Origin: a virus
DNA: 22,578 bases
Direction: 5' to 3' (one strand)
IMG/VR virus record: IMGVR_UViG_3300013101_000112
Span: 1 to 22,578 of that record
Numbering within the stretch: position 1 is the stretch's first letter; each line of letters opens with the position of its first letter. Both the position numbers and the translations under genes were made by a program. This document shows, in pieces, positions 1 through 22,578 of this stretch. The notes below the pieces were generated by a model. That model was not told the origin of the DNA and did no database searches. It worked only from the letters and a program-made list of their open reading frames with translations.

Positions 1-116
1 AGGAACTTGGCGGACTGAAAGCTGCCCTCACCGATGGCCGCGCTTACCGCCTCAGCGATCTTGAGCGTCATCTTCAGAGCGGCCCGTCGGCCCGTCTCGT
101 ACTTGTTGCGTTTCAT
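1..116 (-). CDS. Small hypothetical protein, C-terminus cut by window edge
   Basis: Reading leftward from an ATG at 116, the frame is open to the window edge and begins MKRNKYETGRRAALKM. It is lysine/arginine-rich at the N-terminus and then alanine-rich and probably helical. The start is well supported: GAAGGAG lies 6 nt upstream, and a strong leftward promoter (-10 at 135-140) would give a very short leader of roughly a dozen bases. It is the first gene downstream of the leftmost visible promoter-operator unit. No family is recognised and the function is unknown. Length and any further domains cannot be judged because the gene is truncated by the window. Confidence 0.75.
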   Translation of the reverse strand, partial: MKRNKYETGRRAALKMTLKIAEAVSAAIGEGSFQSAKF

Positions 117-134
117 GTTCACTCCTTCACCTAC

Positions 135-162
135 ATGATACACCGGATGGTGTACGTGTCAA
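135..162 (-). promoter_or_regulatory. Leftward promoter P1 with embedded operator palindrome
   Basis: On the minus strand a perfect -35 TTGACA (157-162) and a -10 TATCAT (135-140) are separated by 16 nt. The spacer and -10 contain the palindrome TACACC-N4-GGTGTA (139-154, central GGAT on the plus strand). The stop codon of the upstream gene (159-161) lies inside the -35. It would drive the gene ending at the window edge. Confidence 0.85.
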
Positions 163-566
163 GCTGAGGCGCGTGCCATTTCCAGACCCCGAAGCAAGTC
201 GCCCCAACGCTTGGTCTGTAGTAGTGCCTTGTTCAGATCGAATAACTCGATCCGTCCCGCTGCTACCAGCTCGTCTCCGTTGTTCAACGTGACGTCGATC
301 TCCTTGCCGTCGAACTCGATCCACGCGTGGTGAATCGGAATGTATCCATAGAGCATCAGATGCCCCTCGACGTACACGACTCGGCCCTCGTGCTCAGTGC
401 CTCGCGAGGCGAGCACGAGCTTCGCAGCGTTCTCGAAACACGCTTTCATCTTCGGCACGAAACGGCCCTTGCGGAACAGATCCTTGATCGCTTGCGGGTG
501 GTGTGCCCATTTCACTGGGCACCATCCTTGCTTGCGGAACAGCTCGATCTTCTTGTCGGTGGTCAT
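159..566 (-). CDS. Hypothetical phage protein (135 aa)
   Basis: This 135-residue soluble protein has a basic N-terminal third and a central block with the motifs CFENA, VVYVEGHL and IPIHHAWIEFDGKEIDVT. That block looks like a small family often seen in phages and plasmids, in which a Cys, a His-Ala-Trp and a following Asp are conserved. I do not know its biochemical role. The Cys-Asn, His and Asp arrangement could suggest a papain-like fold, but this is inference. The ATG at 566 overlaps the TGA of the upstream gene (ATGA), so translation is probably coupled. Its TGA lies within the -35 of promoter P1. It is the last gene of the three-gene P2 unit. Confidence 0.8.
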   Translation of the reverse strand: MTTDKKIELFRKQGWCPVKWAHHPQAIKDLFRKGRFVPKMKACFENAAKLVLASRGTEHEGRVVYVEGHLMLYGYIPIHHAWIEFDGKEIDVTLNNGDELVAAGRIELFDLNKALLQTKRWGDLLRGLEMARASA

Positions 567-778
567 GCCTTCACCGCGCTCATGCCCCGCTTGACCTCAG
601 CCCACTGGTCCTGATTCAGCCACTTGCCGTCGACGTCCCACCGGAGCTGGGTCTTGATCTTGTATCCCTTGACGCCCTTGTCGGCGTAGACCCAACCGGC
701 GATGTTCACACCGGCCATGTACGGGCTGCCCTCGAAGTGGTAGCTGTCACTCTGACTCCATTGAAAAACAAACTCCAT
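563..778 (-). CDS. Small hypothetical protein (71 aa)
   Basis: A 71-residue protein starting MEFVFQWSQSDSYHFEG and rich in aromatic residues (several Trp and Tyr), with no membrane segment and no Cys. The ATG at 778 was chosen over upstream codons because GAGAGGAG lies 6 nt before it and because a longer form would read back through the neighbouring 37-aa gene and the promoter. It overlaps the next gene by 4 nt (ATGA), so the pair is translationally coupled. It is the second gene of the P2 unit. No family is recognised; the compact, Trp-rich beta-strand-like sequence could be a small binding protein, but no function can be given. Confidence 0.75.
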   Translation of the reverse strand: MEFVFQWSQSDSYHFEGSPYMAGVNIAGWVYADKGVKGYKIKTQLRWDVDGKWLNQDQWAEVKRGMSAVKA

Positions 779-789
779 CGTATCTCCTC

Positions 790-903
790 TCAGTCCCAGT
801 CCGGGAACATTGCGTCTTCGTGCATGTCGTCCATGCAGGCCTCGCAGTCCTCGCCATCGGTCTCGCAACCGCAGCCCTCGCACATCCAAACCTTGTCGCT
901 CAT
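790..903 (-). CDS. Cys-rich acidic miniprotein, zinc-ribbon-like (37 aa)
   Basis: A 37-residue acidic protein beginning MSDKVWMCEGCGCETDGE. Five cysteines occur as CxxCxC followed by CxxC, a spacing that fits a small metal-binding knuckle. The remainder is rich in Asp, Glu and Met. The start at 903 is supported by an ACGGAG Shine-Dalgarno within the conserved leader box (909-921) and by promoter P2 upstream. It is the first gene of the P2 unit, 11 nt before the 71-aa gene. Metal binding is inferred from Cys spacing only. Such miniproteins in phage early regions often bind host proteins, but nothing in the sequence identifies a partner. Confidence 0.65.
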   Translation of the reverse strand: MSDKVWMCEGCGCETDGEDCEACMDDMHEDAMFPDWD

Positions 904-946
904 GGGAACTCCGTTCTGCCGGGCGGGCTCTCCGCCCGACATACTC
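904..946 (-). promoter_or_regulatory. Structured leader with conserved box (P2 unit)
   Basis: The untranslated leader between the P2 -10 and the 37-aa gene contains a 7-bp GC stem (920-926 with 932-938) and a 5-nt loop. It is followed at once by the box CGGCAGAACGGAG (minus strand, 909-921) that includes the Shine-Dalgarno. The same box and a hairpin in the same place recur in the P5 and P6 leaders. Confidence 0.6.
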
Positions 947-975
947 ATTATACACCGGGCGGTGTACAGGGTCCA
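947..975 (-). promoter_or_regulatory. Leftward promoter P2 with operator palindrome, weak -35
   Basis: The -10 is a perfect TATAAT (947-952). The operator TACACC-N4-GGTGTA is at 951-966 with central GGGC. The -35 is poor: TGGACC at 970-975 with a 17-nt spacer is the best match. A 16-bp perfect palindrome around GTTTAAAC lies just upstream (985-1000). It drives the three genes at 903-159. Confidence 0.75.
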
Positions 976-984
976 GTAGGTGCG

Positions 985-1000
985 GACCGTTTAAACGGTC
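985..1000. promoter_or_regulatory. GTTTAAAC site 1 within 16-bp perfect palindrome
   Basis: GACCGTTTAAACGGTC is a perfect 16-bp palindrome whose core (989-996) is one of nine dispersed GTTTA(A/C)AC sites. It touches the TAG of the 145-aa gene and lies upstream of the weak P2 -35. No T-run follows on either strand, so an intrinsic terminator is unlikely and a protein-binding site is favoured. Confidence 0.6.
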
Positions 1001-1437
1001 TAGTCTCCAATCCCGTAGCCGCCGATCTCGAAGATCGCCACCTCATCGGTGCGCTCGATCCACTTCGGTCGGCAGTAGTTTCCGGGCTTCATCGCGAAGG
1101 CTTTCGCGAGACGATCACCGATCGTCTTGAAGTGCTCCGGCTCAAGGCCGTCGCTCGTGATGCGGAACCCGAACGAGTTGTGGTAGCTGTGCATCTCGCT
1201 CCAGCTCTCGTAGCTCACCCGACCGTGTCCGACGTATTCCCCGGAGTCGTGCGGCATCTTCTTGCCTTCCGGCTCCTGCGCTCCCTTGCTCTTGAGCAAG
1301 TCGACGATCTCAAGGATCTTGCGCGCCGCGCCCGTGAAGTTGACGTCGGTCAGCTCGCGCTCGACGGTGGGGCAAGCGGTGCCGCCGGACCATCGAATCT
1401 TGACGAGCTTCTCGAAGCTCTTGTATTTGTGATCCAT
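1000..1437 (-). CDS. Hypothetical protein (145 aa)
   Basis: A 145-residue soluble protein beginning MDHKYKSFEKLVKIRW and ending in a Gly-rich IGGYGIGD tail. It contains a predicted helix around KILEIVDLLKSKGAQEPEGKK and a His/Tyr/Ser-rich middle (SYESWSEMHSYHNSFGFRI). The ATG at 1437 was chosen because GAGAGGA lies just upstream and promoter P3 ends about 20 nt before it. Earlier in-frame starts would fall inside the promoter. It is a single-gene unit, and its TAG meets the GTTTAAAC palindrome. No family is recognised and the function is unknown. Confidence 0.75.
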   Translation of the reverse strand: MDHKYKSFEKLVKIRWSGGTACPTVERELTDVNFTGAARKILEIVDLLKSKGAQEPEGKKMPHDSGEYVGHGRVSYESWSEMHSYHNSFGFRITSDGLEPEHFKTIGDRLAKAFAMKPGNYCRPKWIERTDEVAIFEIGGYGIGD

Positions 1438-1459
1438 ATGTGTCCTCTCTTTCACCTTC

Positions 1460-1487
1460 ATCATACACCGGATGGTGTACAGGTCAA
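1460..1487 (-). promoter_or_regulatory. Leftward promoter P3 with embedded operator palindrome
   Basis: Minus strand -35 TTGACC (1482-1487), 16-nt spacer, -10 TATGAT (1460-1465). The perfect operator palindrome TACACC-N4-GGTGTA is at 1464-1479 with central GGAT, the same centre as P1. It drives the 145-aa gene through a short leader without the conserved hairpin. Confidence 0.85.
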
Positions 1488-1502
1488 GGTTTGGCGGCAC
1501 CG

Positions 1503-1742
1503 CTACGATGCGAATGGCGCGAGTTCGATTTCATTCTCAGGCGTGAGAATGTGATCCTCCCCGAGCATGTGGATGAACAGCGTCCCCGCGTTCGAGAACT
1601 GCCAGCACATGACCCGGCGCCAGATGCCACTACCTTCGAGCTGTACCAGCATGCGCGTCGGGGCACCCGATCGCTTCGAGTACCCGTCCGCGGTCACGCC
1701 GTAGCGCGGGACGTCCGTGGTTCGTACGTTCGTGATCTTCAT
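1503..1742 (-). CDS. Hypothetical protein (79 aa)
   Basis: A 79-residue protein beginning MKITNVRTTDVPRYGVTADGYSKRSG. It has alternating hydrophobic strands (TRMLVQLEG, RRVMCWQF, GTLFIHM) that suggest a small beta-barrel. The ATG at 1742 overlaps the TGA of the 97-aa gene by 4 nt, which argues for this start over the much longer upstream frame running antisense to other genes. GAAGGGA lies farther upstream. It is the last gene of the four-gene P4 unit and ends 15 nt before the P3 -35. No family is recognised. Confidence 0.75.
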   Translation of the reverse strand: MKITNVRTTDVPRYGVTADGYSKRSGAPTRMLVQLEGSGIWRRVMCWQFSNAGTLFIHMLGEDHILTPENEIELAPFAS

Positions 1743-2032
1743 GCGTAGCTCGTTCCCTTCTGAGGTGTGCCGTCCCACACGTACGCGCTTCCGTGCGCGA
1801 TTTTGACGTACGGGTCGCCTCGATACTCCTTGATCCTGAAGCTCTTCGTGGGCCCGACCGGCACGAGCGGGATGCTCGGCGTAGCCGTGTAGGTCATGTC
1901 TCCGGTGGCTCGCTGGTCGACCTTCACCTTGGTGACAGTAACCATCTTCGGCGTGCGCTTCAGCACGATGTAGAAGTCGACGTTCGTTTGGTCGTACCCC
2001 CACTTGCTAACGAGTGTGTCTCCGTTGTTCAT
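1739..2032 (-). CDS. Hypothetical protein (97 aa)
   Basis: A 97-residue basic protein beginning MNNGDTLVSKWGYDQTNVDFYIVLKR. Its first half looks like a small beta domain in which a strand with 'DFYIVLKRTPKMVTVTKVK' alternates polar and hydrophobic residues, as in short phage proteins that carry an SH3-like or barrel fold. This is inference from the pattern. The ATG at 2032 is preferred over a GTG at 2041 because GAAGGG is 8 nt upstream of the ATG. It overlaps both neighbours by 4 nt (ATGA), so three genes in a row are coupled. Function unknown. Confidence 0.75.
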   Translation of the reverse strand: MNNGDTLVSKWGYDQTNVDFYIVLKRTPKMVTVTKVKVDQRATGDMTYTATPSIPLVPVGPTKSFRIKEYRGDPYVKIAHGSAYVWDGTPQKGTSYA

Positions 2033-2199
2033 CCTGTCCACCCTTCTGCGCGCAGTACGCGCTTCGCGATCTCAGTCGTTCCGGCCCCGCTCTCGTAAGC
2101 CTCGAAGTACGAGTAGTCAGCCAAGTCCGAGGAGTAGAGACCGCAGATGTCTTCGATCTTCTCGTCTACGTCCTTCATCCACTGTTTGAAACTCTTCAT
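2029..2199 (-). CDS. Small DUF5419-like phage protein (56 aa)
   Basis: A 56-residue protein beginning MKSFKQWMKDVDEKIEDICG. The pattern F-x2-WM-x2-VD near the N-terminus, then GLYSSDLADYSYFEAYESG, then a helix ending AKRVLRAEG matches my recollection of the small phage family DUF5419. The assignment is from memory of the pattern, not from a search. The family has no known biochemical role. AAGGAG lies 6 nt before the ATG at 2199. It overlaps the zinc-ribbon-like gene upstream and the 97-aa gene downstream by 4 nt each, inside the P4 unit. Confidence 0.7.
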   Translation of the reverse strand: MKSFKQWMKDVDEKIEDICGLYSSDLADYSYFEAYESGAGTTEIAKRVLRAEGWTG

Positions 2200-2372
2200 G
2201 CCTGCTCCTTCAGCTTCGCGATCTCATCGCGTATTTCCTTCTCGCGCTCTTCTCCGAGCACTGCCATCAGGGCGTTCGAGGAGAGGTTGTCCTCAAGAAC
2301 TCCCAGGTAGCACGGGTCACACAGGACTCCGTTTGCCGCGGCGATTCCGCAGCGTCCGCATGTCATCTTCAT
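2196..2372 (-). CDS. Zinc-ribbon-like small protein (58 aa)
   Basis: A 58-residue protein beginning MKMTCGRCGIAAANGVLCDPC. Two CxxC pairs 9 residues apart (Cys5/Cys8 and Cys18/Cys21) form a probable zinc ribbon, followed by a charged helix ending EIRDEIAKLKEQA that could dimerise. The ATG at 2372 has GGAGG about 7 nt upstream; earlier in-frame starts fall inside promoter P4. It is the first gene of the four-gene P4 unit, and its stop overlaps the next start (ATGA). DNA or protein binding is plausible for this architecture, but no specific function is supported. Confidence 0.75.
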   Translation of the reverse strand: MKMTCGRCGIAAANGVLCDPCYLGVLEDNLSSNALMAVLGEEREKEIRDEIAKLKEQA

Positions 2373-2394
2373 CGTGTGTCCTCCGTTCGCATTC

Positions 2395-2422
2395 ATCATA
2401 CACCGGGTGGTGTACATGTCAA
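2395..2422 (-). promoter_or_regulatory. Leftward promoter P4 with embedded operator palindrome
   Basis: Minus strand -35 TTGACA (2417-2422), 16-nt spacer, -10 TATGAT (2395-2400). The perfect operator TACACC-N4-GGTGTA is at 2399-2414 with central GGGT. The -35 starts 2 nt after the stop codon of the 63-aa gene. It drives the four overlapping genes 2372-1503. Confidence 0.87.
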
Positions 2423-2423
2423 G

Positions 2424-2615
2424 TTATGCGCCACCGTTCTGCTCTGCAAGATCCCGCATAGCCATCGCGAACTTGATCGGATTGTGCGGGGCGGTAGGCA
2501 TGAATCCGCCCATCTTGATCCAATGAATCAGACTCGTGGCTCGCTCGTGCAGCACGCTCATCTCGTCATCGAGCACGGCTTCGATCATCTCTTGCACTGT
2601 TACATTAGGATCCAT
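2424..2615 (-). CDS. Small hypothetical protein (63 aa)
   Basis: A 63-residue mostly helical protein beginning MDPNVTVQEMIEAVLDDEMSVL and continuing through HERATSLIHWIKMGGF to an amphipathic C-terminal helix. No Cys pairs or membrane segments are seen. GGAGG precedes the ATG at 2615 by about 5 nt. The start overlaps the TAA of the 110-aa gene (TAATG), so the two genes of the P5 unit are coupled. The acidic N-terminal helix and short length resemble many phage early proteins of unknown role; no family is recognised. Confidence 0.78.
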   Translation of the reverse strand: MDPNVTVQEMIEAVLDDEMSVLHERATSLIHWIKMGGFMPTAPHNPIKFAMAMRDLAEQNGGA

Positions 2616-2947
2616 TACGCCTCCACATCTTCGAGCGCCTGCTCGACTTCACCCAGGTACTTGTAGAGCATCACGGTCTCGCCGGTTGCCAGCGCGAACT
2701 CCAGCTCTGCCTTGAGCTTCGCGAAGATGTCGCTTGCGTTCTCTACGTGCCCCATCTGCTCGATCATCGAGTCGCGATCGGCGCGAGCATCGGATAGCTC
2801 GTCGTCCAAATGGATCAGCTCTTCGCCCATCTTGCCAACGGCATCGTGAACATCACGGTTGCCCTTGAGGATTGCGATCGCTGTCTCTTCGCTTGCCCCA
2901 ACGATGGAACAGGCTTTCTCGATTTCGTATCCGTATTCCTTGTGCAT
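2615..2947 (-). CDS. Hypothetical helical protein (110 aa)
   Basis: A 110-residue acidic, almost entirely helical protein beginning MHKEYGYEIEKACSIVGASE. Residues from about 35 to 105 carry heptad-like runs (EELIHLDDELSDARADRDSM, then FAKLKAELEFAL) suggesting a coiled coil. The start at 2947 has an ACGGAG Shine-Dalgarno in the conserved leader box (2953-2965). It is the first gene of the P5 unit and its TAA overlaps the following ATG. A role as an oligomeric binding protein is possible, but nothing shows the partner. No family is recognised. Confidence 0.78.
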   Translation of the reverse strand: MHKEYGYEIEKACSIVGASEETAIAILKGNRDVHDAVGKMGEELIHLDDELSDARADRDSMIEQMGHVENASDIFAKLKAELEFALATGETVMLYKYLGEVEQALEDVEA

Positions 2948-2993
2948 TTACACTCCGTTCTGCCGGACAGGCTCTCGCCCACCCGACGCTTCC
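2948..2993 (-). promoter_or_regulatory. Structured leader with conserved box (P5 unit)
   Basis: The leader RNA can form a 9-bp stem (2964-2972 with 2977-2985, three G-U pairs) closed by a GAGA loop of GNRA type. It is followed directly by the box CGGCAGAACGGAG (minus strand, 2953-2965). The G-U pairs and changed bases relative to the P2 leader keep the fold while altering sequence, which hints at conserved structure. Confidence 0.6.
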
Positions 2994-3022
2994 ATTGTAC
3001 ACCGGTTGGTGCATAGTGCCGA
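2994..3022 (-). promoter_or_regulatory. Leftward promoter P5, degenerate copy
   Basis: The -10 is TACAAT (2994-2999). The palindrome is imperfect: TACACC-N4-GGTGCA at 2998-3013 on the plus strand, central GGTT. The best -35 is TCGGCA (3017-3022, 17-nt spacer). A GTTTACAC site begins 2 nt beyond it. It is the weakest of the six promoters and would drive the 110-aa and 63-aa genes. Confidence 0.65.
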
Positions 3023-3023
3023 C

Positions 3024-3031
3024 GTTTACAC
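3024..3031 (+). promoter_or_regulatory. GTTTACAC site 2
   Basis: CGTTTACACGG sits between the weak -35 of P5 and the upstream gene, and covers that gene's stop codon (3026-3028). It is one of nine exact dispersed copies and one of only two at leftward gene junctions. Confidence 0.55.
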
Positions 3032-3274
3032 GGGGTTACTTCCGTGCCCGCATGGGCACCCCTTCTGGCAGGGCGAGACAGCGAGGTTCAGCATCTCGCA
3101 CATTTCCTTGATCGAGTATTCGTGCAAGCCGTGGACTTGGCTGTTGGGCTCCATCTGGAATCCGTCCTTGAGATTGGCCCACCATCCGTCGTTACCTTCG
3201 TTCCGGACGTCTCCTTCGATACGCGGGTCGGCATTGATGTCAGCTTTCGTGCGTGCCTTCCTGTACTTGGTCAT
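3026..3274 (-). CDS. Small phage protein with Trp-Trp and Cys-Cys motifs (82 aa)
   Basis: An 82-residue protein beginning MTKYRKARTKADINADPRIE. Its middle reads DGWWANLKDGFQMEP, then HGLHEYSIKEM, and the C-terminus has a Cys cluster (CxxGCPCG). The order 'WW-x-LK-x-GF, HGLHE, Cys cluster' resembles a small protein common in actinobacterial phages, recalled from pattern and not from a search. The Cys residues may bind a metal. The ATG at 3274 has CGGAGAG upstream within the conserved leader box, and earlier in-frame starts fall in the leader or promoter. It is the only gene of the P6 unit, adjacent to the divergent late operon. Confidence 0.75.
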   Translation of the reverse strand: MTKYRKARTKADINADPRIEGDVRNEGNDGWWANLKDGFQMEPNSQVHGLHEYSIKEMCEMLNLAVSPCQKGCPCGHGSNPV

Positions 3275-3313
3275 TCGCTCTCCGTTCTGCCGGGAACTTC
3301 CCCCGACAGATCC
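3275..3313 (-). promoter_or_regulatory. Structured leader with conserved box (P6 unit)
   Basis: The third copy of the box CGGCAGAACGGAG (minus strand, 3280-3292) again lies next to a hairpin. Here the stem is shorter (3291-3294 with 3302-3305, extendable by G-U pairs). The box supplies the Shine-Dalgarno of the 82-aa gene. Confidence 0.55.
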
Positions 3314-3341
3314 ATTATACACCGAATGGTGTACATGTCAA
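3314..3341 (-). promoter_or_regulatory. Leftward promoter P6, consensus -35 and -10 with operator
   Basis: Both hexamers are perfect: TTGACA (3336-3341) and TATAAT (3314-3319), with a 16-nt spacer. The palindrome TACACC-N4-GGTGTA (3318-3333, central GAAT) is perfect. It lies in the divergent gap between the leftward genes and the rightward late operon; no clear plus-strand promoter is seen in the same gap. Confidence 0.9.
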
Positions 3342-3381
3342 GTTCTGGCAGGGAGTACCTCTGGCGGGGTAGACTGGCGCG

Positions 3382-4221
3382 ATGCCTGACACAGCCGAAG
3401 AACTCGAAGCACTCGCGTCCAAGTACGCCGGTGACATGAACAAGGCCGTGCGGCGCGTGATCGCTTCGGTCGGCAAACCGCGCATGGAGAAGTCGGTCAA
3501 GCTCCTAGAGTCAGAGCTGGCCGAAGTCATGGGGCGAGCCCACATGGCCGGGCGCGTGTCCGTGCTCCGTACGGTGGCGAGCGCAGCACCGGGCGTGCTG
3601 GCGGCGAAGGGGATCCCGAAGACAGCGGTAGCCGTGACGCGCATGTCGACGCGTGAGCTGCTCAGGCGCGTCCCTATGGTCGCGGAGTCTGCCATGGACG
3701 TCACTCGCCTGATCGAGCAAGGCGCGTTCACAGCGGCGCGTGCGTCGACACAGAGCATCGTCCAGCGAGTACAGCTCGTCATCGCTGACTCCCTAGAGCA
3801 AGGCCAGCCGACGCCAGATACCTCTGCCTTGTTGGCCGACACGGAAGCATGGTCTCGTGCCTACAGCGAGAACGTTGTTCGCACGACACAGTCGCGTGCG
3901 TACGACGACGGCGCGGTGACGATGACGTCGAACCCCGCCGTGCGGGTAGTCGTCCCCGCGTTTCGGTTCGATGCGACACGAGACTCGAACGTTCGACCAA
4001 ACCATTGGGCAGCGCACGGGTTCATCGCGGCAGTCGACTCGCCCGAGTGGTTACGCCGCGGGTTGATACCTCCGCTTGGATTCCAGTGTCGATGCGTGCG
4101 CTCATTCGTGACTCGCTCGAAGCTCAAGCGCATGGGGTTGATCGACAAGAATGGGCGCGTCATCACGCACCGGCCGCGAAGCATCAACGCCGCCGGACCC
4201 GACCAAGGGTTCACGCAATGA
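3382..4221 (+). CDS. MuF-like minor head (head morphogenesis) protein
   Basis: A 279-residue protein of the Mu gpF / SPP1 gp7 head morphogenesis family. The N-terminal two thirds is helical. The family signature lies at about residues 197-241: a DATRDSNVRPNHWAAHG segment, then PPLGFQCRCVRSF, matching the D-x-R-x(2)-H ... PP-x-G-x(2)-CRC pattern of MuF domains. These proteins bind the portal and enter the prohead in a few copies. The start is firm because an in-frame TAG lies 12 nt upstream. It overlaps the HTH gene by 4 nt. It opens the late operon here, although a portal gene normally precedes it. It is shorter than Mu gpF, and no C-terminal toxin domain is attached. Confidence 0.85.
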   Translation: MPDTAEELEALASKYAGDMNKAVRRVIASVGKPRMEKSVKLLESELAEVMGRAHMAGRVSVLRTVASAAPGVLAAKGIPKTAVAVTRMSTRELLRRVPMVAESAMDVTRLIEQGAFTAARASTQSIVQRVQLVIADSLEQGQPTPDTSALLADTEAWSRAYSENVVRTTQSRAYDDGAVTMTSNPAVRVVVPAFRFDATRDSNVRPNHWAAHGFIAAVDSPEWLRRGLIPPLGFQCRCVRSFVTRSKLKRMGLIDKNGRVITHRPRSINAAGPDQGFTQ

Positions 4222-4403
4222 CTGACTTCAGGGAGAAGTTCCGCGAGGCGTACTCGGAGATGGGAGCATCCAAGCTCGCGGCTCGAATCGGCGTGGCCCG
4301 CAAGACCGTGTATCGCTGGGAGCAAGGCAGTACGCCGCCGCGCACCGCGCAAGAGCGAACGCTTCGCATCCTGAATGGGTCAGATGACACACGACGCAAG
4401 TGA
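4218..4403 (+). CDS. Small XRE-like helix-turn-helix protein (61 aa)
   Basis: A 61-residue protein beginning MTDFREKFREAYSEMGASK. The segment at about residues 17-37 (SKLAARIGVARKTVYRWEQG) is a clear helix-turn-helix of the XRE type: 'KLA..IGV.RKTVYRWE' with an SxPPR loop after the recognition helix. It has little beyond the HTH, so it would bind as a dimer or be an adaptor. The ATG at 4218 overlaps the MuF-like stop (ATGA) with AAGGG 8 nt upstream; a longer upstream frame is rejected because it runs antiparallel in phase to MuF coding sequence. Placement between head genes is unusual. It is a candidate binder for one of the two dispersed DNA site families, an inference only. Confidence 0.8.
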   Translation: MTDFREKFREAYSEMGASKLAARIGVARKTVYRWEQGSTPPRTAQERTLRILNGSDDTRRK

Positions 4404-4418
4404 TATGATGCGCGCCAC

Positions 4419-6041
4419 ATGTCAGTCGACGCAACAGCAACGATAGAGGCCACGGGCCTCGCCCCGAAGCGTAAGAATCTCGGACCCATCGTCGGTGGTC
4501 AGTTCCGACACGAGGTGAACGACGATGAGACTGTAACGATCTTCAACGTCCCGATCTTCGCCACGACCAAGCGCGGCGACTTCGACTACGATGACGCATG
4601 GATCGACGCGGCGATCGAGAACGCCGACAAGGAGTATCTCGACGGGCACTTGCCGCCGATGCACATGGGTCACTTCGACGATGAGCGCAATCCCAACCCG
4701 AGGGAGGTGGGCGCGTTTAAGATCCAGCGCAAGGGCACGATGATGCTCGGCGGCAAGCCGGTGCCGGTCATGTACGCCGACCTGTACGTGACCGACAGTG
4801 AAACGTTCGCGATGATTCAGTCGAAGCGTCTGCGCTATCGCTCGGTCGAGGCGAACTTCGACAAGCAACGCATCAGGTCGCTCGCGCTTCTCGACAGCGA
4901 GCCGCCGTTCCACAAGCTGCCAATGACCACCGTGTCAGATGACACAATCGAGATCCCGGATTCGCTTCCCGGCTCACTTGTAGTAGGGTTCTCGGAGTCG
5001 AAGCACTGCCAGCGAATCGCTCTGGAGTTTCCGCCGATGACCGTTACGAAGATCAAGTCGAACTGGATGGATGGACTCCAGATCGTTTCGTTCTCCGATG
5101 GCGAGGTTCGCGCCTACACGCCGTCCGGTCTTGACGAGCTGCGCGCCGAACGGCCCGAGTTGTTCGCAGAGGTGGAAGAGAGCGAGAACGAGCCCGGCGG
5201 TGAAGACAGTGGCGACGGTGCCGAGGCTGAGGACTTGATCGAAGAAGAGTCCGACAAGGCCGCCGAAGACGCCGCCGAAGAAGAGCCTGCCGAAGTCGAA
5301 GAGAAGATGGCCGACGAGATCAAGCCCGGCGAGACGTCCGAAGGCGACGACGAAGAATCCGCCGCGGAGTCCGACGACTTTGAAAAGAAGCCCGAAGGCG
5401 AAGAGGCGCAGATGGGGGCGATGGACGGCAAGTCTGACACCGTCAAGGCCATCGAAGCTCTGATCGATACACTTGGCGATGAGGCTGCGCTGAAAGCGAT
5501 TCAGGCCCTCATCGAGACGACCGTTGGTGAAGAGAACGGCATCCCCGAAGCGGGGGCCGAAGTACAGGGCGTGCCCGCGATCATGTCCGAAGGAGCTTCC
5601 ATGGATTCCGAGAAGATGAGCGAAATCATGGTCGAGAGCCGCACTCGCCTCGCGAACCTCGAAAAGTTCAAGGCCGACGTCATGAGTGAGCGCGCTGTGC
5701 GCGAAGCTGTTGCGTCTCTGTCCGGCCGGGTCACTGGCGAGGACATCGAGAGCGAGCTGGTCAAGTTCGCTGAAGAGCACGGCATCAAGGCCATGAAGAG
5801 CCATGCCGCTTCGCTCCGCAGCTCACTGCCCTCGATCAACGTCGAGGACAGCGAAGACAAGTTCGCGGAGGGCGGCGCAATGCGCAACGTTCCCGATGAA
5901 GTGGCGAAGTACCGGAGCAAGAGCCCCGAGCACTTCGAGGCGGCCTTCAAGGCCAATACACTGTTCGCTGATGGACGCTGTACGAGTCTCTCTCGTGAGC
6001 GTTTCATCGAGATCGAAGTCGACCGCGTGATCGGTTCGTAG
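4419..6041 (+). CDS. Mu I-like prohead protease fused in frame to scaffold
   Basis: A 540-residue protein in three parts. Residues 1-200 resemble the Mu gpI-type prohead protease, with candidate catalytic residues His82 or His85 (PPMHMGHF) and Ser142 (RLRYRSVEA), the positions expected from herpesvirus-like assembly proteases. Residues about 245-345 are a strongly acidic Glu/Asp/Ala/Pro linker. Residues about 395-540 are helical and charged, as in scaffolding proteins. A protease-scaffold fusion of this kind shapes and matures the prohead and is digested before packaging. No good Shine-Dalgarno precedes the ATG at 4419, 15 nt after the HTH gene, so initiation may be weak. An internal start at 5601 probably makes the scaffold alone. 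The catalytic residue assignment is inference from pattern. Confidence 0.85.
   Translation: MSVDATATIEATGLAPKRKNLGPIVGGQFRHEVNDDETVTIFNVPIFATTKRGDFDYDDAWIDAAIENADKEYLDGHLPPMHMGHFDDERNPNPREVGAFKIQRKGTMMLGGKPVPVMYADLYVTDSETFAMIQSKRLRYRSVEANFDKQRIRSLALLDSEPPFHKLPMTTVSDDTIEIPDSLPGSLVVGFSESKHCQRIALEFPPMTVTKIKSNWMDGLQIVSFSDGEVRAYTPSGLDELRAERPELFAEVEESENEPGGEDSGDGAEAEDLIEEESDKAAEDAAEEEPAEVEEKMADEIKPGETSEGDDEESAAESDDFEKKPEGEEAQMGAMDGKSDTVKAIEALIDTLGDEAALKAIQALIETTVGEENGIPEAGAEVQGVPAIMSEGASMDSEKMSEIMVESRTRLANLEKFKADVMSERAVREAVASLSGRVTGEDIESELVKFAEEHGIKAMKSHAASLRSSLPSINVEDSEDKFAEGGAMRNVPDEVAKYRSKSPEHFEAAFKANTLFADGRCTSLSRERFIEIEVDRVIGS
5601..6041 (+). CDS. Nested scaffold protein from internal in-frame start
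   Basis: An in-frame ATG at 5601 is preceded by GAAGGAG with 6 nt spacing, a far better ribosome site than that of the full-length gene. Translation would give a 146-residue product beginning MDSEKMSEIMVESRTRL, equal to residues 395-540 of the protease fusion. It is charged and mostly helical. The arrangement copies phage Mu I/Z and lambda C/Nu3, where an internal start makes many copies of scaffold and few of protease. The strong site inside an otherwise uninterrupted gene is seen directly; abundance and role are inferred. Confidence 0.75.
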   Translation: MDSEKMSEIMVESRTRLANLEKFKADVMSERAVREAVASLSGRVTGEDIESELVKFAEEHGIKAMKSHAASLRSSLPSINVEDSEDKFAEGGAMRNVPDEVAKYRSKSPEHFEAAFKANTLFADGRCTSLSRERFIEIEVDRVIGS

Positions 6042-6049
6042 GAGAAGAC

Positions 6050-6505
6050 ATGGCACTCGCACAGAACACGTTTTACGACACGCATCCCCGTCCGGTCACG
6101 CTGACCAACGCGCATCTCGTCGAGGACGCTGCACAGATTTGGTTGAACTCGCTCGTCGGCATCGATGCCACGAGTGGCCTCGCCATCCCGTACGACGGCG
6201 GCCTGACGGCATTCATGGGTCTCGCGACTCACGAGCGGCTCGGCACGAGCGGCGTCTACGGTGCTGGCGACTCGCGTGGCGAGATCGTCATCGACGTCTC
6301 CGGCCCACAGATCAAGGTGCCCGTCACTGCTGCGGCTTCGGCCGCCGACAACGGGCTCCCCGTCTGGGCGACCGATGACGGTACGTTCACCAAGACGGAC
6401 CCGACCGGCTCGCTGCCGGTTGGCTACATTCGTAACTGGCTCTCGGGAACGACTTGCTGGGTGCAGCTTTTGAGCGCCCAGGAGTTCTTCGCGCAGACCA
6501 CCTAG
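6050..6505 (+). CDS. Capsid cement/decoration-like protein (DUF2190-like)
   Basis: A 151-residue beta-rich protein beginning MALAQNTFYDTHPRPVTLTN. It shows the features of small capsid cement proteins: an N-terminal Thr/Val-rich strand, a central Gly-rich segment (GGLTAFMGLATHERLG), IVIDVSGPQIKVPV, and a C-terminal strand (GYIRNWLSGTTCWVQLL). Such DUF2190-like proteins lie just before the major capsid gene and lock capsid faces together. TAGGAG lies 6 nt before the ATG. The gene ends in two tandem TAG codons, 14 nt before the major capsid protein start. Assignment rests on size, position and strand pattern; a head decoration role is likely but not proven. Confidence 0.65.
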   Translation: MALAQNTFYDTHPRPVTLTNAHLVEDAAQIWLNSLVGIDATSGLAIPYDGGLTAFMGLATHERLGTSGVYGAGDSRGEIVIDVSGPQIKVPVTAAASAADNGLPVWATDDGTFTKTDPTGSLPVGYIRNWLSGTTCWVQLLSAQEFFAQTT

Positions 6506-6518
6506 TAGGAGTCTTCCG

Positions 6519-7478
6519 ATGGCTGTCAACAGTACAAACACGCAGCAGGCGGGTCTTCTCAATGACCATCGCGATGCTTTCCTCAACACTCGCCGTTCGT
6601 CAGACCCGAAGGTCTCGATGGCGATGGATCTCGGCCTGTCATCTGACAAGCGTGTCGAGACTCGTGCCTACTACACGGCAGCTCCGCATGCGCAGTTCCG
6701 CGCATACGGTGATCCCGTGAACGAAGGCCAGTTCGACAGTGTGAAGTGGGACACTCCGAACCACATCTACGACCTCCGCCTCTCGTGGAGCAAGTACGAT
6801 CGTGAGGACGATCTCACTCAGTCGCTCACCGAGCAGGCGCGCACCGGCGGGGCATCCCTCGCGGGTACGCCCGAGCGGGCGCTGTTCGACTACATCAACG
6901 GCACGACGCTGTTGATGCCGTCGCTCCAGAACGCTTCGGACGGTCTCGCGGCCTACAGCGCGACGACTCGCTTCGAGACCGCCGGTGGCAACATCGAGGC
7001 CGGTCACTCGTTCGCGAGTTCGAGCGGCGTTCGCATCGCGATCTATGCGGCGCACAACCGGTTCCGCCAGTTCAAGGCTCGCGGCGAGCCGCTTCACCCG
7101 GAGCCGGTGCTCGACAGCTCGATGCTCGTGATCTATTCGAGTGCCGACAACCTCACCTTCGCTGAGGCGTTCAACCTGCCGGTGGTGGATAACGCGAGCG
7201 GCAACGCTGGCATCTCCAACATCCTGCAAGCGCAGCTCGGCGGGCGTATCTATACGCTCTGGGAGACGAGCCGTTTGCCCGCTGGAACATGCGTCGTGTT
7301 CCTGTCTGGCGCGAAGAAGCCGTTCTTCATGCAGACGCGCACGAACATGGTCGAGTCGTACGGCGACGACGGCAACAGCGATGACGCTCGTGGCACCGGC
7401 CGCGAGTACGTCCAGTGGGAACAGCGACAGGGCTTCGGCGCTGGCGTCATGTTCGGAACGATCAAGATCACCGGCTGA
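6519..7478 (+). CDS. Major capsid protein, Mu gpT-like
   Basis: A 319-residue protein beginning MAVNSTNTQQAGLLNDHRDAF. Length and position directly after scaffold and cement genes fit a HK97-fold major head subunit of the Mu gpT type (about 305 residues). Supporting segments are the N-arm, a charged helix-rich region around WSKYDREDDLTQSLTEQA, a Gly/Ser-rich middle, and a C-terminal strand pair (EYVQWEQRQGFGAG, then FGTIKITG). AGGAG lies 8 nt before the ATG, the strongest expected expression in the operon. No proteolytic site can be assigned. A Mu-like fold is inferred from gene order and pattern, not from alignment. Confidence 0.75.
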   Translation: MAVNSTNTQQAGLLNDHRDAFLNTRRSSDPKVSMAMDLGLSSDKRVETRAYYTAAPHAQFRAYGDPVNEGQFDSVKWDTPNHIYDLRLSWSKYDREDDLTQSLTEQARTGGASLAGTPERALFDYINGTTLLMPSLQNASDGLAAYSATTRFETAGGNIEAGHSFASSSGVRIAIYAAHNRFRQFKARGEPLHPEPVLDSSMLVIYSSADNLTFAEAFNLPVVDNASGNAGISNILQAQLGGRIYTLWETSRLPAGTCVVFLSGAKKPFFMQTRTNMVESYGDDGNSDDARGTGREYVQWEQRQGFGAGVMFGTIKITG

Positions 7479-7510
7479 TCCACAGCCTCAGTCCAGAAAG
7501 GGTGTACGGT

Positions 7511-8269
7511 ATGACGACCCCGATAGCTGACAGAGTAGAGGAAGTCCGTCTGCGCTTGAAAAAGCTCGACGGCAAGGGCCCCGAATCGAAAGCACTTGGC
7601 GAAGAACTCAAGTCGCTCACTGAAACGAAGCGTGCCCAGGAAAGCGAGTTGATCTCGCCCGACTCGTTGCTCGGAGCAGCGGTCGACGTCCTGAAGAATC
7701 AGAAGATCGCGTACTACTGGTGCGGCACGATCCCGGTCGGCACGAAGCTCGATCCCATGGATCCGCTCGGCATCGCGACGATCGACGATCCGGAGATCCG
7801 ACCGCACCCGCCGTTCTTCACGACGATCATCGCCGGCATCAGCTTCCCGCAGTACATCGAGCCGATCTCCCGGCGTGGTGGCACGAGCGGCGAGCAGGAG
7901 CGTGTGCGTTTAAACGGAGAGGTTCATATCCTCCGTGAAGATCAGGTTCTACGCATCGCGGCCGAGATGCCGCTCACGTATGTGGACTGGACCCATCGAA
8001 CGCGCCTCACGCAAGACGAGTTCGGCAACCGCAAGCGTCTGAAGATTCCGACCGCACAGAAGGTCATGCTCCGCTCCGAGGAGTACATCCGTGAGGCCGA
8101 GGATGATGCGAAGTCGCAGAATCGTCGCTCGCATATCATCCAGCCGCGCATCACCGCTACAATGAAGCCGATTGGCCTCTACGTCTACATGGTGAAGGTT
8201 GTCGACGAAAATGGTAGGCTGGCAGGCATCCCGAAGCCCGTCTCGCAGTTGGGCATCAGTCTGCCGTAG
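7511..8269 (+). CDS. Hypothetical virion-associated protein (252 aa)
   Basis: A 252-residue protein beginning MTTPIADRVEEVRLRLKKL. The first 50 residues form a charged helix, possibly a coiled coil (EEVRLRLKKLDGKGPESKAL). The rest is mixed, with PPFFTTIIAGISFPQYIEPIS and a basic stretch around NRKRLKIPTAQKVML. The ATG at 7511 follows GAAAGGG by 10 nt and lies 32 nt after the capsid gene; the frame also runs back into that gene, so a longer form is rejected. It contains a GTTTAAAC site at 7908. Its place between major capsid and the CBM-bearing protein suggests a head-surface or connector role. No family is recognised. Confidence 0.75.
   Translation: MTTPIADRVEEVRLRLKKLDGKGPESKALGEELKSLTETKRAQESELISPDSLLGAAVDVLKNQKIAYYWCGTIPVGTKLDPMDPLGIATIDDPEIRPHPPFFTTIIAGISFPQYIEPISRRGGTSGEQERVRLNGEVHILREDQVLRIAAEMPLTYVDWTHRTRLTQDEFGNRKRLKIPTAQKVMLRSEEYIREAEDDAKSQNRRSHIIQPRITATMKPIGLYVYMVKVVDENGRLAGIPKPVSQLGISLP
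7908..7915. promoter_or_regulatory. GTTTAAAC site 3
   Basis: CGTTTAAACGG lies inside the 252-aa gene in frame CGT TTA AAC, using TTA, a leucine codon that looks rare in this GC-rich window. It has the same flanks (C before, GG after) as the junction copies. Confidence 0.5.
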
Positions 8270-8277
8270 GAGATCGA

Positions 8278-9573
8278 ATGTCTGGAACACCCACATGGGC
8301 GCAGCTCATTGACCGCCTCACGGCTGTAACGGACATCGACAAATCCACGCGTGCATTCGTCGAGGGCGAGCTTCTCGCCAAGTACGAGGTACTCGAAGCG
8401 GAGAGCGCCGGCGACTACGGTCCGTCCGGCAACCCCGGCTACACGCAAGGGCACCGCGGCATCATGTCCGGCAGCCTCAGCGCGGATCTCTTGCAGGTTG
8501 TCCTGATTCCGCTCTTAATGGATGCGGGCAAGGTGAGCGGAAGTCCGGGCACTGCAAACAACATCATTCGTCTGCGGAATGATTTCTTCGACTACATGCG
8601 ACTCGACGCAACCCTGAACCGGGTTCAGTCTCGCGTGATGACGTACGGTGCCGCTGCCCCCGGTGCGAACACGGGTGACGGAGACGTCGTGCGTCTCACG
8701 GTCGACGAACACGGTTTCGATCTCGAAGCCGTGACGAGTGAGCAGAAGACGATCATCTGCCGCGAGGACCAAACGCTCGGCTCGCGTCGTGGCGCAGAGC
8801 TGTTCGAGATCCACGGCACGGAGCCGTCCCAGGACAATATCAATCTGTTTATTCAGGGCTCGGCCCTGATCCAGTCGATGCGCGTACGGCATGCGGGCTC
8901 CGGCGACGGGCAGTCCCTCATGACGAACAGCAGCTTCGATGAGGCTCTGATCGTTGGCGTGCCAGCCGACACGGTTCCGGGCTGGGAGACGCTCATCGGG
9001 GATGCCGGTCTGACGCTGAACAGCGACATCTTCATTGCGCCGCCCGGCGTACAGGACGTCGACTCGTTCTCGCTCGATTCAGTCGGTGACTTCCACATCG
9101 TACAGAGCATCGAGGACGCTGGCTTCACAGCGAACGTCTCGACGCCGTACGTGCTCAGTGCGAAGATCAAGTCGACCGGTGCTGACGGATCGCTCACGCT
9201 GCGCATGGGCTCAAAGTCGATCACTATCCCTGATCTGACGGCTATCGGTGCTGGCTGGGTCGACGTCATCATGGTCATGAATACGGATCTGTGGCCCGCG
9301 AACTTCTACGAAGACCGCATGGACATCGAGGTTCAGGTTTCCGGTATGACCGCTGGCAACATCCAGATCGACAATCTGATCTTCACCGCTCTCGATCTCG
9401 CGGACAGCTCGTATTATCACATGCGCAGCGGACAGACTCCGTTCCAGCTCGATGACGAGTTCACGCTTGGTGACGCTGAGGGCGTCGACGCGAAGATCCA
9501 GCACATGTGGATCGCTGCGGGGCTCGGCTACCTGCCGCACGACGCCGCACCGACGATCCCGGATCCCACATAA
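8278..9573 (+). CDS. Virion protein with carbohydrate-binding-like module (431 aa)
   Basis: A 431-residue protein. Residues 1-214 are of unknown type, with helical N-terminus, GxxxRLxNDFF and Arg-rich motifs. Residues about 216-372 look like a CBM4/9-type jelly-roll: NSSFDEALIVG, VPGWETL, SVGDFHIVQSIEDAG, YVLSAKIKSTG, then DLTAIGAGWVDV, the usual 'N-SFE, PGW, D-W-i-Q, Y-l-S-k, W' sequence of such modules. A final segment of about 60 residues follows, so the module may be inserted. GGAG is 6 nt before the ATG. It sits between capsid and neck genes, so the module is probably displayed on the head and would bind host or environmental glycans. Module identity is a pattern reading. Confidence 0.7.
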   Translation: MSGTPTWAQLIDRLTAVTDIDKSTRAFVEGELLAKYEVLEAESAGDYGPSGNPGYTQGHRGIMSGSLSADLLQVVLIPLLMDAGKVSGSPGTANNIIRLRNDFFDYMRLDATLNRVQSRVMTYGAAAPGANTGDGDVVRLTVDEHGFDLEAVTSEQKTIICREDQTLGSRRGAELFEIHGTEPSQDNINLFIQGSALIQSMRVRHAGSGDGQSLMTNSSFDEALIVGVPADTVPGWETLIGDAGLTLNSDIFIAPPGVQDVDSFSLDSVGDFHIVQSIEDAGFTANVSTPYVLSAKIKSTGADGSLTLRMGSKSITIPDLTAIGAGWVDVIMVMNTDLWPANFYEDRMDIEVQVSGMTAGNIQIDNLIFTALDLADSSYYHMRSGQTPFQLDDEFTLGDAEGVDAKIQHMWIAAGLGYLPHDAAPTIPDPT

Positions 9574-9992
9574 TGGCAACGCTCAAGGAAGAGTTCCTGC
9601 TCCGCTACTCCGAAGCGCGAGTCATCCAGCTCACGAACCCTGATCTGCGCGCACCGCAAGCGATCGACACCGTGCGCCTCGACAGCGCAGTGGCCGACGC
9701 AAACGGCGACTTCGAGACCATGGTGCAAGCGGCGTATGCCGAGGACGACTCGCAGCACATCCGGGTCGGTGTGCTTCTGGTCGAGTCGATCCTCATGGAG
9801 TATGGATCCGCTACGGGATCCGCGGCTCAGGCAATCCGCGCTAAGGCGACGGATGAAGCCGCGAAGCTGCGCGTTGTGACCGGTCGCGGAAGGCCCGCGG
9901 TGCAGACGACGGCAATCCTGTCTCCGTACGGATCGTTCCCCGACATGCTCCCGAGTCCGCGTCTTGGGGAAGACCGTTCAGGCGGTGCGTAA
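9573..9992 (+). CDS. Neck protein, Mu gp36-like (DUF1320)
   Basis: A 139-residue protein beginning MATLKEEFLLRYSEARVIQLTN. The opening pattern 'E-F-x2-RY-x-EARVIQLTNPD', followed by IDTVRLDSAVADANGDFE and a helix-rich C-terminus, fits the DUF1320 family (Mu gp36), a head-tail connector subunit of about 140 residues. In Mu it lies immediately after the major capsid region, as it does here with two extra genes between. Its ATG overlaps the previous TAA by one base (TAATG), and its TAA overlaps the next ATG in the same way. The role in neck assembly is inferred from the family; sequence identity was not measured. Confidence 0.7.
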   Translation: MATLKEEFLLRYSEARVIQLTNPDLRAPQAIDTVRLDSAVADANGDFETMVQAAYAEDDSQHIRVGVLLVESILMEYGSATGSAAQAIRAKATDEAAKLRVVTGRGRPAVQTTAILSPYGSFPDMLPSPRLGEDRSGGA

Positions 9993-10783
9993 TGAATCCG
10001 CTACAGCAGATCGAGCAGCTCGACTACTTGACTCGATCTGCCGTGTGGCCGGGTGTTGGCGGGAAAGCCGTCATGGACTCGATGATCTCTGCGCTCACGC
10101 CGCAAGAGCTGGTCGGTGAGGCATCGAGCCACTTCGTAGTCTGGGCCCCGTCAACAGACACCGGTGACGCCGAGCAGCCGGACATGATCGACCAACGGTA
10201 CAGCGCGTGGCTCGCGTGCGTCGTGTACGGCGACCGGAAGGGCGAGCATCCCGTCATCGGCGGAACCATGGGCCCAGATGGCGTGCTGGCGAGCGACGGT
10301 CGCGGCCTGCTCGAAGTCCAAGCTCCGTTCCTCGAAGCGGTCGCGAAGCTCACCGGCGCGAACGGGATCCGGGCGACATGCGCCTACAAGAGCGGGATTG
10401 CCCCGGCGATGATCGATCGCACGAACTGGGTGTTCCGGCAGTACACGTTCCTGTGCATGGCGTCATCGAAAGCCTACTACCACCCTGTGCGCAGGCTCTC
10501 GAAGTCGGGCTCGACGCTCACATGGACGCTGCCCCCCGACAGGTTCGATCGGTTCCGCATCGTACTGAGGGTTGCGGACGGCTCCACGACCCCTCCAGCG
10601 TCCCCGACAGACGGCAGGGGAGTCGCACTCGCCTCCGATCTCGCGACGACTGTGGACGATCCTGCGGCGTCTCCGGTGGCCTATTCTGCCTTCGCAGCCT
10701 ACGATGGCCGGCAAGACGGTGCTCCTGCCGTCGAGAGGGCCTACAGCGCCCTGGAGGCTGGCTCGACGCTGGCGATCCCGTAA
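9992..10783 (+). CDS. Hypothetical neck/tail protein, possibly gp37-like (263 aa)
   Basis: A 263-residue protein beginning MNPLQQIEQLDYLTRSAVWPGV. The first 150-160 residues are mixed alpha/beta with a Trp/Tyr-rich stretch (RTNWVFRQYTFLCMASSKAYYHPV). The last 100 are Thr/Pro/Ser-rich and beta-like, resembling an added surface domain. Position after the gp36-like gene would correspond to Mu gp37 (DUF1834), but no specific motif confirms that. Both ends overlap neighbours as TAATG. Function is uncertain: a tail terminator or connector with an extra domain is the first guess. Confidence 0.6.
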   Translation: MNPLQQIEQLDYLTRSAVWPGVGGKAVMDSMISALTPQELVGEASSHFVVWAPSTDTGDAEQPDMIDQRYSAWLACVVYGDRKGEHPVIGGTMGPDGVLASDGRGLLEVQAPFLEAVAKLTGANGIRATCAYKSGIAPAMIDRTNWVFRQYTFLCMASSKAYYHPVRRLSKSGSTLTWTLPPDRFDRFRIVLRVADGSTTPPASPTDGRGVALASDLATTVDDPAASPVAYSAFAAYDGRQDGAPAVERAYSALEAGSTLAIP

Positions 10784-11349
10784 TGAGTACCCCGATCCTC
10801 AGAATCGCTCTCGTAGTGCCTGGGCGGCTCGTGTGGGGCGCGAATCCGGCGTTCAACACGTACCCCTACGGTGGGATCGAGCTGGGATTCGTTGGGCGCG
10901 TGAACTTCATGCCCCGCGAGCGCGTTCAGGAGATCACCGATCCGACCACCGGGCGCGTGCTAGATGCCGTGTCGGCTGGCGACAGTGCCCTTCTCTCGTG
11001 TCGTATTCGGGACGCCGATGACACTGCCTCTGAGGCGGTGTTCCTCAACACGGAGAAGGGTGCTGCTACCCAACGAATGCGGATCGATATCGGAGGGGAC
11101 AACGGTGCTGGGTACCTCTACTCACAGCGTGTAAACGCTCTGACCTTTGTGCCCGATGCCGTCGTGGATGGGAACAACGACATTCACAGGATTGTGCATT
11201 TCTACAAGGCCATGCCGCGCCAACAGGATAGCTTCGAGATCCTCTTGCGCATGGGATCCAAGGCCGAGATGCCGATCGAGTTCCAAGCGATCCCGAACGC
11301 ATCAGGGGAGCTTGCTACGATGCTCTTCCCCGGTGACGGACTGTTCTAA
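10783..11349 (+). CDS. Hypothetical tail protein, possible tube subunit (188 aa)
   Basis: A 188-residue beta-rich protein beginning MSTPILRIALVVPGRLVWGAN. It has repeated short strands, including YGGIELGFVGRVNF and SAGDSALLSCRIRD, and ends with the pattern MPIEFQAIPNASGELATMLF. That closing strand, turn, strand pattern is common at the end of phage tail tube subunits, which is the basis for a tentative tube call. It overlaps both neighbours by one base. A GTGTAAAC site lies inside it. No other ORF in the window is a better tube candidate, but this one is not proven. Confidence 0.5.
   Translation: MSTPILRIALVVPGRLVWGANPAFNTYPYGGIELGFVGRVNFMPRERVQEITDPTTGRVLDAVSAGDSALLSCRIRDADDTASEAVFLNTEKGAATQRMRIDIGGDNGAGYLYSQRVNALTFVPDAVVDGNNDIHRIVHFYKAMPRQQDSFEILLRMGSKAEMPIEFQAIPNASGELATMLFPGDGLF
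11129..11136 (-). promoter_or_regulatory. GTTTACAC site 4 (reversed orientation)
   Basis: GCGTGTAAACGC inside the possible tube gene reads CGTTTACACGC on the minus strand. It is the only GTTTACAC copy within a late gene in this orientation; the coding frame is CGT GTA AAC. Confidence 0.45.
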
Positions 11350-11978
11350 TGCCTCGCGTGACGATCGAGTGGGGCACCATGGTTGGGAGCCTCATTGAAA
11401 ATGCGAAGGCACCGAAGGCTATCCTCCAGCAGACTGCGGCGATTCTTGTCGCCGGCGCACGCGAAGCATTCCTCGAAGGCGGCAGGCAGCCCGAGGGGAA
11501 ATGGCCCGACCGCGCAGTTCCAAACATCGCAGGCATCTTCTCTGACTTCAGCGGTGGCAGACCCGCTCCGCTATCGCGTAGGTTCGAGACGGGGCAGACG
11601 CTCGTGGACACCGGCAGGTTGCGGCAGAGCGTTCAAGATCCGCAGAATGCCGAGATTGATCTGGCATCGTTGCTGGTATCGCTACGTTCAAATCTCCCGT
11701 ACGCGAGCAAGCAACAAGATGGCGCAACGGACGAACTGATCGGCGTCGTCACGCAAGAGTTCCAAGATTGGCTTGCGCGATTTCTGAAGAGCAATCCAGA
11801 CAAGATGAAGGATGATGCCGGTGGTCTCGGGTGGTTGCTGAATAAGACCATGCTCGACAAAGAGATCCGCATCGACATCCCGGCGCGTCCGTTTCTTGAG
11901 ATTACGGACCAAGACATCGAAGACATCGAGGACATGATCGGCTTGCTCATCGCGAGAAGCCCTGACACGGAGGCGTGA
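11349..11978 (+). CDS. Phage virion morphogenesis (tail completion) protein, gpG-like
   Basis: A 209-residue protein of the virion morphogenesis family (Mu gpG / P2 gpS type). The family pattern is visible in order: a helical N-terminus, GGRQPEGKWPDR near residue 42, TLVDTGRLRQSVQDP at about residues 84-98 (the LxDTGxLRxSxxx motif), YASKQQDG, and IPARPFLEITDQDIEDIEDMIG near the C-terminus (the PaRpFLgls motif). These proteins finish the tail or join head and tail. Its start overlaps the previous stop (TAATG), and its own TGA overlaps the next ATG. This is the most secure tail assignment in the window. Confidence 0.85.
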   Translation: MPRVTIEWGTMVGSLIENAKAPKAILQQTAAILVAGAREAFLEGGRQPEGKWPDRAVPNIAGIFSDFSGGRPAPLSRRFETGQTLVDTGRLRQSVQDPQNAEIDLASLLVSLRSNLPYASKQQDGATDELIGVVTQEFQDWLARFLKSNPDKMKDDAGGLGWLLNKTMLDKEIRIDIPARPFLEITDQDIEDIEDMIGLLIARSPDTEA

Positions 11979-12256
11979 TGGCAATCAGTGAATGGGGCAC
12001 AGGACAAGTGCTTGAGTTCTTCCGCACCGGCGGTCGCATCTCGGCGTCCGAGTTCAATGTCATGGACGCCGACACGCGTACGGCGTTCCGCATTCTGTTC
12101 GAGAAGACGGAGTCCGATAGGCTTGCTGAATCGTTGACGGTGGCATTTGCTCAGGCTGTAGAAGTCGCGGAGCAGAAAGATCCTGTAGACTCGCACAATC
12201 CGCCCGCGTCTGATGATGCCGGGTTCCCGATGAAGCTTGGAGAGGAATCAACGTAA
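11978..12256 (+). CDS. Hypothetical small tail-region protein (92 aa)
   Basis: A 92-residue acidic protein beginning MAISEWGTGQVLEFFRTGGRI. It has a helical core with hydrophobic faces (SEFNVMDADTRTAFRILFEKTE, AESLTVAFAQAVEVAEQ) and a disordered acidic tail. A GTG at 11975 would add one Met; the ATG overlapping the previous stop was preferred. It lies between the gpG-like gene and the large 488-aa gene, where tail chaperone or tail terminator genes often lie in other phages, but no frameshift motif or family signature was found. Function unknown. Confidence 0.65.
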   Translation: MAISEWGTGQVLEFFRTGGRISASEFNVMDADTRTAFRILFEKTESDRLAESLTVAFAQAVEVAEQKDPVDSHNPPASDDAGFPMKLGEEST

Positions 12257-13722
12257 TGCCCACGCCCGCGCAGGAAATCAGCATCACGTATGGGTCGCTC
12301 CTCACCGGCGGCTCTTCCGCGTACACGATCGACTCAGGACCGGCGCTCGCGCAGAAGCCGAGCGCAGACGGCTCCGCTTTCGTCTCATCCGTGTCGTGGG
12401 TCGTGTTCGTGCAGGACGACGATCGCGCAGCATTCGAGGCGAAGTGCGCTGCGATCGTAGCGGCGTTCTCCGAGAGGTTTCAGGATCTCACTGTAGAGAT
12501 CGGTGGGCAGACGTTCATCTCGTGGTCGCATGGATCGAACACTGGCTTCAATGCTGATCCGGGCTGGTCCGAGATCCCCGACTCTGCGAACACTGGTTTC
12601 TCGCGCAGGTACACGCTCGGCGTTGCGGTCGAACTACCTGCAACGGACAACGATGATCTACGCGAGGCGTCGGCCACGATTTCACACGATTCGTCTGACA
12701 AGATCACCGTCACGTTCCGCGGCGTTTACACGGCTTCGGAGGGTGGTGGTGGCGCGCTCGCGAACTACGAGTCGAAGGCTCCCGGATACTGCACGGGCAT
12801 CCTGTCCGGTATCGGTGGCGGTCCCTACGAGCTGGTAGAGCAAGAGCCGACGCGCATGGATCAAGACAAGGAATGTCCCTGGGTCCGCGTGTACGAAGAG
12901 ATCATCTTCCCGCAGAAGCCCGGCTCCGTTGACGACTCAGCGATCGTTCGTCACAACGTCGTGTTCTCGCGGCAGACGCCCGGACCCGGCGACACGCCCG
13001 GAGGCAATTATTCCGTCAAGCGGTTGACGGTCGCGACAGCGAGCTACGCCTGTAACGTCGAGCACACGGAAACCAAGAGCCTCGAAGACTTGTGGCGTAA
13101 CACGCTCCGACAGTATGTCTTCAACGAAGCGAAGAAACGATTCAAAGCCACGATCGTAGCAGTCACGGTTGATGACTTGTCTACGAACGCATCAGCGAAC
13201 ACGATCACGGCATCACTCTCACTTGTAATGATCGTGCAGGGCTCGACGGCGTTCGAGTATTCGGTCTCGCAAACATACAGCGAGGACCAAGGCGCTGTGA
13301 TCCGTCGAGTGCATGACGGCAAGCGGTACTCGAAGTACGTGTATCCCGGCCCCGCCGACACGGTGCGTACGACGGTCATTCGCGCAGTCGTGAACTCGAT
13401 CGAAGCTCTCGGCAAAGTGCAGTCCTACCCCGTGTTGGCCGAGGGGGCTCGAACGATCGACGGCGGTCGCGGAACGTTCCCCGGGGACTCTGGGTGGGTT
13501 GAGATCGCTCCGAGGACAGAAACGAAAACTCCGGTGATGATCGGCTTGCCCGGCATTGGTACACGGATCCCGTCGACGCTCGTAGAGATCACAATCGTCG
13601 AGACATGGGTATTGAAGCCGGGCGGCGCGACTGGAAGCGCATCGCAAGCTCTAGATGCCGTTGCGAAGTCCAAGAAGCCAGCTACGTTGCCCGGTGGCGC
13701 GATCACGCCTGGGAGTAGGTAA
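12256..13722 (+). CDS. Large tail structural protein (488 aa)
   Basis: A 488-residue beta-rich protein, likely a tail or baseplate ring component. Two stretches of about 110 residues look alike in outline (about 118-222 and 232-345): a strand ending in Tyr or Phe, then a run such as LREASATISHD or VKRLTVATASY, then A-x(2)-Y or F with a short helix, then a hydrophobic strand. An internal duplication is possible. The C-terminus is Gly/Pro/Ser-rich. It has no obvious sheath motif although its length is near that of sheath proteins. Its ends overlap neighbours as TAATG. A GTTTACAC site is inside. Precise role unknown. Confidence 0.6.
   Translation: MPTPAQEISITYGSLLTGGSSAYTIDSGPALAQKPSADGSAFVSSVSWVVFVQDDDRAAFEAKCAAIVAAFSERFQDLTVEIGGQTFISWSHGSNTGFNADPGWSEIPDSANTGFSRRYTLGVAVELPATDNDDLREASATISHDSSDKITVTFRGVYTASEGGGGALANYESKAPGYCTGILSGIGGGPYELVEQEPTRMDQDKECPWVRVYEEIIFPQKPGSVDDSAIVRHNVVFSRQTPGPGDTPGGNYSVKRLTVATASYACNVEHTETKSLEDLWRNTLRQYVFNEAKKRFKATIVAVTVDDLSTNASANTITASLSLVMIVQGSTAFEYSVSQTYSEDQGAVIRRVHDGKRYSKYVYPGPADTVRTTVIRAVVNSIEALGKVQSYPVLAEGARTIDGGRGTFPGDSGWVEIAPRTETKTPVMIGLPGIGTRIPSTLVEITIVETWVLKPGGATGSASQALDAVAKSKKPATLPGGAITPGSR
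12724..12731 (+). promoter_or_regulatory. GTTTACAC site 5
   Basis: CGTTTACACGG lies inside the 488-aa gene in frame GTT TAC ACG. The flanks C and GG match the copies at 3024 and 21689. Confidence 0.5.
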
Positions 13723-15860
13723 TGCCTGGAGTCGTTGCAAGAGCAGTCCTCAGCGTGGGCGATACGTCCGGTGACATCTTCTTGGACGATAGGCAGGATG
13801 CGCGTTGGGCATTTCAGTGCGGAGTCCAGCCGTATGTCGGGATATTCACCGGCGACGAAGATGCGATGGAGAAGATCGCAACGACTGCCGGTGCTGTGTC
13901 GCTCACGCTTCGAGGTGCGCGCAAGTCCATCACGATCAAGGAACTGTTCGTGATCGGTGAGGGCCCCAGGAGGGATCCTTGGTCGAGGACCGTGATCGTT
14001 GCCGACAAGCGAATCTTCTGGAACAGGATCCACGTTCGCAAGTCGTTCAACATACGTAGGCGCTCCGGTGACTTGAGGCGAGAGACTGACGACGGTCCCG
14101 GAAAGAAGCAAGCACCCGCACAGGCCCAGAACGTAAGCCAGGACATCGGCTTTCGTGAGACGTCACTACTTAACGGCAAGCCGTACAATGCAGCGGAGGC
14201 CGTCGGGGCTGTACTCGATTCGGTCGTCGGTAAGGGGAACTGGTCTGGCGACTTGAGCAAGTTCCCGCAGGGCGAAGTCGACAGCATGGAGATCGACGAT
14301 CCCGGCGACGTTGCGCTACGTCGCGTGTTCGCACTCCTGCCCGGTGCCGACGTATGGATCGACAGGAACGGCGGCGTGATCGTAAAGGACGCCGCCAACA
14401 CGGGTGATGCCGAGGACGAGATCGAGGGCTTGCTGTTCCTCGAAGGTAGCGACATACCCGCACAGGTCGATCTGTCACAGATGAGGCCGCAGAATGTGAA
14501 CGTTCTATTCACACCGGAGCAGGAAATCCGTCTTGACTTCAGAGAGAACATACGCAAGGGGTCGAGCAACTTCTGGGTAGAGAACGTGATCCAATCACCG
14601 GACGAGAAGATCACCGTCGCGGGGAAGACGATCTTGCGAGGCATGTGGGTAGAGGCGTCCGCTCTCATTACCGCGTGGCAGAGCGAGCCGGGTTCACAGA
14701 ACCTCACCGAGTCGTTCATCCGTATGTTCTGGCCGTCCGCAGAACTTGAGAAAATCGTCGTACTACTTGGGAGCATGAACCCGGAAGTGGACTGGGTTGG
14801 TCGGCTCTCTGCGCTTCGAGCGCACTACCGGCGCACGTACCGCATCCCGAAGTTCTGGATGGATCGGTTCGAGTCGTTCCGTGCGTACCGTTGCTCCGTG
14901 CGTGATCCCGAAACGGGAACGTTTGGATCTTCGCCAGTGTGGCAGGACTACGCCGTGAAGTTCTCAAGCAAGGGAGCGTTCTTCAATGTCTCGAAGCAAG
15001 GTGTAGCGGCGAACGTGCTTGGTGGCGTGGACATAGGCAAGCCCCTGTCTGGCTCGAAGCCAGCACCGGGTAGGCTCTCAGTGCTCGACGCCGAACTTGG
15101 TATCATACAGGTCCAGTTCCTTGTCGACTACGCCGGTAACTTGGGCACGATCTATCCGAGTGCGTTCGTCGATGAACTGTCTACAGCTCCGCGTGTGAAG
15201 TTCCCTGTGTGCGCTGACGGGACGCGAGACGGTCGGCTCGGTGCCGTGTACTCGCTTCGCCCAAAGCACCGTATGTCTACGATCATCACGGCAGTACCGG
15301 CGGCACCGAACAGCGCCGCTCGGCTGATGGCAATCACGATCCCCTCAGCGATGGCACTGAGTCGCTTGCCCGCACGTACGAGGGCGAAGATCGGAGAGTC
15401 GAAGGGAATCAACTGGAGCGTGCGGGTTGCTCCACAGATCGCGACAGCTCGGTACGCCTGGGAGAATGGCAAGGCTGCGGCGATCAAGCGGGTGATGGGA
15501 GGCACGGCTGCCCAGGACACAGAGGACTCGTTCGACAAGCTGAACCACCCGAGCATCGCGGTCGTTCGGACTCTGCTCGACGGGCAGCTCGTGAACGAGA
15601 TCGAGCTTCTGTTCTTCGCTGAGTCGCTTGCGGCTGGTATCTACGCCACGATGACCGATCACACAGAGGGCGTCTTTGCCGTCGACATGAATCCGAATCT
15701 CAGGCCGGTCGGAAACATTCAGGCTGTGACCCACACGATCACTGGAGATGGTGCGTCGATTACTGGTATCGTGATGCCCCAACCGAGATTCATGGAAGAC
15801 GCAAACGCGCTCATGCCCGAGGGCGTGAGGAGCCTGATTCAAAGCAAGGTGCAACCGTAA
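13722..15860 (+). CDS. Large tail/baseplate hub-like protein (712 aa)
   Basis: A 712-residue protein and a candidate baseplate hub. N-terminal residues 1-110 are beta-rich (TSGDIFLDDRQDARWAFQ, then AVSLTLRGARKSITIKELFV). Around residues 195-222 an R-x-FALLPGADVWIDRNGGVIVKD segment resembles the 'G ... lyvD-x-nG-l-v-v' loop seen in tail hub and gpD-like proteins. The middle is mixed and the C-terminus has long strands. Large size and position just before the tape-measure-like gene agree with a hub, although in most siphophages the hub follows the tape measure. No lysozyme motif was seen. It overlaps neighbours by one base. A hub call is tentative. Confidence 0.5.
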   Translation: MPGVVARAVLSVGDTSGDIFLDDRQDARWAFQCGVQPYVGIFTGDEDAMEKIATTAGAVSLTLRGARKSITIKELFVIGEGPRRDPWSRTVIVADKRIFWNRIHVRKSFNIRRRSGDLRRETDDGPGKKQAPAQAQNVSQDIGFRETSLLNGKPYNAAEAVGAVLDSVVGKGNWSGDLSKFPQGEVDSMEIDDPGDVALRRVFALLPGADVWIDRNGGVIVKDAANTGDAEDEIEGLLFLEGSDIPAQVDLSQMRPQNVNVLFTPEQEIRLDFRENIRKGSSNFWVENVIQSPDEKITVAGKTILRGMWVEASALITAWQSEPGSQNLTESFIRMFWPSAELEKIVVLLGSMNPEVDWVGRLSALRAHYRRTYRIPKFWMDRFESFRAYRCSVRDPETGTFGSSPVWQDYAVKFSSKGAFFNVSKQGVAANVLGGVDIGKPLSGSKPAPGRLSVLDAELGIIQVQFLVDYAGNLGTIYPSAFVDELSTAPRVKFPVCADGTRDGRLGAVYSLRPKHRMSTIITAVPAAPNSAARLMAITIPSAMALSRLPARTRAKIGESKGINWSVRVAPQIATARYAWENGKAAAIKRVMGGTAAQDTEDSFDKLNHPSIAVVRTLLDGQLVNEIELLFFAESLAAGIYATMTDHTEGVFAVDMNPNLRPVGNIQAVTHTITGDGASITGIVMPQPRFMEDANALMPEGVRSLIQSKVQP

Positions 15861-16492
15861 TGGCCGACCAAGACGTAGTGATCCGGGTCCGGTACGACGT
15901 AGACGACTCCGATTTGCAACGCTCGATTCGCGAGGCGTCTGGACAGCGCGGAGGCTCCGGCAGTGGCGCTCGAACCGGGCTCAACTTTCGCGCTCCCGTG
16001 AGGGGCGGCGGAGGTGGAGGCGGCGGCGGCGCGATGATCGGCAGGGGCGCGATCGGTGGCGCAAGCATCGCGAAGCTCGGTGTAGCCGCTGCGGCACTCG
16101 TGCTGGCGGCTGGCATTTTCAAGTCGACCGCTGGAGACATAAAGGTCACGTTCGGTGCGTTCATGCGCGTGCTCGAACAGTTCGGTATCGACTTGGCCGA
16201 GAAGGTTGCTCCCGGCATCAGGGACACGGCTGATGAGATTCGCACACGAGGTGCAGCGAAGGAATACTTCAAGGGCTTTGGTGCAGCGAGCAACTTCCTC
16301 ACGAACGAACAGATCACGACCGGAGGAAATCTGGTAGCGCAGCGGAAGATGAACGAGCTTACAGCCGAGAGGCGCATCGACTCATTCTTCAACATCGATG
16401 ACAAGCGCACAGTCAAACATATCATCGGATTCGGTGGTCCGAACGCCGACGTCACGCTCAACGGTTCTGGAGTCGGTAGGTCCGGTCGATGA
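15860..16492 (+). CDS. Very short tape-measure-like protein (210 aa)
   Basis: A 210-residue protein beginning MADQDVVIRVRYDVDDSDL. The opening 'VVIRVRYDVDDSDLQRSIREAS' resembles tape measure N-termini. A Gly/Arg-rich linker follows with nine consecutive Gly at residues 49-57, then a hydrophobic segment at about 70-87 (AKLGVAAAALVLAAGIF) that could cross a membrane, then helical, charged sequence. Tape measures usually exceed 600 residues; at about 1.5 angstrom per residue this one would set a tail near 30 nm. Ends overlap neighbours (TAATG before, ATGA after). A membrane-spanning tail protein of other kind is the alternative. Confidence 0.5.
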   Translation: MADQDVVIRVRYDVDDSDLQRSIREASGQRGGSGSGARTGLNFRAPVRGGGGGGGGGAMIGRGAIGGASIAKLGVAAAALVLAAGIFKSTAGDIKVTFGAFMRVLEQFGIDLAEKVAPGIRDTADEIRTRGAAKEYFKGFGAASNFLTNEQITTGGNLVAQRKMNELTAERRIDSFFNIDDKRTVKHIIGFGGPNADVTLNGSGVGRSGR

Positions 16493-19146
16493 CCAAGATA
16501 TTCAATCAGGTTGACGGGTACCTCGTACTCCAGCACCACGATCCGCAGTTCGACATCGGTGCTCGTGCTGCCGTGTACGCGTGTCGGCTTGGCGAGGGTG
16601 GCCCGAAGTCGAGCATCGGTGCGTACGGCGAGAACGTCATGGGTCAGGATACCCGTGGCGACATCCTGAACGCTAGGCTATGGCGTGCCAACGCTGGCAA
16701 CGCAACGACGACCGGAGGATCTGCCGGTAGGGACATGCCCGGTTGGTCGTTCTGCATGCCGACAGTGGTCGGTGGTGTGCGTTCAGGTATACCGCGTGGC
16801 GACACAGTACGGGCCGGATGGGATGGAGAGACTCAGGTACTCGCGTACGGCAGTGAGAATGCAAATGGATTTGATACGTCCGCTCCGAAGGGATTCAGGC
16901 GGGTACTGACTCCTGAGCAACGAGGTCTCAAGAGGGTCTCGAAGAACGGATGGGCACTAACGACCGGCTATCGCACGGTCTCCCCTACGTCAATCACCGC
17001 GCTCCCGACGTTTGCAATCACGGGCAGCTTGAATCAGTTCACATCGTTCGGTGCGCGTAGCGGGTTCTCTAGCTTCTACCAGCCAGCGGCGCGCTACAAG
17101 AGCAGCGGCGGTGGGGCCGCCAACAACGTGCTCGCGTGGATGCAAGAGGGTTCGAGCACTCGCTCTGCCAGTAGCGGATACCATTCGAGCGGCGGCCCAA
17201 CGGTTACCGAAGCGAGCCCCATTCGTAGAGTCATCGGCGGTGGACTTGAGAAAGACCAACGCTTCGGGACCATAGGACATCTCGGACCGGCGTGGGACTC
17301 CCAGATCCCATCCGGTATGCGCGGCATCGCTCTGGCTGGCACAGAGGAGTTCTCTCAGGAGGAAATCTGGCTACAGACTGACGGACGTCTCGTAGCTCCC
17401 GGCTTCGGTGGTCCTCCGCGCATGGGGACACTCGTGGCTGATGTTGTTGGCGGCGAGATGTCCGCAGGCTCTCCCGCCGGTCTCGGTGGCCGACAAGCGT
17501 TCTTGCAGACGATGATGCGCGTCGTGCGTATGCCGTCATTCCTCAAGGAGATCACACACAACCCCGGCAACTCGCTCGCGTGGCTGCTCACCTCCGCAGA
17601 GCAGGGCGGAACATCCGGTCATGGCTTGGTGTTCGGCAGATCACAGAACGACGCTGGTAGCTCGAAGAGCCCTGGGCGCAAGCCCGTAGTTACCCCGAGT
17701 CAGACGACAGCCGAGATCATGGCGAGCGACCTGTACCAAGGTGCTCTTGCTCGCGCTCGCGCATCCGGTGGCGCGTTTGACTCACTTGCTACGATCAGCA
17801 CGATCGCGGCAGGCGGGTTCCCGAGTGCGTCGGGTTTAAACGCTCCGAAGACGCTCCCCTCGATTGGGCTCGTCAACAAGCTACAGACGACCAAGGCACC
17901 GAAGGAGTCGAACGACTTCAGTGGCGGACAGACCACTATCGGCATGATGGGGCACGAGGCTGGCGGACCGCTATCGCCCGGCTTCTACAAGGATGACGTA
18001 CATAATCTCGGCTCTGACAAGGACGGGAACCCGATCAACTCCGGACAAATCACAACGAAGGCGATCTTCTCGCGTAGCGTAGACAACGCCGGACCGCTGA
18101 TGTTCTCGCGCATCGACTATCCGCGTGACGTCGACTCAAGTTTCTGGGGCTTCAAGGAACGCGTATTCCTGTCATGGAAACAGCGCACGCGTCACTCGCA
18201 TCCTACCGGGTGGAAGGATGGCAAGTGGGATTGGTGGGTGAACGTTCCGTACATCTTCATCGAGGATGACGATGACGAACGCGAGCCTACTGATCCGTAC
18301 CCTCCGGGCAGGCCGCCGCCGGAAGAGGAAGAGCCCGAAGAGGAAGAGCCCGAGCCCGTCATCACTGGCGGTGGTAGCACGTTCCCGGGTATCCGCCCCC
18401 CAGTGAAGCCAACACCGATTGGTATCGGTGGAGGTGGTAGGCCGAACGTATTCGATCGCAACCTCAGCGGAAGCGGAGACAGCGGAATCGCGTTCATGGG
18501 CTCGGTCGGCCAGACGTCGATTGTCCACTACCCGCAGTCCGTGTATCCGAACGCGCCTGACTTCCGATTCGCACGACAGACCGATGAGGCCAAACGCGAT
18601 GAGCTTGTTTCGCGACCGGCAGTGTTGCGTACTGAGGCGTACGGCATGGAGCCGGACGGTCGATGGATCCACACAACGAAGCCGGGCATCGGTCGCGTGC
18701 GCGGTGGCATAGCTCGCGGTGGCGTGTTTGACATGCCTCCCGAGTTCGACATGTTCAACGTGGATGGTGCGGAGCGTCCCGGCATCCCGCCGGTTCCCCC
18801 CGATCCGCCTGATATCGTCTCATTCTCCAGTGTGATCCCGACGACGCAAGATTCCCTGTACCGCGGAATGGTGCCGGGCGTGTGGTCTGGATCCGGCTAC
18901 CCCGACACGAGCAACGGCGACATGATCGACGGTTCGTTCCGTCACGGAAAGGATCCCGATTCTGGGAACTGGACACTCAGCACGAAGATCGGAGGCCAGT
19001 GGCAGCCGTCGCTTGTCGTACGGCCCGGAAGCGGAGAGCTGGTCTACAAGAGCTTTCTGCTACAGTCCCCGAACGGCAACCTGCACAGGGTCGCTATCTC
19101 CGACACATCCGTGCTTGAGATCACAGACATTGGCCCGCCAGCGTAA
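16489..19146 (+). CDS. Large fibre-like tail protein (885 aa)
   Basis: An 885-residue protein, the largest in the window. It is Gly/Ser/Thr-rich throughout with many short strands, as in tail fibres and spikes. At about residues 600-625 there is a Pro/Glu-rich linker (PPGRPPPEEEEPEEEEPEP), and Pro-rich turns recur near residues 765-775 (PPVPPDPPDIV). The final 100 residues carry WTLSTKIGGQWQPSLV and LQSPNGNLHRVAISDTSVLEI, which look like a beta-helix or fibre tip domain. It overlaps the tape-measure-like gene by 4 nt. A GTTTAAAC site lies at 17834. A central tail fibre or tip is the likely role; the receptor is unknown. Confidence 0.6.
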   Translation: MTKIFNQVDGYLVLQHHDPQFDIGARAAVYACRLGEGGPKSSIGAYGENVMGQDTRGDILNARLWRANAGNATTTGGSAGRDMPGWSFCMPTVVGGVRSGIPRGDTVRAGWDGETQVLAYGSENANGFDTSAPKGFRRVLTPEQRGLKRVSKNGWALTTGYRTVSPTSITALPTFAITGSLNQFTSFGARSGFSSFYQPAARYKSSGGGAANNVLAWMQEGSSTRSASSGYHSSGGPTVTEASPIRRVIGGGLEKDQRFGTIGHLGPAWDSQIPSGMRGIALAGTEEFSQEEIWLQTDGRLVAPGFGGPPRMGTLVADVVGGEMSAGSPAGLGGRQAFLQTMMRVVRMPSFLKEITHNPGNSLAWLLTSAEQGGTSGHGLVFGRSQNDAGSSKSPGRKPVVTPSQTTAEIMASDLYQGALARARASGGAFDSLATISTIAAGGFPSASGLNAPKTLPSIGLVNKLQTTKAPKESNDFSGGQTTIGMMGHEAGGPLSPGFYKDDVHNLGSDKDGNPINSGQITTKAIFSRSVDNAGPLMFSRIDYPRDVDSSFWGFKERVFLSWKQRTRHSHPTGWKDGKWDWWVNVPYIFIEDDDDEREPTDPYPPGRPPPEEEEPEEEEPEPVITGGGSTFPGIRPPVKPTPIGIGGGGRPNVFDRNLSGSGDSGIAFMGSVGQTSIVHYPQSVYPNAPDFRFARQTDEAKRDELVSRPAVLRTEAYGMEPDGRWIHTTKPGIGRVRGGIARGGVFDMPPEFDMFNVDGAERPGIPPVPPDPPDIVSFSSVIPTTQDSLYRGMVPGVWSGSGYPDTSNGDMIDGSFRHGKDPDSGNWTLSTKIGGQWQPSLVVRPGSGELVYKSFLLQSPNGNLHRVAISDTSVLEITDIGPPA
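17834..17841. promoter_or_regulatory. GTTTAAAC site 6
   Basis: GGTTTAAACGC inside the 885-aa gene, frame GGT TTA AAC. On the minus strand it reads CGTTTAAACC, matching the C flank of other copies. It again uses the apparently rare TTA codon. Confidence 0.45.
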
Positions 19147-19155
19147 GGACACACA

Positions 19156-19368
19156 ATGAGCGAGAACGACAAACAGCCCGGTGAACCGACTACAGAGGAG
19201 CGCATCAAGCGCACGATCGAAGAGATCGAGGCGATCCTCAAGAAGCGTGGTATGGCGCAGGTTCTCGTGTTGGCCGACAGCGGCTCCGCGAGTAGGATCG
19301 AGGGTGGGGGCTGGATGATTCCGGCACCGCGCTACGAGCTTCAGATCGTCCCGTCCGAAGGAAACTAG
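19156..19368 (+). CDS. Small hypothetical protein (70 aa)
   Basis: A 70-residue protein beginning MSENDKQPGEPTTEERIKRT. The N-terminal half is a charged helix (EERIKRTIEEIEAILKKRG), and the second half has two strands (AQVLVLADSG, YELQIVPSEG). TAAGGA lies about 8 nt before the ATG, and the gene begins 9 nt after the 885-aa gene. It resembles small tail-fibre accessory or chaperone-like genes that follow fibres, but no family is recognised and the helix plus two strands is all that can be seen. Confidence 0.7.
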   Translation: MSENDKQPGEPTTEERIKRTIEEIEAILKKRGMAQVLVLADSGSASRIEGGGWMIPAPRYELQIVPSEGN

Positions 19369-19370
19369 AT

Positions 19371-19703
19371 ATGAGCATGCTGATGAACCGATGGGCTTGG
19401 CAGGGTGGAGTAGTGATCCTCGATGCGCTCTCCGTCTCCGCAGGATTCGACGTCAGCTTCGCGGCTGGCGGACAGTTCAAGGCACCGGCAGGCGTCACGA
19501 GTCCGCTCACATGGGAAGCTCGCGACTCTGAGGGCGTGTGGTCTGAGATTCAGGAAGCCATCGAGACGGTGTCGACCGCGTTCATCGCTGGCAAGTGGGA
19601 AGCGATCCCCGAGCGCATTCTCCTGTCCGCCGGACACGTTCGAGTCAAGGCCGCTGCCGTCGTCGCTGGAGATCATACGATCGAGTTCGATCTGAAGGCT
19701 TGA
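19371..19703 (+). CDS. Small beta-rich tail-region protein (110 aa)
   Basis: A 110-residue protein beginning MSMLMNRWAWQGGVVILDAL. Short strands dominate (GGVVILDALSVSAGFDVSF, HVRVKAAAVVAGDHTIEF). The length and strand pattern fit a small trimeric tip or cap domain of fibres, but there is no specific motif. GAAGGA lies about 9 nt before the ATG at 19371. It starts two bases after the stop of the 70-aa gene and is followed at once by the LamG-like gene. Function unknown. Confidence 0.65.
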   Translation: MSMLMNRWAWQGGVVILDALSVSAGFDVSFAAGGQFKAPAGVTSPLTWEARDSEGVWSEIQEAIETVSTAFIAGKWEAIPERILLSAGHVRVKAAAVVAGDHTIEFDLKA

Positions 19704-19704
19704 C

Positions 19705-21069
19705 ATGGGGAAGTTCTTCAATCTCCGCGGCTACTACACCGGCGACGGTGGAGGCACACCGTTTACACCCTTCGACCTGGATGGGTTCTACGATGGGTTC
19801 ATCGCGCTTGAAAGTCAGTGCATCACGCAGGGTTCTGCGAAGTTTTTGAGCGCAATCTCAAGCTACCTAGATGGCGGGCAGGTTGGCGTTACAGCCGTAA
19901 ACGACTTTACGATCTGCGGTTGGATCACCGTTGACGATCTGACATTGACGAACTACGTCTATACGAAGTGGGAACCCGGACTCGACTTCATACTCAGCGT
20001 TGAAACAGCGGGGCGCATGAATTTTGCCATACGCAATGGAGGCGGAACTCAGATACGCAGGTCGAACAACCTCACGGTTTCACCCGGTGTCCCTGTGTTT
20101 TGGTGCATCAGAAACACGGCGGCAGCTCGCCTCATGGAGATCAGGAACAACGAGGACGCTTTCCTTGGGACGGTGTACGCGAACCCCGCAGACGGCGGCG
20201 CAGCAGAACTCCTGATCGGTGCGTCACACCAAGGAAGCCTGGGTTCAAATGCAAACCAGCAGAGGGTCGCGTCATGGAACCGCGTTCTGTCTGATGCCGA
20301 AGTCGAGGAGTATTACAACGGCAACGCCGGGCTCACCTACGAGAACCTGCCCGTAGGGCTGCTCACCGGGCTCGTCTCGTACTGGGGCCTGAGCGAGCGC
20401 AGCGGCGTGCGCGCAGACCAACACGGCACGATGGACTTGACCGCCATCAACGCACCCGGCGTAGTACAAGGCCACATCAAGAGCCAGTGCGTAGACAACA
20501 GCCCCGTGACGACATGGGTCGGTGTGAGCGGGCGCAGCGCAGTGCAGGCCGCTATCGCATCGCAGCCCACGTACATCGCGAGCGGCCTGAACGGCGAGCC
20601 GGTGGTGCGGTTCGACGGGACGCAGTGGCTCGCCACCGTGCTACTGGCCCCTGCACTTGCGCAGCCTCTCACGATGCACGTTGTGCATGGGCCGACAGTA
20701 GCGGACGCGAGCGAGAGAAACTCCGCGTGCGGCGGCGCGGGGCGCTCTCGTATAGGTACAGAGAACAGCGCGTACGCGGGCAGGGCCACGGCCCTGGTAT
20801 CCGGCGGCGCGCAGTCGCTTGTGGCGGTGAGGCAGCAGTTCGTGTTCAACGGCGCGTCGAGCGAACTGATCGTTGACGGCGTCTCGCTTGCGGTAGGCAA
20901 CGCTGGCGGGCAGGGGATGGTCTACGCGGTCGTAGGCAGCGGCAGTCATTCCGGGGTTACAGCCGCGTGGGTCGGGGACGTCCCGTTCGTCGCGTTCCAG
21001 CACGCTGTGGCAACGCCCGACGAACTGGCGAGTATGGATGCGTGGATGAAAGCGAGGTACTCACTGTGA
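19705..21069 (+). CDS. Double LamG-like lectin, probable receptor-binding protein (454 aa)
   Basis: A 454-residue protein with two concanavalin/LamG-like regions. Residues about 35-210 show NDFTICGWITVDD, then WCIRNTAAARLMEIRNNE and RVASWNRVLSDAEVEEYYNGN, the classic end pattern of LamG3 domains. Residues about 275-454 show VVRFDGTQWLA, then a second block ending VAFQHAVATPDELASMDAWM, again the 'N-R-L-S-x-E-I' type end. Such domains bind glycans, so host recognition is likely. GAAGG lies 6 nt before the ATG. The second half looks more GC-rich and uses AGC/GGC more than the first, suggesting the domains have different origins. A GTTTACAC site is at 19761. Confidence 0.72.
   Translation: MGKFFNLRGYYTGDGGGTPFTPFDLDGFYDGFIALESQCITQGSAKFLSAISSYLDGGQVGVTAVNDFTICGWITVDDLTLTNYVYTKWEPGLDFILSVETAGRMNFAIRNGGGTQIRRSNNLTVSPGVPVFWCIRNTAAARLMEIRNNEDAFLGTVYANPADGGAAELLIGASHQGSLGSNANQQRVASWNRVLSDAEVEEYYNGNAGLTYENLPVGLLTGLVSYWGLSERSGVRADQHGTMDLTAINAPGVVQGHIKSQCVDNSPVTTWVGVSGRSAVQAAIASQPTYIASGLNGEPVVRFDGTQWLATVLLAPALAQPLTMHVVHGPTVADASERNSACGGAGRSRIGTENSAYAGRATALVSGGAQSLVAVRQQFVFNGASSELIVDGVSLAVGNAGGQGMVYAVVGSGSHSGVTAAWVGDVPFVAFQHAVATPDELASMDAWMKARYSL
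19761..19768 (+). promoter_or_regulatory. GTTTACAC site 7
   Basis: CGTTTACACCC near the start of the lectin gene, in frame CCG TTT ACA CCC. The downstream flank differs from the GG seen in most copies. Confidence 0.45.
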
Positions 21070-21554
21070 CAGTTCCTCCGAGCGTCCAAGCGCGCACAGT
21101 CGTCTGCCTGAACTTCGCTGGTGGGCAGCGTGGACAGCAACTCGCGTACGTTGCCGATCCTGGCAACCGCTACGCGCAGTTCATGCACAACGAAGAGGAC
21201 GGGCCCAGTAACAGCAAGCTGATTCGGTACCGCCCCGCCATCGACCCGGACACGGGCCTGCCGTATGACGAGGGCTACCTCGCGGACGGGCCTGATGATG
21301 TGAAGTTCCGAGGCGGCGCAGCGAAGCCGGCGAACTGCAAGTACGAGTACGGGTGCTACGAGGCTGCCGGCGGCAGCGGGCACTTCATCATCTTCGGCAC
21401 CATCGACGCACCTTCGGGCGATTGGTGGGAGATGCAAGTCGGCTGGGATTCCGGTGGCACAGAGACGGCGTACGACTGGGAGATCCTCGATCCTCAGCCA
21501 GTAGTTCCCGAGGAGTGGGCCAAGGAGATCCCGTTCCGCGGTAGCATGACGTAA
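21066..21554 (+). CDS. Hypothetical receptor-side protein (162 aa)
   Basis: A 162-residue protein from a GTG at 21066 that overlaps the lectin stop (GTGA). An upstream in-frame ATG at 20967 would overlap the lectin by 100 nt and is rejected, though it cannot be excluded. It begins MTVPPSVQARTVVCLNFAGG and is rich in Gly, Asp, Tyr and Trp, with CKYEYGCYEAAGGSGHFIIFG in the middle and WWEMQVGWDSGG near the end. This is typical of small tail surface proteins. Four Cys residues could form disulphides. No family is recognised. Confidence 0.65.
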   Translation: MTVPPSVQARTVVCLNFAGGQRGQQLAYVADPGNRYAQFMHNEEDGPSNSKLIRYRPAIDPDTGLPYDEGYLADGPDDVKFRGGAAKPANCKYEYGCYEAAGGSGHFIIFGTIDAPSGDWWEMQVGWDSGGTETAYDWEILDPQPVVPEEWAKEIPFRGSMT

Positions 21555-22578
21555 TGCCCGACAAGCACGTAGCGTCTGTACCCGATCCGCTCTCTGGGCA
21601 CATTGGGATGGTTCCCATAGTCGACGCGGCAGGAACGGACTTCGATGCCGTGCCTGTAGGGCAGGGTCGCGAGCACATGCCTACTGGCGTTTACACGGGC
21701 GCAGAGATCAACATCGTGAACGGCGGCTTGGACGTCGAGGTACTTACCGGCATCGGCGTCATCACTGATGCGTATTCCGACCCGAGTGACGTAGCTACGA
21801 AGACGCGTATCACATGGCCGGATCTACAGAAGACGATCACAACGCCATCGTCGAATCTCATCGCCTGGATAATGATCCAAGAGAGCGGGACTCCGGGAAT
21901 CGGAGAGATCGTCGAGCTGACTACGCGACCGTCGCCGGTCGATCAGCGGACAATGATCTACGTCGGCCTGATCTCGTGGAGCGGTGCGCAGTGGGAGGAC
22001 GTTTCAACGCCCATTGTGGCGGGCAACGTCGCACACCAATACTACGAGATGATGAAGGACGTATTCCCTCCACTTGCGTTCGTGAGCGGCGGCAACGTCA
22101 TCGAGCGCGCAGCGTTTACACTTGAGATTGACGCGTCCGTGATCTGGGAGATCAATAGGAATCACCATGTCAACCCGGCAGACCCGAACCGGCAGCCGTT
22201 CGGACCGACCGCACCGCTCGTGTTCCGCTACATCACCGGAGGGTTCGAGAGCGTCGGTGTGCCTGCGTCAATCGTTGACCCGACACAGTGGGAGAATCCT
22301 ACCGGCGTACTTGATCCCACGGTCGGTGGGCCCGCCAATAATACAACCATTCAACGCCTCTGGCTCGATCAGGCAGATAACTTCTGGGTGACATGGGGCC
22401 AGAACATCTACTCGACGTTCGATGAAGCTCGCGCAAGCGTGCAGTTCGACGCCGCGAATAGCGTGTTCTCGAACTACCTCACGCGTGACTGCATTCTTCT
22501 CGGCTTCATCGTATGCACGCGGTCGTCGACCGACTGGAGTGATGAGTCGCAGTTCATCCCGTTCGTGTCTGGACAGTC
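21554..22578 (+). CDS. Tail fibre/receptor-binding-like protein, C-terminus cut by window edge
   Basis: The frame is open from an ATG at 21554 to the window end, at least 341 codons, with no stop. It begins MPDKHVASVPDPLSGHIGM and is Asp/Ile/Val-rich with many short strands. Later segments (TWPDLQKTI, then WLDQADNFWVTWGQNIYS, then CILLGFIVCTRSSTDWSDES) resemble the repeated 'NxFWVxYGQNxYxS' and 'LGxIVVxxxATDLSD' style blocks of tail-tip proteins. It overlaps the previous stop (TAATG). Two GTTTACAC sites are inside (21689, 22114). Probable tail-tip protein; the missing C-terminus prevents any receptor statement. Confidence 0.7.
   Translation, partial: MPDKHVASVPDPLSGHIGMVPIVDAAGTDFDAVPVGQGREHMPTGVYTGAEINIVNGGLDVEVLTGIGVITDAYSDPSDVATKTRITWPDLQKTITTPSSNLIAWIMIQESGTPGIGEIVELTTRPSPVDQRTMIYVGLISWSGAQWEDVSTPIVAGNVAHQYYEMMKDVFPPLAFVSGGNVIERAAFTLEIDASVIWEINRNHHVNPADPNRQPFGPTAPLVFRYITGGFESVGVPASIVDPTQWENPTGVLDPTVGGPANNTTIQRLWLDQADNFWVTWGQNIYSTFDEARASVQFDAANSVFSNYLTRDCILLGFIVCTRSSTDWSDESQFIPFVSGQ
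21689..21696 (+). promoter_or_regulatory. GTTTACAC site 8
   Basis: CGTTTACACGG in the last gene, frame GTT TAC ACG, identical in the 11-bp window to sites at 3024 and 12724. Confidence 0.5.
22114..22121 (+). promoter_or_regulatory. GTTTACAC site 9
   Basis: CGTTTACACTT in the last gene, frame GCG TTT ACA CTT. It shares the C flank and the 8-bp core only; the downstream GG is missing. Confidence 0.45.

What the first reader, a model, noticed from the sequence alone, without database searches (positions are those of the whole stretch)
135..3341. Six leftward promoters share one operator palindrome built into the promoter
The palindrome TACACC-N4-GGTGTA occurs six times in 3.2 kb, always minus-strand, always at a gene junction. 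Each copy fills the 16-17 nt spacer and overlaps the -10. Five have perfect arms (139, 951, 1464, 2399, 3318) and one is degenerate (2998). Four have TTGACA or TTGACC as -35. The centre varies (GGAT, GGGC, GGAT, GGGT, GGTT, GAAT), so the arms are the conserved part. A repressor bound there would block RNA polymerase at all six units at once. No known operator with this arm is recalled. This looks like a phage-encoded regulon for early or lysogeny-state genes with unusually dense promoters.
Basis: partly seen in the sequence, partly recalled or inferred. Interest (0 to 1): 0.86.

Follow-up and report, generated by a model that had tools for sequence, protein, structure and literature searches.

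The report
Shared repressor site in phage promoters
An uncultured phage seems to switch a whole block of small early genes on and off together, because six promoters each carry the same mirror-image landing site for one repressor protein; this is a clean new example of a known way that phages control their genes.

Summary
TACACC-N4-GGTGTA occurs six times (five exact, one with a single mismatch at 2998), all in the left 3.4 kb, all in non-coding gaps, all on near-consensus leftward sigma70-type promoters. Chance gives 0.32 matches at up to 2 mismatches. The six promoter-like sites of the region are exactly these six. The palindrome lies at about -26 to -11; the predicted +1 is G in 6 of 6.

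Corrections: the centre is not free (plus-strand consensus GGnT). Leaders fall into two classes: three units (951, 2998, 3318) begin, at the predicted +1, with a stable hairpin followed by GGCAGAACGGAG; the other three have a bare 12-16 nt leader.

Best reading: operators for one dimeric repressor that blocks RNA polymerase at all six units. Elsewhere the same arms mostly sit at XRE (lambda-repressor-like) control regions, including two prophage OR/OL-like clusters, but once at an ArsR gene, so the binder's family is likely, not proven. The only regulator on this fragment is a 61-aa XRE protein in the structural operon (4218-4403). No relative of the phage was found, so conservation could not be tested.

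It works like the dispersed operators of P1 or L5, but the site itself is new. Ordinary in kind.

The parts
3314..3341 (-). Promoter 1: TTGACA-16-TATAAT with operator TACACCATTCGGTGTA (3318-3333); predicted +1 G at 3307; drives the 82-aa gene 3026-3274
3289..3307 (-). Class B leader: 5'-terminal hairpin GUCGGGGGAAGUUCCCGGC starting at the predicted +1, then AGAACGGAG
   Evidence: -11.0 kcal/mol, z -2.06
2994..3022 (-). Promoter 2 (weakest): TCGGCA-17-TACAAT with operator TGCACCAACCGGTGTA (2998-3013, one mismatch); predicted +1 G at 2987; drives genes 2615-2947 and 2424-2615
2962..2987 (-). Class B leader: 5'-terminal hairpin, 11 pairs with a GAGA loop, then AGAACGGAG
   Evidence: -16.8 kcal/mol, z -3.03
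2395..2422 (-). Promoter 3: TTGACA-16-TATGAT with operator TACACCACCCGGTGTA (2399-2414); predicted +1 G at 2388; short leader; drives the genes between 1503 and 2372
1460..1487 (-). Promoter 4: TTGACC-16-TATGAT with operator TACACCATCCGGTGTA (1464-1479); predicted +1 G at 1453; short leader; drives gene 1000-1437
947..975 (-). Promoter 5: TGGACC-17-TATAAT with operator TACACCGCCCGGTGTA (951-966); predicted +1 G at 940; drives genes 790-903, 563-778 and 159-566
918..940 (-). Class B leader: 5'-terminal hairpin, 9 pairs, then AGAACGGAG
   Evidence: -19.6 kcal/mol, z -3.53
135..162 (-). Promoter 6: TTGACA-16-TATCAT with operator TACACCATCCGGTGTA (139-154); predicted +1 G at 128; 12-nt leader; gene starts at 116 and runs off the left end of the record
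1..3274 (-). Leftward block of about 12 small genes served by the six promoters; one encodes a DUF5419 protein (2029-2199). The six first genes all have a purine-rich Shine-Dalgarno-like sequence (GGAG, or GAGAGG at 1437) before the ATG
4218..4403 (+). 61-aa XRE-type HTH protein, start overlapping the stop of the Mu-F-like minor head gene (ATGA); the only DNA-binding regulator found on the fragment and a candidate, unproven, binder of the palindrome
   Evidence: HTH_31 E 4.8e-6, 27.2 bits against a cut-off of 27

Best explanation
Six leftward sigma70-type promoters each carry one 16-bp operator, TACACC-N4-GGTGTA, placed at about -26 to -11 between the -35 and -10 boxes. A dimeric helix-turn-helix repressor, most likely of the XRE (lambda-repressor-like) family, binds with one subunit on each arm; the arm centres are 10 bp (about one helical turn) apart, on one face of the DNA. 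Bound there it excludes RNA polymerase, so one protein turns off the whole block of small leftward, presumably early, genes. When repressor is absent all six fire together; differences in -35 match, arm quality and leader grade their output. Shown here: sites, placement, promoter match, conserved +1, predicted leader hairpins. Inferred: that a protein binds, that it represses, that it is an XRE protein, and that the genes are early.
For: Copy number and placement far beyond chance. All operator arm positions are invariant except one base in one copy, including spacer positions that sigma70 does not constrain, while flanking sequence is not conserved. The same arms within consensus promoters or control regions elsewhere: upstream of an XRE gene in L008, L013 and L024 (one element type), upstream of hicA-hicB(XRE) in L025, and in two prophages as clusters of operator-like sites 22-27 bp apart between an XRE/CI-type gene and a YdaS-like gene (L007 3307/3329/3352; L011 7756/7778/7805), with a second pair in L007 at 7189/7211. 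The motif is rare in bacterial genomes (one exact site in each of three 3-5 Mb genomes; promoter-linked form in 2 of 398 and 2 of 47 genomes), so five exact copies in 3.2 kb is a strong local enrichment.
Against: No repressor was shown to bind. The record is a fragment, so the true repressor may be missing. The arm is not exclusive to XRE proteins: in L034 it lies just upstream of an ArsR-family gene and in L026 upstream of a ToxN-like gene. Conservation across related phages could not be tested. One viral contig (L027) that shares a single leftward gene (39% identity) has no such sites at up to 1 mismatch and only three scattered matches at 2 mismatches, fewer than its control.
Confidence: 0.7

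Rival explanations
1. Late shut-off in a lytic cycle: the 61-aa XRE protein encoded in the structural operon (4218-4403) binds the six operators and turns early genes off once structural genes are expressed, rather than keeping a lysogen silent.
For: It is the only HTH regulator found on the fragment, and its start overlaps the stop of the minor head gene, so it should be made with structural proteins. Isolated XRE genes elsewhere sit behind the same operator.
Against: Its own gene has no such operator; its recognition helix has no clear similarity to those of the XRE proteins found next to the same arms (read by eye); the structure model is weak (pLDDT 72.7, pTM 0.36); most of the genome is unseen.
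Confidence: 0.2
2. A host regulator binds the sites, so that the phage reads host state (SOS, stress or plasmid/TA control) through one operator.
For: The arms occur at host-borne loci such as hicAB (L025) and an ArsR gene (L034).
Against: The motif is very rare in the genomes searched, whereas a host global regulator would leave many sites; the host is unknown.
Confidence: 0.12
3. The six promoters are recent duplicates of one promoter and the palindrome is inherited without a regulator.
For: Extended similarity beyond the promoter is seen between 139 and 1464 (82% over 56 nt) and among the three class B leaders.
Against: Two leader classes and unlike flanks, yet near-invariant symmetric arms, in contrast to the free spacer base and the variable -10 and -35 positions; the arms recur in unrelated regulator promoters.
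Confidence: 0.08
4. The palindrome binds an activator of the MerR kind, or another factor that reshapes the promoter.
For: MerR-type sites also fill the spacer (established knowledge).
Against: Spacers are 16-17 bp, the normal sigma70 length, not the 19-20 bp that MerR activators correct, and the boxes are already near consensus.
Confidence: 0.04

Closest known systems
Phage P1 C1 repressor regulon
   Same: One phage repressor with many single operators spread over the genome (22 operators on P1; PMC8546580)
   Different: The P1 operator is a 17-bp asymmetric sequence (ATTGCTCTAATAAATTT); here it is a 16-bp palindrome fixed between -35 and -10 of every promoter
Cluster A mycobacteriophage operators/stoperators (L5 type)
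   Same: Repeated repressor sites in a leftward block of small genes; the TGTCAAG of the -35 side looks like the L5 stoperator core (resemblance recalled from memory); the DUF5419 gene here has relatives near the right end of cluster A genomes
   Different: Stoperators are 13-bp, asymmetric, bound by a monomer, and mostly not at promoters (PMC9283540, PMC6550527); here all six sites are palindromic and at promoters
Lambdoid OR/OL operators of XRE/CI repressors
   Same: Dimer-type palindromes with CACC/GGTG arms; identical arms found in OR/OL-like clusters of L007 and L011
   Different: Here each promoter has one isolated operator and no divergent cI/cro pair is present
Cluster K mycobacteriophage SAS/ESAS
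   Same: Repeated start-associated sequences, about half of them with an upstream inverted repeat, at many small non-structural genes (PMC3203893)
   Different: Different sequences; here the inverted repeat of the class B leaders is predicted as a 5'-terminal RNA hairpin, and a separate operator lies in the promoter

Membership tests
Dispersed-operator phage repressor regulon (P1 C1 kind) | Several copies of one site at separate promoters | tested here: met
Dispersed-operator phage repressor regulon (P1 C1 kind) | A single phage-encoded repressor binds them all | not testable with these tools
   Fragmentary genome; binding not measurable; only a candidate XRE gene found
Cluster A stoperator system | 13-bp asymmetric site | tested here: not met
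   The sites are 16-bp palindromes
Cluster A stoperator system | Most sites lie away from promoters | tested here: not met
   6 of 6 sites are within promoters
Lambdoid OR/OL switch | Clustered operators between divergent cI and cro genes | tested here: not met
   One isolated operator per promoter, no cI/cro pair in the record
Lambdoid OR/OL switch | Operator arms of the type read by an XRE dimer | tested here: inconclusive
   Same arms at XRE loci elsewhere, but also at an ArsR locus
MerR-type activated promoter | Palindrome in an over-long 19-20 bp spacer | tested here: not met
   Spacers are 16-17 bp
Cluster K SAS/ESAS | 13-bp GGGATAGGAGCCC at start codons | tested here: not met
   The conserved leader here is GGCAGAACGGAG in three of six units

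The most novel reading that the evidence does not exclude
A dispersed-operator system used for lytic timing rather than immunity: a 61-aa XRE protein, translationally coupled to a head gene, binds the spacer palindromes and shuts off six early promoters as structural genes come on, while a second layer, 5'-terminal hairpins in half of the transcripts, keeps some early mRNAs alive after shut-off.
Probability: 0.12. Interest if true: 0.55.

Novelty: new member of a known kind. Interest (0 to 1): 0.34.

Why it matters
It gives a testable regulon map (six promoters, predicted starts, one operator) for a phage lineage with no close relative in the collections searched. The operator can be used to look for its repressor and for the rest of the genome. 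Having the same operator in promoters with and without a 5'-terminal hairpin would allow transcriptional and mRNA-stability control to be separated in one system. The kind of control is already known from P1 and L5, so it is not a new principle.

Tried and rejected
Searches for relatives of the phage failed: megablast of the window in phages, IMG/VR scans with three structural-region proteins, a genome scan with the 712-aa protein, and tblastn of the 712-aa protein. A DNA scan for the class B leader elsewhere found nothing. The strict promoter-operator pattern in IMG/VR found nothing; the looser one gave 12 contigs, many with the palindrome at a site without promoter or intergenic context and probably chance. 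Short blastn of the consensus in phages and plasmids gave only weak matches. MW202577 (relative of one leftward protein) has no shared operator among its promoter-like sites. Rfam: no match. The structure model of the 61-aa XRE protein was too poor to use in a fold search, and sequence search of solved structures gave nothing significant. Literature search for TACACC operators found no named match among the papers listed. MerR-type and stoperator readings were rejected on spacer length and symmetry. Calls that returned errors and gave no data: 5, 17, 37-39, 42, 51, 72, 73, 80, 84, 86.

Full report
What is there. The record (22,578 bp, a virus record in IMG/VR) has a left block of about 12 small leftward genes (1-3274) and a right block of rightward genes that include a Mu-F-like minor head protein and a neck/tail-completion protein. 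TACACC-N4-GGTGTA occurs six times and only in the left block: exact at 139, 951, 1464, 2399 and 3318, and with one mismatch at 2998. Chance expectation at up to 2 mismatches is 0.32; none of 100 shuffles reached six. All six are in the 13% of that block that is non-coding.

Promoters. A blind scan for sigma70-type promoters in 1-4500 gave six hits, all leftward, all at these sites, against 1.3 expected. Aligned on the palindrome, three of the six -10 positions, the G that follows the box, and the base at the predicted +1 (G in 6 of 6) are invariant. The palindrome then spans about -26 to -11. Copy 2998 has both the worst -35 (TCGGCA) and the only imperfect arm.

Two kinds of leader. Units 3318, 2998 and 951 start, at the predicted +1, with GUCGGG...CCGGC hairpins of 7, 11 and 9 pairs (-11.0, -16.8, -19.6 kcal/mol; z -2.1, -3.0, -3.5) followed by AGAACGGAG, which carries the ribosome-binding site. 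Stem bases differ between the copies yet pair in each (read from the folds), which supports an RNA structure; with three copies this is suggestive only. The other three units have unstructured leaders of 12-16 nt. 5'-terminal stem-loops are known to stabilise mRNA (Emory et al. 1992, cited in PMC7509114), so the likely role is mRNA stability; this is inference.

What binds. A symmetric site with arm centres 10 bp apart, lying between -35 and -10, is what a dimeric HTH repressor needs to exclude RNA polymerase (established knowledge). To find the family, the promoter-plus-arm pattern was searched in viral and genome collections. Many matches look like chance. Those with promoter or intergenic context were: L008/L013/L024, directly upstream of a small XRE gene (one element type); L025, upstream of hicA-hicB with an XRE domain; L007 and L011, clusters of operator-like sites 22-27 bp apart between an XRE/CI-type gene and a YdaS-like gene, as in lambda OR, with a second pair in L007; L026, upstream of a ToxN-like gene, and L034, upstream of an ArsR-family gene; and L020-L022, upstream of a terminase small subunit gene. 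XRE is thus the commonest context but not the only one.

Candidate repressor. The one HTH gene found on the fragment is the 61-aa XRE protein at 4218-4403 (HTH_31, 27.2 bits against a 27-bit cut-off), whose start overlaps the stop of the minor head gene. It may be the binder, acting as a late shut-off factor, but the rest of the genome is unseen and a CI-like repressor elsewhere is more likely a priori.

Limits. No relative of the phage was found by DNA or by structural-region proteins, apart from the distant homology of the widespread minor head family. L027, which shares one leftward gene at 39% identity, has no such sites at up to 1 mismatch. Host, lifestyle and repressor are unknown.

Comparison. 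The arrangement works like the P1 C1 regulon (22 dispersed operators, PMC8546580) and in part like L5 operators/stoperators (PMC9283540, PMC6550527), but fails their defining site features (asymmetric 17-bp and 13-bp sites). The hairpin leaders resemble in concept the ESAS repeats of cluster K phages (PMC3203893). Verdict: real, well placed, functional-looking; a new member of a known kind.

Noticed in passing
window 3289-3307, 2962-2987, 918-940 (minus strand): Three of the six transcripts are predicted to begin at +1 with a 5'-terminal hairpin followed by a shared GGCAGAACGGAG leader; the other three are not.
   Followed up: partly
window 4218-4403 (plus strand): A 61-aa XRE-type regulator inside the rightward structural gene block, its start codon overlapping the stop of the minor head gene.
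   Followed up: partly
window 985-1000: Perfect 16-bp palindrome GACCGTTTAAACGGTC at the end of gene 1000-1437, just upstream of the 951 promoter's -35; role unknown.
   Followed up: no
L026 1679-1830: A ToxN-like (type III toxin-antitoxin) gene in a Clostridiales contig is preceded by a consensus promoter whose spacer holds the same palindrome TACACCTTATGGTGTA, suggesting repressor control of that locus.
   Followed up: no
L007 3307-3367 and 7189-7226: OR/OL-like arrays of TACACC-N4-GGTGTA-type sites in a prophage with XRE and YdaS-like genes.
   Followed up: partly
window 3274-3382: The first rightward gene at the divergent junction is the Mu-F-like minor head gene; no terminase or portal gene was seen upstream of it, and no rightward promoter was found there.
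   Followed up: no
L027 9107-9162 and 9922-9980: A different phage contig has two rightward promoters with a shared GTGTTA...GATCACGGCA promoter-leader motif, a similar repeated-promoter design without the palindrome.
   Followed up: no
window 2029-2199: DUF5419 protein whose phage relatives found here are all in cluster-A-like mycobacteriophage records, near their right ends.
   Followed up: no

Follow-up and report, generated by a model that had tools for sequence, protein, structure and literature searches.

A phage head-block gene encodes a protein with a predicted carbohydrate-binding-module-type jelly-roll nested in a small virion beta domain

The open reading frame considered here is a real gene, and its product, P0001, is built from a helical N-terminus, a small beta domain that is split by a nested jelly-roll of the type found in carbohydrate-binding modules (CBMs), and a C-terminal segment, an arrangement for which the evidence comes from a family of 82 ORFs in 48 clusters. 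The gene lies in the window, the whole stretch of DNA analysed, which is a 22,578-base IMG/VR virus record (Table 1), and its stop codon overlaps the start codon of the next gene (TAATG). P0001 matches no family in Pfam, PHROGs or NCBIfam. The fold, the nesting, the conservation of the module within the family and the gene order were all obtained by computation. P0001 is most likely located on the outside of the head or neck, where it would hold virions near glycans.

Table 1. Coordinates of the gene, its parts, its neighbours and related elements (window positions, unless a locus is named)
Feature	Position	Strand	Detail or basis
P0001 gene, whole	8278..9573	+	431 aa, ATG at 8278
AGGAG, ribosome-binding-site-like, just 5' of the P0001 ATG	8268..8272	+	
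P0001 residues 7-109, four helices (7-42, 52-66, 69-86, 96-109)	8296..8604	+	AF2 model
P0001 residues 122-206, first half of outer beta domain (GANTGDG..., C161, D164, E174-F176, G180)	8641..8895	+	
P0001 residues 211-372, nested CBM-type jelly-roll (predicted)	8908..9393	+	VIA-align and leave-one-out profile
P0001 residues 373-402, second half of outer beta domain (SGQTPFQLDDEFTLGD region)	9394..9483	+	
P0001 residues 403-431, C-terminal segment (short helix 406-413, conserved YLP...DPT end)	9484..9570	+	
Major head protein gene	6519..7478	+	via relatives
253-aa gene, flanked by the major head protein and P0001 genes	7508..8269	+	
Adaptor-like gene, whose start codon overlaps the P0001 stop codon	9573..9992	+	weak matches
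TRTACAC-N5-GGTGTA copies	137-156, 949-968, 1462-1481, 2397-2416, 2996-3015, 3316-3335		
GNGT...TPFxxGDxFT carriers	L107:831-3317, L089:334-2895, L091:3208-5670, L077:1851-4316		
GNGT...TPFxxGDxFT carriers, continued	L068:894-2843, L036:3737-5584, L135:1-552, L098:2809-3738		

An AlphaFold2 model of P0001, made from 44 aligned sequences with P0001 first, reached a mean pLDDT of 87.5 and a pTM of 0.85; the model made from the single sequence (pLDDT 40) was too poor and was discarded. In the retained model, the four N-terminal helices are followed by half of a small beta domain (strands 136-140, 156-163, 175-179 and 198-202), by the jelly-roll, with ten strands within residues 237-371, and by the other half (strands 378-383 and 394-398), after which comes the C-terminal helix. 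VIA-align of residues 211-372 with solved CBM61, CBM16 and CBM4 modules gave Z scores of 13.0-14.5 over 127-139 residues, the best being the CBM61 module 2xom (TmCBM61; Z 14.5, 2.4 Å, 131 residues), with CBM16 chains (2zew, 2zey and 3oea) reaching 14.3 and the CBM4-2 module 2y64 reaching 13.2 (2.8 Å, 139 residues). These matches span most of the module, and, as the tool's own note states, a common fold shows no function. On the model and these alignments, P0001 has a jelly-roll of the CBM4/9/16/22/61 type.

A first-pass annotation of the sequence had read a CBM4/9 module at residues ~216-372 from the order of its motifs, and its span agrees almost exactly with the match to the solved CBMs. The motif order stands, with PGW at 234, DFHIVQ at 271, YVLSAK at 291 and GW at 326, while the first motif is SFD rather than SFE (TNSSFDE at 216-222). 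The structure prediction that it had proposed gave a jelly-roll and not a fold unlike one. The narrower class assignment fared less well, as CBM61 and CBM16 are structurally the best matches, with CBM4 close behind, and P0001 has no match to CBM_4_9 (PF02018; curated cut-off 25.9 bits) at E <= 1. The proposed profile search against CBM families was therefore negative for P0001 itself and positive for two of the ten homologues scanned, L190 (36.6 bits) and L010 (28.8 bits), which pass the PF02018 cut-off; L013 (21.8 bits) and L182 (16.6 bits) score below it and the other six have no match. PF02018 matches 3 of the 44 members of alignment A6 at E <= 0.1. When the modules of ten distant homologues were used as a profile, the CBM4 module 1gui (1.1e-5) and the CBM22 module 1h6x (2.2e-4) were found in the PDB.

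Searches with the whole protein gave further structural matches. The best viral match over the full length was a nameless BFVD entry, A0A516L1K0 (TM 0.73/0.69, 18% identity), and the architecture of P0001 is therefore already present in public models. The Foldseek viral list includes an HFTV1 protein (A0A410N6W3, E 1.8e-5) that is annotated as a polysaccharide deacetylase, and the tailspikes CBA120 TSP4 and K2-2 TSP are also structural matches. Ranked by E-value, the top Foldseek rows from the PDB were insecticidal Vip3/Cry proteins; we rejected a relation to these toxins, since the rmsd exceeds 20 Å across several domains and single CBM modules top the VIA-align results, and we read the likeness as a common make-up of helices and a jelly-roll. 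Antibody chains returned by phmmer from the PDB, most of them over residues ~148-228, were read as spurious. Since VIA-align also finds the jelly-roll fold in enzymes, the HpiC1 cyclases, the fold leaves sugar binding unproven.

Judged from profile matches, the sequences before and after the module are the two halves of one small beta domain (GNGT...TPFxxGDxFT), to which we give the working name phage-virion small beta domain; no Pfam entry for it was seen, in particular none in scans of L098, L107, L135 and L068. A profile of residues 122-206 and 373-402 was made from 43 members with the module columns omitted; it matches P0001, which is included in it, at 123-215 and 359-401 (E 5.4e-35), with both halves in order. 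The same profile matches unbroken stretches of ~100 residues in the sheath-like proteins of L107 (148-249, 5e-6), L089 (145-248, 7e-6; both whole-sequence E-values), L091 and L077. In the L135 protein, of the lambda-D decoration type, it matches first one half and then the other (6e-9). Pfam and PHROGs identify the L135 and L098 proteins as HDPD/head decoration and that of L068 as tail sheath; for L107, the Pfam sheath matches fall short of the cut-offs, and the PHROG match, to phrog_2839 (tail sheath), has an E-value of 7.1e-12. When non-family ORFs were shuffled or reversed, none matched the profile at 0.05. Because it was a second-half pattern that retrieved the loci with these proteins, matches to that half are expected by construction, and it is the first-half match and the spacing that are informative. 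The domain is found repeatedly, with tandem copies in some cases, among tail sheath proteins and head decoration proteins of the lambda-D type.

P0001 itself has no match to HDPD (PF02924) and no Pfam match to the tail sheath family, and shares with the decoration proteins only this accessory beta domain. Decoration proteins of the lambda gpD type (PF02924) and those tail sheaths that contain a beta domain as an insertion thus have the outer domain in common with P0001, but their copies are uninterrupted, whereas that of P0001 is split by the module. The flanks of the module had been called head-type at first pass; a virion type is upheld by the lambda-D-like decoration proteins and the tail sheaths that share the domain, which, being found in sheaths as well, does not mark the head alone.

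The position of the gene between the major capsid gene and the neck genes, noted at first pass, was confirmed, with a gene weakly resembling Mu gp36 and adaptors as the downstream neighbour. The product of the major head protein gene matches no family in Pfam or PHROGs; three of its relatives match phrog_371, 'major head protein' (4.6e-7 to 5.4e-10). The matches of the adaptor-like product are weak (Mu Gp36 in Pfam, 0.019; phrog_195, head-tail adaptor, 4.2e-5), and g9570, g9992 and g10816 are named from weak matches or from position. The product of the 253-aa gene has no family match in Pfam, PHROGs or NCBIfam, and is the best phmmer match for five fetched ORFs. The order major head protein, P0001-family gene, adaptor is kept in 25 of the 48 clusters; in two more the head gene is upstream and the downstream neighbour is unrecognised, in one the adaptor is downstream and the upstream neighbour is unrecognised, and in 12 the places needed have no recognised neighbours. 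An extra 1-2.4 kb lies between the family gene and the adaptor in four loci (L025:4430-6824, L118:10217-12395, L096:12339-13576 and L059:2463-3602). It is between the major head protein and the adaptor that head proteins are usually encoded. This gene order, with the head gene recognised through phrog_371 and the adaptor through weak matches, favours a place for P0001 at the head or neck rather than the tail.

The remaining eight clusters place the family gene against the tail-side g10816 instead: in five it precedes g10816 and the adaptor is unrecognised, in one (L176) it lies between the adaptor and g10816, and so after the adaptor, and in two it follows g10816. Such a placement suits the neck or tail as much as the head, and these clusters are among the grounds for the strongest alternative, an adhesin at the connector, the collar or a tail site, whose module would bind host glycans there and not on the head. 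The TAATG overlap with the adaptor-like gene points the same way, as do L010 and L013, where the family gene precedes short genes that resemble, by position, a tail terminator and a tape measure, and the CBM_4_9 domain described for a tail-side gene of another phage, ORF22 of P1312, in the available part of that report (PMC4569894). Set against this are the 25 clusters in which the major head protein and adaptor genes flank the family gene, and the use of the outer domain in head decoration as well. We consider an adhesin at the neck or tail rather unlikely, though the better of the alternatives. One of the 44 aligned members matches phrog_15641 ('tail fiber protein'), over the module region alone, and for that reason this match was not used as a marker of location.

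Relatives of P0001 were gathered with DNA patterns for such motifs and then with alignment-based scans. With P0001 as the query, tblastn found nothing among 50,697 phage records, whether the E limit was 0.01 or 10, single-sequence scans gave no relatives in viral contigs or genome contigs, and scans with the neighbouring products (major head protein and g9992) retrieved none. Likewise, the family members P0002, L016, L185, L067 and L032 had no clear relative among the 50,697 records by tblastn, the one marginal match (E 0.04) being between the module of P0002 and a Klebsiella phage tail fiber protein. L016 matches P0001 over residues 106-431 (BLASTP E 2e-33, 29% identity), and phmmer with P0001 found 13 relatives (E 7.3e-43 to 4.2e-21). 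Profile A4, a 13-row alignment of P0001 and 12 relatives, matched the 82 family ORFs at E < 1e-5 among 10,040 ORFs (>= 80 aa) from 191 loci, the window (L001) being left out; these were joined into the 48 clusters by common 30-residue strings, and the cluster counts are not a measure of prevalence. Loci L019-L136 come from among the matches listed for the DNA pattern of the second half of the outer domain. The host was not found, since none of the 28 stretches that A4 matched in genome contigs was confirmed, and a narrow literature search found no description of the family.

The module is present in all 44 aligned members, taken as at least 60% of module columns filled (lowest value, 86%). N217, W236 and Q276 are identical throughout. 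Tryptophan occupies position 327 in 39 members and tyrosine in 5; position 339 has tryptophan in 33 and tyrosine in 5, and position 252 has tyrosine in 36 and phenylalanine in 5, one of them P0001. Among 43 members (the 3'-truncated L171 was dropped), mean pairwise identity is 0.21 for the helices, 0.38 for the outer domain, 0.30 for the module and 0.36 for the C-terminus, and distances in the outer domain and in the module are correlated (r = 0.85). As it is kept in every aligned member and changes with the outer domain, the module is a fixed part of the protein, and by the same correlation its swapping as a host-range cassette was not seen. The N-terminal helical part (8278-8604), the expected anchor, varies the most. 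The module profile matched no ORF outside the family among the 10,040, and a profile of distant members matched two, both in L014: these are adjoining large ORFs (6039-9590 and 9569-12130) that contain CBM-like modules of the same kind as the family (E 1.5e-7 and 1.1e-6), and one of the two ORFs also has collagen-like GPTG repeats.

We propose that the gene product is a minor structural component of the virion body, at the head surface or the head-tail neck, in which the N-terminal helices and the small, widely reused virion beta domain would form the anchor. The CBM61/16/4-type jelly-roll, of ~160 residues, interrupts a loop of the beta domain immediately ahead of the GxTPFxxxDxFT strand pair, and for this reason would point outwards. 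Copies on the particle could then bind glycans of the host capsule, exopolysaccharide, biofilm or mucus, weakly and multivalently, holding virions close to cells until the tail engages its receptor. We give this reading, a minor virion-body protein whose outward jelly-roll binds glycans and holds virions near cells, about an even chance; its incorporation into the virion, the outward display, the glycan binding and the effect on adsorption are what we infer. Against an adhesin role counts the finding that the module is less variable than the helices and tracks its flanks, unlike a fast-changing receptor binder.

That same constancy is what would be expected if the jelly-roll had a purely structural or protein-docking role in assembly, as a cement or a neck collar, with glycan binding lost or never present. 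An assembly role of this kind would also fit the lack of a Pfam CBM match in P0001, and the invariant residues N217, W236 and Q276 may serve the fold. However, the conserved aromatic residues at 339 and 252 could make a binding platform, and the position of the module, in a loop of a domain that is complete without it, suggests that it is displayed outwards; we regard the assembly role as improbable, more so than an adhesin at the neck or tail. That the motif order arose by chance, with no CBM-like domain behind it, has been refuted as far as fold prediction goes and has practically no probability left, for although P0001 has no match in the family libraries and its single-sequence model was poor, a leave-one-out module profile (43 homologues without P0001) gave it 71.5 bits, compared to a best of 6.6 bits for 1000 module-shuffled copies, and the high-confidence model aligns to solved CBMs with a Z of 14.

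If the virion-body reading is true, the window virus and its relatives may carry a putative glycan holder on the particle body, and glycan binding borne by the head or neck would be a standing trait of a lineage, with 48 clusters and the module in every aligned member. The binding of glycans by phages is for the most part attributed to their tail fibres and spikes, the head examples being Hoc and the HFTV1 turrets. More tentatively, and with somewhat less than an even chance, we suggest that an uncultivated phage lineage has a fixed, vertically inherited virion-body lectin, a CBM jelly-roll in a mobile beta domain, and that this domain is a general 'socket' for surface-binding modules on heads, necks and sheaths. 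The nested design would be a way of adding a binding module without disturbing the virion scaffold, and the family provides expressible proteins with which head- or neck-borne glycan binding can be tested.

P0001 is not the first of its kind, as the HFTV1 turrets and T4 Hoc are precedents. Of those compared, HFTV1 is the closest: the available part of its report (PMC12494034) describes a galactose-binding-like domain of the turret head protein gp31 on the capsid turrets, proposed to hold host glycans, and proposes an N-terminal carbohydrate-binding module on the head turrets. As far as that source goes, both are CBM- or galactose-binding-like domains of tailed viruses, that of P0001 being predicted; in HFTV1, an archaeal virus, the domain is paired with a deacetylase-like domain on a separate turret base, whereas the module of P0001 is nested in a beta domain with no enzyme attached. 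For T4 Hoc, the BAM model, as presented in the section available (PMC9853417), has a head-borne, weakly binding glycan or mucin module, an Ig-like precedent for mucus; Hoc and similar decorations have Ig-like folds, while P0001 has a predicted CBM jelly-roll and its mucin binding is putative. The jelly-roll is also what P0001 has in common with CBM61, CBM16, CBM4 and PF02018, of which 1gui was reached from sequence by the homologue profile. The solved CBMs are 12-14% identical to P0001, which has no profile match of its own, and they stand beside a glycoside hydrolase, whereas the module of P0001 lies inside a phage head-block protein and its binding is putative.

CBM-type jelly-rolls in phage proteins are, in the partial accounts available, otherwise located at the tail. 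Those of P1312, CBA120 TSP4 and K2-2 TSP resemble that of P0001 and belong to the tail or tailspike, whereas the P0001 gene lies in the head block near the major head protein gene. The excerpts available for Peru-2 (PMC13320782) and the R4C megatron (PMC10276861) likewise describe a CBM domain in a tail part or tailspike. Phage 7-7-1 is reported to have head fibres of unassigned protein (PMC12796354).

Elsewhere in the window, a 210-aa gene (15860-16492) at the place of the tape measure is followed by an 885-aa gene (16489-19146), neither of which has a Pfam or PHROG match at E <= 0.1; as a tape measure, the 210-aa product would mean a very short tail. In the tail region, the protein encoded at 19705-21069 has a Laminin_G_3 (concanavalin-like lectin) domain (E 2.2e-6) and is a possible second glycan-binding fold, as predicted from its sequence, in the same virus. 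Six palindrome copies of the type TRTACAC-N5-GGTGTA lie among small minus-strand genes in the left 3.4 kb, several of them inside longer direct repeats. The 12 strand matches, compared to 0.23 expected, are probably those of an operator or a phage promoter element.
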